Of a DNA stretch of 64,000 nucleotides, positions 1-64,000 are shown piece by piece. Below the pieces are notes generated by a model that saw only the letters and a list, made by a program, of their open reading frames with translations, ran no database searches and was not told the origin of the DNA. The first letter of the stretch is position 1. Each line of letters opens with the position of its first letter. The DNA is taken from positions 806,001-870,000 of the forward strand of contig NZ_CP144374.1 of assembly GCF_040451425.1 (NCBI RefSeq), written 5' to 3'. The translations under genes were made by a program, and so were the position numbers. This DNA is from Thermodesulfovibrio sp. 3462-1. Its GTDB lineage: Bacteria > Nitrospirota > Thermodesulfovibrionia > Thermodesulfovibrionales > Thermodesulfovibrionaceae.

Positions 1-1012
1 CAGGATGATGCTGAACCGAGAAAATTGGATACTCCACATGCTCCATTCCTTCTTCTGTTCCATCATAAAGGTTTTTATGAGTCAGCCTTACCTGATCTTT
101 AAGACTTGCAATATCAACACAGTAGTTGTGATTTTGAGCTGTAATGGAAATTCTTCCTGTTTTTAAGTCCTTTACTGGATGATTGCCTCCATGATGACCG
201 AATTTAAGTTTGTATGTCCTTCCTCCCAGAGCAAGTCCTAAAAGCTGATGACCAAGACAGATTCCGAATAGAGGTTTTTTTCCTATAATTTTTTTAACAT
301 TTTCCAATGCGTAAGAGAGAATTTGAGGGTCTCCAGGACCATTGCTTAACATCACACATGAAGGATTCATCTCAAGAACATATTCAGCAGGTGTTTTTCC
401 GGGGACAACATAGACGGAAAATCCGACTCTTTTTAAATTTCGGAGTATGCTCAGTTTTACTCCATAGTCATAAACCACACACAGAGGTGCCCCCTCTTTA
501 TTGAAGTACATGTAAGGCTCTTTACACATCATAGCACTGACATGGTCAATCTCTGAGATATCTGGATGGGCAAGAACTTTTTTATATAAGCTTACAGGAT
601 CAAGGTCTTCTGTTGATAAAATTCCCATCTGGGCACCTTTGTCCCTTAGATGTTTTGTCAATGCTCTGGTATCAATTCCCTGAATTCCTACAATGCCATA
701 TTTTTTAAGATACTCTTCGAGACTTCGCTCTGCTCTCCAGTTACTTGGATAATCTTTATATTCTCTCACAACAAATCCTTCAACTTTTGGTCCTCCATAA
801 GATTCTACATCTTCATCATTTACTCCGTAATTTCCTATTTGAGTATAGGTCATTACCACAATCTGTCCCTTATATGAAGGATCAGTTAGTATTTCCTGAT
901 AACCGGTCATGGATGTATTAAAAACAACTTCTCCAATGGATTCTCCCTCTGCTCCAAAGGAGTATCCTTCAAACACTGTTCCATCTTTTAGAACCAGCAT
1001 TGCTTTTTTCAT
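1..1012 (-). CDS. carA: Carbamoyl-phosphate synthase small subunit, 3' end outside window
   Basis: Glutaminase subunit of carbamoyl-phosphate synthetase: releases ammonia from glutamine and passes it to CarB for the first step of pyrimidine and arginine synthesis. About 337 codons are present and the frame stays open to the window edge. The N-terminal CarA domain begins MKKAMLVLKDGTVFEGYSFG. The class I amidotransferase domain shows the nucleophile motif GICLGHQ (Cys near residue 252) and, at the very edge, SVQHHP with the catalytic His; the partner Glu lies outside. The start at 1012 overlaps the pyrC stop by 4 bp (ATGA), so it is the last pyr gene visible and carB may follow. Identification is firm. 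Confidence 0.95.
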   Translation of the reverse strand, partial: MKKAMLVLKDGTVFEGYSFGAEGESIGEVVFNTSMTGYQEILTDPSYKGQIVVMTYTQIGNYGVNDEDVESYGGPKVEGFVVREYKDYPSNWRAERSLEEYLKKYGIVGIQGIDTRALTKHLRDKGAQMGILSTEDLDPVSLYKKVLAHPDISEIDHVSAMMCKEPYMYFNKEGAPLCVVYDYGVKLSILRNLKRVGFSVYVVPGKTPAEYVLEMNPSCVMLSNGPGDPQILSYALENVKKIIGKKPLFGICLGHQLLGLALGGRTYKLKFGHHGGNHPVKDLKTGRISITAQNHNYCVDIASLKDQVRLTHKNLYDGTEEGMEHVEYPIFSVQHHP

Positions 1013-2337
1013 TTATCCTCCTGCCACATCTTAAAAACTTTTTTACCTTTTACAGTCATAAGAACCTTTCCTTTAAGTTTCCAGCCTTCAAAAGGAGTAT
1101 TTTTCCCCATTGAGGCAAATTCATCTTTTTTTACAGTCCATTCTCTGTTTATATCAACAACTATTAAATCTGCCTCTGCTTTTTCTTTGATTCCAGATTT
1201 ATTTATCTTTAATATCTTTGAGGGGTTTAAAGTAAATTTTTCAATTAGTTGTCTTAAAGTTAAAACTTTGTTATGTACCAGTTTAAGGCTCAAAGCTAAA
1301 GCTGTTTCAAGCCCTGAAATTCCATTTGCTGCTTCCTGAAAGGGAGTATTTTTATCATCAAGGCTATGCGGTGCATGATCTGTGGCTATTACATCAATTA
1401 CTCCTTCAATGAGTGCTTCTTTTATTGCTTCTATATCTTGTTCTGTGCGTAATGGAGGATTTACCTTTGCATTGGTATTGTAATCTCTCACTGCCTCTTC
1501 AGTAAGAGTAAAGTAATGGGGACAGGTCTCTGCTGTCACAGGCACTCCTTCTTGTTTTGCTCTTTTTATTAACTCAACAGAGCCTTTAGTTGATACATGG
1601 GCAATGTGTAAAGGTGAACGAAAGTGTTTGCATAAAATTATATCCCTTGCTACCATAACTTCTTCTGCTGCCTTCGGGATTCCTTTAAGTCCCATATAAA
1701 AGGAAAGTTTTCCTTCATTCATTGCTCCATTCTCACTTAAAAATAGATCTTCACAGTGGGATATAATCGGGGCATCTACTGCTTTAGAATACTCAAGAGC
1801 TCTTCTCATTATCATTGCATTCATTACAGGCATGCCATCATCTGAGAAAGCAATACAGCCTGCCTGCCTCAGCATTGCCATTTCAGAAAGTTCTTCACCT
1901 TTAAGTCTCTTTGTAATGGCTCCTACTGGATACACATCGCAACTACCTTCTTCTTTTGCTTTAGCAAGAATGTAGTATGTAACTTCTGGATTATCATTTA
2001 CAGGATTAGTATTTGCCATGCAACACACAGAGGTAAAACCACCTTTTACAGCAGCAAGAGTTCCTGTGCGAATGGTTTCTTTGTATTCATAGCCTGGTTC
2101 TCTTAAGTGGGTATGCATATCAATGAGACCAGGGAAAACATATAGTTCTCGGGCATCTATTTCTATAATGTCATGCTGAAAGTTTAAGGCTGAAGGCTTT
2201 TTTTCATGCTGAAGGTTTAAGGCTGAAGGCTTAAGAATTAATCTGGAAATGATTCCATTTTCAATCAATATATCAGCAATACCTTCTGTGCCAGTAAAGG
2301 GGTCAATTATGTAAGCGTTGTAGATTTTAATAATCAA
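1009..2337 (-). CDS. pyrC: Dihydroorotase
   Basis: Zinc amidohydrolase that cyclises N-carbamoyl-aspartate to dihydroorotate in pyrimidine synthesis. Visible motifs are the metal-binding DMHTHLREPG (about residue 74), the later ISHCED and HIAHVST histidines, and ATDHAPH. The start is TTG at 2337, directly after the pyrB stop (TAGTTG), supported by a strong AAGGGAGGT ribosome site. Unusual: residues of about 34-56 contain a tandem duplication (KPSALNLQHEK then KPSALNFQHD) encoded by heptamer-type repeat DNA. It sits between the N-terminal strand and the IDARELYVFPG strand, roughly 20 residues longer than the usual family spacing. The active-site motifs are intact, so the enzyme is probably functional. 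Confidence 0.95.
   Translation of the reverse strand: MIIKIYNAYIIDPFTGTEGIADILIENGIISRLILKPSALNLQHEKKPSALNFQHDIIEIDARELYVFPGLIDMHTHLREPGYEYKETIRTGTLAAVKGGFTSVCCMANTNPVNDNPEVTYYILAKAKEEGSCDVYPVGAITKRLKGEELSEMAMLRQAGCIAFSDDGMPVMNAMIMRRALEYSKAVDAPIISHCEDLFLSENGAMNEGKLSFYMGLKGIPKAAEEVMVARDIILCKHFRSPLHIAHVSTKGSVELIKRAKQEGVPVTAETCPHYFTLTEEAVRDYNTNAKVNPPLRTEQDIEAIKEALIEGVIDVIATDHAPHSLDDKNTPFQEAANGISGLETALALSLKLVHNKVLTLRQLIEKFTLNPSKILKINKSGIKEKAEADLIVVDINREWTVKKDEFASMGKNTPFEGWKLKGKVLMTVKGKKVFKMWQEDK
2171..2236. repeat. Two 33-bp tandem units built of heptamers, inside pyrC
   Basis: Units at 2171-2203 and 2204-2236 are nearly identical. On the + strand each holds CTGAARG-TTTAAGG-CTGAAGG in register, i.e. 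heptanucleotide repeats, followed by a C/T- or A-rich linker. The 33-bp period is a multiple of three, so the pyrC frame is kept and 11 residues are repeated. The same CTGAAGG heptamer forms another repeat inside hypF at 46921-46962. Confidence 0.85.
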
Positions 2338-3246
2338 CTATACCTCCCTTGGAGTTAAAAGATAAATGACAGCCATTCTCGTAGCAATTCCGTTTGTTAC
2401 CTGCCTTAGAATTATTGAATGGGGACTGTCTGCTATTTCTGTGGAAATCTCAACTCCTCTGTTCATCGGACCTGGATGCATAATAATTGCGTCATCTTTA
2501 ATGTATGAGAAAGCATCCTTTTTGACCCCCCAGACATGAAAATACTCTTTTAATGATGGTATAAATGCCGCATTCTGTCTTTCAAGCTGAATCCTGAGAA
2601 GCATAACAACATCAGCATCTTTTATACCTTCTTTAAGGTCATAAAAAATTTTCACATTATCAGGTGCATGCTCTGGGATAAGAGTAGGAGGACCAACAAA
2701 CCTTATCTCAGTGTCAAACTGGCTTAAAAGATAAAGGTTTGAACGGGCAACTCTGCTGTGAATTATATCTCCCACAATGGCGATTTTAAGTCCATCAAGT
2801 CTGCCTTTAATCTCAAGAATGCTGAAAGCATCCAGTAATGCCTGAGTGGGATGCTCATTTGTTCCATCTCCTGCATTTATGACAGAGGCTGGCGTATGAT
2901 TTGCTACAAACTTTGCGGCTCCTGAACAGGAATGTCTTATAACAATATAGTCAACATTGTATGCCTCAATGGTTTTCAATGTATCATAAAGGGTCTCTCC
3001 CTTTACAACACTGCTTGTGCTTACAGAAAAATTAAGCACATCAAGGCTTAAGCGTTTTTCTGCCAGTTCAAATGATGTGCGTGTTCTTGTTGATGGTTCA
3101 AAGAAGAGATTGATTGCTGTCTTGCCCCTGAGGGTGGGAACTTTTTTGATGTCTCTCTGAAGAACCTCTTTAAAGGCCTTAGCGGCATTGAGGATTTCCT
3201 CAATGTCCTGCCTTGAAAGCTCTTTTATTCCTACAAGATCTTTCAT
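2338..3246 (-). CDS. pyrB: Aspartate carbamoyltransferase catalytic subunit
   Basis: Condenses carbamoyl phosphate with aspartate, the committed step of pyrimidine synthesis. The length of 302 residues is normal for the catalytic chain. The carbamoyl-phosphate loop FEPSTRTRTSFE (about residues 49-60) is intact, followed by HPTQALLDAF (about 132-141) and the C-terminal MHPGPMNRGVEI aspartate-binding segment. It overlaps the pyrR stop by 4 bp (ATGA) and its stop abuts the pyrC TTG start, so translation is coupled along the operon. No regulatory PyrI chain is seen in the window. Confidence 0.96.
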   Translation of the reverse strand: MKDLVGIKELSRQDIEEILNAAKAFKEVLQRDIKKVPTLRGKTAINLFFEPSTRTRTSFELAEKRLSLDVLNFSVSTSSVVKGETLYDTLKTIEAYNVDYIVIRHSCSGAAKFVANHTPASVINAGDGTNEHPTQALLDAFSILEIKGRLDGLKIAIVGDIIHSRVARSNLYLLSQFDTEIRFVGPPTLIPEHAPDNVKIFYDLKEGIKDADVVMLLRIQLERQNAAFIPSLKEYFHVWGVKKDAFSYIKDDAIIMHPGPMNRGVEISTEIADSPHSIILRQVTNGIATRMAVIYLLTPREV

Positions 3247-3773
3247 TGTTTGATTAATAACACTGAGTCTTTACCCGCAATTTCTTTAAAATTTACCTTT
3301 ATTTTTTCATCCCTTGAAGTGGGAATATATTTACCTGTGTAATTAGCCATAATTGGAAGTTCTCTGTGCCCTCTATCAATTAGTACAGCAAGCTGTATCT
3401 GAGCTGGTCTTCCAAAGTCCATCAATGCATCCATTGCTGCTCTTGTTGATCTTCCTGTGAAAAGCACATCGTCAACGAGAATAACATTTTTACCCTCTAT
3501 GCTGAATGGGATATTAGAAGGTTTTATTGGTTTTCGTTTTTTTGAAATATTTATATCATCTCTGTAAAAGGATATATCAAGAATACCTAAGGGCACATCA
3601 ACACCTTCAGTCTCTTTTATCTTATTTTTGATTCTTTCCGCAAGATATACCCCTCCTGTAACAATTCCTATCAGACAGATATTTTCAGCACCTTTATTCT
3701 TCTCCAATATTTCGTGAGTTATCCTTGTAAGAATTCTTTCTATTTCTTGTTCATTGAGAAGTTCTTTTTCCAT
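3243..3773 (-). CDS. pyrR: Bifunctional pyr operon regulator / uracil phosphoribosyltransferase
   Basis: PyrR-family protein: binds pyr mRNA in response to UMP in many bacteria and also has uracil phosphoribosyltransferase activity. At 176 residues it is typical in length. The PRPP-binding motif VILVDDVLFTGRST lies near residues 97-110, and basic residues such as SKKRKPIKPS are placed as in the RNA-binding face of the family. First gene of pyrRBC-carA. Its promoter leaves a leader of about 75 nt, in which I could not find the classical PyrR-binding loop or an obvious terminator, so the mode of control is uncertain. The ribosome site (CAGGAC) is weak. Confidence 0.93.
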   Translation of the reverse strand: MEKELLNEQEIERILTRITHEILEKNKGAENICLIGIVTGGVYLAERIKNKIKETEGVDVPLGILDISFYRDDINISKKRKPIKPSNIPFSIEGKNVILVDDVLFTGRSTRAAMDALMDFGRPAQIQLAVLIDRGHRELPIMANYTGKYIPTSRDEKIKVNFKEIAGKDSVLLIKQ

Positions 3774-3855
3774 GCTTTTGTCCTGATTTTCTTTTTTACA
3801 ATTTCCGAGATAAGTCTTATAGACTCCTTAATCAGATTAAACTCCAAATTGATAC

Positions 3856-3861
3856 ATTATA
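3856..3861 (-). promoter_or_regulatory. Predicted pyr operon promoter (-10)
   Basis: A perfect TATAAT lies on the minus strand about 83 bases before the pyrR ATG. The -35 region is poor. Transcription from here would give a leader of about 75 nt containing two small inverted repeats (TTAATC/GATTAA and AGTCT/AGACT). Confidence 0.45.
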
Positions 3862-3906
3862 CACAATTTTAAAAAATTTTTCTATTAGCCGAATTGCCTC
3901 ATTTAA

Positions 3907-4053
3907 AATCTACTTGAAATACCATTCGTTGCCGATTCCTTTTCGTACCCACAAGGTATGCAAGGACAACACGATGTTAAGAAAAAGGTAAAAACTCCTT
4001 TTGAGAGAGTTTTTGAACGAAAGGATGTAGCAGAAGAAATAAAAGAGGGATAA
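3907..4053 (+). other. Short unassigned reading frame or gene remnant
   Basis: In the 355-base gap between pyrR and the DUF3842 gene an open frame without a good start runs for 48 codons to a TAA at 4051. It contains protein-like composition (PFVADSFSYPQGMQGQHD, then FERVFERKDVAEEIKEG). An internal ATG at 3958 would give 31 residues. It is followed by an AGAGGG site and a 12-codon ORF (4057-4095). I do not recognise it. It may be the 3' remnant of a lost gene or chance. The rest of the gap holds the pyrR and DUF3842 promoters. Confidence 0.3.
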
Positions 4054-4091
4054 AATATGAATAGATTTTTAAATGAGGCAATAAGTAGTGT

Positions 4092-4121
4092 TTGACATTT
4101 CTTGGCATAACTTTGTAGTAT
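4092..4121 (+). promoter_or_regulatory. Promoter of the DUF3842-cooT-ligase unit, predicted leaderless start
   Basis: TTGACA (4092-4097), 18-bp spacer and TAGTAT (4116-4121). The expected start point, about 7 bases beyond the -10, coincides with the ATG at 4129. No Shine-Dalgarno sequence precedes that ATG. Confidence 0.65.
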
Positions 4122-4128
4122 TTACAGT

Positions 4129-4545
4129 ATGATTAAAATTGCTGTGATTGATGGACAGGGTGGAGGAATTGGTAGTTTTATTATTAAATCTCTCAGGGAA
4201 GCCTTTGGAGATAAAATAGAAATCCTGGCACTTGGAACAAACGCAGCAGCTACAGCAAATATGATGAAGTGTAAAGCCAACAAAGGAGCTTCTGGTGAAA
4301 ATGCCATTGCATGGAATGTTAAAAAAGTTGATGTTATAATAGGTCCCTTAAGTATCCTTGTGGCAAATGCAATGATGGGAGAGCTGACTTCAAAGATGGC
4401 TGAGGCAGTAGGAAGCAGTTCAGCAAAAAAAATCTTATTACCAATTAATCAGGAAGGCATTGAAGTTATTGGGGTTGTAAAAGAACCCCTTCCACATCTT
4501 GTGGAAAAATTAATCCTTCATATAAGGGAGGAGTTCAATGTGTGA
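4129..4545 (+). CDS. DUF3842 family protein
   Basis: 138 residues. It begins MIKIAVIDGQGGGIGSFI, a glycine-rich Rossmann-like start, and continues with ALGTNAAATANMMKCKA and DVIIGPLSILVANAMMGE. I recognise this as the DUF3842 family, whose function is not established. The next gene (8-bp overlap) is a CooT-like nickel protein, so a role connected with nickel or CO dehydrogenase-type metabolism is possible but is inference only. The gene is predicted to be translated from a leaderless mRNA because the -10 box is 7 bases from the ATG and no ribosome site is present. Confidence 0.8.
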   Translation: MIKIAVIDGQGGGIGSFIIKSLREAFGDKIEILALGTNAAATANMMKCKANKGASGENAIAWNVKKVDVIIGPLSILVANAMMGELTSKMAEAVGSSSAKKILLPINQEGIEVIGVVKEPLPHLVEKLILHIREEFNV

Positions 4546-4729
4546 GGCAAATGCATATGTTATCAAAAATGGACAGGAGGAGATTTATTTAGAGAGTGTT
4601 GATATACTGAGACCTGAAGGCAATCAGATATATCTTCGGAATATATTTGGAGAGCAAAAGGTTTTTAAAGGCAAAATTAAAGAGATGTCTTTACTGAATC
4701 ATAAGATTATTCTTGAAGAAGAAAAATAA
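4538..4729 (+). CDS. CooT family nickel-binding protein
   Basis: 63 residues. CooT-type small beta protein: the family starts with Met-Cys, and the Cys at position 2 is the nickel ligand in the characterised CooT of Rhodospirillum rubrum, which helps activate CO dehydrogenase. Here the start is MCEANAYVI, followed by the typical pattern of a strand, an acidic stretch, LRNIFGEQKVFKGKIKEMSL and a hydrophobic end. A GGAGG site 6 bases upstream of the ATG fixes the start, and the gene overlaps the DUF3842 gene by 8 bp. No CO dehydrogenase gene is in the window, so the client enzyme is unknown. Confidence 0.8.
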   Translation: MCEANAYVIKNGQEEIYLESVDILRPEGNQIYLRNIFGEQKVFKGKIKEMSLLNHKIILEEEK

Positions 4730-4745
4730 GCTCAAATCCTGTAGA

Positions 4746-5552
4746 ATGCTCATTCGCTTTATTGAGTTTCAGGAACATGACCCCAGCTTGAACATGGCAG
4801 TTGATGAAGCAATTAGTATTTTTGTACGTAAAGGCAAAGTTTTACCCACTTTTAGACTTTATGGATGGAATAAAAAAGCAATAACAATCGGAGAATTTCA
4901 AAAAATTGAGGAGATTAATCAAGCCTTTTGCATTGCCAGTGGAATTCCAGTTATTAGAAGACCAACTGGAGGCAAGGGCATTTTACATTATGACGATATT
5001 ACATATAGCTTTTCCTGCAGAAAAGAAGGAAAATTTCGAGGAAATCTTTTTCAAACTTATGAAATTTTAAGTCACCTATTTGCAAAAGCTTTCAATTTAA
5101 CAGGAATCCATGTTGAGTTTAAAAAAGAAAAAAGAACTGTAAATAAAAGCTCTTTGTGTTTTGCTCGTTCTTCTTTTGGAGAGTTATGTTTTAAAAATGT
5201 AAAGATTATTGGTTCTGCTCAGAAAAGATGGGTTAATGGTTTTCTTCAGCAAGGAACAATTCCTGTGACAGTTAATAGAGATTTATTAAAAAAAGTTTTT
5301 TTGTGTAATACAGAAGAAGTAAATACAATTTTTGGTATAAAAGAATTATTTGATAGTTTTGAGATTGATATTTTTCAGGAAAATATTAAGAAGGCTCTGA
5401 AGGATGATGGTTTTGAGATTGTTGTTGAGAATCTTCAGCAAGAGGAGCTTGCTCTGGCTCAGATTTTACAGAAAAATTATCAATCCTTATGTAATAAGAC
5501 AGAAATGCAGCAAAGACAACCATGCTTATATAAATATGAGCAAACTGAATGA
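4746..5552 (+). CDS. Lipoate-protein ligase A family protein
   Basis: Biotin/lipoate A/B ligase-fold protein of 268 residues, expected to attach or transfer lipoyl (or octanoyl) groups on carrier proteins. Visible family features: an early SLNMAVDEA, RRPTGGKGILHYDDITYSF (the substrate-loop RR.TGG motif near residues 73-91) and KIIGSAQKRW with GTIPV. I chose the ATG at 4746 because family members start just before this point; a TTG at 4713 is also open. The 3' end runs 167 bp into the convergent membrane-protein gene, and the family-like ending (EELALAQILQKNY) lies in that overlap. Lipoyl ligase, octanoyltransferase or a related transferase cannot be told apart by eye. Confidence 0.85.
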   Translation: MLIRFIEFQEHDPSLNMAVDEAISIFVRKGKVLPTFRLYGWNKKAITIGEFQKIEEINQAFCIASGIPVIRRPTGGKGILHYDDITYSFSCRKEGKFRGNLFQTYEILSHLFAKAFNLTGIHVEFKKEKRTVNKSSLCFARSSFGELCFKNVKIIGSAQKRWVNGFLQQGTIPVTVNRDLLKKVFLCNTEEVNTIFGIKELFDSFEIDIFQENIKKALKDDGFEIVVENLQQEELALAQILQKNYQSLCNKTEMQQRQPCLYKYEQTE

Positions 5553-6369
5553 TGAATTGGTAAACAGCTACAAGTATAGTTCCCACACGAGGAATTATTG
5601 CCAGTAGAGGGCTAAAAGAAAGAATAATTCCACCTGCTAAAAGGTATATTACAAAGAGAAGTCCTGCTCTTGCAATTGATTGAGGATAAAGAATTATTAA
5701 TTTTTTTGTTTCTTTTATCGTTTCTATAACTGTGAAATTTTTTATAAAAATTCCAAAAAATCCAAAAAGTGTGAATGTTATCCATAAAAGAAAAACAATA
5801 ACACCAGTAAGAAGCATACTTAAGTAAATAAAAACACTAAAAAACATTGAAACAGACTTCCATTGACTTAAAAATTTTACTATCTTAGAGCTTATTTCAC
5901 TTAAAAATCCGAAAATAACACTTAAGCAAATAAAAATAATAAGAGAGAAGACGGTGAAAAAAGCAACTTTCCAGAAAAATTTTTTACCATTCTGATGAAA
6001 TCCTTTTAAAGTAAAAACTTTCCCTTCTCTTAAATACTCACACATTGTTCCAATTGTGCCTGACAGAATATAAATCCAGAGGCTGATGATTAATATAACA
6101 TAGAGGAATAAAGTAATTATGAAAATGATGGCAAAAATCAAAAATTTTTTCATAATGTTTACAGAAGATAAAAATATTTCAATAAAACTGCCTTTCAATA
6201 TGTCTGTAAGATCAATCCCAAAAATGACAAAAAGAATTCCAAGAGGTATGCTGAGAATAAAAAATAGCCCGAAAAAGCTGATAAATAAAAATGCAAAATG
6301 TATCAATAGTAATTGATAGTTTTTATGAACTGTTTTTAAACCATCATTTATGCAGACAAAAAAATTCAA
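5386..6369 (-). CDS. Polytopic membrane protein of unknown function
   Basis: 327 residues with about six hydrophobic blocks between residues 20 and 295, separated by short charged loops, and a hydrophilic, Gln/Pro/Ser-rich tail of about 35 residues. I do not recognise the family. It starts with a 4-bp ATGA overlap on lpxI, so it is the last gene of the lpx run and may act in the envelope, but that is inference. The final membrane segment and the tail are encoded opposite the 3' end of the lipoate-ligase-like gene, a 167-bp convergent overlap. Confidence 0.75.
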   Translation of the reverse strand: MNFFVCINDGLKTVHKNYQLLLIHFAFLFISFFGLFFILSIPLGILFVIFGIDLTDILKGSFIEIFLSSVNIMKKFLIFAIIFIITLFLYVILIISLWIYILSGTIGTMCEYLREGKVFTLKGFHQNGKKFFWKVAFFTVFSLIIFICLSVIFGFLSEISSKIVKFLSQWKSVSMFFSVFIYLSMLLTGVIVFLLWITFTLFGFFGIFIKNFTVIETIKETKKLIILYPQSIARAGLLFVIYLLAGGIILSFSPLLAIIPRVGTILVAVYQFIIQFAHIYISMVVFAAFLSYYIRIDNFSVKSEPEQAPLAEDSQQQSQNHHPSEPS

Positions 6370-7175
6370 GATTGTTTTACACCTACCACTGTTATATTAA
6401 ATTCATCAGCTTTTTCAATAACTTTATCTCTTTCTATTAAAAAAGTTTTTTCTGCTTCAAGGGCTAAGACCTTAGCATTAGCTTTTCCCATGATTATTAT
6501 TGTATCCACTCCAGCAGCAGGAGGGTCAAGTTTTAAATCCTGCTGAGGTTTGCTAACCTTTACTACAACCGAATTTTTTACAAAACTTCCTGCTCTTAAA
6601 ATTGTTTCATCTGTCCCTTCTATTGCTTCCACAGCAATTACAGATCTTTCTTTTACTACTACTGTTTGCCCGATGTCAAGTTCACCAATTTTTTTTGCAA
6701 TTCTAAATCCGTATTCAATGTCTTTCCATTCTTCTTTTGTAGGTTTTCTTCTTGTAAGAACTCCCTGAGTAGTAAGTAACTCTGGGCAGAATTCTGACAA
6801 ACAGGCAATTTTTATTCCTTCTTTAAAAAGTTCTTTCTCAACTATTTTGAGAAGTTCATTGTCTCCTCTGAGTTTAGCCGAAAAAAGCATTTTTATTGCT
6901 CTTAGGTCAGGCTTAATTTTTTCTCTTTCAAAAATAATTTTTTTAGGCACTTTACCTGTTAAAATCACTTCTTTAACATTATTTTTTTTTAAAAAATCTA
7001 TAATCTCTCCTGCCTTACCTATGTTTATCCATTCAAATAAGTCGCTGTATTTGCTCAATTCATCATTGGCAAGTCCCTGTAAGGCGACTGTAATAACTCT
7101 GTAACCCCTACTCTGTAGCGCTTTTACAGTGATAAGAGGAAAGTAGCCTTCGGCAGCAATGACTCCTATCTGCAT
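6366..7175 (-). CDS. lpxI: UDP-2,3-diacylglucosamine diphosphatase LpxI
   Basis: Hydrolyses UDP-2,3-diacylglucosamine to lipid X in lipid A synthesis; LpxI replaces LpxH in many bacteria. At 269 residues it has family length. It begins MQIGVIAAEGYFPLI and carries LTGKVPKK, the LRGDNELL segment (about 113-120), LTTQGVLTRRKPT and, in the C-terminal domain, VKVSKPQQDLKLDPPAAGVDTI, all characteristic of LpxI (formerly DUF1009). It directly follows lpxA with a 10-bp overlap, which supports the assignment. lpxB is not in the window. Confidence 0.93.
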   Translation of the reverse strand: MQIGVIAAEGYFPLITVKALQSRGYRVITVALQGLANDELSKYSDLFEWINIGKAGEIIDFLKKNNVKEVILTGKVPKKIIFEREKIKPDLRAIKMLFSAKLRGDNELLKIVEKELFKEGIKIACLSEFCPELLTTQGVLTRRKPTKEEWKDIEYGFRIAKKIGELDIGQTVVVKERSVIAVEAIEGTDETILRAGSFVKNSVVVKVSKPQQDLKLDPPAAGVDTIIIMGKANAKVLALEAEKTFLIERDKVIEKADEFNITVVGVKQS

Positions 7176-7942
7176 ATTCCTCTTTTGTTTGCTTCTATGA
7201 ATTCTATTAAATGAATGATTTCAGGAATCTGAGGAAGCTCTTTTTTAACTTTTTCAATCGCTTCTTTTAATTGAAGTTTGTCTCTGAATAGAATTTTATA
7301 AGCTTTTTTTAATATATTGATGGTTTCATCACTGAACCCTCTTCTTTTAAGTCCTACAGAATTCAATCCATAAAGTTTTGCTCTTGGACCTGAAGCCATT
7401 GTAAAGGGAGGGACATCCTGTCCAACTCCGCTAAAGCCTCCTATCATTGCATGAGCACCTATTCTTGTAAATTGATGCACTGCAACTAATCCTCCAATAA
7501 ATGCAAAGTCTTCAACTTGAACATGACCAGCTAATGTGGCAAGATTTGCCATGATTACTGAGTTTCCTATTTTGCAGTCATGAGCAATATGGACATAAGC
7601 CATGATAAAATTATTATCTCCGATTACTGTCCAGCCATCTCCTGAAACACTTGCTCTATGGATTGTTACATATTCTCTGATGGTATTATTACTGCCAATT
7701 TTAACTCCTGTTGGTTGTCCTTTATATTTAATATCCTGCGGCGGAAAACCTATTGATGTAAATGGAAATATTGTGCAGTTTTCCCCTATTTCAGTTATTC
7801 CTTCAATTTGAACATGATTAATAAGACGTGTGCCTTTGCCTATTCTAACATTGTCTCCAATTATACAATAAGGACCTATAACTACATCTTCATCTATTTC
7901 TGCTTTAGAACTAACAATTGCTGTTTTGTGTATTTGACTCAT
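7166..7942 (-). CDS. lpxA: UDP-N-acetylglucosamine acyltransferase
   Basis: First enzyme of lipid A synthesis: transfers an R-3-hydroxyacyl chain from ACP to the 3-OH of UDP-GlcNAc. 258 residues of hexapeptide repeats forming a left-handed beta helix (residues 1-190), then a helical C-terminal domain. The catalytic His region MAYVHIAHDCKIGN (about 116-129) and GGLVAVHQFTRIGAHAMIGG are clear. The ribosome site GAGGTAAAGG precedes the ATG. It sits between fabZ and lpxI in the usual lpxD-fabZ-lpxA order. Confidence 0.96.
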   Translation of the reverse strand: MSQIHKTAIVSSKAEIDEDVVIGPYCIIGDNVRIGKGTRLINHVQIEGITEIGENCTIFPFTSIGFPPQDIKYKGQPTGVKIGSNNTIREYVTIHRASVSGDGWTVIGDNNFIMAYVHIAHDCKIGNSVIMANLATLAGHVQVEDFAFIGGLVAVHQFTRIGAHAMIGGFSGVGQDVPPFTMASGPRAKLYGLNSVGLKRRGFSDETINILKKAYKILFRDKLQLKEAIEKVKKELPQIPEIIHLIEFIEANKRGICR

Positions 7943-7953
7943 TAACCTTTACC

Positions 7954-8376
7954 TCACTTTGTAACCATTGCTGTAAATTCTGCTTCTGTGGTAATTTTTT
8001 CATTAACTTTAGCAATACCTGAAAATTTCCAAACTCCTCCTCTTCTATGAACAACATTGACTTCAAAAACAATTTGATCTCCTGGAGTAATAGGCTTGCG
8101 AAACTTAACCTTTTCTATGCTTAAGAATAAAACACCTGTTCCTTCTATACCTGATTTAAAGGCAAGAACACCTGCTACCTGAGCCATTGCTTCAACTATC
8201 AGAACCCCTGGCATTACAGGATTTCCTGGAAAATGTCCCTGGAAAAAGGGCTCATTTATTGTAACATTTTTTATTCCTATAGCTTTTTCATTGGGTATAA
8301 TTTCTAAAACTCTATCAACCAGCAAAAAAGGATACCTGTGAGGGAGAATATTCATTATTTCTTTAATATCAATCAT
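7954..8376 (-). CDS. fabZ: 3-hydroxyacyl-ACP dehydratase
   Basis: Hot-dog-fold dehydratase of type II fatty acid synthesis, 140 residues. It competes with LpxA/LpxD for R-3-hydroxyacyl-ACP, which explains the conserved clustering. It begins with the LPHRYPFLLVDRV segment and has the active-site stretch GHFPGNPVMPGVLIVEAMAQ, with the catalytic His48 and Glu62. A strong AAGGAGG site precedes the ATG. Confidence 0.96.
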   Translation of the reverse strand: MIDIKEIMNILPHRYPFLLVDRVLEIIPNEKAIGIKNVTINEPFFQGHFPGNPVMPGVLIVEAMAQVAGVLAFKSGIEGTGVLFLSIEKVKFRKPITPGDQIVFEVNVVHRRGGVWKFSGIAKVNEKITTEAEFTAMVTK

Positions 8377-8390
8377 CGCGAACCTCCTTT

Positions 8391-9407
8391 TTAAGCTTGC
8401 TCAAGTTGTTTAATTTTTTCTTCAAGCTCTCTTACTTTTCTGTAAAGCTCTGGAAGTTTTTGAAAAATTGCATTTGCTTTAAGCCACTCTCTGTGAGAAA
8501 ATACAGGTATGCCTGAGTAAACTCCCTTTGATAGTTTTCCAGGCATTACTCCAGATTTTGCTGTAATTATTGTTCCTGCTTCAACTTCTACATGGTCAGA
8601 AATACCGACCTGTCCTGCGAGTATGCATCCATCACCAATATTAGAGCTTCCAGCAATTCCTACCTGTGCAACGATTATACAATTCTGTCCAATTTTTACA
8701 TTGTGTGCAATTTGAACAAGATTGTCAATTTTCGTCCCTTTTTCAATAATTGTATTTCCTGTTGTAGCTCTGTCTATTGTAACACAAGCACCAATTTCAA
8801 CATCATCTTCAATAACTACTCCACCAACTTGCGGAATTTTATGATGTTTGCCTTCATGGAAGATATAACCAAATCCATCAGAGCCAATGACACTTCCAGA
8901 ATGAATTATTACTCTTGAGCCGATTTTAACTTTTTCTCTTATTGTAACATTAGGATAAATTATACAATCAGAACCTATTAAGGTTTCCCTGCCAATAAAG
9001 ACAAAGGGATAAACTACAGTGTTGTCTCCTATGTAAACATTTTCTTCAATATAGACAAAAGGATAAATTGTTACATTATTGCCAAGTTTAACTGTATTAG
9101 CCACCAATGCTTTTTCGCTTATTCCTTTATGTGTATGAGGTTTTACATAAAAGATTTCAAGAAGCTTGGCAAAGACAAATTGAGGATTTTCAGTAATAAG
9201 TTGAGGTTTGTTTATCTCTTCAATTTTTTCTTTTACAATAAATGCAGAAGCTTTACTGTTTTTAGCAGATTCAATATATTTTGAACTTGCTATGTAAGTA
9301 ATATCGCCTTCCCGGGAATCTTCAAAGCCTTTTACTCCCGTTATTTCAATATTACCATCTCCCTCAACTTTTGCATTAAAAATTTTCGCTATTTCAAAAA
9401 GCTTCAT
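8391..9407 (-). CDS. lpxD: UDP-3-O-(3-hydroxyacyl)glucosamine N-acyltransferase
   Basis: Third step of lipid A synthesis: N-acylation of UDP-3-O-acyl-glucosamine. 338 residues: an N-terminal uridine-binding domain (1-100, with DSREGDITYIASSKYIE), a long hexapeptide-repeat helix (about 105-300, with the HSGSVIGSDGFGY and QIAHNVKIGQN catalytic region) and a C-terminal coiled helix (LPELYRKVRELEEKIKQLEQ). It overlaps the ompH stop by 4 bp (ATGA). Confidence 0.96.
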   Translation of the reverse strand: MKLFEIAKIFNAKVEGDGNIEITGVKGFEDSREGDITYIASSKYIESAKNSKASAFIVKEKIEEINKPQLITENPQFVFAKLLEIFYVKPHTHKGISEKALVANTVKLGNNVTIYPFVYIEENVYIGDNTVVYPFVFIGRETLIGSDCIIYPNVTIREKVKIGSRVIIHSGSVIGSDGFGYIFHEGKHHKIPQVGGVVIEDDVEIGACVTIDRATTGNTIIEKGTKIDNLVQIAHNVKIGQNCIIVAQVGIAGSSNIGDGCILAGQVGISDHVEVEAGTIITAKSGVMPGKLSKGVYSGIPVFSHREWLKANAIFQKLPELYRKVRELEEKIKQLEQA

Positions 9408-9940
9408 TTTTTCCCTTTTTGCTGGGATGTTTTTTGATTATAAAGTGATATTATTTTATCTGTAATATCAACCTCAGGAGTTGTAAAAATGATAATCTGT
9501 TCAACTTTTTCAATTATGAGACTATATCTTTCTTTTTGAGCATATTCATTAATTAGTTGTTTTATTTCTTTAAACATGCTCTGAGTAATTTCATTCTGTT
9601 TTTTCTGAAACTCCATCTGATAATCGGCTGCTGTTCTTTGAAGTTCTCTTCCAAGACGATCAATTTCATCTTCCTTAGCTTTTCTTGTATCTTCACTTAA
9701 AACAGAGCGTTTTTTCTCAAGTTCGTCCTTTAAGGTTTGAATTTTTTTCTGTTTTTCTTCAAGAATTTTCTGTATCTCTTCAAGCATATTCTGAAGTTGT
9801 CCTACAGCTTTTTTCCCTTCCTCTGACTCATTTAACACCCTGTAAACATCAACCACTCCAATTTTAAGCTCTGCACGAGCAACTGAAACAAAAGACATTG
9901 TTAAGAAAACTGCAACTACCAGAAATAGAAATTTTTTCAT
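9404..9940 (-). CDS. OmpH/Skp family periplasmic chaperone
   Basis: 178 residues. An N-terminal signal peptide (residues 1-23, ending SVARA) is followed by ELKIGVVDVYRVLNESEEGKKA, the OmpH start, and a long Lys/Glu/Gln-rich coiled coil (about 40-135) typical of Skp prongs. It would hold unfolded outer-membrane proteins on their way to BamA, which is encoded immediately upstream. Ribosome site AGGAGGG precedes the ATG at a long spacing. Confidence 0.92.
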   Translation of the reverse strand: MKKFLFLVVAVFLTMSFVSVARAELKIGVVDVYRVLNESEEGKKAVGQLQNMLEEIQKILEEKQKKIQTLKDELEKKRSVLSEDTRKAKEDEIDRLGRELQRTAADYQMEFQKKQNEITQSMFKEIKQLINEYAQKERYSLIIEKVEQIIIFTTPEVDITDKIISLYNQKTSQQKGKK

Positions 9941-9970
9941 TTCCTTTTCCCTCCTGTTTTATTGTTTTAA

Positions 9971-12217
9971 TTAGAAGAATGAACCAAATCCAAACTCAAT
10001 TTTTGACTTTGATTCTCCTTCCTTTCTATTAAGATTTATTCCATAGTCTATTTTTACAGGACCAAGTGGTGAAAACCATCTAAAGCCAAATCCTGTTGTA
10101 TATTTTATATCAGAACCAAATTTTTCACCTTCATTGTATCCTTTACCCATATCAACAAAGAGTAATCCTTTTAACTTCATTTCAGCTACAATTGGGAAAA
10201 GATATTCAATGTTGAATATTATTGCTCTTTTTGCTCCAATTGGTTTATTTTTACTGTCCTTTGGTCCAGCTTCACCATACCCAACGCCTCTTATCGTATC
10301 AAGTCCACCAATATAAAATCTTTCATAAAGTGGATATTTTTTACCAAAAAGAGTATCAGACATGCCAAGCCTTCCTCTTAAATGTAGCGTTGATTCTTCA
10401 AATACTGGAATATACCAACCAAGATCGAGTAAAGTTTTCCAGAAACCTGTATTTCCTCCAAGACCTGCTGTGGTTAAATTTAAGGAGTATCTTCTTCCCT
10501 GACTGGGATCAATATAACTGTCACGGGTGTCGTTTATTATTTGAAATGTAACAGCACTTGTAAGAAGGTTTCCTTCCATGTCTTTTATTATAATATCAGC
10601 ATCTGTTGCAACATCTGTAACTCTGGATTTTTCAATATCATAAGTTATTGAAGCAGACCAGTCTTCTCCATACCTTTTACCAAATGTAAAAGACAAGCCT
10701 TTTGCATCTCTTGTGTAGTTAACATACTCTCTTTTTTGTTTGTAAATGTTAAAACCAAAAAGCAATGGTTTGTCCATAAACCAGGGATCTCTAAAAGCAA
10801 CTGTGTAATAAGAACTTCTTCCACCAAGTTCTCCCCTTAGAGTTAAGGAATAACCTCTGCCAAAAAGGTTATTTTGAGTGACATCAACCATACCTATTAG
10901 ATTGTCAATTGAGCTATAACCACCACCTATTGTTAAAAATCCTGTTGGTTTTTCTTTAACATTAACATCAAGATCAACTGTTTTGTTGTCTGGGTTAGGT
11001 TTCTGATTTATATCTACAGTTTCAAAATACTGAAGATCTTCAAGCCTTTTTTTACTTTTCTGGATTTTTGATGCAGAGTATTCATCTCCTTCATCAACCC
11101 TGATCTCTCTTCTTATTACTTTGTCAACTGTTTTGGTATTTCCTGAAATATTTATTCTTCCGATGGTAAATTTATCCCCTGGTTTTACATTGTAAATTAC
11201 ATCAACTGTTAATTTTTCTTCATTTGGAATAACATCAGGAGAAACACCTGCAAGTGCATATCCACGATCAGAATAAAATGAAGTTATTGCCTCCACATCT
11301 TTACGCATCTTTGCTTTGCTAAATATTTCTCCAGGTTTTAGTTTTATAAGCTCTTTAAGCTCTTTTTCTTCTTTACTGTCTCTGTAACCTGTGAGTTTAA
11401 CTGAAGATATTTTAAACTGCGGACCTTCAGAAATAGGAATTGTTATTGTCATCCATTTCTTGTCCTGAGAAAACTCAATCTTTGGCTCTCCTACAGAAAC
11501 TTTTAAATATCCATTGTCATAGTAAAGGTCTTTTATTTTCTCTAAATCCTGCATCATCTCATATTTTTTATAAAATCCACTACCAGTAATGAAGGAGTAG
11601 AACTTTCTTTCAGAGGTTGACATAACTTTCTTAATTTTTCTTGAGGATATTGCTTTGTTACCTTCAAATTTGATTTCTTTTATTTTTACTCTGTTACCTT
11701 CATCTATAACATAGGTAAGTTCAACCTCTTGTTCTGTTTTTTTCTTTAATACTGGAACGATTTTAGCGAAATAATAACCTTCAGATTCATAAAATGCTTT
11801 AAGCTTTAACGCATTATCATTTATAAGAGTTATATCTGCAATAGCTCCTGGAGTAACTCCAACAACTTCCTTGAGTTTGTCTTCATCGTATTCTTTATTT
11901 CCTTCAAAGCTTATTTTCACAATTGTTGGTTTTTCCTTAACAGTATAGATTACCTTTACACCACCTTCAAAGGGCTCAATATCAACTTTTACATCCTCAA
12001 AATACCCCATTTTGTAGATTGATTTAATGTCTTCAGAAATTTTTTCCTGAGAAATAACTTCACCAAGTTTAAGAGAGATCTTATTTTTTACCGCAGCCTC
12101 TTCAATTCTTTTAAGCCCTTTAATCTCAATGGCTGTAACTACAGGAAGTTCCTGGGCAAAAGACTTCAATGTAAATAGAAAAACAAACAAAATTATGACA
12201 ACCATTGCTCTTTTCAT
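9971..12217 (-). CDS. bamA: Outer membrane protein assembly factor BamA
   Basis: Omp85 protein, core of the beta-barrel assembly machine. 748 residues: signal peptide (KRAMVVIILFVFLFTLKSFAQ), five POTRA-like repeats (about 25-420) and a 16-strand barrel with the family signatures YIGGLDTIRGVGYGEAGP and the terminal FGFGSFF ending in aromatic Phe. I chose the ATG at 12217 because it has an AGAGGT site and starts a good signal peptide; an upstream in-frame start at 12253 would add 12 residues and overlap manB. Downstream are ompH, lpxD, fabZ and lpxA, the common order. Confidence 0.96.
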   Translation of the reverse strand: MKRAMVVIILFVFLFTLKSFAQELPVVTAIEIKGLKRIEEAAVKNKISLKLGEVISQEKISEDIKSIYKMGYFEDVKVDIEPFEGGVKVIYTVKEKPTIVKISFEGNKEYDEDKLKEVVGVTPGAIADITLINDNALKLKAFYESEGYYFAKIVPVLKKKTEQEVELTYVIDEGNRVKIKEIKFEGNKAISSRKIKKVMSTSERKFYSFITGSGFYKKYEMMQDLEKIKDLYYDNGYLKVSVGEPKIEFSQDKKWMTITIPISEGPQFKISSVKLTGYRDSKEEKELKELIKLKPGEIFSKAKMRKDVEAITSFYSDRGYALAGVSPDVIPNEEKLTVDVIYNVKPGDKFTIGRINISGNTKTVDKVIRREIRVDEGDEYSASKIQKSKKRLEDLQYFETVDINQKPNPDNKTVDLDVNVKEKPTGFLTIGGGYSSIDNLIGMVDVTQNNLFGRGYSLTLRGELGGRSSYYTVAFRDPWFMDKPLLFGFNIYKQKREYVNYTRDAKGLSFTFGKRYGEDWSASITYDIEKSRVTDVATDADIIIKDMEGNLLTSAVTFQIINDTRDSYIDPSQGRRYSLNLTTAGLGGNTGFWKTLLDLGWYIPVFEESTLHLRGRLGMSDTLFGKKYPLYERFYIGGLDTIRGVGYGEAGPKDSKNKPIGAKRAIIFNIEYLFPIVAEMKLKGLLFVDMGKGYNEGEKFGSDIKYTTGFGFRWFSPLGPVKIDYGINLNRKEGESKSKIEFGFGSFF

Positions 12218-12249
12218 AAAAACCTCTTTTTTAAAAGTTTTTAAGTATA

Positions 12250-13629
12250 TCATAATATTTTGAAAAATTGAAATACTTCAAAAAGCTTTTGATGGACAAG
12301 AGTTTTTATATCTTCCATATCCTCTTCTGTTTGAGCTTCAAATCTTAAAACCAATGCAGGCTGGGTATTTGAAGCTCTTATCAAAGCCCATCCTCTGGGA
12401 AAGTTTACTCTTACTCCATCTATGAAATTGCACTCAAATTGCTTAAAATGCTCTTTAATTTTTTCTACAATCAAAAATTTTTTTTCATCAGGGCAGTCAA
12501 TTCTTATTTCAGGTGTGCTTTGCATTTTTTTTACTCCCTTTAAAAGTTTTTTTAATCCATAAGGTTTACCTGATTTTTTTATTATTTCTATTAATCTCAA
12601 TGCTGCATATATTGCATCATCATATCCGAAATATCTATCACTGAAAAATATATGACCACTCATCTCTCCTGCTAACACTGCTCCTTCCTCCTTCATCTTT
12701 TTCTTTATAAGAGAATGTCCAGTTTTCCACATAATTGGAGTTCCGCCGAATTTTACAATTTCCTCATACATTACCTGTGAGCACTTAACTTCGCCAATTA
12801 TTTTTGATTGAGGGGTATTTTGTAAAATATCTCTTGCAAATATAATAATTAGCCTGTCTCCCCATACTACATCGCCATCTTCATCAACAACTCCTATTCT
12901 GTCTGCATCTCCATCAAAGCCAATACCAACATGAGCTTTTTCAGCTATTACAGTGTTTATCAAATCCTGAATATTTTTCATAACAACAGGATCAGGATGA
13001 TGATTTGGAAATCTACCATCAGGCTCGCTGTAAAGCTCTATAACCTGAGCACCAAGTTTTTTTAAAATAGCAGGAGCAACTATCCCAGCAGTTCCATTTC
13101 CAGAATCAACAACTACTTTAATTTCTTCAAAAGATTTAAATTGATTTATCATGTAGTTAATGTAGTCATCAAGGATGTTGTATTTTTCAATATTTCCGAT
13201 TTTGTTAGAGTGAATAAAATTTTTATTTTCAATAATTTTTCTTAATGTCTGAATTTTCTCTCCATATATTGTTTCCTTACCAATGCTTAATTTGAATCCG
13301 TTAAATTCAGATGGATTATGACTTCCTGTTATCATTACTCCACCATCAACTGGAAGATTAAAAAGTGAAAAATACTGAACTGGAGTCGGGCATAGACCTA
13401 TATCAATAACACTTACACCACTTTCAGTAATACCCTTTATTAATGCCTTTTTTAAAGGCTCTGAACTTAATCTTGCATCCATTCCAATTGATAATTTTTT
13501 CGGTTCTCTTCCAATCTCATTAAATATTAAAGAAACAAAAGCTTTTCCAATTAAATAAGCTACATTTTCAGTGAGGTCTTTTCCATAAATGCCTCTTATA
13601 TCGTATTCTCTGAATATTCTATCTTCCAT
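12250..13629 (-). CDS. manB: Phosphomannomutase/phosphoglucomutase
   Basis: 459 residues, alpha-D-phosphohexomutase superfamily (AlgC/ManB type); interconverts hexose 6- and 1-phosphates to feed GDP-mannose and related sugar nucleotides. Motifs: FREYDIRGIYG at the start, the phosphoserine loop MITGSHNPSEFNG, the metal loop GFDGDADRIG, the sugar loop GEMSGHIFF and the phosphate loop RASNTQPALVLRFEA. The ATG at 13629 has a GAGGA site; a TTG at 13641 is in frame but less likely. It overlaps manC by 11 bp, so the two enzymes probably supply the same pathway. Confidence 0.93.
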   Translation of the reverse strand: MEDRIFREYDIRGIYGKDLTENVAYLIGKAFVSLIFNEIGREPKKLSIGMDARLSSEPLKKALIKGITESGVSVIDIGLCPTPVQYFSLFNLPVDGGVMITGSHNPSEFNGFKLSIGKETIYGEKIQTLRKIIENKNFIHSNKIGNIEKYNILDDYINYMINQFKSFEEIKVVVDSGNGTAGIVAPAILKKLGAQVIELYSEPDGRFPNHHPDPVVMKNIQDLINTVIAEKAHVGIGFDGDADRIGVVDEDGDVVWGDRLIIIFARDILQNTPQSKIIGEVKCSQVMYEEIVKFGGTPIMWKTGHSLIKKKMKEEGAVLAGEMSGHIFFSDRYFGYDDAIYAALRLIEIIKKSGKPYGLKKLLKGVKKMQSTPEIRIDCPDEKKFLIVEKIKEHFKQFECNFIDGVRVNFPRGWALIRASNTQPALVLRFEAQTEEDMEDIKTLVHQKLFEVFQFFKIL

Positions 13630-15016
13630 AAAGATCCTCAAATCTTTTTATATCATCCTCTTCAACATATTCTCCAACCTGAACTTCTATTATTTCAAGA
13701 GGAATTTTACCTGGATTTTCAAGTCGGTGTAGGGTGCTTTTTGGAACATATACTGATTCATTTTCGTGAACAAACTGTTCTTTTTCACCAATTTTTACCT
13801 TTGCTGTTCCTCTTACAACAATCCAGTGCTCAGATCTATGATGATGCATCTGAAGTGAGAGAGCTTGTCCTGGATTTACTGTGATTCTTTTTATTTTGTA
13901 TCTATGTCCTGTTTCAAGAAGAGTAAAACTTCCCCAAGGTCTGTAAACAGTTGTATGCTCTTCAACCAGTGGAGCTGCCTTATGGGAAAGAATTTTGACA
14001 ATTTCTTTAACTTTCTGACATTCACCTTTTTTTGCAATGAGCAATGCATCTTGTGTTTCCACAACCACTGTGTCTTGAAGTCCCAAAGTTGCGATAACTC
14101 TTTTGTCGCCAACAATTAAGCTTTCTTTTGTCTCTATGTTTATTGACTCTGCAAGTACTGCATTTCCTTGCGAATCTTTTTCAAGGATTTCATAAAGAGA
14201 TTCCCAGGAACCTATGTCAGACCAGAATATGTTTACAGGAATCAGTGCTGCTTTCTGTGTTTTTTCCATAATAGCATAGTCAATTGATATCTCTGGAAGA
14301 GTTTGAAAATCATTTAATACTCTTTCATAAGATTCTTCAAAGATTTTACCAAGCTGGGGAGCATGTTGTTTAAATTCTTCAATTATTGTATCAGCTTTGA
14401 AAGCAAACATACCCGAGTTCCAGAAGTAGTTTCCTTCTTCAATGTATTTTTTCGCAGTTTCAATGTCAGGTTTTTCAACAAATTTTTCTACTTTAAAAAA
14501 TTTTTCAATTTCAGGCGCTCGGACTTTTATATATCCATAGCCTGTTTCAGGACGGGTTGGTTTTATTCCAAATGTTACAATGTGTCCTTTTTTAGCAATC
14601 TGTTCTGCGGTTTTTATATAATCTATAAATTCTTTATCAGGCTTAATGAGATGATCAGATGGGGAGACAAAAAATATTTCCTCTTGAGAAACTCCTTTTT
14701 CCATTGCATATCTTATAGCCAAGGCAATTGCAGGAGCTGTATTTTTTGAATCAGGTTCAAGAATTATCTCGAATTTGGGATCATTTTTTAATTTTTTTGA
14801 AATTTCTTCAATTTGATTAATAACATAAAATTTGTGTTTGTTATTTGTTACAACAAAAAATTCTGCTTCTTCATAAAAACTGAGTCTTTTCAATGTTTTC
14901 TGAAAAAAGCTTTCAGCCTCTTGAGGATGTAACTTTAAAAACTGTTTTGGAAAGTTTTTTCTTGACAGAGGCCATAGCCTTGTTCCAGAGCCGCCTGCTA
15001 AGACTATAAATTTCAT
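13619..15016 (-). CDS. manC: Mannose-1-phosphate guanylyltransferase / mannose-6-phosphate isomerase
   Basis: Type II bifunctional enzyme of 465 residues. The N-terminal nucleotidyltransferase carries LAGGSGTRLWPLSRKNFPKQF and FVEKPD; the C-terminal cupin domain (about 345-465) carries RPWGSF, LSLQMHHHRSEHW and NESVYVPKSTLHRLENPG, the isomerase metal-site region. With ManB it makes GDP-mannose from fructose 6-phosphate for surface polysaccharide. Start fixed by an AAGGAG site. Confidence 0.95.
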   Translation of the reverse strand: MKFIVLAGGSGTRLWPLSRKNFPKQFLKLHPQEAESFFQKTLKRLSFYEEAEFFVVTNNKHKFYVINQIEEISKKLKNDPKFEIILEPDSKNTAPAIALAIRYAMEKGVSQEEIFFVSPSDHLIKPDKEFIDYIKTAEQIAKKGHIVTFGIKPTRPETGYGYIKVRAPEIEKFFKVEKFVEKPDIETAKKYIEEGNYFWNSGMFAFKADTIIEEFKQHAPQLGKIFEESYERVLNDFQTLPEISIDYAIMEKTQKAALIPVNIFWSDIGSWESLYEILEKDSQGNAVLAESINIETKESLIVGDKRVIATLGLQDTVVVETQDALLIAKKGECQKVKEIVKILSHKAAPLVEEHTTVYRPWGSFTLLETGHRYKIKRITVNPGQALSLQMHHHRSEHWIVVRGTAKVKIGEKEQFVHENESVYVPKSTLHRLENPGKIPLEIIEVQVGEYVEEDDIKRFEDLYGR

Positions 15017-15025
15017 CTGGACTCC

Positions 15026-15673
15026 TTAAAAATAATCATACTGTTTAAGTTTTCTAAGAAGTCTGTCTTCTTTATCAAGAGATTGATTTACAAATTTTTC
15101 TACATATTTAGCAATTATATCAGATTCAAGGTTAACTTTGTCTCCAACTTTTTTTAATCCAAGAGTTGTCATCTTTGCAGTATGAGGAATAATCACAACT
15201 GTAAAGGAATTTGAAAATAAATCAACAATTGTAAGACTTACTCCGTCAACAGCAATAGAGCCCTTTTTTATACAATATCTGAGAATTTCCTCTGAGGCTT
15301 CAATTTCTATCTTTAAATCATTCCCTATCTTTTCAATTTTTTTTATTTTCCCAATTCCTTCAACATGACCACTTACAAGATGGCCTCCAAGAGGAGTATT
15401 AAGGGTAAGTGCAGGCTCCAAATTAACAGAATCACCCTTTTTTAGCTCACCAAGTGTTGTTTTTTGAAGTGTTTCATGAGATATATCAAAAGAAATTATG
15501 TTTTTTGTTTTATCTATCTCGCAAATTGTGAGGCAAACTCCATTAACACAAATACTGTCGCCTATCTGAGAGCTCTCTGTTAATTTTTTTGAAAATATTT
15601 TTAGCCTTGCTCCTTGAGCAATTTTCTGGATTTCATGAATTTTTCCAACTTCAACAATAATTCCAGTAAACAT
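15026..15673 (-). CDS. ribE: Riboflavin synthase alpha chain
   Basis: Dismutates two 6,7-dimethyl-8-ribityllumazines to riboflavin. 215 residues made of two lumazine-binding repeats: the first starts MFTGIIVEVG and includes ICVNGVCLTIC, the second includes GHLVSGHVEGIG and AVDGVSLTIVD. Its ATG overlaps the lepB stop by one base (TAATG). No other riboflavin genes are nearby, so it stands apart from a rib operon. Confidence 0.95.
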   Translation of the reverse strand: MFTGIIVEVGKIHEIQKIAQGARLKIFSKKLTESSQIGDSICVNGVCLTICEIDKTKNIISFDISHETLQKTTLGELKKGDSVNLEPALTLNTPLGGHLVSGHVEGIGKIKKIEKIGNDLKIEIEASEEILRYCIKKGSIAVDGVSLTIVDLFSNSFTVVIIPHTAKMTTLGLKKVGDKVNLESDIIAKYVEKFVNQSLDKEDRLLRKLKQYDYF

Positions 15674-16278
15674 TACTTTATAATTTTACCAATTCTTTCA
15701 AGTCTTGGTTTGTGATTTTCATTATCCCAGGACCAGTATATGATGAGTGCTTTGCCTTTTACATCCTTCAGATCAACAAATCCCCAGAAACGGCTATCAT
15801 AGCTTTGATCACGGTTGTCTCCCATTACAAAAAGCTTTCCTTGAGGAACTTTTACAGGTCCAAAATTATCGCGTGGATCAAGGTCTCTTGGATGAATATA
15901 TGAATCAGTATATCTTGCATAGGGCTCCTTAAGTTCAACTCCGTTAACAAAAACTTTTTTATTTCTTATCTCTACAGTATCTCCTTCAACTGCTATAACT
16001 CTTTTTATGAAGTCTCTGCTTGGGTCTTCAGGATATTTAAAAACTATAATGTCTCCTCTTTTTGGTTTTTCAAAAACAAGAATTCTTTGATCTGAAAAGG
16101 GTGGATGAATTCCATAAATAAACTTATTTACCAAAAGATGATCTCCTATTAAGAGCGTTGGAATCATTGAACCTGACGGTATTTTAAAGGCTTGAACAAT
16201 GTAAGCTCTTATGAAAAGAGCAATCAATATTGCAATGCCTATGCTTTTTATATATTCAAGAATTTTTTTGCCTGTCAT
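15673..16278 (-). CDS. lepB: Signal peptidase I
   Basis: Membrane-bound serine protease that removes signal peptides from exported proteins. 201 residues: one N-terminal membrane segment (about 11-31), the catalytic Ser37 in PSGSMIPTL, the Lys92 general base in DFIKRVIAVEGD and the conserved MGDNRDQSYDSRFWGFV box. It lies directly downstream of lepA, the classical lepA-lepB order. Confidence 0.96.
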   Translation of the reverse strand: MTGKKILEYIKSIGIAILIALFIRAYIVQAFKIPSGSMIPTLLIGDHLLVNKFIYGIHPPFSDQRILVFEKPKRGDIIVFKYPEDPSRDFIKRVIAVEGDTVEIRNKKVFVNGVELKEPYARYTDSYIHPRDLDPRDNFGPVKVPQGKLFVMGDNRDQSYDSRFWGFVDLKDVKGKALIIYWSWDNENHKPRLERIGKIIK

Positions 16279-16286
16279 TTATCCTC

Positions 16287-18068
16287 CTATTCAACTTTTA
16301 AAACTGATAGAAATGCTTCCTGTGGTATTTCAACTCTTCCAATTTGTTTCATTCTTTTTTTCCCTTCCTTTTGCTTTTCAAGTAACTTCTTTTTTCTTGT
16401 TACATCACCTCCATAACATTTTGCTAAAACATTTTTTTTAAGTGGAGCAATACTTTCCCTTGCTATAACTTTGCCTCCAATAGCAGCCTGAATTATAACT
16501 TCAAAAAGCTGTCTTGGTATTACTGTTCTTAATTTTTGAGCTATTGATCTGCCTTTCCAGTAGGCTTTGTCTTTATGAACAATGACAGATAAAGCATCTA
16601 CTGGCTCTCCATTAATGAGTATGTCAAGTTTTACAAGTTCGCCTGGTCTGTATCCGATGAATTCATAATCCATTGATGCATATCCTTTTGAAAGGGACTT
16701 GAGTTTATCATAAAAGTCCCACAGGATTTCATTTAATGGCATTTCATAAACAAGAAGAACTCTTTCTTTTGTGATGTATGAAAACTCTTTCTGAATTCCT
16801 CTTCTTTCCTGACACAACTTTAGAATTTCTCCTACAAACTCTTCAGGAACAATTATTGAAACCTTCATAAAAGGCTCTTCAATTCTTTCATAAATTTTGG
16901 GTATTTTGCTTGGATTGTCAATGAGATATTCACCTTTTTTATCAACAATTTTATATCTTACTGTTGGAGCTGTGCTTATCAGCGAAAGATTAAACTCTCT
17001 TTCAAGTCGCTCTTTTATAATTTCCATATGAAGCAAGCCTAAAAAACCGCATCTAAAACCAAATCCAAGAGCTGCTGAGGTCTCTGGCTCAAAGAAAAAT
17101 GAGGAGTCATTAAGTCTTAGTTTTTCAAGTGCAGATTTTAATTCTTCATATTGATTTGTCTGTACTGGATAAAGTCCACAAAATACCATTGGTTTAACTT
17201 CTCTGAAACCTGGTAGAGGCTCACTGGCAGGAGTCTCTGCAAGAGTCACCGTATCTCCTATTTTTGTATCAGAAATATTTTTAATTCCAGCAATAATAAA
17301 TCCAACTTCACCTGCTGAAAGCACTTCAATGTCTTTTGGGAAAGGAGTAAGTATCCCAAGTCTTTGAACCTCGTATTCCTTTGAAGTTGCCATTAGTTTT
17401 ATTTTCATCCCAGGTTTAATTTTTCCATCAAAAACTCTAACAAGAATAATAACACCTAAGTAATTGTCAAACCATGAATCAAATATCATTGCTCTGAGAG
17501 GCGCTTTAGGATCACCCTTTGGCGGAGGTATTCTTTTTACAATTGCTTCAAGAATTTCTTTAGTTCCAATACCTTCTTTTGCAGAAGCAAGAATTGCTTC
17601 TGAACTGTCTATCCCAAGAATGTCTTCTATCTGTTTTTTTACTCTTTCTGGATCTGCCTGAGGAAGATCGATCTTATTTATAACTGGAATTATTTCATGA
17701 TTGTGATCTATTGCGAGATAAGCATTTGCAACTGTTTGAGCCTCTACCCCCTGTGTAGCATCAACAACAAGAAGACTTCCTTCACAACAGGCTAATGAAC
17801 GGGATACTTCATAGGAAAAATCTACATGTCCTGGAGTATCAATAAGATTCAAAATATAAGTTTCACCATCCTGAGCTTTCCAGTTAAGCCTTACTGCATG
17901 AGCCTTAATAGTAATACCTCTTTCTCTTTCAAGATCCATTGAATCAAGAATTTGTCCCATTTTCCCTCCAAGATTAACAGCACCTGTAAACTCAAGGAGT
18001 CTGTCAGCAAGGGTAGATTTTCCGTGATCTATATGGGCAATTATTGCAAAATTTCTTATTCTCTGCAT
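16287..18068 (-). CDS. lepA: Elongation factor 4 (LepA)
   Basis: Ribosome-associated GTPase, 593 residues, EF-G-like domains. GTPase motifs: [15 protein letters not shown] (P loop), [11 protein letters not shown] (G3) and [10 protein letters not shown] (G4). The LepA-specific C-terminal domain ends [38 protein letters not shown]. Its start overlaps the ROK kinase stop region by 13 bp, so it is cotranscribed with that gene. Confidence 0.97.
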
Positions 18069-18973
18069 AATTCTCTTAATACTGCCACTGCGCCTAAAAC
18101 ACCACCCTTGTCTACAAGGCTTGATGTAGTGATTTGCACAGCTGAGGCAAGGGTTTTCATTGCTCTTTTTTTAGCTTCCTGAATAGCTGTCTCAATATAA
18201 ATATTTACTGCCTGAGAAAGTCCTCCAGTTAAAATGATTTTTTCTGGTCTGAAAAGATTTATTAAATTTGCTATTGCAGCGCCAAGGGCTTTACCTGCTT
18301 CTTTAAGAACAGCTCTACAAACAGGATCACCTTCCATTGCTACTCTGTATATGTCTAAAGAAGTTGCTTTGTAAAAATTTCCTTCATAGAGCTCTTTTAT
18401 ATAACTTTCTTCACCATTTTCGATTTTTTCTGTTAAACTGTCTTTTATTGCTCTCGCTGAAGCATACAGTTCCACACATCCTAAAGAACCACAACTACAG
18501 GATTTTCCTTTATAATTTATGCTCATATGTCCAACTTCCATTGGAAACTGAGCAATTTTTCCATTAAACCATAAACCACTACCAATGCCTGTTCCAAGTG
18601 TAAGAAGAATAAAATTTTGAACACCTCTGCCTTCTCCAAAAAAAGCTTCTGCAACTGTTGCTACATTTGCATCATTATCTATTTTTACTTCCACATTATA
18701 TCTGTTTTTTAATTCTTTACCCAACGGATAATTATTGAAAAATGGGATGTTGGCTGTCTCAATTACATTGCCTTCAGTATCCACCAGCCCAGCAACACCA
18801 GCTCCTATTCCAAGCACATTAAATTCCTTCAAAATACTGTCCAGTTCATCAATGATTATTTCCATTGGATTACTACCAGTTGGGAATTTACATATTTTTC
18901 TAATTTTCCAGTCTTTTGAGATTATTCCAATCTTGATATTTGTGCCACCTATGTCAATTCCAATGTAATGCAT
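18056..18973 (-). CDS. ROK family sugar kinase (glucokinase-like)
   Basis: 305 residues. ROK kinase with the phosphate loop [13 protein letters not shown] at the N-terminus and the zinc motif [14 protein letters not shown] near residue 165; the preceding VGHMS supplies the conserved His. GLGTGIGSG-type nucleotide segments are present. Glucokinase is the likeliest activity, but ROK substrate range (glucose, N-acetylmannosamine, others) cannot be read from sequence alone. First gene of the long minus-strand envelope run; it has no ribosome site and an extended -10 box 8 bases before the ATG. Confidence 0.88.
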
Positions 18974-18981
18974 AAAAAAAT

Positions 18982-18990
18982 ATTATATCA
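18982..18990 (-). promoter_or_regulatory. Extended -10 promoter for ROK-lepA-lepB run
   Basis: TGATATAAT (TGn plus a perfect TATAAT) ends 8 bases before the ROK ATG, giving a leader of about 0-2 nt. No Shine-Dalgarno sequence is present. Confidence 0.6.
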
Positions 18991-19059
18991 TAAATATAGA
19001 ATATTGTTAGCTATCCTGATTTCAAGTTTCAGAAAAGGTATTTCAAAAAGCTCAAGTTA

Positions 19060-19068
19060 TGGTAATAT
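19060..19068 (+). promoter_or_regulatory. Extended -10 promoter for aminotransferase-serA unit
   Basis: TGGTAATAT lies about 40 bases before the aminotransferase ATG, leaving a leader of about 33 nt that contains the AAAGGAGG ribosome site. The -35 region is poor. Confidence 0.35.
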
Positions 19069-19107
19069 ATTTTATTATCTAAATTATGTAGATAAAAGGA
19101 GGAAGAG

Positions 19108-20258
19108 ATGCTTTTGAAAAAATATCTGCTTGCACCAGGACCAACTCCAGTCCCGCCGGAAGTACTTCTTAGTATGGCAATGCCCATAATTCATCATCGC
19201 AGTCCTGATTTTTTACCAATTCTGGATTCAGCCAAAAAGGGCCTTCAATGGATTTATCAGACTAAAAATGATGTTTTAATACTTTGCTCTACTGGCACAG
19301 GTGGAATGGTTGCTGCAGTAAACAACTTTTTTTCACCCGGTGAAAAAGTTCTTGTAATAAATGGTGGTAAATTTGGTGAAAGATGGGTAAAAATTGCTCA
19401 GGCTTATGGTTTAACTGTTCATGAAATTGCAGTTGAATGGGGATATTCAGTTGATGTTAATAGAGTTGATGAAGAATTAAAGAAACATCCAGATATTAAA
19501 GGCATTTTTATTCAGGCAAGTGAGACTTCCACAGGTGTGTATCATGATGTTGAGGCAGTTGGAAAGATAGTAAAAAATTATGATGACACATTATTTATTG
19601 TTGACGCCATTTCCGCACTTGTTGCCCATGACATAAAAACTGATGAATGGGGAATTGATGTAATGGTAAGTGGTTCTCAGAAAGGATTTATGCTTCCACC
19701 AGGGCTTGCATTTATAAGTGTAAGTGAAAAGGCTTGGAAAAGAAATGAAAAATCAAAAATGCCAAGATTTTATTTTAATCTTAAAAAAGAAAGAGAAAAC
19801 CTTGCAAAAAATCAAACAAACTTTACTTCAGCTGTATCTCTTATTGTCGGGCTTAATGAAGCTTTGAAACTCATGCAAAAAGAAGGACTTGAAAACATAT
19901 TCCGAAGGCACTCTCTACTGTCTCATGCTACAAGAGAAGCAGCAAAAGAAATAGGACTCAATTTGTTTCCAAAAGGCACACCAAGCAATGCTGTTACAGC
20001 AATTGAAGCACCTGAAGGAATTGATGGACAGATGATTTACAAAACTTTAAGAGAAAAACATGGTGTTACAGCAGCTGGTGGACAGGATAAACTTAAAGGT
20101 AAGATATTCAGAATTGCCCATCTTGGATATGCTGATAAATTTGATGTAATTGTTGGAATTTCAGCACTTGAAATGACACTTAAAGAGCTTGGATACCCTG
20201 TTACTTTTGGTAAAGGTGTTGCAAAGGCAGAAGAAATTTTTTCAAAGGAGGAGATTAA

Positions 20259-20262
<4 letters not shown>
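19108..20262 (+). CDS. Class V aminotransferase, probable phosphoserine aminotransferase
   Basis: 384 residues, PLP enzyme of the alanine-glyoxylate/serine-pyruvate aminotransferase group. Features: APGPTPVPPEVL at the N-terminus, STGTGGMVAAV, and SGSQKGFMLPPG with the PLP lysine at about residue 192. The next gene, serA, begins inside its stop codon (GTGA), so its likely job is the second step of serine synthesis (3-phosphohydroxypyruvate to phosphoserine) in place of a standard SerC. That role is inferred from context; glyoxylate transamination is the alternative. Strong AAAGGAGG ribosome site. Confidence 0.85.
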
Positions 20263-23764
<3,502 letters not shown>

Positions 23765-23768
<4 letters not shown>

Positions 23769-24679
23769 TAGAAAAACTGAATAATGTATCTTAAGGCAAT
23801 ATAAACTATCAAGATGCTTAAAATAAGCTTTATATATTTCTGAGGAACATGTTTTTGCATTCTTGCTCCAAGATATATACCAAAAGCACCACCAATACCA
23901 AAAAGTAAACCAAGTAACCAGTCAGGACTTGTCTGAAGTCCCGCAGGTGAAGGAAGAATTGCATAATAAAGAACCCCAAAAACAGAAGCTGTGGCAGTAC
24001 CCATAAGACATGCTCCTGCTATACTGTGAACAGGAAGCTTAAAAAATGTTACCAAAAAAGGTGACATGATTGCTCCACCACCGATTCCATAGGCTCCACC
24101 TATTACTCCAATAACAAAGGCGACAATAAATACCCAGATTGTGCTGAATGAAAATCTCTCACCCCAAAATTCGTATTCAGTTCTTTTTAAACTGAAAGAG
24201 ATTGTTTTAACAGTAGCTTCTTTGGTAAGCTTCTGGTCAAACTTTTTCTGTGTTTCTGCTTTTTTCTTTTTAAAGGCATCAAGAAAAAGTCTTACACCAA
24301 TATAAAATAATACAAGACCTACGAAAAATTTAAAAGACTTAGGGTCTGGAAGGATTTTTATTCTTATGTAATAACCAATTATAATTCCAGGAACAGTTCC
24401 TATCATAACAACCCATGCAAGAGGCCATGGAATTCTCTTTTCTTTATGATATCTATAAACCCCAGAAGGAATGGCAACAACATTAAAAATAAAGTTTGTT
24501 CCACTTACCCCTGGAGAACTATATTGAAGAACACTTACTTGAAAAGGCAGAAGAAGAAAAGCACCTGATACTCCTCCCATTGATGTAAAAAAAGAGACAA
24601 TAAAAGCAACGAGCGGCGGAATAAGAACATTGGTTGTAACTCCAGATATGGGAAATGTATATGTGAGGAAATCTAACAT
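23765..24679 (-). CDS. TauE/SafE family sulfite exporter-type permease
   Basis: 304 residues, about eight hydrophobic segments in two halves, with the repeated glycine-rich motifs FTSMGGVSGAFLLLPFQV and VIGGAYGIGGGAIMSPFLV typical of the TauE/SafE family (export of sulfite, sulfonates or related anions). A charged linker (about 125-165) separates the halves. The substrate is unknown; in a sulfur-reducing organism sulfite is plausible but unproven. No ribosome site precedes the ATG; a TAAAAT box lies 6 bases upstream. Confidence 0.85.
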
Positions 24680-24685
24680 ATCTCA

Positions 24686-24691
24686 ATTTTA
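24686..24691 (-). promoter_or_regulatory. -10 box, predicted leaderless start of TauE-type gene
   Basis: TAAAAT ends 6 bases before the ATG at 24679, and a weak TTGTTT lies 17 bp further upstream. No Shine-Dalgarno sequence. Confidence 0.5.
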
Positions 24692-24742
24692 TTCGATTTC
24701 CTCACACAAAACAAATTAAATTTTTTTTATTTTCGTATAAAA

Positions 24743-24991
24743 TTATTTTGAACTGAGCTCTTCAATCAAGATATTTCTTATTTTATCTTCTGATGGAAGT
24801 GGAAATCCTGCATGTTTAAGTTTTCCATTAACAAGTAAGCCAGGCATGACTTGTGTATATTTAAAAATCTCCTTCATATCCTTGATATGACTCATTTCTG
24901 CCTGAATACCAAGTTGGGATACAACTTTTTTCACTGTTTCTTCAACCTTATAGCAGTTAGCACAACCAGGACCAAGAATTTTAATATCCAT
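24743..24991 (-). CDS. Small thioredoxin-like protein (redox-active disulfide protein 2 type)
   Basis: 82 residues: MDIKILGPGCANCYKVEE carries a CANC redox motif (Cys10, Cys13), and TQVMPGLLVNGKLKHAGFPLPSEDKI has the cis-Pro region of the thioredoxin fold. This matches the short archaeal/bacterial thioredoxins whose partners are mostly unknown. An AGGATGGGA site precedes the ATG. Its neighbours are the TauE permease and the DUF255 protein; whether they act together is unknown. Confidence 0.87.
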   Translation of the reverse strand: MDIKILGPGCANCYKVEETVKKVVSQLGIQAEMSHIKDMKEIFKYTQVMPGLLVNGKLKHAGFPLPSEDKIRNILIEELSSK

Positions 24992-25032
24992 AATCCCATC
25001 CTATAAGAATTTTTTTATTTATAATATATTTT

Positions 25033-26823
25033 TCACAATTTCAAAAATTTTGCTAACTCTTCTGGCTCATAGATTTGATCAAAATACTTTGAGCCAACTG
25101 AGGGGATTATGTAGTTGCCGTCCTTTTGTCTATGAGCAATAACTGTAAAAGGTGTTATCTGATGAATTGTTGCTTTTCCAATATTAGACTCTACAGTAGT
25201 ATAAAAATTCAATGTTAGCAAGTCAAAATAACTGAGCAATGCTTTAATATAGTAAGGCGAAAGATATGGGGAAGCTAAATTTGAAAAGGCTTTTAAAGAC
25301 ATGTTTGCAAGATCAAAATATTTTTCATTTCTCTTAATTGCATGCAATTTCAGAAGATTAATTATCATTATTGAATTTGCTGAAGGGTAGGGCGTGTCAT
25401 GAATACTCTTATGTCTGATGGAAAAAATTGACTCTTCAGAGTCATAGAATCCACCATATTCTTCATCCCAGAGCTTATTTATTGCCATTTCTGTTATGAT
25501 AGTTGCCTTATTTAAATACTCATCTTTTGAAGTTACCTCATATGCTGAAATTAGCGCTGAAGTTATATAGGCGTAGTCATCAAGCAAAGCATGTATCTTT
25601 TTGGTTCTGTAAAGAGTGTTTTCATCAAATAAAGCTCTTAGAGTATTATCAATGGCTGATAGAGCCATATTAAGCAGGTTTTTATCTTTAATAATTCTCC
25701 ATGCTTTAATAAATGCCTCGGCACAAACTCCATTTACAAAACAATAAATTGATTTATCTGTTTCTGGAGACTGCCTATGTTTTCTTTTTAAAATGAAACT
25801 CTCCTTTAACTGTTTAATCAATTCCCTATCTCTGCCAATGAGAACAAATCTCTCACCAATCATTGCCTTTCCCTCTACAAGTGTAATTGTCATGTCAGAA
25901 ATTTCTCTGAGTTCTTGCTCCTGCCATGTGTAGTAAAAAGGATCGGCAAATTGGCTTGAATAAAAATAGCCTTCCGGAGAAAAGAGATTGTTTTTCAGGT
26001 AATTAACTATTTCAATAGCTATGTCCATGTAAAAGGGATCCTTTAAGATATTGTATGCATCAAGATAATTTATTATGTGCCATGCATTATCTATGGCGAG
26101 TTTTTCAAAATGTGGCATTAACCATGCTCTGTCAGTGGCATATCTATGAAATCCTCCCTCAAGGTGGTCATAAATTCCTCCAGAAACCATGCTTTTTAGG
26201 GTTGTTTCAATTGCAGATTTAATCCATGGTTTTGGTCTTATCCAGTATCTCCACAAAAGCAAATCAATATGAGCATAAATCGGGAATTTAGGAGTCTTTT
26301 TAAACCCGCCAAATTCAAAATCAATTTCTTTTACTATCTCTTCCTCAGGATTTTGAAGAAGTTCCTGCCTAATTTCAGAAGGCATAACCATTGTTGGCTT
26401 AACTGCATCAACAATTGTTTGAGAACGCTGCAAAATTTTTTCTTTGTTCATTTTATAAAGATCAATAACTTTTTCTATCATTGTTTTAAAATGATTTTTT
26501 CCTTCATTAATGCTATAGTTCACACCAGAAAAAGGCTTACCCTCGGGAGTTAAAAAAAGATTAAGAGGCCAGCCACTTCCCTGTCCAATAATGTATGAAG
26601 CCTTTTGATAAAATAGATCCAGATCAGGTCTTTCATCTCTGTCAATATGAACAGGAATAAAGTTTTTATTTATAATTTCTGCGATTTCATAATCATCAAG
26701 GCATTCTTCTTTCATTTTTTTACAGTAATTACACCATTTTGCAGTAATGTGAAGAAAAATTGGTTTGTCTTCAATTTCTGCCTTTTTAAATGAATTTTCT
26801 TCATAAGGTAACCATTCAATCAT
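25033..26823 (-). CDS. DUF255 thioredoxin-domain protein (YyaL/SPATA20 family)
   Basis: 596 residues. The N-terminal thioredoxin-like domain contains [22 protein letters not shown] and [17 protein letters not shown]; an alpha/alpha-barrel-like region follows with the family signature [35 protein letters not shown]. Family function is not established. It is somewhat shorter than the usual ~680 residues. I chose the ATG at 26823 (GGAG site, 8-bp overlap with trpF) over a start at 26862 that would add 13 Lys-rich residues. Confidence 0.88.
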
Positions 26824-27469
26824 CTTTTTCTCCTTTAATTTTTTTAGATTTTGCTTTTTCAATAAATTTTTTTACAAGCTCAGGGTCTTTTTTGCCTTTG
26901 TAAAGCTCCACCCCACTGCTTACATCAACTCCGTAGGGAGATGTTTTTTTTATTGCCTCTTCCACATTGAATATATTCAATCCACCTGAAAGTATAACCC
27001 TGCCAAACTGTTTCGCTACTTTGACACATTCCCAATTAAATGTTTTTCCTGTTCCACCATATTCATCTTTACTGAAACTGTCAAGAAGAAAGGCTGATAC
27101 ATTGTAATCATTCAATACTTCTTTTAAAGATTTACCATCTGGTAGATTTCCAGTTTCATTAATTCTAAATGCCTTAATAACCCTCTGGAAATTATTGCAA
27201 ACTTGAGGAGGCTCATCTCCATGAAGCTGAACTGTATCAATTCCGGTAAAGGCCATGATTTCTTTAATTTTTTCAAAATCTTCGTTTACAAAAACACCAA
27301 CAAAGTTTACAAAAGGAGGAAGAGACTTTATTATCTCTTTTGCTTTCTGAGGTTCTATATATCGTGGACTTTTTTTATAGAAAATAAAACCTATGGCATC
27401 AGCTCCACATTCTGCTGCCCACAAAGCATCTTCAAGATTTGTTATTCCACAAATTTTAACTCTAACCAT
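26816..27469 (-). CDS. trpF: Phosphoribosylanthranilate isomerase
   Basis: Third step of tryptophan synthesis, TIM-barrel, 217 residues. [14 protein letters not shown] holds the catalytic Cys near residue 7, later VQLHGDE and LLDSF with the catalytic Asp, then ILSGGLN and GVDVSSGVE for phosphate binding. The ATG at 27469 follows an AAAGG site; a longer start at 27508 would run back into the heptosyltransferase gene. No other trp genes are near, so trpF is isolated in an LPS-core gene group. Confidence 0.95.
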
Positions 27470-27488
27470 CTCATACCTTTTTGATACT

Positions 27489-28487
27489 TCATGTTGCCAT
27501 CCATTCAACTACTCTATTATATACCACCTGAGGTGTGATTTCTCTCATACATTTTTGATCCCTGCAATGTCTTCTAAAGCATGGGCTGCATGGCAGCTCT
27601 GACTTTACTATCAAATGACCTTGTCCAAATGGTCCTGTTCTTTGAGGAGATGTGGGGCCGAATAGGGCAACTACTTTTTTACCACAGGCAACTGCAAGAT
27701 GCATGGTTCCAGTATCAGGGGTTATAACAAAGAGAGATTTTTTAAATGCGGCAATTAATTCTTTGAGAGTTGTTTTACCTGCTACTGACCTTGCCTTACC
27801 TTTTGTATATTGTTCAATTTTGAAAGCCTCTGCCTCATCAGACTTTGAACCAATAATTAAAAAATTGTAAGGTAACATCTTTATAATCTCAATGAAATAG
27901 GGTAGGGGCCAGTTTTTTGACTGCCATCTCGTTGATGGAATTATTACAACAAAATCATTAAATTCACTGAGCCAGTCTGGTTCTTTTTCCTGAGGAAGAG
28001 GGAACTTTACGGAATTGATTTTGCACCCAAATGCTTTTGCAACCTCAAGATAACGCAAAACAGCATGTGTGTCTACTGAAACAGAGATTTTTTTGTTGTA
28101 AAAACAGGAGCTAAACTCCCTTGCTTCCTTAAATCCTGCTCTTACTGGAGAAGCACTCAACCATGTAATAAATCCACTTCTAAAAAGCCCCTGAAGATCC
28201 ACTGTAATATCATATTTTTCATTTTTCAACTTTTCTCTCAAACTTTGAAACTCCTTGACAGTCAGAGCAATGTTTTTTATGTCCTTCCATCTGTTTTTAT
28301 CCACTGTAATAACTTTGTCAATCAAGGGATGTTCAGTTAAAAGCTCTTCAAATTCCTTTGAGACAATCCAGTGAATTTTAATATCTGGAAAGTTTTCTTT
28401 TACTGCATTTAAAAAAGCTAAACTGTGAACAATATCTCCAAGAGAACTTGGTTTAACAAGAAGAAGTTTTTTTACTCTTTCAAGCAT
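27489..28487 (-). CDS. waaC: Glycosyltransferase family 9, heptosyltransferase I-like
   Basis: Adds a heptose from ADP-heptose to Kdo of lipid A in LPS inner-core synthesis. 332 residues, GT-B fold: [21 protein letters not shown] at the N-terminus, [10 protein letters not shown] and, in the C-terminal half, [35 protein letters not shown]. It overlaps the fused waaF gene by 8 bp. Assignment to heptosyltransferase I rather than II rests on overall resemblance and the presence of a second, WaaF-like gene next door. Confidence 0.85.
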
Positions 28488-29916
28488 TCATATCCCTTTT
28501 TATAATCTCCACTGCTTCTTTCAAATTCTTAGCATCTTTTCCAATAAGAATACCTCTTGCACCAATTGATCTGGCAAGCTCAATATCTATCTGTTTGTCT
28601 CCCACAACATAGGAGTTTTTAAAATCAATATTGTACTTGTAACGGGCTATTAAAGGCATTCCAGGATTTGGTTTTCTGCAAAAACATCCGTCCTCAGGAT
28701 GATGTGGGCAGTAAAGAAAATCATCAAATCCGTATTTTTCAATAAAAAATTTATTAACTTCTTTTACAAACTCCTCTTCAACAATACCCCTTCTGATGCC
28801 AGACTGATTTGTAACTCCAATGAGAAGAAATCCAGCATCCTTCAATTCTCTGAGGCTTTCAATCTCGGGAAAAAGCTCAAAATTTTCCCATCTTCTTAAG
28901 TAATTTGCATCTTTACATAGTGTTCCATCTCTATCAAAAAATACTGCACGATTAGAGGGAAAAAGTTCTAAAAGAACATTCCATACTTCTTCAACATCAA
29001 TGGATTTCATGCATTTTATGTCATCGCATCTGTTTTTAAAACAAGGACTACAGCTCATATTACTTCTTATAACTTTTCCTGCAAATTTTGGTGGTCCTGT
29101 TAGCTCTGGCGAGGTAGAGCCAAATATGGCAACAAGAGGAACTCCTGTTGCATAACCAAGATGCATTATCCCAGAGTCATTGCAAAGCAAGAGATCACAT
29201 TCTGAAAGAAGACATATTAATTCACTTAGAGAGGTTTTCCCTGTAAAGTCATAAACACTGGAATTTTCAATTTTTAAGCCCTCCGCAGAGTTTCCAAAAA
29301 TAACAACAGAGCCCTTTTCAGTAAATCTTTCAACTATTTCAATAAATTTGTGAGTTTCCCATTTTTTAGTATCTCCATATTTTGCACCGGGAGCAACTGC
29401 AAGAACAGGTCTTTTAAGTCCTTTTAATTTCTCTCTTGCTTTTAATCTTTCTTCAATTGGAGGATTTATCCATGGATAATCAGGAGAAAGAGAAGGATTA
29501 AATCTTTTAGGAATCTCAAAAAAATAATCAATGTGGTGGATTTTTCTGTCCTCTCCATGATACGGAACAGGATGGGTAAGAAGCAGTCCTCTCATGTCTC
29601 TGTTCCATCCAACTCTTTCAGGAATTCCTGAAAGAAAGCTTATTAAAGCAGCGTCAAAGGCATTCTGAAGAAGATAGGCTCTCTTGAATTTCTTTTTTCT
29701 TAATTCCTTGATTATCTTTATTTTATCTGTAATTCTGGTTTTATAAATAATTACCTCATTAATGGAACTTTCCCATTTAAATAAGTCAGCAAGTTTTTCC
29801 TTTACGAGAATTGAGATATTTGAATCTGAATGAAGCTTCCGAATTCCTCTTATAGCAGGCAGACTCATTACAGCATCACCGAGCCAGTTAACAGCACGGA
29901 TTAAAACATTGTCCAT
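28480..29916 (-). CDS. Heptosyltransferase II fused to heptose bisphosphate phosphatase (WaaF-GmhB)
   Basis: 478 residues, two enzymes in one chain. Residues 1-323 form a GT9 heptosyltransferase (IRAVNWLGDAVMSLPAIRGI; LLCNDSGIMHLGYATGVPLVAIFGSTSPELTGP). Residues 324-478 form a HAD phosphatase like GmhB: nucleophile motif VFFDRDGTL, VTNQSGIRRG, the zinc loop CPHHPEDGCFCRKP and VVGDKQIDIELARSIG. GmhB makes heptose 1-phosphate, the precursor of ADP-heptose, so the chain couples making the donor with using it. First gene of waaF-waaC-trpF-DUF255; TAAAAT lies 6 bases before the ATG and there is no ribosome site. Confidence 0.9.
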   Translation of the reverse strand: MDNVLIRAVNWLGDAVMSLPAIRGIRKLHSDSNISILVKEKLADLFKWESSINEVIIYKTRITDKIKIIKELRKKKFKRAYLLQNAFDAALISFLSGIPERVGWNRDMRGLLLTHPVPYHGEDRKIHHIDYFFEIPKRFNPSLSPDYPWINPPIEERLKAREKLKGLKRPVLAVAPGAKYGDTKKWETHKFIEIVERFTEKGSVVIFGNSAEGLKIENSSVYDFTGKTSLSELICLLSECDLLLCNDSGIMHLGYATGVPLVAIFGSTSPELTGPPKFAGKVIRSNMSCSPCFKNRCDDIKCMKSIDVEEVWNVLLELFPSNRAVFFDRDGTLCKDANYLRRWENFELFPEIESLRELKDAGFLLIGVTNQSGIRRGIVEEEFVKEVNKFFIEKYGFDDFLYCPHHPEDGCFCRKPNPGMPLIARYKYNIDFKNSYVVGDKQIDIELARSIGARGILIGKDAKNLKEAVEIIKRDMNA

Positions 29917-29922
29917 GCATGT

Positions 29923-29952
29923 ATTTTAAAGCTATTTGCACCTGTATTGCAA
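29923..29952 (-). promoter_or_regulatory. Promoter of waaF-gmhB unit, predicted leaderless start
   Basis: Minus strand: TTGCAA (29952-29947), 18-bp spacer, TAAAAT (29928-29923), 6 bases, ATG at 29916. No Shine-Dalgarno sequence. The -35 lies in one arm of the inverted repeat shared with the divergent promoter. Confidence 0.5.
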
Positions 29953-29954
29953 AT
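29934..29954. repeat. Inverted repeat ATTTGCA-N7-TGCAAAT between divergent promoters
   Basis: A perfect 7-bp inverted repeat sits in the 52-bp gap between waaF (-) and the DUF3553 gene (+). Each arm contains a TTGCA that could be the -35 of the outgoing promoter, so it is either a pair of mirrored -35 boxes, an operator, or both. Confidence 0.6.
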
Positions 29955-29962
29955 GGTATAAT
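29935..29962 (+). promoter_or_regulatory. Promoter of DUF3553-ABC unit, predicted leaderless start
   Basis: TTTGCA (29935-29940), 16-bp spacer, TATAAT (29957-29962) extended by TGG. The ATG at 29969 is 6 bases downstream and there is no Shine-Dalgarno sequence. Confidence 0.65.
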
Positions 29963-29968
29963 TAAAAA

Positions 29969-30208
29969 ATGCGTGCACGAACTTATTTAAAAATAGGCGA
30001 TAAAGTAAGGCATCTAAATTATGCTTGCTGGGGTATAGGAGAGGTCATTGAAGAAAAAAACTCACATCTGCCCGGTGGACTATGCCTTGTCAGAATTATC
30101 TTTGAAGATGGTATTGAAAGATGCTTTATTAACAATTTTGACCATGAAATGTGCTGCTATTATACTGGAATTAGATTAATTGAAGAGTTTAGTATCTGGG
30201 AGACATAA
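29969..30208 (+). CDS. DUF3553-like small protein
   Basis: 79 residues. The fold-like pattern YLKIGDKVRHLNYACWGIGEVIEE, VRIIFEDGIERCFI resembles DUF3553 and other small SH3-like barrel domains found in nucleic-acid-associated proteins. It has several Cys residues in the second half (MCCYY). Function unknown. Its TAA stop is followed at once by the TTG start of an ABC-transporter ATPase, so the two are cotranscribed and probably translationally coupled. Confidence 0.7.
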   Translation: MRARTYLKIGDKVRHLNYACWGIGEVIEEKNSHLPGGLCLVRIIFEDGIERCFINNFDHEMCCYYTGIRLIEEFSIWET

Positions 30209-31141
30209 TTGGGATTTTTAAAAACAATTGACTTAAATAAAACTTTCAAAATTGAAACCTTAAAAATTCCAGCAGTGGAAAACCTAAACATTGAAATTAA
30301 TAGAGATGAAATTTTTGCTCTTGTTGGGGAGAGTGGTTCTGGAAAATCTACAGTGGCAAGACTTTTAATTAAGTTGATAAAACCAGATAGTGGACATATC
30401 CTTTTCAAAGGACACAATATATGGCAGATGAAAAAGGATGATTCAGTGATTTTCAGAAAATCAGTAAGTATAGTATTTCAGGACCCGTATGCATCTTTGA
30501 ATCCACGAATGAAAATTCAGAGTATTGTGGAAGAACCATTAAAAATACATGGTCAATTTTCTGCAGAGGAGGCAAAATTAAAAATTATTGAAATTATCAA
30601 AGAAATGGGACTTGATGAAACAATACTTGACAGATATCCCCATCAACTAAGTGGTGGTCAAAGACAGAGAGTAGCCATTGCAAGGGCATTAATACTGAAT
30701 CCAGAAATTTTGATAGCTGATGAACCACTTTCTGCTCTTGATATTTCTCTGCAGGCTTCTCTTTTACAGTTATTGACAAGAATAAAAGAAAGCAGGAAAA
30801 TGGGAATTTTATTCATTACTCATGATTTAAACATTGTGAGAACCATAAGTCACTATGTAGCAGTAATGCATCTTGGAAGAATCGTTGAAGAGGGGCAGAC
30901 AGGAGAAATATTTAAAAATCCACTTCATCCTTATACACAGGTTCTTATAAATAGTATTCCAGGTTTTCATAGAAGAAATAGAAAAAAAACACCAAGAATA
31001 TCAACTGAAGAGAAACTCTCATGGAATTTAAAGGGTTGCAGATTCTTCAATAGATGCGACTACAAAATGTCTATCTGTGAAAATAATATTCCCGAACTTA
31101 AAACTATCCGAGGCAGAAAAATCAGATGTTTACTATATTAG
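30209..31141 (+). CDS. Oligopeptide/dipeptide-type ABC transporter ATP-binding protein (DppF/OppF-like)
   Basis: 310 residues. Walker A GESGSGKST (about residue 42), Q loop, signature LSGGQRQRVAIARAL, Walker B ILIADEPLSALD, switch His in ITHD and the oligo/HPY C-terminal extension with CRFFNRCDYKMSIC. Such subunits energise peptide, nickel or related uptake with a second ATPase, two permeases and a binding protein, none of which is here. The start is TTG at 30209 with a GGGAG site. As an orphan ATPase it must pair with components encoded elsewhere or have another role. Confidence 0.88.
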   Translation: MGFLKTIDLNKTFKIETLKIPAVENLNIEINRDEIFALVGESGSGKSTVARLLIKLIKPDSGHILFKGHNIWQMKKDDSVIFRKSVSIVFQDPYASLNPRMKIQSIVEEPLKIHGQFSAEEAKLKIIEIIKEMGLDETILDRYPHQLSGGQRQRVAIARALILNPEILIADEPLSALDISLQASLLQLLTRIKESRKMGILFITHDLNIVRTISHYVAVMHLGRIVEEGQTGEIFKNPLHPYTQVLINSIPGFHRRNRKKTPRISTEEKLSWNLKGCRFFNRCDYKMSICENNIPELKTIRGRKIRCLLY

Positions 31142-31164
31142 CAGGATCTTAATAAAACTCGTTG

Positions 31165-31194
31165 CACTTATGAGTAAAACTGTTTTCATAAGTG
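31165..31194. terminator. Intrinsic terminator hairpin between ABC and cupin genes
   Basis: Perfect 9-bp inverted repeat CACTTATGA/TCATAAGTG with a 12-base loop, followed on the + strand by a T-rich stretch (TTCATCTTTTT). It lies 24 bases after the ABC gene and 10 before the convergent cupin stop, so it may serve both. Confidence 0.6.
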
Positions 31195-31203
31195 TTCATC
31201 TTT

Positions 31204-31461
31204 TTAATGGTGATGCTCTTTCTCTGAATGTCCACCTGCAATTATATAGATTGTCTCTTCACTGGAGAGATTTTCAAAGTAAAGGCTTTCTTCCTCTACA
31301 ATATGAATAGCCTGTCCTTCAGTAAGAATTCCATTCCATATACCGGTTGCTCTAACTTTTCCTTTCAGTATCAACACGATTTTTTCATGTCCCTTACCAG
31401 GCTTTATAATTCTGTTTTTTAGAGGGTCTCTTTTGAACCAGTAAATAGCTCTCTTATACAT
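31204..31461 (-). CDS. Small cupin-like protein
   Basis: 85 residues. A single compact beta domain: RIIKPGKGHEKIVLILKGKVRATGIW, then TEGQAIHIVEEESLYFENLSSEETIYIIAGGH, the spacing of a one-domain cupin, ending in a His-rich tail (HSEKEHHH) that could bind metal. No enzymatic assignment. It overlaps the DUF523 gene by 8 bp and so belongs to its transcript. Confidence 0.65.
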   Translation of the reverse strand: MYKRAIYWFKRDPLKNRIIKPGKGHEKIVLILKGKVRATGIWNGILTEGQAIHIVEEESLYFENLSSEETIYIIAGGHSEKEHHH

Positions 31462-32368
31462 CTAAATCTTCAGGATAGGGTTCCAGATATTTTTGAACAA
31501 GTATGTATTCATTGTCAAACCTGTAAGACAGGCTCTTAATTAGCTCAAGTATGACTTTTAAAGGTATTTTTCCCTCATTATATTTATTGATTAAATTAAT
31601 TAGATGATTCCTTTCTCTGGAAGTTATTTTTTTTGAAACATAACCCATTAAATGCATGAGTGTATTTACATGTCTTTTTTTTGAGGGTTTTTTTAAAAAA
31701 GCTTTGTAAAATTGTATTCTGTATCTGTTAATTTTTTCCTCAAAGGGAATGCTTGCATCAGCTACTAATTGACCGAGTTCTTTCAGAGATTTTTGACTAT
31801 AGGTCATAAGGAGATATTTATATTGAGAATGAAACTGTATCAATTTTTTGGGTTCTGGATTTTTAAAAAGATTTCTAATCTCAGAAAAGGCGAATATTCT
31901 TGTAAGAAAATTTGTTCTGATTCCTTCATCTCTTAACCTTCCTTCATCTTCAACGGGCAGGTATGGAAAGTGTTTTCTTATTGCTTCAGCAAAGAAACCA
32001 TCAGTTTTTCCAGCTACAGAACCATTTCTGTAAAGCTTTGTTGAACCCACTCCGCAGGAAGGGGACTTTGCTTTAAGAATAAATCCGTCAATGTTAGTTA
32101 TTGAAGAGATGGTTTTATCAACATATTCAAGCATTTTGTCAGTGAAGTCTTTTCCAGTCTCAGGTTGAATTAATCTTTTTGATGATCCATTGTCAACAAT
32201 TATTAATCTTTTCCTTGGAACTCCTAACCCTATGTCAGATTCAGGACAAAAATCTATATATTCAATGTAAGGCTTAAGTTTTTCAACAAATTCATCAAAG
32301 ACCATTCCACCATTATACCTCACAGGTTTTAAAAAACATCTGCTGAGCACTATTTTTGGCTTTGTCAT
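31454..32368 (-). CDS. DUF523 and DUF1722 two-domain protein (YbgA-like)
   Basis: 304 residues. The DUF523 domain (1-150) shows VLSRCFLKPVRYNGG, FCPESDIGLGVPR and KAKSPSCGVGSTK, with conserved Cys at each; the DUF1722 domain (about 180-300) shows FHSQYKYLLMTYSQKSLKELG and TLMHLMGYVSKKITSRER. Linked DUF523-DUF1722 proteins are widespread; their activity is not settled to my knowledge. The start has no ribosome site; TATAAT is 7 bases upstream, and that box is shared in overlap with the divergent ZIP gene. Confidence 0.88.
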   Translation of the reverse strand: MTKPKIVLSRCFLKPVRYNGGMVFDEFVEKLKPYIEYIDFCPESDIGLGVPRKRLIIVDNGSSKRLIQPETGKDFTDKMLEYVDKTISSITNIDGFILKAKSPSCGVGSTKLYRNGSVAGKTDGFFAEAIRKHFPYLPVEDEGRLRDEGIRTNFLTRIFAFSEIRNLFKNPEPKKLIQFHSQYKYLLMTYSQKSLKELGQLVADASIPFEEKINRYRIQFYKAFLKKPSKKRHVNTLMHLMGYVSKKITSRERNHLINLINKYNEGKIPLKVILELIKSLSYRFDNEYILVQKYLEPYPEDLDV

Positions 32369-32375
32369 GATTTAT

Positions 32376-32383
32376 ATTATAAT
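32376..32383. promoter_or_regulatory. Shared symmetric -10 box for two divergent leaderless genes
   Basis: ATTATAAT reads TATAAT on the + strand (32378-32383, 6 bases before the ZIP ATG at 32390) and TATAAT on the minus strand (32381-32376, 7 bases before the DUF523 ATG at 32368). A + strand -35 candidate TTGGCT lies at 32356-32361 (16-bp spacer). Neither gene has a ribosome site. Confidence 0.65.
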
Positions 32384-32389
32384 TGAAAA

Positions 32390-33205
32390 ATGATAGAAAC
32401 TTACATGCAGTCCATATCTCCTGCTGTTCAGGCTCTAATTGCTGGAGTTTTTACATGGGGATTGACTGCTGTGGGAGCATCCCTTGTTTTATTTGTGAGA
32501 AATGTTAACAAGAAACTTCTTGATGTTGCTCTTGGTTTTGCCGCAGGCGTGATGATAGCTGCAAGCTTCTGGTCTTTGCTTGAGCCAGCTATTGAGATGT
32601 CTCAGAATCTAAATATACCTTCATGGATACCTCCAGCTACTGGTTTTCTGATCGGTGCTTTATTTCTTAGATTGATTGATGTTATTCTGCCTCATCTTCA
32701 TCTTCAAGCGCCCATAAATGAAGCAGAGGGAATAAAAACTTCCTTTAGAAGAACCACTCTTCTGGTTCTTGCTGTTACACTTCATAATATTCCAGAAGGG
32801 CTTGCAATTGGAGTTTCTTTTGGTGCTCACGGAGCTGATCCTCAAGCTGTGAGTATTTTATCCTCGTTAATGCTCGCATTTGGAATAGGAATTCAAAATA
32901 TTCCAGAGGGATTCGCAATCTCTATGCCATTGAGAAGTGAAGGTTTATCAAGGAAAAAGAGTTTTTTTATTGGACAGCTTTCAGGACTGGTTGAGCCAGT
33001 TTTTGCACTTATAGGTGTTTTAATGCTTGAGATCATGCATAATCTTTTACCATATGCACTGGGTTTTGCTGCAGGTGCAATGATTTTTGTTACAGTGGAA
33101 GAATTAATTCCAGAGTCTCAGAGAAATGGCAACTCTGATGTTGCTACTGCAGGATTAATTATTGGATTTACATTAATGATGATTCTTGATGTGGCATTTA
33201 AATAA
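32390..33205 (+). CDS. ZIP family metal transporter
   Basis: 271 residues, about eight membrane segments, with the metal-path motifs HNIPEGLAIGVSFG (about residue 124) and QNIPEGFAIS on successive helices. It resembles the GufA/ZupT group that imports zinc and other divalent metals. A short His-containing loop (LPHLHLQAP) precedes the motif. It is transcribed away from the DUF523 gene, with only 21 bp between start codons, and is predicted to be leaderless. Confidence 0.93.
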   Translation: MIETYMQSISPAVQALIAGVFTWGLTAVGASLVLFVRNVNKKLLDVALGFAAGVMIAASFWSLLEPAIEMSQNLNIPSWIPPATGFLIGALFLRLIDVILPHLHLQAPINEAEGIKTSFRRTTLLVLAVTLHNIPEGLAIGVSFGAHGADPQAVSILSSLMLAFGIGIQNIPEGFAISMPLRSEGLSRKKSFFIGQLSGLVEPVFALIGVLMLEIMHNLLPYALGFAAGAMIFVTVEELIPESQRNGNSDVATAGLIIGFTLMMILDVAFK

Positions 33206-33233
33206 GTCATTGCATATGGGAGACAGTAAAAAT

Positions 33234-33263
33234 TTGACTGTTTATGTTGATTTTTGCTAATGT
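33234..33263 (+). promoter_or_regulatory. Candidate promoter of DksA-like gene
   Basis: TTGACT (33234-33239), 18-bp spacer, TAATGT (33258-33263). It would give a leader of about 7 nt before the ATG at 33277, again without a clear ribosome site. Confidence 0.35.
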
Positions 33264-33276
33264 AAAAATTAAAGTT

Positions 33277-33648
33277 ATGAAACAAAAGACGAGACAGGAA
33301 AGAATTCTGGAGATAAAAAAGAAACTTCTTGAACAGAAGAGACAGATTCTTATTGAGGCTGGAGTAATGCTTTCAAATCTTCCCTCTGAAAGCAACTTAT
33401 CTGAAATAGGAGATATGGCATCTCAGGAGATTGACAGAAGCTTTCTTTTGAGACTCAGAGATAGGGAAAGGAAGCTACTTAAAAAGATTGAAAAAACGCT
33501 TGAAAAAATTGAAAATGGTACTTATGGAATATGTGAGTCCTGTGGCGCAGAAATTCCTATTGAAAGGCTTGAGGCAAGACCTGTCACTGATTTATGCATT
33601 GAATGCAAAACAGAGCAGGAAGAAGTTGAAAAGCTTAAAGAGAGTTAA
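33277..33648 (+). CDS. DksA/TraR family zinc-finger protein
   Basis: 123 residues: N-terminal helical hairpin (coiled coil around [14 protein letters not shown]) and a C-terminal zinc finger, [15 protein letters not shown] then CIEC. DksA relatives enter the RNA polymerase secondary channel and modulate rRNA and stress transcription; whether this member does so is unknown. I chose the ATG at 33277 as the family start; an ATG at 33244 adds 11 residues. It converges on the NagA-like gene with a 14-bp overlap. Confidence 0.88.
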
Positions 33649-34462
33649 TTTTAAGCAATCTTTCAGGATTTGTTTCTCCAGCCAGTTTTAGCTTATTTTC
33701 ATCAATATTTAAATTTTTAAGCCTTTCCACCACATCCTTGAGACTCATTGAACCACCTTGAAGTTTCTTGCTTTCTTCGTTCTGTTTTACCATATCAGAA
33801 ATCAAAATAATTCTTTCAGGATTTTTAATATGAAAGAGCCATTTTAAAAGTTTATCACTTAAATGTCTGCCATCTCCAATCAACTCAACATAAATTTCCT
33901 GATTAATAACTCCAAATCCTGCTATTCCAGGTTCTCTATGATGAATTCCACGCATAGCATTAAAAAGATGAGTTATAAGCCGAGAACCTGCTTTAAAACC
34001 TTCCTCAGCTTCTTTATATGTAGCATTGGAATGTCCCATGCTTACGATAATTCCCATTTGAGCGCATTTTTCTATTATTCTAATTGCACCAGGAAGCTCT
34101 GGTGCTACCGTGATTACTTTAACAATATCTTCAAATCCTTCAATTAAGCGATTTAAAACCTCAACATCAGGCTTCAAAAAATAATATCTCTCCAATGCTC
34201 CTGCTTTCTCTGGATTTAAAAAAGGACCTTCAAGATACACACCAATTAATTTTGCCTCCTGCCTTTGATATTCCATTGCTTTTTTTATGTTTAAAAGAGT
34301 TTTTCTCATGGTGTTAATCTCAGCAGGATAAAGAGTAAGTAAGAATTTGTCAACTCTCATTGAACAATATTCCTGAGCAATTAAAAGAACCTGTTCTGGA
34401 CTGTTAATATCTCTTACATCTATCTTGTTTGTTCCGTGAAAGTGGACATCAATCAAAGACAT
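33635..34462 (-). CDS. NagA-like amidohydrolase, short form
   Basis: 275 residues against about 380 for N-acetylglucosamine-6-phosphate deacetylase. The protein starts right at the metal motif (SLIDVHFHG), so the small N-terminal beta domain of NagA is missing, and the C-terminal part is condensed. Catalytic-site motifs persist: [52 protein letters not shown] and ILISDM. It may deacetylate amino-sugar phosphates or have another amide substrate. It starts leaderless beside the divergent DUF1460 gene, a possible partner in murein recycling. Confidence 0.8.
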
Positions 34463-34473
34463 TTTTTATCATA
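34443..34473. promoter_or_regulatory. Shared -10 box for divergent NagA-like and DUF1460 genes
   Basis: TATCATA (34467-34473) reads TATCAT on the + strand, 5 bases before the ATG at 34478, and TATGAT on the minus strand, 5 bases before the ATG at 34462. A good + strand -35, TGGACA (34443-34448, 18-bp spacer), lies inside the NagA-like gene. Only 15 bp separate the two start codons and neither has a ribosome site. Confidence 0.6.
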
Positions 34474-34477
34474 ACAT

Positions 34478-35164
34478 ATGCGTTTTAAAACAGGTAAAAT
34501 TTATATAAATAGCTTACTGAATAATATTAAAGAACTTCCCACTGAACGAAGAATTACTGAAATATCCCGATATTTTCTTGGTATTCCCTATAAAAAAAAT
34601 TCACTAATCGGTAGTCTCACTGAAGAGGAACAACTTGTAATTGATTTTGAAGGAGTCGACTGTATGACTTTTATTGAGTATGTTGAGGCATTGAGGCTTT
34701 CTAATGATTTAAACTCTTTCATTGAGAATTTGAAACATGTTAGATATTTTGATGGAGCTGTGGATTTTAAAAAAAGAAAACATTATTTTACTGACTGGAA
34801 TGAGTTAAAAACAGTAAAAGATGTTACTGCAGAAATTACTGAAAAGTTTGTAACAGTTGTGAAAGAGCTTAGTTTTATTGATGGATTAGAGCCAAAACAA
34901 AGAATTGTTAATTACATTGCAGCAGATATAATAGAAAAAATTTTATTTAAACTGAAAACAGGCGATTACTGCGGTTTTTATACATCAAGAGACTGCCTTG
35001 ATGTTACCCATACAGGAATAATTATTATAGACGAAGGCAATGTGAAGCTCAGGCATGCTTCAAGCCATAAAGGTTGCGTAATTGATGAAGACTTTTTAAA
35101 ATATGCAAAACAAAAAGAAGGTATAATAATTTTTAGACCTGAGGAAAATGCTACATCTTCATGA
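34478..35164 (+). CDS. DUF1460 (N-acetylmuramoyl-L-alanine amidase-like) protein
   Basis: 228 residues. NlpC/P60-like cysteine-hydrolase family: ISRYFLGIPYKKNSL, then FEGVDCMTFIEYVEALRL with the candidate nucleophile Cys, VRYFDGAVDFKKRKHYF, and DVTHTGIIII with a candidate His. Characterised DUF1460 members cleave cell-wall muropeptides. They usually carry a signal peptide; here none is visible, which would place the enzyme in the cytoplasm and suit recycling of imported muropeptides. That role is inference. It overlaps the CDF gene by 17 bp. Confidence 0.8.
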   Translation: MRFKTGKIYINSLLNNIKELPTERRITEISRYFLGIPYKKNSLIGSLTEEEQLVIDFEGVDCMTFIEYVEALRLSNDLNSFIENLKHVRYFDGAVDFKKRKHYFTDWNELKTVKDVTAEITEKFVTVVKELSFIDGLEPKQRIVNYIAADIIEKILFKLKTGDYCGFYTSRDCLDVTHTGIIIIDEGNVKLRHASSHKGCVIDEDFLKYAKQKEGIIIFRPEENATSS

Positions 35165-36026
35165 TAGAAAAAAACAGATAAGAAAAGTTCTTCTTATAAC
35201 ACTTTTTCTTAATCTATCTGTTTCTTTAGCAAAAATAATTTATGGGTATTTATCAAACTCTGTAGCTATTTATTCAGACGGATTTCATTCTCTTTTCGAT
35301 GGAATTTCAAACATCGGTGGATTAATTGCTCTTTACATAGCAAGTCATCCACCTGACAGAGAGCATCCCTATGGACATAGAAAGTTTGAAACAGTTTTTG
35401 CAATTTTTATAGGTGTTTTGATGTGTATTACAGCATTAGAAATAGTGAGAAACGCTTATGAATCAATTATTGAATCAAAAAAGCCTCTGACAGATGAAAA
35501 AGCTTTTATCATTCTCATCGGCACTCTCATAGTTAACATTTTTGTGTCAGTTTATGAAAGGAAAAAAGGAAAGGAGCTTAAGAGCGAATTTTTAATAGCT
35601 GATTCAGCCCATACAAAGGTTGATATTTATATAACCATTGGAGTAATAGTAAGCGTGGTCATTACCACATTAACAGAGTCTAATTTTGTTGATCCATTAG
35701 CTGGTTTAGTTGTTGGAGTTTTTGTTGCAAGAGAGGCAATTCTGATAATAAAAGAATCTGCCAATATTCTTGCTGACAGAACAGCTCTTGATGGTGAAAA
35801 GATTATCAGTATTGTTGAAAGATGTAGAGATGTTGAAGCTTGCAGGGATGTAAGAACACGGGGCACACCAGGTCAGATATTTGTTGATTTAAAGATTTTA
35901 GTAAATCCTTCAATCTCTATCTCAGAAGGACATGATATAGCAGAAAGAGTTGAAGAATTAATTAAAAAAGAATTTCCCGATGTTGTTGATGTTGTAGTTC
36001 ATATAGAGCCATTTGAGAAAAATTAA
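35148..36026 (+). CDS. Cation diffusion facilitator family transporter
   Basis: 292 residues, six membrane segments (about 15-195) and a C-terminal cytoplasmic domain. Metal-site motifs: YSDGFHSLFDGISN on helix 2 and DSAHTKVDIYIT on helix 5; HPYGHRKFE lies in the following loop. Expected to export zinc, iron or manganese by proton antiport. The start lies inside the DUF1460 gene (17-bp overlap). It converges on the HNH gene with a 4-bp overlap. Confidence 0.93.
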   Translation: MLHLHDRKKQIRKVLLITLFLNLSVSLAKIIYGYLSNSVAIYSDGFHSLFDGISNIGGLIALYIASHPPDREHPYGHRKFETVFAIFIGVLMCITALEIVRNAYESIIESKKPLTDEKAFIILIGTLIVNIFVSVYERKKGKELKSEFLIADSAHTKVDIYITIGVIVSVVITTLTESNFVDPLAGLVVGVFVAREAILIIKESANILADRTALDGEKIISIVERCRDVEACRDVRTRGTPGQIFVDLKILVNPSISISEGHDIAERVEELIKKEFPDVVDVVVHIEPFEKN

Positions 36027-36337
36027 AGAACTTTTTCAGAATCAAAAGAATTCAGAGATTGTAAATATTGCTCCCATTCTAAGGGAAGCATATACTTCTT
36101 TTTATTATTGCATTCTTTGCAGGCAGGAACTATATTGCTTTTTACTGATTTACCTCCTCTAATAAGAGGCACCACATGATCCATTGTAAGCTCTTTTTCT
36201 GATACTTCTTTCCCGCAGTAATAACATCTTCTTTTGGAAATTTTTTTGCGCCACCAGGAACTCTTTTTAAGAAGTTTCGCTTTCTCTTTTTCTTTTTTAA
36301 TTTCTTCAAGGGTCACAGAAGGTATAAATCTATCCAT
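36023..36337 (-). CDS. HNH endonuclease domain protein
   Basis: 104 residues. A basic N-terminal region leads to RRCYYCGKEV, LTMDHVVPLIRGGKS and NIVPACKECNNKKKY, a canonical zinc-bound HNH motif with two Cys pairs. Stand-alone small HNH proteins occur in many bacteria without known substrates. It is the last gene of an operon that starts with rpsF, overlapping the second DUF507 gene by one base, and nothing else suggests a mobile element. Confidence 0.88.
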   Translation of the reverse strand: MDRFIPSVTLEEIKKEKEKAKLLKKSSWWRKKISKRRCYYCGKEVSEKELTMDHVVPLIRGGKSVKSNIVPACKECNNKKKYMLPLEWEQYLQSLNSFDSEKVL

Positions 36338-36615
36338 TAACGGCTGAATCTCTTTTTTTCTTCTTCTTCAAAGAATTTATTATAAAGAACATTCCATTCA
36401 GGACTTCCTTCAATGATTTTCTTTGAGAACGATTGAAGTTTCCTTCTTACAATTTCATCAATTGTTTCACCAATTTTTAAAGCTTGAATAAAACTTCTTT
36501 TAATTTCTCTTCTTACTTCCTGTTCTTCAACCTTAAGCTTGATTAATCCTTTATTAATCAAGCCATTGAATAAAACATGGGAAGTATGAGTTATTTTTTC
36601 CTCTGAAAGCATCAT
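36337..36615 (-). CDS. DUF507 family protein (second copy)
   Basis: 92 residues, helical and highly charged. It shows the DUF507 layout of an N-terminal HVLFNGLINKGLIKLK segment and a later EIVRRKLQSFSKKIIEGSPEWNVLYNKFFEEE. It is a diverged paralogue of the adjacent gene and overlaps it by 4 bp. Family function unknown. Confidence 0.78.
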   Translation of the reverse strand: MMLSEEKITHTSHVLFNGLINKGLIKLKVEEQEVRREIKRSFIQALKIGETIDEIVRRKLQSFSKKIIEGSPEWNVLYNKFFEEEEKKRFSR

Positions 36616-36893
36616 AGAACTAAATTTCTCTGCTTTACAAGTTTTTGTTTAGTCATCTCAAAAAGCTTTCTGTAGTCAAGTTTATCTCTTTCAATTTCAG
36701 CTTCATATTTCTTAAGAAGCTCTCTCACTTCTTCATTGAGTCTGTCCTCCACCATCAATTCGTCTAAAATAAGCTTTTCAGCTTCCTCAAGAAGCTGTTC
36801 CTTTGGAACAGTTATTTCAATCATATCTTTCTTTAAGAGATTTTCTATTATCTTGTTTGCTATGTATGGTACCCAGCTCTTAGGTATCCTCAT
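36612..36893 (-). CDS. DUF507 family protein (first copy)
   Basis: 93 residues. It starts MRIPKSWVPYIANKIIENLLKKD and ends EIERDKLDYRKLFEMTKQKLVKQRNLVL, the characteristic DUF507 ends; mostly helical, acidic in the middle. Function unknown. It begins 2 bases after rpsR, so it is cotranscribed with ribosomal proteins and ssb. Confidence 0.85.
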   Translation of the reverse strand: MRIPKSWVPYIANKIIENLLKKDMIEITVPKEQLLEEAEKLILDELMVEDRLNEEVRELLKKYEAEIERDKLDYRKLFEMTKQKLVKQRNLVL

Positions 36894-36895
36894 TT

Positions 36896-37129
36896 TTAAA
36901 TCTCTATATATGGCAATAGTGCAATTGATCTCGCTCTCTTAATTGCTCTTGTTAACTGTCTTTGATGCTTTGAGCATGTTCCTGTCATTTTTCTTGAGAG
37001 GATTTTACCTCTTTCAGTCATAAAACCTCTCAACATTTTAACATTTTTGTAATCAATAAAATCAATTTTTTCTGCACAGAATCGGCAGTATTTTTTCTTG
37101 AAAAATCTTCTTTGTGTTGCCTGTTGCAC
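36896..37129 (-). CDS. rpsR: 30S ribosomal protein S18
   Basis: 77 residues; [23 protein letters not shown] and the conserved [29 protein letters not shown]. It pairs with S6 in the 30S platform. It lies in the usual rpsF-ssb-rpsR order, 11 bases after ssb, with a GGAGG site. Confidence 0.97.
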
Positions 37130-37140
37130 ATTAACCTCCT

Positions 37141-37527
37141 TTAAAATGGTTCTAAATCTGTGTATTCTTCTGGTGGAGTCTCTGTTAATTCATGTTGCTC
37201 CACAGGTTCTCTTTTTGGAAAAAATCTTATATTGTTTGCGATAACTTCAAATTTGCTCCTTTTCTGTCCTTCATACTCCCATCTTCTTTCTCTTAATCGT
37301 CCTTCAACCAGTACAGTTCTTCCTTTGTTCAGATACTGACTACAGGTTTCAGCCTGTTTACCAAAAACTATAGCATCAATAAAAAGAGTTTCTTCTTTAA
37401 GCTCTTCACCCTGTTTATATCTTGAATTAACAGCTATTGGAACTGTAGCCACTGCGACTCCCGAAGGCGTATATCTTATTTCAGGGTCTCTGGTAAGATT
37501 TCCTATGAGTATTATTCTATTAAACAT
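37141..37527 (-). CDS. ssb: Single-stranded DNA-binding protein
   Basis: 128 residues: N-terminal OB fold ([51 protein letters not shown]) and a short acidic tail. The last residues are EYTDLEPF rather than the common DDDIPF, but keep the acidic-Pro-Phe tip used to bind partner proteins. It sits one base after rpsF. Confidence 0.96.
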
Positions 37528-37528
37528 C

Positions 37529-37891
37529 CTAAACCTTGGCAGTAACTTCAGATGGTTCTACTGGTATACCTTTTATTTCAGGTGGCAGTGCAGCAATCTG
37601 TTGTTTTGTGAGTTTAACTATCATAAATTTGAAAACCGGGTCATAAACTCTGTAAAATTCTTCCATTTTTTTTATTGCTGAAGATGGAGCTTTAAAAAGA
37701 AACAAAACATAGTATCCCATTGTTTGTTTGTTAAGTTTATAGGCAAGTTTTCTTTTGCCCCAGTTGTCAATCTTTAAAATTTCTCCACCATTCTCAGTAA
37801 TAATAGAAGAAATCTTGTTAACTACTTCCTGCACTTCTTCTTCAGAAAGTGTTGGCAGAAGAAGAACCACTTTTTCATAAAAATTATTCAT
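37529..37891 (-). CDS. rpsF: 30S ribosomal protein S6
   Basis: 120 residues. Ferredoxin-like fold: NNFYEKVVLLLPTLSEEEVQEVV, ILKIDNWGKRKLAYKLNKQTMGYYVLFLF and MEEFYRVYDPVFKFMIVKL. GGAGGT site upstream. First gene of rpsF-ssb-rpsR-DUF507-DUF507-HNH. The leader holds a hairpin that may be the target of S6:S18 feedback. Confidence 0.97.
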   Translation of the reverse strand: MNNFYEKVVLLLPTLSEEEVQEVVNKISSIITENGGEILKIDNWGKRKLAYKLNKQTMGYYVLFLFKAPSSAIKKMEEFYRVYDPVFKFMIVKLTKQQIAALPPEIKGIPVEPSEVTAKV

Positions 37892-37913
37892 ACAATACCT
37901 CCATATGGATTTT

Positions 37914-37938
37914 AAGCCCTTCTCCTTAAGGTAAGGGC
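37914..37938 (-). promoter_or_regulatory. Candidate hairpin in the rpsF leader
   Basis: On the minus strand GCCCTT and AAGGGC enclose ACCTTAAGGAG, 22 bases before the rpsF ATG. No T tract follows, so it is not a terminator. S6:S18 autoregulatory leaders occur at this place in many bacteria, but the CCG signature of that motif is not evident. Confidence 0.3.
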
Positions 37939-37985
37939 ATGGAGTAACAAAAGTTTCAACATATTTTATAACATATTTGTTAATT

Positions 37986-38852
37986 TTAAATCAAATTATA
38001 ATGTTTCAATTTTTTATTCAAGGTATTTCTATTTATTCCAAGAATCTTTGCAGCTTTTACCTGATTGCCTCCTGTTTCATTAATGGCAAGAATAAAGAGT
38101 GCCTTTTCCACTTCCTGCATAACAGTTTCATAAAGATTTGAATTTTCAATCTTTGCAAAATCTTTTAAGAGATTGCCGATTTTTAATTCAAGAAAATTTT
38201 TTATTGACAGCTGATCATTGTATTCACCGAACAAATCTTTTGATGTAAGTCTTTGATGTCTCGCTAAAATACAGGCTTTAGCCAGACAGTGCTTGAGTTG
38301 ATAAGCATTTTCCGTCCATGAATGCTCTAATATTGCCTCCTGAGCATCTTTTGATAATTCTTTTTTAGGAAGATTTAGACATTCTGAAATTTCCTTCAGA
38401 AAAAAGTTAGCAAGAGGAATTATATCCTGTTTTCTTTCTCTCAGAGGGGGTATATAAAACTTTTTGGAATTTAATAAATTTTCGTATAATTCAAAGGTTA
38501 TTAAACCATTTTTATAAAGCTCCACATAGTCCCAGTCAGATAAAAAAATGATGCATTTAAAACTTCTTTCAGGATTAAAAACAAAGGATGCATCAATATT
38601 TTCAGGATTTTTAATAAGATAAACTATATTTTCATGCTTAAAAGAAGTTTTTTTATTTATATCCTCAGGAATTTTTACAATTTCTGCCTGAGTTATGTTT
38701 GCAAGTATTATTTTAGCTATGTAGTCTTTTTCAGTCCCCTTTTCTCCATATATAAAAAATACAGTATTATCAAAAGAAAGTTTTTTTATGCTTTCCAAAA
38801 GCTCTTGCATTACTGGGCTTTTGTATACTCTCTGAAATTGCATTGGCTCCAT
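37986..38852 (-). CDS. NtrC-like regulator with degenerate AAA+ domain and Fis-type HTH
   Basis: 288 residues. A sigma-54-activator-like AAA+ region has lost key parts: Walker A reads GEKGTEKDYIAK instead of GxxGxGKE, and the GAFTGA loop that contacts sigma-54 is absent. The later FYIPPLRERKQDIIPLANFFLKE and the C-terminal Fis-like helix-turn-helix (NETGGNQVKAAKILGINRNTLNKKL, about 258-282) are well kept. It probably binds DNA but cannot be a normal sigma-54 activator. I chose the ATG at 38852 (GGGAG site, just after nadD) over 38933. Confidence 0.82.
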   Translation of the reverse strand: MEPMQFQRVYKSPVMQELLESIKKLSFDNTVFFIYGEKGTEKDYIAKIILANITQAEIVKIPEDINKKTSFKHENIVYLIKNPENIDASFVFNPERSFKCIIFLSDWDYVELYKNGLITFELYENLLNSKKFYIPPLRERKQDIIPLANFFLKEISECLNLPKKELSKDAQEAILEHSWTENAYQLKHCLAKACILARHQRLTSKDLFGEYNDQLSIKNFLELKIGNLLKDFAKIENSNLYETVMQEVEKALFILAINETGGNQVKAAKILGINRNTLNKKLKHYNLI

Positions 38853-38856
38853 AAAT

Positions 38857-39477
38857 CTACTCCCTGTAAAGTTTGTTGTCTTCAATATACTTCCGCACTT
38901 CTTCTGGTACAAGGTAACGAATACTTTTTTCATTCTGAATCATCTTTCTTATTTGAGTTGATGATATCCAGAATGGTGAAACTGAAATAAAAAAAGCTCT
39001 TTTATCTGAATTTTTTATTTTAAAACAGTTTTCGGCCTCTTCATCTTCAATAAATTCATAATTCTGTAAATTATCAAAACCAGGTCTTGACATTATTATA
39101 AAATCAACCATTCTTAATAGTTCTTCATACCTGTACCAGGATTTTAATTCAAGAAATGCATCAATACCCATTATAAAAAAAAGAGTATCCTTTTGGTAAA
39201 GTCTTTTTAAATGTGTAAGAGTATTTATGGTATAAGAAGGTTTTTTCTGTTTAGCTTCAAAATCAGAAACTTCAAAAAAGGGATTGTCCTTTACTGCCAA
39301 TTCAGTCATTTTCAATCTGTGCATAGCTTCCACAATATCGTATTTTTTTAATGGCGGAATTCCTGCTGGAATAAATATAATTTTGTCCAGCAAAAAAGCT
39401 TCCCTTACCTCTTCTGCGACTCTTAAATGCCCATAATGAATGGGATTAAAGGTTCCACCAAAAAATCCTATCTTCAT
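38857..39477 (-). CDS. nadD: Nicotinate-nucleotide adenylyltransferase
   Basis: Makes deamido-NAD from nicotinate mononucleotide and ATP. 206 residues: KIGFFGGTFNPIHYGHLRVAEE (nucleotide-binding, with the catalytic His pair) and the C-terminal ISSTQIRKMI motif. The start at 39477 overlaps the proA stop by 4 bp (ATGA); the longer frame back to 39519 would lie inside proA. proA-nadD order is common. Confidence 0.95.
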   Translation of the reverse strand: MKIGFFGGTFNPIHYGHLRVAEEVREAFLLDKIIFIPAGIPPLKKYDIVEAMHRLKMTELAVKDNPFFEVSDFEAKQKKPSYTINTLTHLKRLYQKDTLFFIMGIDAFLELKSWYRYEELLRMVDFIIMSRPGFDNLQNYEFIEDEEAENCFKIKNSDKRAFFISVSPFWISSTQIRKMIQNEKSIRYLVPEEVRKYIEDNKLYRE

Positions 39478-40730
39478 TGCCTTAACTGTCCTGATCCGAA
39501 AACTATGAATTTGGTGCATGTAAGCTCTTCAAGTCCCATTGGACCACGAGCATGAATTTTGTCCGTTGAAATTCCTATTTCAGCACCGAGACCAAATTGA
39601 TATCCATCATTAAGTCTTGTCGAAGCATTAACAAAAACAGCAGATGAGTCAACCTCTCTTAAAAACTTCATTGCCTTATTATAATCTCTCGTAACAATTG
39701 CATCAGAATGGGCTGAACCGTATTTTGTTATGTGCTCAATAGCCTCGTCAATATCCTTTACAACCCTCACATTTAGAATTAAATCAAGGTATTCTTTATA
39801 AAAGTCTTCTTCAGTAACATCCATTACATTTGGATATATTTTCTTTGTCCTTGAACATCCTTTAAGCTGAACTCCAGCCTGTTCAAATCTTTTTAACATT
39901 GCTGGCAAAAATACTTCTGCTACAGCTTCATCTACTAACATTGTTTCCATTGCATTACAGGTTGCAGGTCTCTGTACTTTAGCATTAAAACAAATCTCCT
40001 GAGCCATTTCAAGGTCAGCATCTCTATCAACAAATACATGACATACACCTTTGTAATGTTTAAGTACAGGAATCCTTGAATTTTCAGTAACAGTTCTTAT
40101 GAGGGACTCTCCACCACGAGGAATTATTAAATCTATTAAGCCCTCAAGTTTTATCATCTCAAGAACAGCTTCTCTTTGAGGAATATCAATAAAGCTTACT
40201 ACACCATCATGCATTCCTTCATCTTTTAAAGCTTGTTTTAAAATTTTTACCAATGCTGTGTTTGAGTTTATAGCTTCAGAACCTCCTCTTAAAACAACTG
40301 CATTGCCTGCCTTAAGACATAATCCCGTTACATCTACTGTAACATTTGGTCTTGCTTCATAAATTACTCCAATTACTCCTATGGGAACCCTCATTCTACC
40401 AACAAGCATTCCATTTGGTCTGAGCCACATTTTTGTTATTTCGCCAACCGGGTCTGGTAAGCTTACGACTTCTTCGAGTCCTTTTATCATCTCGTCAATT
40501 CTTTTTTCTGTTAAAGTAAGCCTGTCAATTAAAGCTTTTGAAAGTCCTTTTTCTTGAGCTCTTTGCACGTCAACTCCGTTTGCCTTAATCAGTTCATCCT
40601 TTCCATGCTTAAGATACTCAGCCATCCTATTAAGAATTTTGTTTTTCCTTTCTGTTGAGGCTTTTCCAATAAGTATTGAAGCCTCTTTAGCTTCCTTTGC
40701 TTTGCTTAAAACCAATTGTTTAAGCTCCAT
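39474..40730 (-). CDS. proA: Glutamate-5-semialdehyde dehydrogenase (gamma-glutamyl phosphate reductase)
   Basis: Second step of proline synthesis, NADPH-dependent. 418 residues; RMRVPIGVIGVIYEARPNVTVDV, LRGGSEAINSN, QRPATCNAMETMLVDE with the catalytic Cys, and the C-terminal RGPMGLEELT. The ATG at 40730 has a GGAGGTG site; a longer start at 40760 is possible but unlikely. proB is not in the window. Confidence 0.96.
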   Translation of the reverse strand: MELKQLVLSKAKEAKEASILIGKASTERKNKILNRMAEYLKHGKDELIKANGVDVQRAQEKGLSKALIDRLTLTEKRIDEMIKGLEEVVSLPDPVGEITKMWLRPNGMLVGRMRVPIGVIGVIYEARPNVTVDVTGLCLKAGNAVVLRGGSEAINSNTALVKILKQALKDEGMHDGVVSFIDIPQREAVLEMIKLEGLIDLIIPRGGESLIRTVTENSRIPVLKHYKGVCHVFVDRDADLEMAQEICFNAKVQRPATCNAMETMLVDEAVAEVFLPAMLKRFEQAGVQLKGCSRTKKIYPNVMDVTEEDFYKEYLDLILNVRVVKDIDEAIEHITKYGSAHSDAIVTRDYNKAMKFLREVDSSAVFVNASTRLNDGYQFGLGAEIGISTDKIHARGPMGLEELTCTKFIVFGSGQLRQ

Positions 40731-40819
40731 CTTTTCACCTCCGAAAAAATTTAATTGCATATTTTAACTTTTTTTGGTATATTTTATAAAAATATAATTT
40801 TAAAAAGGAGGAGGGTATT

Positions 40820-41002
40820 ATGCCAACACCAGTAGTTGATTACGATCTTTGTGTAGGATGCGGCTCCTGTGTGGAGATATGTCCAGAAGTTTTTGAATTG
40901 AGAGATGACAAAGCCTGGGTTATTGGTCCTGACAAATGTAACACCTGTGACTGTCAGCAAGCAGCTGATCTCTGTCCTGCTCAGGCAATCAAATTGGAGT
41001 AG
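40820..41002 (+). CDS. Ferredoxin, single [4Fe-4S] type
   Basis: 60 residues. CVGCGSCVEICP supplies three cluster ligands and the proline-linked Cys; the C-terminal Cys in DLCPAQA completes a single [4Fe-4S] cluster, while extra Cys in CNTCDCQQA may form a disulfide or be spare. Low-potential electron carrier for enzymes such as 2-oxoacid oxidoreductases. Strong AAGGAGGAGG site. Monocistronic: it is divergent from proA and ends at a terminator. Confidence 0.93.
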   Translation: MPTPVVDYDLCVGCGSCVEICPEVFELRDDKAWVIGPDKCNTCDCQQAADLCPAQAIKLE

Positions 41003-41006
41003 TTTT

Positions 41007-41037
41007 TTGAGGGTGGAGGATAAGCCTCTACCCTCAA
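41007..41037. terminator. Hairpin terminator after ferredoxin, shared with convergent NUDIX gene
   Basis: 13-bp stem (TTGAGGGTGGAGG with CCTCTACCCTCAA, one G-U) and a 5-base loop, immediately between the ferredoxin and NUDIX stop codons. The + strand continues T-rich with a run of T at 41048-41054. Confidence 0.75.
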
Positions 41038-41598
41038 TTAATTTATAAATTTTTTTGCAAGCTCTAAAAAACCAAAAATTTTTAAATCTAAATAGTTTCC
41101 CTGCTCTCTTAATTCTTTGAGTTTTTCTAATGCTTCATCAAGGGGAATTTTTAAGACTTCAATATTTTCACTTTCATCAGGAGGATAACTTTTTTTAAGT
41201 TTTTCAGGAGCTTCTTTTACATTTTTTGCAATAAACACTGTTAGAATCTCTGTAGAAAGTCCTGAAGAAACAGGTCCTTCTGCAAGAAAGACAATTTCAT
41301 CTGAAAACAGACCTGTCTCCTCAATCAATTCTCTCTTTGCCACTTCTATCAGTGACTCTTTTCTATCATTTAATCCTGCTGGAAACTCCACAACAAAGCC
41401 ACCAAGCACAGGTCTGAACTGCCTGATAAAGATAATTTCATTGTTTTCTGTTACTGGTATAACAACAACAATTCCTTTGCAGTTTACTCTTTCAACAGCT
41501 TCCCACTTTCTTATTCTTCCATGATTGTCCTCATAGGAAAGCAAAACAACTCTGAGATATTTTCCCTGCCATGCTATTTCTTTTTTAACAATTTTCAT
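41038..41598 (-). CDS. NUDIX hydrolase, ADP-ribose pyrophosphatase-like
   Basis: 186 residues. The Nudix box GLNDRKESLIEVAKRELIEETGL lies near residues 76-98, preceded by VIFIRQFRPVLGGFVVEFPAG, the pattern of ADP-ribose pyrophosphatases. Likely cleaves ADP-ribose or a similar nucleoside diphosphate derivative; the exact substrate is uncertain. It follows the HIT gene by 4 bases at the end of the cimA operon. Confidence 0.88.
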   Translation of the reverse strand: MKIVKKEIAWQGKYLRVVLLSYEDNHGRIRKWEAVERVNCKGIVVVIPVTENNEIIFIRQFRPVLGGFVVEFPAGLNDRKESLIEVAKRELIEETGLFSDEIVFLAEGPVSSGLSTEILTVFIAKNVKEAPEKLKKSYPPDESENIEVLKIPLDEALEKLKELREQGNYLDLKIFGFLELAKKFIN

Positions 41599-41602
41599 GG
41601 TA

Positions 41603-41938
41603 TTATCCGGGAGGCCAATGCATCTGCCTTCCAGCTAAAAGATGAAAGTGAACATGGTAAACTGTCTGACCTGCCTCATGATTGCAGTTCATAACCACTC
41701 TAAAGCCTCTTTCATCAATGCCTTTTTCTTTAGCTATTTTTTTTATAACCATAAAAATATGTCCGATAAGTTCTTTATCCTCAATTTCAAGCAGGGTAGA
41801 GTAGTGCTTTTTCGGAATTACAAGAATGTGAACTGGTGCCTGTGGAGCAATATCTTCAAAGGCTAAAACTAATTCATCCTCATAAACAATCTTTGATGGA
41901 ATCTCCTTTTTTATAATTCTGCAAAATATACAATTCAT
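41603..41938 (-). CDS. HIT family nucleotide hydrolase
   Basis: 111 residues, HINT-like branch of the histidine-triad superfamily. It has a zinc-type [19 protein letters not shown] start and the triad [17 protein letters not shown] at the C-terminus. Hydrolyses AMP-linked small molecules; physiological substrate unknown. Overlaps the hisI stop by 4 bp. Confidence 0.93.
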
Positions 41939-42270
41939 TTTACACTCTGGAAATCAATTTTTCTATAAAAACAGGTTCTGTTTCCAGTATGGCATGCTCC
42001 TTTACCATGTTGTTTAACCATGACAAGAAGGGTATCAGCATCACAATCGTAGTAAATCTCCTTTACTTCCTGAACACAGCCAGAGGTTTCACCCTTTTTC
42101 CAGTAAGTCTGTCTTGAACGAGACCAGAAATGGGTAAACCCTGTTTCAATGGTTCTCCTTAATGCTTCTTTATCCATGTAAGCAACCATTAAAACTTCCT
42201 TTGTATCTATCTCCTGAATTACTGCTGGAATGAGACCATTTTCGTCAAATTTCAGTTCTGGCAGATTCAT
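41935..42270 (-). CDS. hisI: Phosphoribosyl-AMP cyclohydrolase
   Basis: Third step of histidine synthesis. 111 residues, HisI without the HisE domain. Motifs: [15 protein letters not shown], the metal-binding DCDADTLLV and [16 protein letters not shown] site upstream; it starts 26 bp before the end of cimA. It is separate from other his genes. Confidence 0.96.
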
Positions 42271-43849
42271 TTTTCTCCTTTTTTATTTTTTCTCTGCAAA
42301 GTTTATACTCAATACTGTCAACTATTGCTTGCCATGAAGCTTCAATTATATTTTCAGATACTCCAACAGTACTCCACACGCTTTCTTCATCTCCTGATTC
42401 TACTAAAACTCTAACTTTTGAAGCAGTGCCTCTGCCTGAATTAACCACCCTGACTTTGTAATCTTTAAGTTTTACTTTTTTTAGTTCAGGATAAAATCTT
42501 TCAAGAGCTTTTCTTAAGGCATTATCAAGAGCATTTACTGGTCCATTCCCTGTGGCAGCAGTATGCTCAATGCTTTTACCAACTTTTACCATTATTGTTG
42601 CCTCACTCAATGTTGGTTCATCTCCTTTTCTTTTTTCATCTATAACTCTAAATCCAATTAAATCAAAAAATTTCCTCTTTAATCCCAGCGTCTTTCTGAA
42701 TAAAAGTTCAAGCGATGCTTCAGCTCCTTCAAATTGAAATCCTTCATTCTCTAAAGTTTTCACAGCATCAACTATTGCTTGGACCTCAGGAGAATTGGGA
42801 TCAAGATTAATACCAAATTCTTCTGCCTTTTTAAGGATATTGCTTTTCCCTGCAAGGTCAGAAACAAGTATTCTTTGACGATTTCCAACAAGCTCAGGTC
42901 TTATATGTTCATAGGTTTCTGGACGCTTTCTAACTGCACTGACATGAACTCCTCCTTTATGAGCAAAGGCACTTTCTCCTACAAATGGCTGTCTTTTAAA
43001 AGGAATGAGATTGGCTATTTCATAAATAAATCTTGAAATTTCAGTGAGTTTTTTTAATCTGTCTTCATCAAGGCATTTAAATCCAAGTTTCAACTGCAGA
43101 TTTGGAATAACAGAGCAAAGGTTGGCGTTTCCACATCTTTCACCAAATCCGTTCATAGTTCCTTGAACCTGAGTAACTCCATTTAAAACTGCTGTAATAC
43201 TGTTAGCAACAGCGCAGTCAGAATCATTATGAGCATGAATTCCTAAAGGAGTATTTATTGATTTTTTAACCTCTTTTACAATTTTTTCTACATCAGCTGG
43301 AAGGCTTCCACCGTTTGTGTCGCAGAGTATAATACAGTCTGCCTTAGCCTCCTGAGCAGTTTTTAAACATTTAATGGAATACTCGGGATTGTCTTTATAT
43401 CCATCAAAAAAGTGTTCAGCATCAAAAAAGACTTTTTCAGCGTACTTTTTTAAATAACTGACTGTATTAAAAATAAGCTCAAGGTTTTCTTCAAGAGATA
43501 TTTTAAGAGCTTCTGTTACATGAAAATCCCAGGTTTTGCCAAAAATTGTTAATATTCTGGCTTCTGAGGCAATAAGGGATTTCACATTTGAATCACTTTC
43601 TACTTTTATTTTTGGTCTGTGGGTGCTTCCAAAGGCAACTACAGTGGCGTTTTTGAGATTAAGTTTCTTTACTTTTTTAAAGTATTCAGCATCCTTTGGA
43701 TTTGAGCCAGGCCATCCACCTTCTATGTAATGAATTCCAAGTTCATCAAGTTTTTCAGTGATTCTTAATTTATCATCAACTGAAAAAGAGATATCCTCTG
43801 CCTGTGAACCATCTCTTAGAGTTGTATCGTAAATTTCTACAGTTTGCAT
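42245..43849 (-). CDS. cimA: (R)-citramalate synthase
   Basis: 534 residues. Condenses pyruvate and acetyl-CoA to citramalate, giving 2-oxobutyrate for isoleucine without threonine. N-terminal barrel: [34 protein letters not shown] and GGVHVSAV; C-terminal LeuA-like regulatory domain (about 395-520, [16 protein letters not shown] and [11 protein letters not shown]). The length and DISFSVDDK segment fit CimA better than 2-isopropylmalate or homocitrate synthase. Near-leaderless start, no ribosome site. Confidence 0.92.
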
Positions 43850-43855
43850 AAAAGT

Positions 43856-43866
43856 AATATATTATA
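43856..43866 (-). promoter_or_regulatory. -10 boxes, predicted leaderless start of cimA
   Basis: Overlapping TATAAT and TATATT on the minus strand; TATATT ends 6 bases before the ATG at 43849. A TTGCTT lies 18 bp upstream of TATATT. Confidence 0.5.
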
Positions 43867-43889
43867 TTTTTGAATTATTAAGCAAGATG

Positions 43890-43898
43890 TGTTATATT
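43890..43898 (+). promoter_or_regulatory. Extended -10 promoter of iorA
   Basis: TGTTATATT about 32 bases before the iorA ATG, leaving a leader of about 26 nt with an AAAAGGTGA ribosome site. It shows the contrast with the leaderless starts elsewhere. Confidence 0.4.
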
Positions 43899-43930
43899 AA
43901 ATAGCATTAAATTTTTGAAAAGGTGAAGTT

Positions 43931-45481
43931 ATGGCAAAGATTTTAATGTTAGGATGTGATGCAATTGCTCAAGGGGCTATTGAAGCAGGAATCTCTTATG
44001 CTTCTTCCTATCCAGGAACTCCTGCAACACAAATCCTTGAATACATTGCTAAAAATTCTAATGTTGCTGCTGAGTGGTCTGTTAATGAAAAAGTAGCCTA
44101 TGAAGTTGCATATGGTGTGTCTTTGACTGGAAGAAGAGCACTTTGTTCAATGAAACATGTGGGCTTAAATGTTGCATCTGATCCTTTTATGACATCAGCA
44201 TATCTTGGAGTAAGAGGTGGTCTTGTTCTGGCAGTGGGTGATGATCCTGGTGCCTATTCTTCACAGAACGAGCAGGATAGTCGTTTTTATGCTTCTTTTG
44301 CAAAAATTCCATGCTTTGAGCCCTCAGATGCTCAGGAAGCCAAAGATATGACTTATTTAGCCTTTGATATATCTGAAGAATTAGCTCTTCCAGTAATGGT
44401 AAGAAGTATTACAAGACTGCTTCATTGTTATGCTCCTGTAAGCCTGGGCAACATCAATCCTGAAAAAGAAATTAAGCTTGAAAAAAATCCTGATTATTTG
44501 ATTGCCGTGCCAAAAAATGTAATAAGACTCCATAGAGAATTAAATAAAAAGCAGGAAAAAATAAAACAATTTATAGAAAAATACGAATTCAATAAGATTT
44601 TTCCGGGTAAAGAAAAAAGGGGTATAATTGCTTGTGGTATTACATATCTTTATGCAAGAGAATTGGAAGAATCTCTGCCCATTCTTAAAATTTCAGCCTA
44701 TCCAGTGGATGAAAACTTAATTAAAGATTTTGTTACAGCTCTTGATGAGGTAATTGTATTAGAAGAGGGTTATCCTTTTATTGAAAATATTGCAAGAAAA
44801 TACAGTTCAAACATCAGAGGAAAGCTTTCAGGAGATTTACCTCTTGAAGGAGAACTTGGTCCAGAGCCTTTATTTAGAATTTTTGGCAGAATAAAATCTT
44901 CTGATTCAGAAAACGGAGTTATTCCAAGACCTCCAATGCTCTGTCCTGGATGTCCTCATAGAGAGTTTTATAAAGCATTAAATGAAGCCAAACCAATCTT
45001 TGTTACCGGAGATATTGGCTGTTATACTCTTGGAGCAAATCCTCCTCTTAGGGCAATTGATACATGCCTTTGTATGGGCGCAAGTATAAGTAAAGCAGCA
45101 GGAATTGCTTCACAGGGAATAAAGGGAGTTGTTGCTGTAATTGGTGATTCAACCTTTATTCATTCAGGAATCCCAGCACTGATAAATGCAGTTTACAACA
45201 AATTAAATATTCTTGTTTGCATTCTTGATAATTCAGCAGTTGCAATGACAGGACATCAACCAACTCCGATTATTGGAATTACAGCAAAGGGAGAAGAAAC
45301 AAAAAAATTAGACCTTGCTGAACTATGTAAAGCCTGCGGCGCAGATTCAGTGGAAGTTGTTGATCCCTACGATAAAAAAACAACCTATGAAGCAATTAAA
45401 AGAGGACTTGACAATCCTGGAGTTAATGTCATAATAGCTCGCAGAGCTTGTGTTTTACTGGCTAAAAAATTAAAGAGCTAA
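43931..45481 (+). CDS. iorA: Indolepyruvate ferredoxin oxidoreductase alpha subunit lacking the ferredoxin domain
   Basis: 516 residues. TPP-dependent oxidoreductase of aryl pyruvates: pyrimidine-binding half (ASSYPGTPATQILEY, KHVGLNVASDPFM) and TPP-binding half (PPMLCPGCPHREFY, TGDIGCYTLGANPP, DTCLCMGASIS, GDSTFIHSG). The usual C-terminal ferredoxin domain with two [4Fe-4S] clusters is absent: the chain stops after ARRACVLLAKKLKS and no Cys-rich frame follows. The beta subunit is encoded 8 kb away at 53827-54450. Electrons must leave through a separate ferredoxin, possibly the one at 40820. Confidence 0.88.
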   Translation: MAKILMLGCDAIAQGAIEAGISYASSYPGTPATQILEYIAKNSNVAAEWSVNEKVAYEVAYGVSLTGRRALCSMKHVGLNVASDPFMTSAYLGVRGGLVLAVGDDPGAYSSQNEQDSRFYASFAKIPCFEPSDAQEAKDMTYLAFDISEELALPVMVRSITRLLHCYAPVSLGNINPEKEIKLEKNPDYLIAVPKNVIRLHRELNKKQEKIKQFIEKYEFNKIFPGKEKRGIIACGITYLYARELEESLPILKISAYPVDENLIKDFVTALDEVIVLEEGYPFIENIARKYSSNIRGKLSGDLPLEGELGPEPLFRIFGRIKSSDSENGVIPRPPMLCPGCPHREFYKALNEAKPIFVTGDIGCYTLGANPPLRAIDTCLCMGASISKAAGIASQGIKGVVAVIGDSTFIHSGIPALINAVYNKLNILVCILDNSAVAMTGHQPTPIIGITAKGEETKKLDLAELCKACGADSVEVVDPYDKKTTYEAIKRGLDNPGVNVIIARRACVLLAKKLKS

Positions 45482-45531
45482 ATCTAATAAAATATTTCCC
45501 GACATATATTCTAATCAAGCCGTCTGTCTTT

Positions 45532-47928
45532 TCAACACGATCTCTGGTTGGCTGAAGCCTTCTTTAATCTCTTTCCTACTATGTAAGCCTGACCAAGGGA
45601 TATGCAGGCGTCATTGCTTGGAACATTTATGTGATAAAGGGGCTCTATACCTATTTTTTTTAGAGCTTTTATGGTTTCCTTTATTAAATAGGCATTCTGA
45701 AAGACTCCTCCACTTAAGCCAGCTCTGTCAAAGCCTAATTTTTTTCTGAAATATTGTGTAAGTTCAATGATTATTTTGATTATGGTGTTATGAAACTTCC
45801 ATGAGATTTCCGAAACTGGTCTGCCTGCAAGAAAGTCATCAATGAGCTGTTTTATCATGAAGGTGTAATCAATAACTAAAGAACTGGTCTCTTTTTCAGC
45901 TACACTAAAACTGTAGCAGGCTTTTTCAGAATACTCCATACTTGCTTCAATCAAGCTTTCAAGAGCTATTGCTGCCTCTGCCTCAAAGGTGTTGTAATGA
46001 CAGACTCCAAGAAGGGAGGAAACTCCGTCAAAAAGCCTTCCCATTCCAGAAGAAGGGGGGCTAAACTGAGAGAGTTTTTTAAGTTTCAGTATTTGTCTGA
46101 TTTTGTTTTCTTCCATTGTCATTACAACAGGAAGCTTTTTTATTAAACTCATATCTTCTCCGAAAGCATCATCAATCAGAGAAAGAGCTATTCTTGAGCA
46201 CTCCTTTATAGCACTTTCACCTCCTGGCAAACTGATTGGCTTTAGATGGGCAAGTCTTATGAAATCATCAACACTGCAGTATAAAAACTCACTTCCCCAG
46301 ATGCTGCCATCTGTGCCATAGCCTGTTCCATCAAAGGCAATTCCAAAGAGTTCATCTAATCCGTATTCTGCCATGAGGGATGCTATATGACAGTAATGAT
46401 GCTGAAGAGCAAATGCTGGAATTGTCTTTTTTTCTGCATGCTCCTTTGCCCATTTAGTTGAAAAATACATGGGATGTAGATCATGCCCTACAGCTACAGG
46501 CTCTATGCGGTATACTAATTTTAGATTGTTTAAAACCTCCTCATAAAACTCAAGGGTTTCAAGATTTTCCATATCTCCTATGTGCTGACTCATTATTGCA
46601 TAGTTTGACTTTATAAGCGTGAAAGTGTTTTTCAGGTCAGCACCTGCTCCGAGAACTTCAGGCAGTTGTTCCCTTAAAGATATTGCTTTTGGAACAAATC
46701 CTCTTGCCCTTCTTATAAAGTAAATATTGCCTTCAAGCTCTCTTACAACAGAGTCATCAACGCGCATAAAGATTTCTCTATTATGCAGCAAAAAAGCATC
46801 TGCCACATTACCAAGTTTTTCTATCGCTTCTTCGTTTTTTGTTATTATTGGTTCTTCAGAGATGTTTCCGCTTGTCATTACAAGAGCTTCAAAGTGAGGC
46901 TGCATCGGTATCTCAAAAGGTTGAGGACTGAGGACTGAAGGCTGAAGGAGCGAAAGCAAGGAGTCTTCTTTTTGCTCTGGATAGTAAAACAACAGATAAT
47001 GAAGTGGCGTATATGGTAACATGAATCCAAGACATGAATTTTTCAGAGCCAGCATATCTGGAAGCATACATTCAGGCCTTTTTCTTAAAAGAACAATAGG
47101 TCGAGTTGGTGAGGTCAAAATTCTTTTTTCAGCTTCTGAAAGAAAACAAAACTTTTCTACTGACTCAATATGAGGACTCATTAAAGCAAAGGGCTTGTTG
47201 CTTCTTTTCTTTCTCTTTCGTAATTCCTCTACTGCCTTTTCATTCTTTGCATCACAGCATAGATGAAATCCTCCAAGCCCTCTTATTGCAAGAATCTTTC
47301 CCTGTTTTATAAGCCTTATAGCCTCTAAAACAGGATTTTCCAGCTCCTTTAATCCTCTGTCAGTCTTTAAAAAAAGCCTTACCTGAGGACCACATACAGG
47401 ACATGCATTTGGCTGAGCATGAAATCTTCTATTTGATGGGTCTTTGTATTCTTTAAGACAATCAGCACACATATTAAAAACAGACATTGTTGTATTTGCT
47501 CTATCATAGGGAACTTTCAATGTAATCGTATAACGAGGACCACAGTTTGTGCAGTTAATGAATGGATAGAGATATCTCCTGTCAGAAGGAGTAAAAAGCT
47601 CTCTTAGACAGTCATTACATATGGATACATCCTCTGAGACATGGGTAAATCCTGCATCATCTATGCTTTCAATTATGTCAAAGCTTTGATAATTATTGGG
47701 CGGAAGCTCCTCAGTATCAATTGAATAAATCTTTGCAAGTGGAGGAGGCTCGTTTCGCAATCTGTTCAGGAACTCATTAACCTTTTCACCTTCTATCTCA
47801 ATTGTTACTCCCTTTGATGTATTTGTAACATATCCATTTAAATTCAGACTTTTTGCAAGATTGTAAACAAAGGGTCTGAATCCTACTCCCTGAACAACTC
47901 CTTTGACTCTTATGTGGAGGCGTTTCAT
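45532..47928 (-). CDS. hypF: Carbamoyltransferase HypF
   Basis: Makes the cyanide ligand precursor for NiFe-hydrogenase by carbamoylating HypE. 798 residues: acylphosphatase domain (VKGVVQGVGFRPFVYNLA), two zinc fingers (CNDCLRELF...CTNCGPRYT; CADCLKEY...CPVCGPQ), YrdC-like domain (KQGKILAIRGLGGFHLCCDA...LVMTSGNISEEPI) and Kae1-like domain (ALQHHYCHIASLMAE, LSGGVFQNAYL). An insertion near residues 322-337 is encoded by heptamer repeats. It starts 3 bases after rnhB; no other hyp gene is near. Confidence 0.94.
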   Translation of the reverse strand: MKRLHIRVKGVVQGVGFRPFVYNLAKSLNLNGYVTNTSKGVTIEIEGEKVNEFLNRLRNEPPPLAKIYSIDTEELPPNNYQSFDIIESIDDAGFTHVSEDVSICNDCLRELFTPSDRRYLYPFINCTNCGPRYTITLKVPYDRANTTMSVFNMCADCLKEYKDPSNRRFHAQPNACPVCGPQVRLFLKTDRGLKELENPVLEAIRLIKQGKILAIRGLGGFHLCCDAKNEKAVEELRKRKKRSNKPFALMSPHIESVEKFCFLSEAEKRILTSPTRPIVLLRKRPECMLPDMLALKNSCLGFMLPYTPLHYLLFYYPEQKEDSLLSLLQPSVLSPQPFEIPMQPHFEALVMTSGNISEEPIITKNEEAIEKLGNVADAFLLHNREIFMRVDDSVVRELEGNIYFIRRARGFVPKAISLREQLPEVLGAGADLKNTFTLIKSNYAIMSQHIGDMENLETLEFYEEVLNNLKLVYRIEPVAVGHDLHPMYFSTKWAKEHAEKKTIPAFALQHHYCHIASLMAEYGLDELFGIAFDGTGYGTDGSIWGSEFLYCSVDDFIRLAHLKPISLPGGESAIKECSRIALSLIDDAFGEDMSLIKKLPVVMTMEENKIRQILKLKKLSQFSPPSSGMGRLFDGVSSLLGVCHYNTFEAEAAIALESLIEASMEYSEKACYSFSVAEKETSSLVIDYTFMIKQLIDDFLAGRPVSEISWKFHNTIIKIIIELTQYFRKKLGFDRAGLSGGVFQNAYLIKETIKALKKIGIEPLYHINVPSNDACISLGQAYIVGKRLKKASANQRSC
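46921..46962. repeat. Heptanucleotide repeat inside hypF
   Basis: On the + strand four consecutive heptamers (TTGAGGA, CTGAGGA, CTGAAGG, CTGAAGG) run from 46921 to 46948, then degenerate AGCGAAA and GCAAGGA. It encodes a Leu/Ser/Pro/Gln-rich loop just before the LVMTSGN motif. The CTGAAGG unit is the same as in pyrC. Confidence 0.75.
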
Positions 47929-47931
47929 GTA

Positions 47932-48537
47932 TTAGAATAACATTAATTCTCTTACTGGAGAAAAGCTTTTTCTGTGAATAGGGCAGGGTCCGAATTTTTT
48001 TAAAGCCCTTAGATGTTCCTTTGTAGCATATCCTTTGTGTCTGTCAAAACCATACTGATAGTATTTTTCATGATATTGCCTCATTATTCTGTCCCTTGTT
48101 ACTTTGGCTACAATGCTTGCAGCAGCAATCGAAGCACTCTTCTGGTCTCCCTTTATGATTGCTTTCTGTGGAATTTTTAAATCTGGCAGGTAAACAGCAT
48201 CTATCAGTAAAAACTCTACATTTCTGCCAAGATTTTTATAAGCAAGGCTCATTGCAAGACGGGTAGCTTCAAGAATGTTTATTCTGTCAATCAGCTCTAC
48301 ATCAATAATTCCAATTCCAACAAAAGCGTTGCTGATTATTTTTTCAAAAAAGCTTTCTCTTTGTTCAGGAGTTAATTCTTTTGAATCCTTTATGCCTTCA
48401 ATAAAAACGTTATCTCTGAAACTCACACAGGCTGCTACAACAGGACCTGCAAGGCATCCTCTTCCAGCTTCGTCTATACCTGCAATGCTTCTGTAACCCT
48501 GAGAAAGGATTTCATCATCAAAGGCAAAGAGGTTCAT
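47932..48537 (-). CDS. rnhB: Ribonuclease HII
   Basis: Cleaves RNA of RNA-DNA hybrids and single ribonucleotides in DNA. 201 residues; active-site acidic residues in [19 protein letters not shown] and [11 protein letters not shown], then [19 protein letters not shown]. Start overlaps the rplS stop by 4 bp. rplS-rnhB order is common. Confidence 0.96.
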
Positions 48538-48896
48538 GCCTTTTGATACTCTGTCTTTTCTTTAACCTTTGCCTCTTTTCCTTTCTTTGTTCTCAAGTAA
48601 TAAAGTTTAGCCCTTCTTACATCACCTTTTCTTACCACTTCAATTTTGTCAATTATTGGGCTATGGAGTGGGAATACACGCTCTACACCGACTCCAAAAG
48701 AGATTTTTCTTACTGTAAAGGTCTCTCTTAATCCTCCGCCTCTACGAGCAATAACAATACCTTCAAAAACCTGAATTCTTTCTTTGTCTCCCTCTTTTAC
48801 CTTGACATGAACCTTAAGAGTATCTCCTGGTTTGAAATCAGGAATATCTGTTTTCTTAAATCTCTCCTCTATGGCTCTAATTATTAACTGGTTCAT
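48534..48896 (-). CDS. rplS: 50S ribosomal protein L19
   Basis: 120 residues; [35 protein letters not shown] and [43 protein letters not shown] are the L19 signatures. Overlaps trmD by 20 bp in a different frame. Part of rpsP-khpA-trmD-rplS. Confidence 0.97.
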
Positions 48897-49644
48897 AGAC
48901 TCCCTCCAGAATTTTTTTGTTTATTTCAGAGCAAAGCTCTTTGAGAATTTTCATATCATCTCTGGATAAATTTTTCAACAAATCAGGTCTGTTTTTCAAT
49001 GTGTTTTTCAAAGCTTGACGTTTTCTCCACAGAGCTATTTTTTTATGGTCACCACTTAATAAAACCTCAGGAACTTTCATTCCCTTAAAATCCTCTGGCC
49101 TTGTGTAATGAGGATAGTCTAAAAGTCCTTTCATAAAGGAATCCTCCACTGCTGAAAGCTCATCTCCCAGTGCACCTGGTATTAGCCTTACAATACTATC
49201 TATTATAACCAATGCTGCCAGTTCTCCACCACTTAAAACATAATCTCCCACTGAGACTTCCTCATCCACAAATGCTTTAACCCTCTCATCAATACCCTCA
49301 TATCTACCGCATATTAAAACCATTCCTTTATTTTCTTCTATAAACTCCTGTGCAAGTTTCTGCATAAATTTTCTTCCCTGAGGAGAAAGCAGTAACAGCT
49401 TTTTGGGCTTTTTGTCCTCCTTTACATGCATTATGGCTTTGTAAAATGGCTCTATCTGCATAACCATTCCAGCTCCACCACCATAGGGATAATCATCCAC
49501 TTTTTTATGCTTATCAGATGTAAAGTCTCGTAAATTGTATATCTTCACCTCTGCAATCCCTTTATTTAATGCTTTTCCAACAACGCCATGCTTTATGTAG
49601 CATTCAATTATTTCAGGAAATATTGTTAACACTTCAAATTTCAT
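48877..49644 (-). CDS. trmD: tRNA (guanine-N1)-methyltransferase
   Basis: Methylates G37 of tRNAs next to the anticodon, using a knotted SPOUT fold. 255 residues: [50 protein letters not shown] and [19 protein letters not shown], then the C-terminal helical DNA-free lobe. I chose the ATG at 49644; the frame is open to 49686, but that would begin inside the terminator hairpin. The start has no clear ribosome site. Confidence 0.95.
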
Positions 49645-49668
49645 AAATTTTAATTCAAACTCAAAAGA

Positions 49669-49693
49669 AAAGGGCGTGGATTTCACGCCCTTT
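49669..49693. terminator. Hairpin terminator between khpA and trmD
   Basis: Perfect 10-bp stem AAAGGGCGTG/CACGCCCTTT with a 5-base loop. On the minus strand it is followed by TTCTTTTGAG, so it may end or attenuate rpsP-khpA transcription before trmD. Confidence 0.65.
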
Positions 49694-49713
49694 ATTTAAC
49701 TCTTTTTAATGGA

Positions 49714-49950
49714 CTATTCTAAAATTTCAAGGACACATCTTTTGCCAACTTTTGTTCCAGCAGCACCAAGAATGGTCCTCATAGCCCTTGCGGTTTTACC
49801 CTGCTTTCCGATGACCTTTCCAAGATCACTTGGAGCAACTCTGAGTTCATAAACAGTTGTTTTCTCACCCTCAATCTCAGTAACCTTAACCTCCTCTGGT
49901 TTGTCCACCAGTGACTTTGCCATTGTCTCAATGAGTGTCTTCATGCTCAT
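49714..49950 (-). CDS. khpA: KH-domain RNA-binding protein KhpA
   Basis: 78 residues, a single KH domain with [25 protein letters not shown], the GxxG loop being GKQG. It binds RNA, and in other bacteria a KhpA-KhpB complex affects cell division and translation. It lies between rpsP and trmD as usual. Confidence 0.95.
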
Positions 49951-49996
49951 GTTCTAACCTCCGTCAAAAGAGTAGTAAAATACCCCAATGGGTATG

Positions 49997-50239
49997 TTAA
50001 GCAGAAACCTGTTCAATTAATTTTTTAACAGTATCCGAAGGTTGTGCGCCCTTCTGTAGCCAGTATTTGACCCTTTCCATATTAAGATTGACTTCTGCAG
50101 GGTCTTTTTTGGGATTATAGGTACCTACAATTTCAATAAAAGGGCCATCTCTTCTAGCTCTTGCATCAGCTACAACAACTCTGTAGAAAGGTTTTTTCTT
50201 TGCTCCCAATCTCATAAGTCTTATTCTAACCAATTGCAT
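49997..50239 (-). CDS. rpsP: 30S ribosomal protein S16
   Basis: 80 residues; [44 protein letters not shown] is the S16 start, then [25 protein letters not shown] site upstream. First gene of the run. The 154-bp region upstream (50240-50393) is very AT-rich; TTGAAT and TAATAT boxes 18 bp apart could be its promoter, and I see nothing else there. Confidence 0.97.
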
Positions 50240-50393
50240 ACCTCCGAGTAGTTAATCCTTATATATTAAATTATATATTACATATTTATAGCCATTAAAT
50301 TCAACTTTTTTTTAAATTCAAAATTTCCAATAGAATTTAAGCTGGATTGAGTGACATCTGAGAATTTTATATGTTTTCAAGGTCTTGCAAGTA

Positions 50394-50825
50394 TTAAAGA
50401 ACTAAAACATCATCCCAGCTTAAAAGAGTTATACCTTTTTCCTGAAGAATTGATATTGTCTTGTCAAGATTTTCAGTCCTAAGAACAACAACAGCCTTCT
50501 GTCCTGATTTTTCCACAAAGGCGTAAATATATTCAATATTTATGTTTGAATCGTAAAGATGTTTCAGAGCCTCTGCCAGTCCTCCTGGTTGGTCCTTAAC
50601 TGCAATAGCTATTACATTGGTAAGTTTTACTGTAAATTCATTTTTTTCAAGAATATCTTTAGCTTTTTCAGGATCTGTAACAATCATTCTCAGAATTCCA
50701 AACTCAGAAGTATCAGCAATTGAAAGAGCTCTTATGTTTATATCTTGCTCTGCCAGTGCTTTTAAAGCTTCGTAAAGTCTTCCTCTTTTATTTTCCAGAA
50801 AAACCGAGATCTGCTTTATTTTCAT
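50394..50825 (-). CDS. Tandem ACT-domain protein (downstream of paaK copy 2)
   Basis: 143 residues, two ACT domains: MKIKQISVFLENKRGRLYEALKALAEQDINIRALSIAD and VIAIAVKDQPGGLAEALKHLYDSNINIEYIYAFVE. ACT pairs sense amino acids. It follows the second phenylacetate-CoA ligase by 9 bases and resembles the ACT protein at 52149, so each ligase has its own ACT gene. Likely an amino-acid-responsive regulator or activator of the neighbouring enzyme. Confidence 0.88.
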   Translation of the reverse strand: MKIKQISVFLENKRGRLYEALKALAEQDINIRALSIADTSEFGILRMIVTDPEKAKDILEKNEFTVKLTNVIAIAVKDQPGGLAEALKHLYDSNINIEYIYAFVEKSGQKAVVVLRTENLDKTISILQEKGITLLSWDDVLVL

Positions 50826-50834
50826 TTTTTCCTC

Positions 50835-52142
50835 CTAATCTATTAATGTTCTTTTATCAATAACTCTTTTTGCTTTTCCTTCGCTTCTTGGCAGACTTTT
50901 TGGTTCAACAAGGCTAACTTTTACTCTTATGCCAATGGTTTCTTCAATTCTTTTTTCAAGCTTTTTCCTGAGATTCTCAATGTGTTTTACTTCATCAGAA
51001 AAAGTTTCCTTTGACATCTCCACCATTACTTCTATCTCGTCAAGATGCTGAGGTCTTGTAACAACAATCTGATAATGGGGTTCAATTCCTTGAACTTCCA
51101 GAATAGCTCTTTCAATTTGATATGGGAATATCATAACCCCTCTTACTTTTATCATGTCATCAGTTCTTCCACGAATTCTTTCAATTTTTGCAAAAGTTCT
51201 TCCACAGGCGCATTTTTCCCGAATGATTGAAGTTATATCTCTTGTTCTAAATCTTAACATGGGCATTCCTTCCCGGGTAAGGGTTGTAAGGACAAGTTCT
51301 CCTCTTTTTCCATCAGGCAAAGTATCACCTGTGTCAGGATCAATTATTTCCACATAAAAATGATCTTCAAAAACATGCAATCCTTTTTTCTCAATACATT
51401 CATGGGCAACGCCTGGTCCGATTATTTCAGTTAATCCATAAATATTAAGCGCGTTTATGTTAAATCTCTTCTCAATCTCTTTTCTCATCTGCTCGGTCCA
51501 CATTTCAGCACCAAAACATCCTGCCTTGAGCTTAAGAGTTCTCGGTTCAACTCCCATCTCCTCTGCTACTTCAGCCATATAAAGAGCATAAGAGGGTGTA
51601 CATGTAAGAATCGTTGAGCCAAAATCTCTCATTATTTCAATCTGTCTTCTTGTATTTCCAGCACTTGCTGGCACAATCATTGCTCCGATTTTTTGAGCTC
51701 CATAGTGAACTCCAAATCCACCAGTAAAAAGACCATATCCATAACAGTTCTGAATAATATCATCTTTTGTGGCTCCAGCCATTGTAAGGCATCTTGCCAT
51801 TACTTCAGCCCATACTTCAATGTCATTGCGTGTATATCCTGCCACAACAGGTTTTCCAGTTGTTCCACTGGACATGTGAATCTCAACAATTTCACTCAAT
51901 GAAGCAGCAAACATTCCAAAGGGATAAACCTCTCTTAAGTCTGCCTTTGATGTAAATGGAATGTTTTTAATATCATCAAGAGTTTTTATGTCTTCTGGCT
52001 TAAGTCCTACTTCATCAAATTTTTTTCTGTAGTAAGGAACTTTTTCATATGCCCTCTTAATTGTTTGTTTTAACCGCTCAAGTTGTAATGCTCTGAGTTC
52101 TTCTTCTGACATGCATTCCATTTCTTTATTCCATATCATCAT
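50835..52142 (-). CDS. Phenylacetate-CoA ligase (copy 2)
   Basis: 435 residues, PaaK group of adenylate-forming enzymes: activates phenylacetate or related arylacetates with ATP and CoA. AMP-binding loop [58 protein letters not shown] and C-terminal [19 protein letters not shown], with Lys in the final GKAKRV. GAGGTG site. The second of two related ligases in the iorB operon. Confidence 0.92.
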
Positions 52143-52148
52143 ATCACC

Positions 52149-52571
52149 TCATTCAATAGGTTTTAAAAAATTAAGATTTTCACTTTTAAGAGCTTCCATA
52201 GCCTTTTGAGTGTTTTCTACTTCAACAATTAAGTAAGCTTTTTTTCTTGTTTCAGCAACATAAACAGCAGCACTTTCAATATTTATGCCCTTTGAAGATA
52301 AAATTTTAACAACTTCATGAAGTCCACCAGGTTGATCCTTCATTTCAATTCCAATCGCTTCATTGAGCGACACCGTAAATCCTTTTTCTTTTAACAGTTG
52401 GAAGGCTTCTTTACATCTGTCAACCATAAACTTTATTATTCCAAATCCATTGGTGCTTGTAATGGAAAAAGCGAGAATATTTATGTTTGCTTCTGCAAGA
52501 ACTTTTGTAATTCTTTCAAGTCTTCCAGGTTTGTTCTCAGCAAATACTGAAATTATGTAAATTTTATCCAT
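52149..52571 (-). CDS. Tandem ACT-domain protein (downstream of paaK copy 1)
   Basis: 140 residues with two ACT repeats: MDKIYIISVFAENKPGRLERITKVLAEANINILAFSI and IGIEMKDQPGGLHEVVKILSSKGINIESAAVYV. Paralogue of the protein at 50394. The AGGAGG site is well placed. It begins 9 bases after the first ligase. Role as for its paralogue: probable amino-acid sensor. Confidence 0.88.
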   Translation of the reverse strand: MDKIYIISVFAENKPGRLERITKVLAEANINILAFSITSTNGFGIIKFMVDRCKEAFQLLKEKGFTVSLNEAIGIEMKDQPGGLHEVVKILSSKGINIESAAVYVAETRKKAYLIVEVENTQKAMEALKSENLNFLKPIE

Positions 52572-52580
52572 ATAAGCCTC

Positions 52581-53876
52581 CTAAATTGTTCTTTTATCAA
52601 TAACTCTTTTTGCTTTTCCTTCACTGACAGGTAGTGTCCCTGGTTCAAGAAGTTCTACTTTTGGCTTTACCATCGTAGCAGACCTGATTTTCTCTACGAT
52701 TTCCTCTTTTAATTTAATTAATTTCTCAATTTTTCCGTCAAAAAGCTCTCTGTCAATCTCCACCTTGACAATCATTTCATCATAAGACTCAAGAACAATT
52801 TGATAATTTTGGGCAACACCCTTAATTCCCATAAGCACCTGCTCAATCTGCTGCGGAAAGATATTGACTCCTTTAACTATGAACATGTCATCAGATCTGC
52901 CAAGAATTCTTGAAATTCTTCTATGAGTTCTACCACATTTGCATGGTTCTGAAATAATTCTTGTTAAATCCCTTGTTCTATATCTTATAAGAGGCATTGC
53001 TTCCCTGTTAAGGGTTGTTAAAACGAGTTCACCAATCTCACCATCAGGTAAAGGGGCGCCTGTTTCAGGATTGATGATCTCCATAAGAAAATTGTCTTCC
53101 CATATATGAAGTCCCTCTTTGTATGGGCATTCAAATCCAACTCCAGGACCATTCATCTCTGTAAGTCCATAACAGTTATAAATATCTATGCCAAGCATAT
53201 TTTCAATTTTTTTTCTTGTCTCTTCAGAGTACGGTTCTGCACCAAGATAGGCTCTCTTAAGTTTTAGTTCCTTTCTTGGATCAATTCCTTTTTCATAAAG
53301 CACAGAGGCAACATAAAGAGCATAACTTGGAGTAATGTGAAGTATGGTTGTTCCAAAATCTTTCATTAAATTAATCTGCCTTTCAGTATTTCCAGGTCCA
53401 GCAGGAATTACAAGAATCCCCACTTTTTCAGCTCCATAATGCATTACAAAAGCTCCAGTAAAGAGTCCATAGGTCATACTGTTTTGTAAAATATCCCCCT
53501 TTGTAGCACCTGTCATAACAAGACAACGAGCAATTAGCTCTGCTGAGTTATTTATATCTTTTTTTGAAAAAAATATTGCCTTGGGTTTTCCAGTTGTTCC
53601 ACTTGATGTATGAAGTCTGATTACCTTTTCAGGAGTAACGGTAAGAAGTCCATAAGGATAATCAACAAAAAGGTCCTCCTTCGTTGTAAAGGGAAAACAT
53701 TTTATATCTTCAAGAGATTTAAGCTTTGAAGGATTTACTCCTGCATCCTGAAATTTCTTTCTGTAGTGAGGGACTTTTTGATAAACTCTTGTGAGAACCC
53801 TTTTTAATCTTGCAAACTGTAGCTTCTCAAGTTTTTGCCTCGGCAATGTTTCTAATTCTTTGTTCCAGAATGGCAT
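52581..53876 (-). CDS. Phenylacetate-CoA ligase (copy 1)
   Basis: 431 residues. Same architecture as the copy at 50835: [75 protein letters not shown] and the final [12 protein letters not shown]. Overlaps iorB by 50 bp. With IorB it suggests flux between arylacetyl-CoA and arylpyruvate: either breakdown of aromatic amino acids or their synthesis from arylacetates. Confidence 0.92.
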   Translation of the reverse strand: MPFWNKELETLPRQKLEKLQFARLKRVLTRVYQKVPHYRKKFQDAGVNPSKLKSLEDIKCFPFTTKEDLFVDYPYGLLTVTPEKVIRLHTSSGTTGKPKAIFFSKKDINNSAELIARCLVMTGATKGDILQNSMTYGLFTGAFVMHYGAEKVGILVIPAGPGNTERQINLMKDFGTTILHITPSYALYVASVLYEKGIDPRKELKLKRAYLGAEPYSEETRKKIENMLGIDIYNCYGLTEMNGPGVGFECPYKEGLHIWEDNFLMEIINPETGAPLPDGEIGELVLTTLNREAMPLIRYRTRDLTRIISEPCKCGRTHRRISRILGRSDDMFIVKGVNIFPQQIEQVLMGIKGVAQNYQIVLESYDEMIVKVEIDRELFDGKIEKLIKLKEEIVEKIRSATMVKPKVELLEPGTLPVSEGKAKRVIDKRTI

Positions 53877-54450
53877 TTTCTTTTATTAACCTCCTGCCTT
53901 CATTGAATGCTTTTATATTAAGATCAATTGTGTTTGGTGGAACTGCCTTTGAAATCACATCATGCCATGTTTCTTCCTTAAAAGATAGCAAAGTTGAGAG
54001 AATCCCAAGTATTACAGAGTTTTCTACTTTGGCATTTCCCAGTTGTTTTGCAATTTTGTCTGCTTGCACTGGAATGACAACAAAGCCTTTTTGATTAAGG
54101 AGACTCTCCACATCCTGAGGATAGTCTTTTTCTTCAGCCATTGCTGGAAGAATTTTTTTCTTATTTAAAATTACAATCCCATTTTTTTTAAGAAATCGTA
54201 AATATCTTAATGCTTCAAGTTCTTCCAGTGCTACTATTATATGAGCTTTACCAGAGGGAATCTGTGGAGAGAAAACTTTATCTCCAAATCTTATATGACT
54301 TATAACACTTCCACCTCTTTGAGCCATTCCATGAATTTCACTTTCTTTAACATCATATCCACTCTGAAAAGCAACCTGGGCAATAATTCTGCTTGATAGA
54401 ATAATTCCCTGCCCGCCGGTTCCAGATAAAATTATGTTGGTTGTAGACAT
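53827..54450 (-). CDS. iorB: Indolepyruvate ferredoxin oxidoreductase beta subunit
   Basis: 207 residues, gamma-type domain of 2-oxoacid oxidoreductases: IILSGTGGQGIILSSRIIAQVA, EIHGMAQRGGSVISHIRFG, ALEELEALRYLRFL and NSVILGILSTLL. Partner of IorA (43931). First gene of iorB-paaK-ACT-paaK-ACT. Extended -10 TGTTAGAAT 6 bases before the ATG and no ribosome site. Confidence 0.93.
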   Translation of the reverse strand: MSTTNIILSGTGGQGIILSSRIIAQVAFQSGYDVKESEIHGMAQRGGSVISHIRFGDKVFSPQIPSGKAHIIVALEELEALRYLRFLKKNGIVILNKKKILPAMAEEKDYPQDVESLLNQKGFVVIPVQADKIAKQLGNAKVENSVILGILSTLLSFKEETWHDVISKAVPPNTIDLNIKAFNEGRRLIKENAILEQRIRNIAEAKT

Positions 54451-54456
54451 GGAAAA

Positions 54457-54465
54457 ATTCTAACA
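54457..54465 (-). promoter_or_regulatory. Extended -10, predicted leaderless start of iorB
   Basis: TGTTAGAAT on the minus strand (TAGAAT 54462-54457), 6 bases before the ATG at 54450. No Shine-Dalgarno sequence. Confidence 0.6.
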
Positions 54466-54544
54466 TATGATAAAAATAGTTTGCAATAGTATGGCAGAAT
54501 TTTTTGAATCAGGCTTGCAGAGTCAGCAAAGAATAACTGAGTTA

Positions 54545-54553
54545 TGGTATCAT
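54545..54553 (+). promoter_or_regulatory. Extended -10, predicted leaderless start of lptE
   Basis: TGGTATCAT (TATCAT 54548-54553), 7 bases before the ATG at 54561. No Shine-Dalgarno sequence. Confidence 0.55.
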
Positions 54554-54560
54554 AAATTAC

Positions 54561-55094
54561 ATGAACATTGCAGAAAAACGAAAGATTTTAAACATTTTTA
54601 CTTTCCTATTGATTTTTAGCCTCATTCTGCAGAGCTGTGGATACAGGATTTATACAAAGGCTGATTTGCCTTTTCAGGAGCTTTACTTTAGAAATGTTGA
54701 AAATCTTACTCTTGAACCAGGACTTCAGGATAAAATGAGAAAAATTGCCTATCAAACACTTATTGACAACGGCTTTACTCTTACATCATCTGCCAGCAGA
54801 GTGCTTGACATTCAAATAAAAAATTATCGCCTGATTACTCTTTCGGAAATTGGACTTAATACTGTGGAGTATCAGATCGTTATGGAAGTTAAGGCAATTC
54901 TTTATGATGAAAAAGGGAATAAAATAAAAGAGTTCACACCATCTTCACCTTTTACAACATTTTTTAGAACTACAAGGGACTTACCAAATGTAATTGCTAA
55001 TAAAGAGCTTGCTATAGATTCTTTAATAAGGGACATATGCGATGACATGGTAAGAAAGCTTATTTTTGATAAAGAAGAAAAACATGAAGAATGA
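54561..55094 (+). CDS. lptE: LPS-assembly lipoprotein LptE
   Basis: 177 residues. Lipoprotein signal with a lipobox LQSC (Cys near residue 26) then GYRIYTKADLPF, the LptE-family GYR start, and ILDIQIKNYRL-type strands. LptE plugs and helps assemble the LptD barrel that inserts LPS in the outer leaflet. It precedes holA with a 4-bp overlap, the typical lptE-holA pair. Confidence 0.87.
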   Translation: MNIAEKRKILNIFTFLLIFSLILQSCGYRIYTKADLPFQELYFRNVENLTLEPGLQDKMRKIAYQTLIDNGFTLTSSASRVLDIQIKNYRLITLSEIGLNTVEYQIVMEVKAILYDEKGNKIKEFTPSSPFTTFFRTTRDLPNVIANKELAIDSLIRDICDDMVRKLIFDKEEKHEE

Positions 55095-55981
55095 GAGATT
55101 CCTTACTTGAAATACAGAAATTTGAACAGGAAATAAAAAAGGGACTCCTGAAATACCTTTATTTTTGCTATGCTCAGGAACAATTTTTTCTTTTTGAAGC
55201 AGGAAGTCTCATTCGTAGAAACTTTGATTCAATTTCCATTGAAATATATGATTCACCAGAAGAAGTTGATACAAATTCATTTGCATCTATTTCTTTATTT
55301 ACTCCAAAAAGAATACTGCTCGTATACAATTTTGAAAAAATAAAAAAAACTGAAAAAAGAGTTGAATGGTTGAATAAGATTAAAGTAAGGAGTAATACAT
55401 ATGTTAATCTCATCGTTCTGTGCAATGCTTCATACAAAGATATTTCTGAAGAGGTCAATTTTGTAAAAAAAGCTGCTGATGGTAGCAGTGACAAAGAGAG
55501 ATTTAGTGCTGCTGTTTATAATTTTGATATTTATGAAAGAGAGCTTCCTGCATGGATAACTTACAAGGCATCACAATTTGGAATCTCTCTCAAACCAGAT
55601 GCGGTCTATTATTTAATTGATATTACCGGTGGACAGCCGGGTTTGATTTCTTCTGAGATTGAAAAAATATCGCTTCTTACAGAGAAATCTCATATAGGAC
55701 TTTTTGACATCAAGGATATTCTAACAGAGCTTGGAGAGTTTACACCCTTTGACCTTGTTGATGCTATAAAGAAAAAGGACAGACAAAGAGCATTCAAACT
55801 TCTTGATAAACTTCAAAATACTGAACCAGACATGATTCTTGGAGCATTGAACTGGTATTATAACAATAAAAACGATTTAGATGAAAAAGTCTACTCACTT
55901 CTTTACAGAGCAAATCTTTCATTAAGACAGGCTCGTAGCTTAAGCCTTGATATGCTTGTCTATGAGTTGATGAAGGATTAG
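55091..55981 (+). CDS. holA: DNA polymerase III delta subunit
   Basis: 296 residues. Clamp-loader wrench: YLYFCYAQEQFFLFEAGSLI near the N-terminus, FTPKRILLVYNFEKI, then QPGLISSEIEKISLLT and FTPFDLVDAIKKKDRQRAFKLLDKL in the collar region. No Walker motif, as expected for delta. Converges on the amidohydrolase gene with a 4-bp overlap. Confidence 0.9.
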   Translation: MRDSLLEIQKFEQEIKKGLLKYLYFCYAQEQFFLFEAGSLIRRNFDSISIEIYDSPEEVDTNSFASISLFTPKRILLVYNFEKIKKTEKRVEWLNKIKVRSNTYVNLIVLCNASYKDISEEVNFVKKAADGSSDKERFSAAVYNFDIYERELPAWITYKASQFGISLKPDAVYYLIDITGGQPGLISSEIEKISLLTEKSHIGLFDIKDILTELGEFTPFDLVDAIKKKDRQRAFKLLDKLQNTEPDMILGALNWYYNNKNDLDEKVYSLLYRANLSLRQARSLSLDMLVYELMKD

Positions 55982-57288
55982 GAGGATTTTATTCTTTCAG
56001 CCCACCACAGTGCTTTATCAATTATCTCATCTTCATCAACAAACTGATGCCTGCCATTGATTATCACAGGAACACCATTAACAAAAACATCTTCAATGTC
56101 AGATGCCTTTGCAGAATAGATTATTGTTGAGTATATATCATAAACAGGCTGTAGATGGGGCTTTCTTAGATTTATTAAAATCATGTCAGCTTTTTTACCT
56201 ATTTCTATACTTCCTGTTTCATTTTCAATCCCAAGGGATTCTGCTGCCCATACTGTAAGCATTTTCATGGAGGTTTTTACATCAAGCACGGTTGGATCTG
56301 CTGTAATTCCCTTTTGAACCTTTGCTGCAATTGCAATCTCTTCAAGAAGGTCAAGGTTGTTGTTGCTTGCTGCACCATCTGTTCCCATGCTTACTTTTAC
56401 ACCTTTTTTGATCATTCTTGCTACAGGCGCAACCCCACTTGAAAGCTTGAGATTGCTTTCAATGCAATGGGAAACTCCGATGCCTCTTTCAGCCATAATC
56501 TCCATTTCTTCATCATCAAGCCATACTGAATGTGCAGCGATTATTCTCCCTTCAAGAAAGCCTATTTCATCAAGATATTTAACAGGTCTTTTACCATGCT
56601 CTTTAATGCATTCCTCAACTTCATGAAATGTTTCACTGAGATGGATATGAATGGGAACTCTGTTTTTCAATGCAAACTCTTTTGATTTAATAAGCGTTTC
56701 CCTGCTACATGTATAAATGGCATGAGGTGCCACAGCAGGAATAATGAGTTCGTCGCTTCCGTATTTTTCAATGAATTCTTTAGCTTTTTTAAGATAGTCA
56801 TCAGCTCCATTTCCTGATGCAGTGGGGAAATCAAGAACCCCCTGTCCAATGACTGCCCTTATCCCGAGTTTTTTTGCTGCATCTGCAACGGATTCAGTGA
56901 AAAAATACATGTCATTAAATGTTGTTGTTCCGCTTTTAAGCATCTCCAATGAGGCAAGCAAGGTTCCATCATAAACAAATTCATGGCTTAAGAATTTTGC
57001 CTCTCTGGGCCATATATGCTCAGTAAGCCACTGTTTAAGAGGCAGGTCATCGGCAATGCCTCTGAATAAGACCATTGCAGCATGTGTATGGGTGTTTATA
57101 AACCCAGGCATCAAGGCTGAATGAGAGTTGCCATATATGGGAATTGAAGGGTCTTTATATTTTTTTAATATCTCTGTGAACTCTGCAATATCCTTAATTC
57201 TTCCATCTTCAACAACCACTGCTCCGTTTTCAATTACTTCATCTTTTTTATTCATCGTAATCAAGTATTGTGCACGAACTATAAACAT
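55978..57288 (-). CDS. Amidohydrolase of the MTA/SAH deaminase family
   Basis: 436 residues. Metal-dependent deaminase: PGFINTHTHAAMVLFRGIADDLPLKQWL, HIHLSET, AAHSVWLDDEEM and MGTDGAASNN. These match 5'-methylthioadenosine/S-adenosylhomocysteine deaminases. The same family also includes aminodeoxyfutalosine deaminase (MqnX) of menaquinone synthesis, and the gene just upstream is a UbiA-type prenyltransferase, so that alternative deserves weight. AGGAGG lies rather far (12 bases) from the ATG. Confidence 0.88.
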   Translation of the reverse strand: MFIVRAQYLITMNKKDEVIENGAVVVEDGRIKDIAEFTEILKKYKDPSIPIYGNSHSALMPGFINTHTHAAMVLFRGIADDLPLKQWLTEHIWPREAKFLSHEFVYDGTLLASLEMLKSGTTTFNDMYFFTESVADAAKKLGIRAVIGQGVLDFPTASGNGADDYLKKAKEFIEKYGSDELIIPAVAPHAIYTCSRETLIKSKEFALKNRVPIHIHLSETFHEVEECIKEHGKRPVKYLDEIGFLEGRIIAAHSVWLDDEEMEIMAERGIGVSHCIESNLKLSSGVAPVARMIKKGVKVSMGTDGAASNNNLDLLEEIAIAAKVQKGITADPTVLDVKTSMKMLTVWAAESLGIENETGSIEIGKKADMILINLRKPHLQPVYDIYSTIIYSAKASDIEDVFVNGVPVIINGRHQFVDEDEIIDKALWWAERIKSS

Positions 57289-57304
57289 CTGTTTATTGCT
57301 CCTC

Positions 57305-58168
57305 CTAAAGCTTTATCAATACAGCCATTGCAGTAAATATGAATACGGTTACACTTATATATCCATTCATATTAAAGAAAGCAATATTAAGCTTTGAAAG
57401 GTCATGGGGTTTTACAAGTCTGTGTTCATTTATGAATAAATAGGCAACCACTGCCATTCCAAGCCAGTAAAACATGTTTAACTTGAAAATAAAACCTGTT
57501 AAAACAAGAAAGCTCCATGCAATAAAATGAAAAAGCCTTGCAAGGTATATTGCTTTTTTTACTCCAAAGACTTTTGGAATAGAATAGATGCCGTATTTTT
57601 TATCAAAATCCACATCCCACATTGCATAAAGAGTATCAAAGCCAGCAAGCCAGAAAACAACTGTCAAAACCATTGGAATTATCTCCCAGTTAAAACTTCC
57701 CCTAACAGCAATCCATGCTCCAAGTGGTGCAAGGGCAAGAGCTAATCCAAGCACAAAATGGCATGCCCATGTAAACCTCTTTGTATATGAATATATAAAA
57801 AGTATAAAAATAGCCAAAGGAGAAAGTTTAAAACAAAGGGGATTTAACATCCATGCTGAATAAACAAATATTATGAGGCAAAGCACAGTGAACAATGCTG
57901 CTTCCCATAGTTTGATTTTTCCTGTGGGAATCTCTCTCTGAGCAGTTCTGGGATTAAGAGCATCTATTTTCCTGTCAATTATTCTGTTAAATCCAAAAGC
58001 ACTGGCTCGTGCAGTAACCATTGCAACAGTAATCCAGAGTATCTTTTCAACCTGAGGAATTCCTCCAGCTGAAAGCAATGCTCCTGCAAAAGCAAAGGGA
58101 AGGGCAAAAACACTGTGTTCAATTTTAATCATTCTAAGATAAAGAACAGCCTTATTCAATATGGACAT
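57305..58168 (-). CDS. UbiA family prenyltransferase (UbiA/MqnP-like)
   Basis: 287 residues, eight or nine membrane helices, with the two Asp-rich motifs NRIIDRKIDALNPRT (about 61-75) and YAMWDVDFDKKYGI (about 180-193). The motifs HSVFALPFAFAGAL and TAQREIPTGKI fit 4-hydroxybenzoate polyprenyltransferase and the homologous MqnP of the futalosine menaquinone route; an anaerobe would need the latter. No ribosome site; extended -10 TGTTATAAT 5 bases before the ATG. Confidence 0.9.
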   Translation of the reverse strand: MSILNKAVLYLRMIKIEHSVFALPFAFAGALLSAGGIPQVEKILWITVAMVTARASAFGFNRIIDRKIDALNPRTAQREIPTGKIKLWEAALFTVLCLIIFVYSAWMLNPLCFKLSPLAIFILFIYSYTKRFTWACHFVLGLALALAPLGAWIAVRGSFNWEIIPMVLTVVFWLAGFDTLYAMWDVDFDKKYGIYSIPKVFGVKKAIYLARLFHFIAWSFLVLTGFIFKLNMFYWLGMAVVAYLFINEHRLVKPHDLSKLNIAFFNMNGYISVTVFIFTAMAVLIKL

Positions 58169-58173
58169 AAAAT

Positions 58174-58182
58174 ATTATAACA
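58174..58182 (-). promoter_or_regulatory. Extended -10, predicted leaderless start of ubiA-type gene
   Basis: TGTTATAAT on the minus strand, with TATAAT ending 5 bases before the ATG at 58168. No Shine-Dalgarno sequence; -35 poor, as is common for extended -10 promoters. Confidence 0.6.
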
Positions 58183-58218
58183 TTAATTTTCCCAGTTAAG
58201 ATGAGGATTCATGTTTTA

Positions 58219-58314
58219 CTGGAGAGGGATGGTGGGAATTGAACCCACTGGAGGAAATTATCCTCCATCACTGGTTTTGCAGACCAGGAGGGACACCAGT
58301 CCCACACCCCTCCA
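58219..58314 (-). tRNA. tRNA(Sec)-like tRNA with GCA (Cys) anticodon
   Basis: About 96 nt on the minus strand. D arm GGGAC-TGGT-GTCCC (58303-58290), a 5-bp stem with only a 4-base loop as in tRNA(Sec). Anticodon arm CTGGT-CTGCAAA-ACCAG, anticodon GCA at 58280-58278. Long variable arm TGGAGG-ATAATTT-CCTCCA (58267-58249). T arm GTGGG-TTCAATT-CCCAC with a normal T loop (58248-58232). The acceptor stem GGAGGGG/CCCTCTCC needs a G-U pair or a bulged U, and extra bases follow the T stem. Taking the outer U-A pair, the discriminator would be G. CCA is not encoded. A standard tRNA(Cys) has no long variable arm; this looks like SelC with a Cys anticodon. Confidence 0.8.
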
Positions 58315-58320
58315 TAAAAA

Positions 58321-58326
58321 ATTTTA
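58321..58326 (-). promoter_or_regulatory. -10 box just upstream of the SelC-like tRNA
   Basis: TAAAAT on the minus strand, 6 bases before the first tRNA base (58314), so the transcript would begin at or within a base of the mature 5' end. Confidence 0.4.
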
Positions 58327-58363
58327 AATAAATATTTCCGAAAAGTAAAATAGATTTTTCCTA

Positions 58364-60496
58364 TTAAAACCACATTAATTTATCAAAATCTGGTGGGGGA
58401 ACATGAATTTTTATAAAGCCAACAATTGGGGCACGATCGATTAAATAACTATTTTTCAAAATTTCTATAAAAATACAAATGTTTTCTTCTTGTTTTATTT
58501 CTATAACATTAAATGGCAATTCAATTTCTAATATTTCATCAAAAGCTACACTGTCTATTTCATCCTTTTTTATCCATGTTTCATTTTCTTGAATAAAAAT
58601 TTTAGCTAATTGATTGACCATTGTCTCATAAATTATTTTTATTCTTTTTGGTTCAATGATCTGAATTTGTATTGTCATGTCTGTATAGTCTTTTATTGAA
58701 AATTTTGGATCCAACCTGAGAAAAAGACTCTGTCTATTGAATCCATAATAAAAATATGAAAAAAGACTTTCTGATTTGTGCATACTTCCACCGATTCTTT
58801 GAAGATTGAATCTTCCCGCTTCAAGCCATTCAAAATATCCTGTTACTTTTCCATCAATTTTTGGGTATATAAAACCTTTTGGCTCAACTTCTGGTTTAAT
58901 TTCTCGTATTTTCTTGCTGATTGGAACATAGAGAAATGCTGGTGGCTCTTTTCCAGTTTTCAGATACACACTTATTAGATTATGTCTGTAGATTTCATCA
59001 AAAACATCCTTTGTTTCTGTATAGTGTTCATCTCCATACCACCAGTTCCAGTCACTTCCTTCAGAGATATATATTTGTTCCCATGCTTCAGAGAGATTTT
59101 TATCTGGATTTTCTTTTTGGAAAGAAACCAAATCCTTTCTTACTTTATAAAGGTAATCCCAGGCGAGATTGTCTTCTTCATGCCCAATCCATATTGAAAA
59201 GTTAGCTCCAATCCATGAACCTGGAAAGATTTTCTTTAATTTTTTTGTCACGGGATTTTCTTGAATATACTCTGAAAATGTTACGGTTTTTATATCTTTG
59301 CTTTTTTGCAGACTTTCATACAATTTTTTAAGAAATTCTTCTCCATCATTTTCATAATACTCCCATGCATTTTCTCCATCAAGAATAACAGAAACTACTC
59401 CAGAGTTTGTTGAATTACGAATTCTTTTTAAAAAATCATTTACTGCTTTTTGAGGTTCCCAGTTTGAATAGACAAATCCTATCAAATCTGAAAGTACCCT
59501 ATCTCTGAAAAAAATTTTTACTTCCTCAAACTCATAGGGTTGATATAAAATTGAGGGATTTATCAATTTATCGCCAGTTCTTAAATTTTCATTTATTGAT
59601 TTAGCCAGAATTTCTTCATCTGTTGCTGTCCATTTAATTCCTGCCTTTGAAATTAGTCTTATGATTTCCTCACTTACAGCGCCTTCAGATGGCCACATTC
59701 CCTGAGGTTTAAAACCAAAGAGTTCTTCAAAATAAACAACAGCTTTATTTATTTGGGCTTCTGCGTCTTCTGGGGCTTGAAAATTGTATTGAGGAAGTTT
59801 GACCAGAGGCATACATTCCTTTGCTTTATAATTATCATAAATAAGAGGAAGTATAGGATGATAAAAAGGAGAAACTGTCAGCTCAATCTGTCCTGAAAGA
59901 GCCATTTCTTTATAGGCAGGAATAATTTGTTTTATAAGTTCAAGATGTTTTTCAAGAAGAAGTTTTTTTTCTTCTTCTGAGAAATTAGCTCCCTTTTTCT
60001 GTAATTCTTTTAAAAACAAATCTTGCTGTCTATGCAAAGGATCTATCCAGACAAGATTAAAAAGAGTTTGAAGATCTCTAAGTTCCTGAGATGTAAATTT
60101 TTTTGAAAGTTTTAATGGATCTCCATAAATTTTTCCTCTTTTTTCAAGTAATTCTTTGTATCTTGGAAAGGGCTCAACCATTGTTTTCCAGTTTGCGAGA
60201 AAAAAGTTTTCAATAATAAAGGCTTTTTGTTCTTCATTAAGTTCTTCTGCAGGAATAAGCGAGTATTCAAAAAAAATATCAGTAATTCCTGCTTCATACT
60301 CTTTAAGTTGCTTTAAAAGAGAAGGAACAAGATTAAAAGATACTTTCACCTGAGGAAAATTTTTTAAAATAAGAAGCATATCAAGATAGTCTTTTGTTGC
60401 ATGAAGCCTTACCCATGGAAGCATAAATTTATTTTTCAGTGTATCATGGTAGTAGGGTTGATGCATATGCCATAGAATTGCTAAACTAATGCTCAT
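58364..60496 (-). CDS. Glycoside hydrolase family 57 protein
   Basis: 710 residues. GH57 catalytic barrel: LAILWHMHQPYYHD at the N-terminus, the FKPQGMWPSEGAVSEE segment near residue 260 with the likely nucleophile Glu, then VSVILDGENAWEYYENDG and SDWNWWYGDEHYTE, as in GH57 amylase/glucanotransferase relatives; a C-terminal beta domain follows (about 560-710). Probably acts on alpha-1,4-glucans such as glycogen. It overlaps the ftsB stop by 4 bp. Exact specificity cannot be read by eye. Confidence 0.88.
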   Translation of the reverse strand: MSISLAILWHMHQPYYHDTLKNKFMLPWVRLHATKDYLDMLLILKNFPQVKVSFNLVPSLLKQLKEYEAGITDIFFEYSLIPAEELNEEQKAFIIENFFLANWKTMVEPFPRYKELLEKRGKIYGDPLKLSKKFTSQELRDLQTLFNLVWIDPLHRQQDLFLKELQKKGANFSEEEKKLLLEKHLELIKQIIPAYKEMALSGQIELTVSPFYHPILPLIYDNYKAKECMPLVKLPQYNFQAPEDAEAQINKAVVYFEELFGFKPQGMWPSEGAVSEEIIRLISKAGIKWTATDEEILAKSINENLRTGDKLINPSILYQPYEFEEVKIFFRDRVLSDLIGFVYSNWEPQKAVNDFLKRIRNSTNSGVVSVILDGENAWEYYENDGEEFLKKLYESLQKSKDIKTVTFSEYIQENPVTKKLKKIFPGSWIGANFSIWIGHEEDNLAWDYLYKVRKDLVSFQKENPDKNLSEAWEQIYISEGSDWNWWYGDEHYTETKDVFDEIYRHNLISVYLKTGKEPPAFLYVPISKKIREIKPEVEPKGFIYPKIDGKVTGYFEWLEAGRFNLQRIGGSMHKSESLFSYFYYGFNRQSLFLRLDPKFSIKDYTDMTIQIQIIEPKRIKIIYETMVNQLAKIFIQENETWIKKDEIDSVAFDEILEIELPFNVIEIKQEENICIFIEILKNSYLIDRAPIVGFIKIHVPPPDFDKLMWF

Positions 60497-60822
60497 TTTT
60501 CTTCTTTTTGAAATTGGAAAACCATTTCTCCTGGTTTAACAACTCCGAATTTTTCTCTGGCATATTTTTCCATGTAAGAAGGGTCTTTTTTTAATAGTTC
60601 TATCTCATTTTTTAGGGTGTTATTTTCCATTGAAATCTGGGTAATTTCTTTAATAAGTTTTTGTTCATTTTTTTTCAACTCAAGGTACTTTAAATAACCC
60701 ATATCTCCAAATAAAAAACTATAAGCAAGAAACAGAGTAATCAGAAGAAACAAAAATAAAAACACTCTTTCATTTCTTTTTTTTTCTTTTAAAAGTTGTT
60801 CCTTGAGAGAATGCCTTTTCAT
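60493..60822 (-). CDS. Septum formation initiator (FtsB/DivIC family)
   Basis: 109 residues: basic cytoplasmic start, one membrane helix (RVFLFLFLLITLFLAYSFLF, about 19-38), a coiled coil (about 50-85) and the family end LLKKDPSYMEKYAREKFGVVKPGEMVFQF. Part of the FtsB-FtsL-FtsQ divisome complex. It abuts eno, an order seen in many bacteria. Confidence 0.9.
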   Translation of the reverse strand: MKRHSLKEQLLKEKKRNERVFLFLFLLITLFLAYSFLFGDMGYLKYLELKKNEQKLIKEITQISMENNTLKNEIELLKKDPSYMEKYAREKFGVVKPGEMVFQFQKEEK

Positions 60823-63322
<2,500 letters not shown>

Positions 63323-63326
<4 letters not shown>

Positions 63327-64000
63327 TTTATTTTGTGAATTGCCTCATCAAAAAGGTCTTTCAGTGCCTCACCAACGCATTCAGAAAGAGTAGGGTGTGA
63401 ATGAATTAAATCCTTTAACTGTTTTGCTTTTGCTTTAAGTTTTACAGCAACTGCAAGTTCATGAATAAGTTCAGAAGCATCTGCTCCTACAATGTGAGCT
63501 CCAACAATAGTGTCAGAATCCCTATCTGCAATTACCTTTACAAATCCATCAATTTCTTCAATAATATGAGCTTTACCAGAGGCTCTGAATGGGAAAATTC
63601 CTTTTTTAATATTGATTCCTTTTTCTGTTGCTTCTTTTTCCTTTAATCCCACTGAACCAACTTCTGAAACTGTAAAAATTGTTGAAGGAATGACGCTGTA
63701 GTCCATTTTTTCATTGTATTCCATAGCATTTTTTGCAGCTACTTCTGCTTCTCTGTAGGCTACATGTGCAAGTAACCACTGTCCTGTAACATCACCAGCT
63801 GCAAAGATGTTTTCAACATTGCTTTGCATTCTTTCATTTACAACAATCTCTTTTTTACTGCCAATCTTGATTTCAGAAGTTTTAATGCACTCAGTATTAA
63901 AAGCTCTTCCAACAGAGACAAGAACAATCTCTGATGTAACAATTTTTCCATTTGAGAGGGTTATCTGAACTGAATTATCCATCTTTTTTAAATCTTCAAT
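63323..64000 (-). CDS. lpdA: Dihydrolipoyl dehydrogenase, 5' end outside window
   Basis: C-terminal 225 codons; the frame continues upstream past the edge (an internal ATG lies at 63982). NAD/FAD motifs: VLVSVGRAFNT, NIFAAGDVTGQWLLAHVAYREAEVAAKNA; the dimerisation domain ends with HSHPTLSECVGEALKDLF holding the catalytic His-Glu pair. Reoxidises lipoamide of 2-oxoacid dehydrogenase or glycine-cleavage complexes, a possible link to the lipoate ligase at 4746. Confidence 0.93.

Follow-up and report, generated by a model that had tools for sequence, protein, structure and literature searches.

A tRNA-Cys with the body of a tRNA-Sec, designated selC*, was reportedly described by Mukai et al. in NAR in 2017 and by Vargas-Rodriguez et al. 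in RNA Biol in 2018, and the original paper is said to have named it tRNA-ReC and to have proposed it as a safeguard for selenoprotein production. SelC-like tRNA-Cys with a GCA anticodon and U73 are a published type that counts Nitrospirae among its hosts (PMC7609411). The characterized relative, the tRNA-Cys(GCA) of Desulfotomaculum nigrificans, has a tRNA-Sec-like structure, is reported to be charged by CysRS, decodes the Sec codon UGA with cysteine, and is delivered by SelB with no interaction with EF-Tu (PMC11415595). Two other kinds of tRNA are similar in build: the tRNA-Sec with a sense anticodon from Aeromonas salmonicida, a SelC-like tRNA with a Cys anticodon by which Sec is delivered at UGC codons (Mukai et al. 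2016, as reviewed in PMC11415595), and the allo-tRNAs, which have a long variable arm and resemble tRNA-Sec (PMC7609411).

The window analyzed here is a stretch of 64,000 nucleotides (positions 806001-870000) of the complete, single-contig genome of Thermodesulfovibrio sp. 3462-1 (1,818,996 bases). It contains, on the minus strand, a complete SelC-like tRNA-Cys(GCA) of the selC*/tRNA-ReC type, 93 nt long including an encoded CCA (Table 1). The type is already described in the literature, and the initial annotation of this DNA rightly pointed to published minor Cys tRNAs. Like selC*/tRNA-ReC, the window tRNA combines a tRNA-Sec-like body and an 8-bp acceptor with GCA and U73, it occurs in a genome that also has a canonical tRNA-Sec (a normal selC) and SelB, and some of its homologues are followed by selB, the pairs of selB genes in one family paralleling the reported selB* (PMC7609411). 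It differs in the acceptor-T branch, as the consensus described for selC*/tRNA-ReC is a modified 8/4 branch with a bulged A51a, while the window copy has a plain 8/5 branch of 13 bp, its T stem (GUGGG/CCCAC, common to the selC of the same genome) having five pairs and no bulge; for this reason we assign it to the type in its broad sense and not in the narrow one. The partner genes of selC*, namely selB* (described in Syntrophobacterales and Desulfobacterales; PMC7609411) and, in Desulfobacterales, a downstream cysS*, also set the systems apart, as neither a second SelB nor a dedicated CysRS was found when both were looked for in this genome. With regard to tRNA-Sec, the window tRNA scores above the gathering score of the family model (61.4 vs. 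47 bits) but has U73 in place of G73. It is further distinguished from the A. salmonicida tRNA by U73 and by the UCA selC alongside, and from the allo-tRNAs, whose branch spans 12 bp (8/4 or 9/3) and whose identity is that of Ser (PMC7609411), by its 13-bp branch and Cys identity.

Structure, conservation and distribution of the tRNA

ARAGORN called tRNA-Cys(GCA) as the sole tRNA of the window, and Infernal matched the same place with the tRNA-Sec model RF01852 (61.4 bits, gathering score 47, E 1.2e-11), while the general tRNA model gave only 30.7 bits. The SelC-like body with a Cys anticodon, as well as the covariance-model check suggested in the initial annotation, are borne out by these results. 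In 5'->3' direction the first half of the tRNA reads GAGGGGUG-U-GGGAC-UGGU-GUCCC-UC-CUGGU-CUGCAAA-ACCAG-UGA, and the second half continues with UGGAGGA-UAAUU-UCCUCCA-GUGGG-UUCAAUU-CCCAC-CAUCCCUC-U-CCA. The initial annotation was right about the 5-bp D stem with its 4-nt loop and about the anticodon and T loops, which are normal, whereas other details had to be revised: the gene is read from the minus strand, there are seven pairs instead of six in the variable arm, and the acceptor, thought to be irregular, is a regular 8-bp stem (GAGGGGUG/CAUCCCUC) with a single G-U, the supposed extra bases beyond the T stem being the eighth acceptor pair, U73 and the encoded CCA.

Table 1. Positions of the tRNA, its parts and its surroundings, counted from the first base of the window
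Feature	Position	Strand	Basis
tRNA-Cys(GCA), complete	58220..58312	-	ARAGORN
tRNA-Sec model match	58224..58312	-	Infernal, RF01852
Acceptor stem 5' strand GAGGGGUG, 8 bp	58305..58312	-	sequence; 8/8 pairs formed in 17/17 sequences
D arm, stem 5 bp GGGAC/GUCCC, loop UGGU 4 nt	58290..58303	-	sequence and alignment
Anticodon GCA	58278..58280	-	ARAGORN; invariant in alignment
Long variable arm, 7 pairs UGGAGGA/UCCUCCA	58249..58267	-	sequence; double-sided changes in 6/6 modelled pairs
T arm, 5 bp GUGGG/CCCAC, without A51a bulge	58232..58248	-	sequence, alignment
Acceptor stem 3' strand CAUCCCUC	58224..58231	-	sequence
Discriminator U73 and encoded CCA	58220..58223	-	no variation among 18 aligned sequences
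Promoter-like TTTACT-17-TAAAAT, end 8 nt upstream of the tRNA	58321..58349	-	consensus scan
Upstream neighbour, glycosyl hydrolase family 57 (GH57) gene	58364..60496	-	Pfam PF03065; context only
Downstream neighbour, UbiA prenyltransferase gene	57305..58168	-	Pfam PF01040; context only

Structure, conservation and identity elements could be established directly. GCA, U73 and CCA were invariant in 18 aligned homologues, and all 20 second-ranking tRNA-Sec matches retrieved from relatives were GCA tRNAs with U73 and CCA. U73 is an identity base for CysRS. In the alignment of 17 homologues 98.4% of the cells were paired, and slid controls (51-65% paired) agreed with the covariation result, in which double-sided changes were counted at 17 of 29 pairs vs. 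8.6 in shuffles (17 was reached in 0 of 500 shuffles), a type of count that is inflated by the relatedness of the sequences, according to the warning of the counting tool. The eighth acceptor pair covaries as well (A-U in 12 sequences, G-C in 5). Because the stems covary and the identity elements are conserved, a chance fold or a decayed tRNA is ruled out. We therefore have here a genuine and conserved tRNA, the second one for cysteine in its genome.

Using a strict pattern, which gives lower bounds, the gene was present in at least 48 of the 149 genomes of the order and at least 6 of the 16 of the genus, where its distribution is patchy. Homologues were also found in a few other phyla, in named records labelled Chloroflexota, Thermoleophilia and Carboxydothermus islandicus, most of these records being metagenome bins. 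One variant of the GCA tRNA is common to another genome of the genus (G008) and the record Thermodesulfovibrio sp. N1. Of 56 T arms examined, 53 were of the plain 8/5 form, and Carboxydothermus islandicus (L116) was alone in having a bulged A. In addition, Carboxydocella thermautotrophica (L154) has a related GCA tRNA with a long variable arm and acceptor pairing over 7 instead of 8 positions. Among viral contigs (L203-L223), 19 of 21 pattern matches were phage tRNA-Cys(GCA) with U73 according to ARAGORN; their bodies, with long variable arms, appeared tRNA-Ser/Leu-like by eye and not SelC-like, i.e., they are class-II-looking Cys tRNAs of another kind.

Selenium genes in the genome and around the homologues

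The tRNA coexists with a selenocysteine system and a UGA-containing selenoprotein gene. A genome search for most of the genes listed in the initial annotation recovered each of those sought: a normal selC (UCA anticodon, G73, CCA), a class-I tRNA-Cys(GCA), selA, and selB. There is one selB and one CysRS (full-length, in an open frame of 496 aa), both away from the tRNA locus. One formate dehydrogenase has an in-frame TGA (motif QARI*HSPTVAALAESFGRGA) followed by a hairpin (-22.9 kcal/mol, z -2.66), and therefore at least one likely Sec codon is available to SelB. A motif search, a limited test, found no counterpart of this site with a Cys codon in the other formate dehydrogenase-like genes. 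Of all other tRNAs in the genome, selC is nearest to the window tRNA (69 identical positions, vs. at most 61 for tRNA-Ser); the window tRNA has the discriminator U73, against G73 in the selC of its own genome and in those of the order. In the order's normal selC genes (GGGGUUC-UGGU-GUCCC type; L001 1497-1594, L049-L077) unpaired bases seem to break up the D stem, which in the GCA tRNA is a perfect one of 5 bp.

Within the genus, the tRNA lies between the GH57 gene and ubiA in three genomes including that of the window, behind the GH57 gene in a fourth, and at other sites in others. The promoter-like element is kept in the four genomes with GH57 upstream, and the scan found 3 such elements vs. 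1.5 in shuffles, which is weak evidence when taken alone. The window copy has no adjoining selenium gene. Outside the genus, a YedF-type cluster stood beside the tRNA in 26 of 62 loci, which are non-independent and include a few duplicates, but span several families and two phyla. By our own estimate, made without matched control loci, the chance of a given single-copy gene lying within 6.5 kb is approximately 0.5% in a 2.5-Mb genome. At other loci the neighbours were LysR_Sec_metab, SelB, SelD, cysteine desulfurase, and Se_S_carrier, or a double-cubane reductase with its activase. Many families have the tRNA in front of yedF or selB, at a distance of a few tens of bases and with the same orientation. 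In one family (f10), four genomes (G054, G063, G094, G127) have two selB genes each, one per pair directly behind the tRNA, and a metagenome bin of the same family (G101) has two SelC-like tRNA-Cys (C62, C142; L114, L111), each followed by its own selB, one of these apparently cut short, and a third selB elsewhere. The association of homologues with selenium genes and extra selB copies is a direct observation. As selB is present in 135 of the 149 genomes of the order, the co-occurrence of tRNA and selB is no test of a SelB link, for which the adjoining selB copies provide a better one. In a bin with an estimated completeness of 100% (G023), selB and a GCA SelC-like tRNA were found, but no UCA selC.

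Probable decoding role and alternative readings

The window tRNA is probably a tRNA-Cys of the selC*/tRNA-ReC type that would be charged by CysRS, carried by SelB, and used to place Cys at UGA Sec codons as a backup during selenium shortage. CysRS would recognize U73 together with the GCA anticodon and load the tRNA with cysteine, so that the charging with Cys considered in the initial annotation is supported by identity elements in the sequence. The 13-bp acceptor-T branch, whose T stem is identical to that of selC in this genome, would make it a cargo of SelB and not of EF-Tu, and SelB would bring it to UGA Sec codons that have a SECIS hairpin after them, of which the formate dehydrogenase provides at least one here. 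Cys would then be inserted instead of Sec, which would be of most use at a low selenium supply. Charging, SelB binding, UGA decoding, and a role in selenium shortage are steps that we infer for the window tRNA. Its likely target is the UGA Sec codon reached via SelB and not a Cys codon, a possibility absent from the initial proposals. GCA does not pair normally with UGA. For this mispairing, the reading rests on the published case of D. nigrificans. The lack of a selenium gene adjoining the window copy, the missing A51a bulge and the patchy distribution in the genus also speak against this reading.

A minor Cys isoacceptor of the ordinary kind, which CysRS charges and EF-Tu carries and which reads UGC and UGU in general translation, would equally have GCA and U73, and its anticodon would pair normally with Cys codons. 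We nevertheless consider this unlikely, as a class-I tRNA-Cys(GCA) is already available in the genome, covariation preserves the 13-bp 8/5 branch, homologues show linkage to selB and selenium genes, and the characterized relative does not interact with EF-Tu (PMC11415595). The position of the tRNA closely upstream of yedF or selB in many families would also suit a regulatory RNA, which could compete for SelB or CysRS, or control the downstream gene through processing from the transcript, and for a tRNA-Sec that lies nested within selB a regulatory effect has been hypothesized (PMC8124441); such a function appears improbable given that the invariant GCA, U73, and CCA speak for a tRNA that is charged and decodes and that the downstream gene varies widely between families (UbiA in the window). 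The initially proposed tRNA-Sec with an altered anticodon, which would receive Ser, undergo conversion by SelA and insert Sec (or Ser) at Cys codons, is improbable in spite of the SelC-like body and the precedent of the A. salmonicida GCA tRNA-Sec, a different tRNA that translates targeted UGC codons (PMC11415595), and is not preferred because the homologues all have U73, against G73 in the selC genes of the order, and a normal UCA selC is present, with the UGA-coded formate dehydrogenase and the lack of a Cys-codon counterpart in the limited motif search also speaking against it.

Significance for Thermodesulfovibrio and its order

Beyond the probable role of a Cys-inserting backup at UGA, a wider and rather tentative reading is that the 8/5 SelC-like tRNA-Cys of Thermodesulfovibrionales and some Chloroflexota may be part of a selenium-responsive programme that switches selenoproteins between Sec and Cys depending on the selenium supply. 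Its genes might include YedF, the Sec-associated LysR, SelD, the Se/S carrier, and, in one family, a dedicated second SelB, which could act as a Cys-specific recoding factor. The type occurs widely across the order, in many cases with linkage to selenium genes. A SelC-like tRNA-Cys is now placed in a complete, small genome that has genes for selenocysteine as well as a formate dehydrogenase with a UGA codon, and Cys-for-Sec recoding, as proposed in the literature, therefore becomes directly testable in Thermodesulfovibrio.
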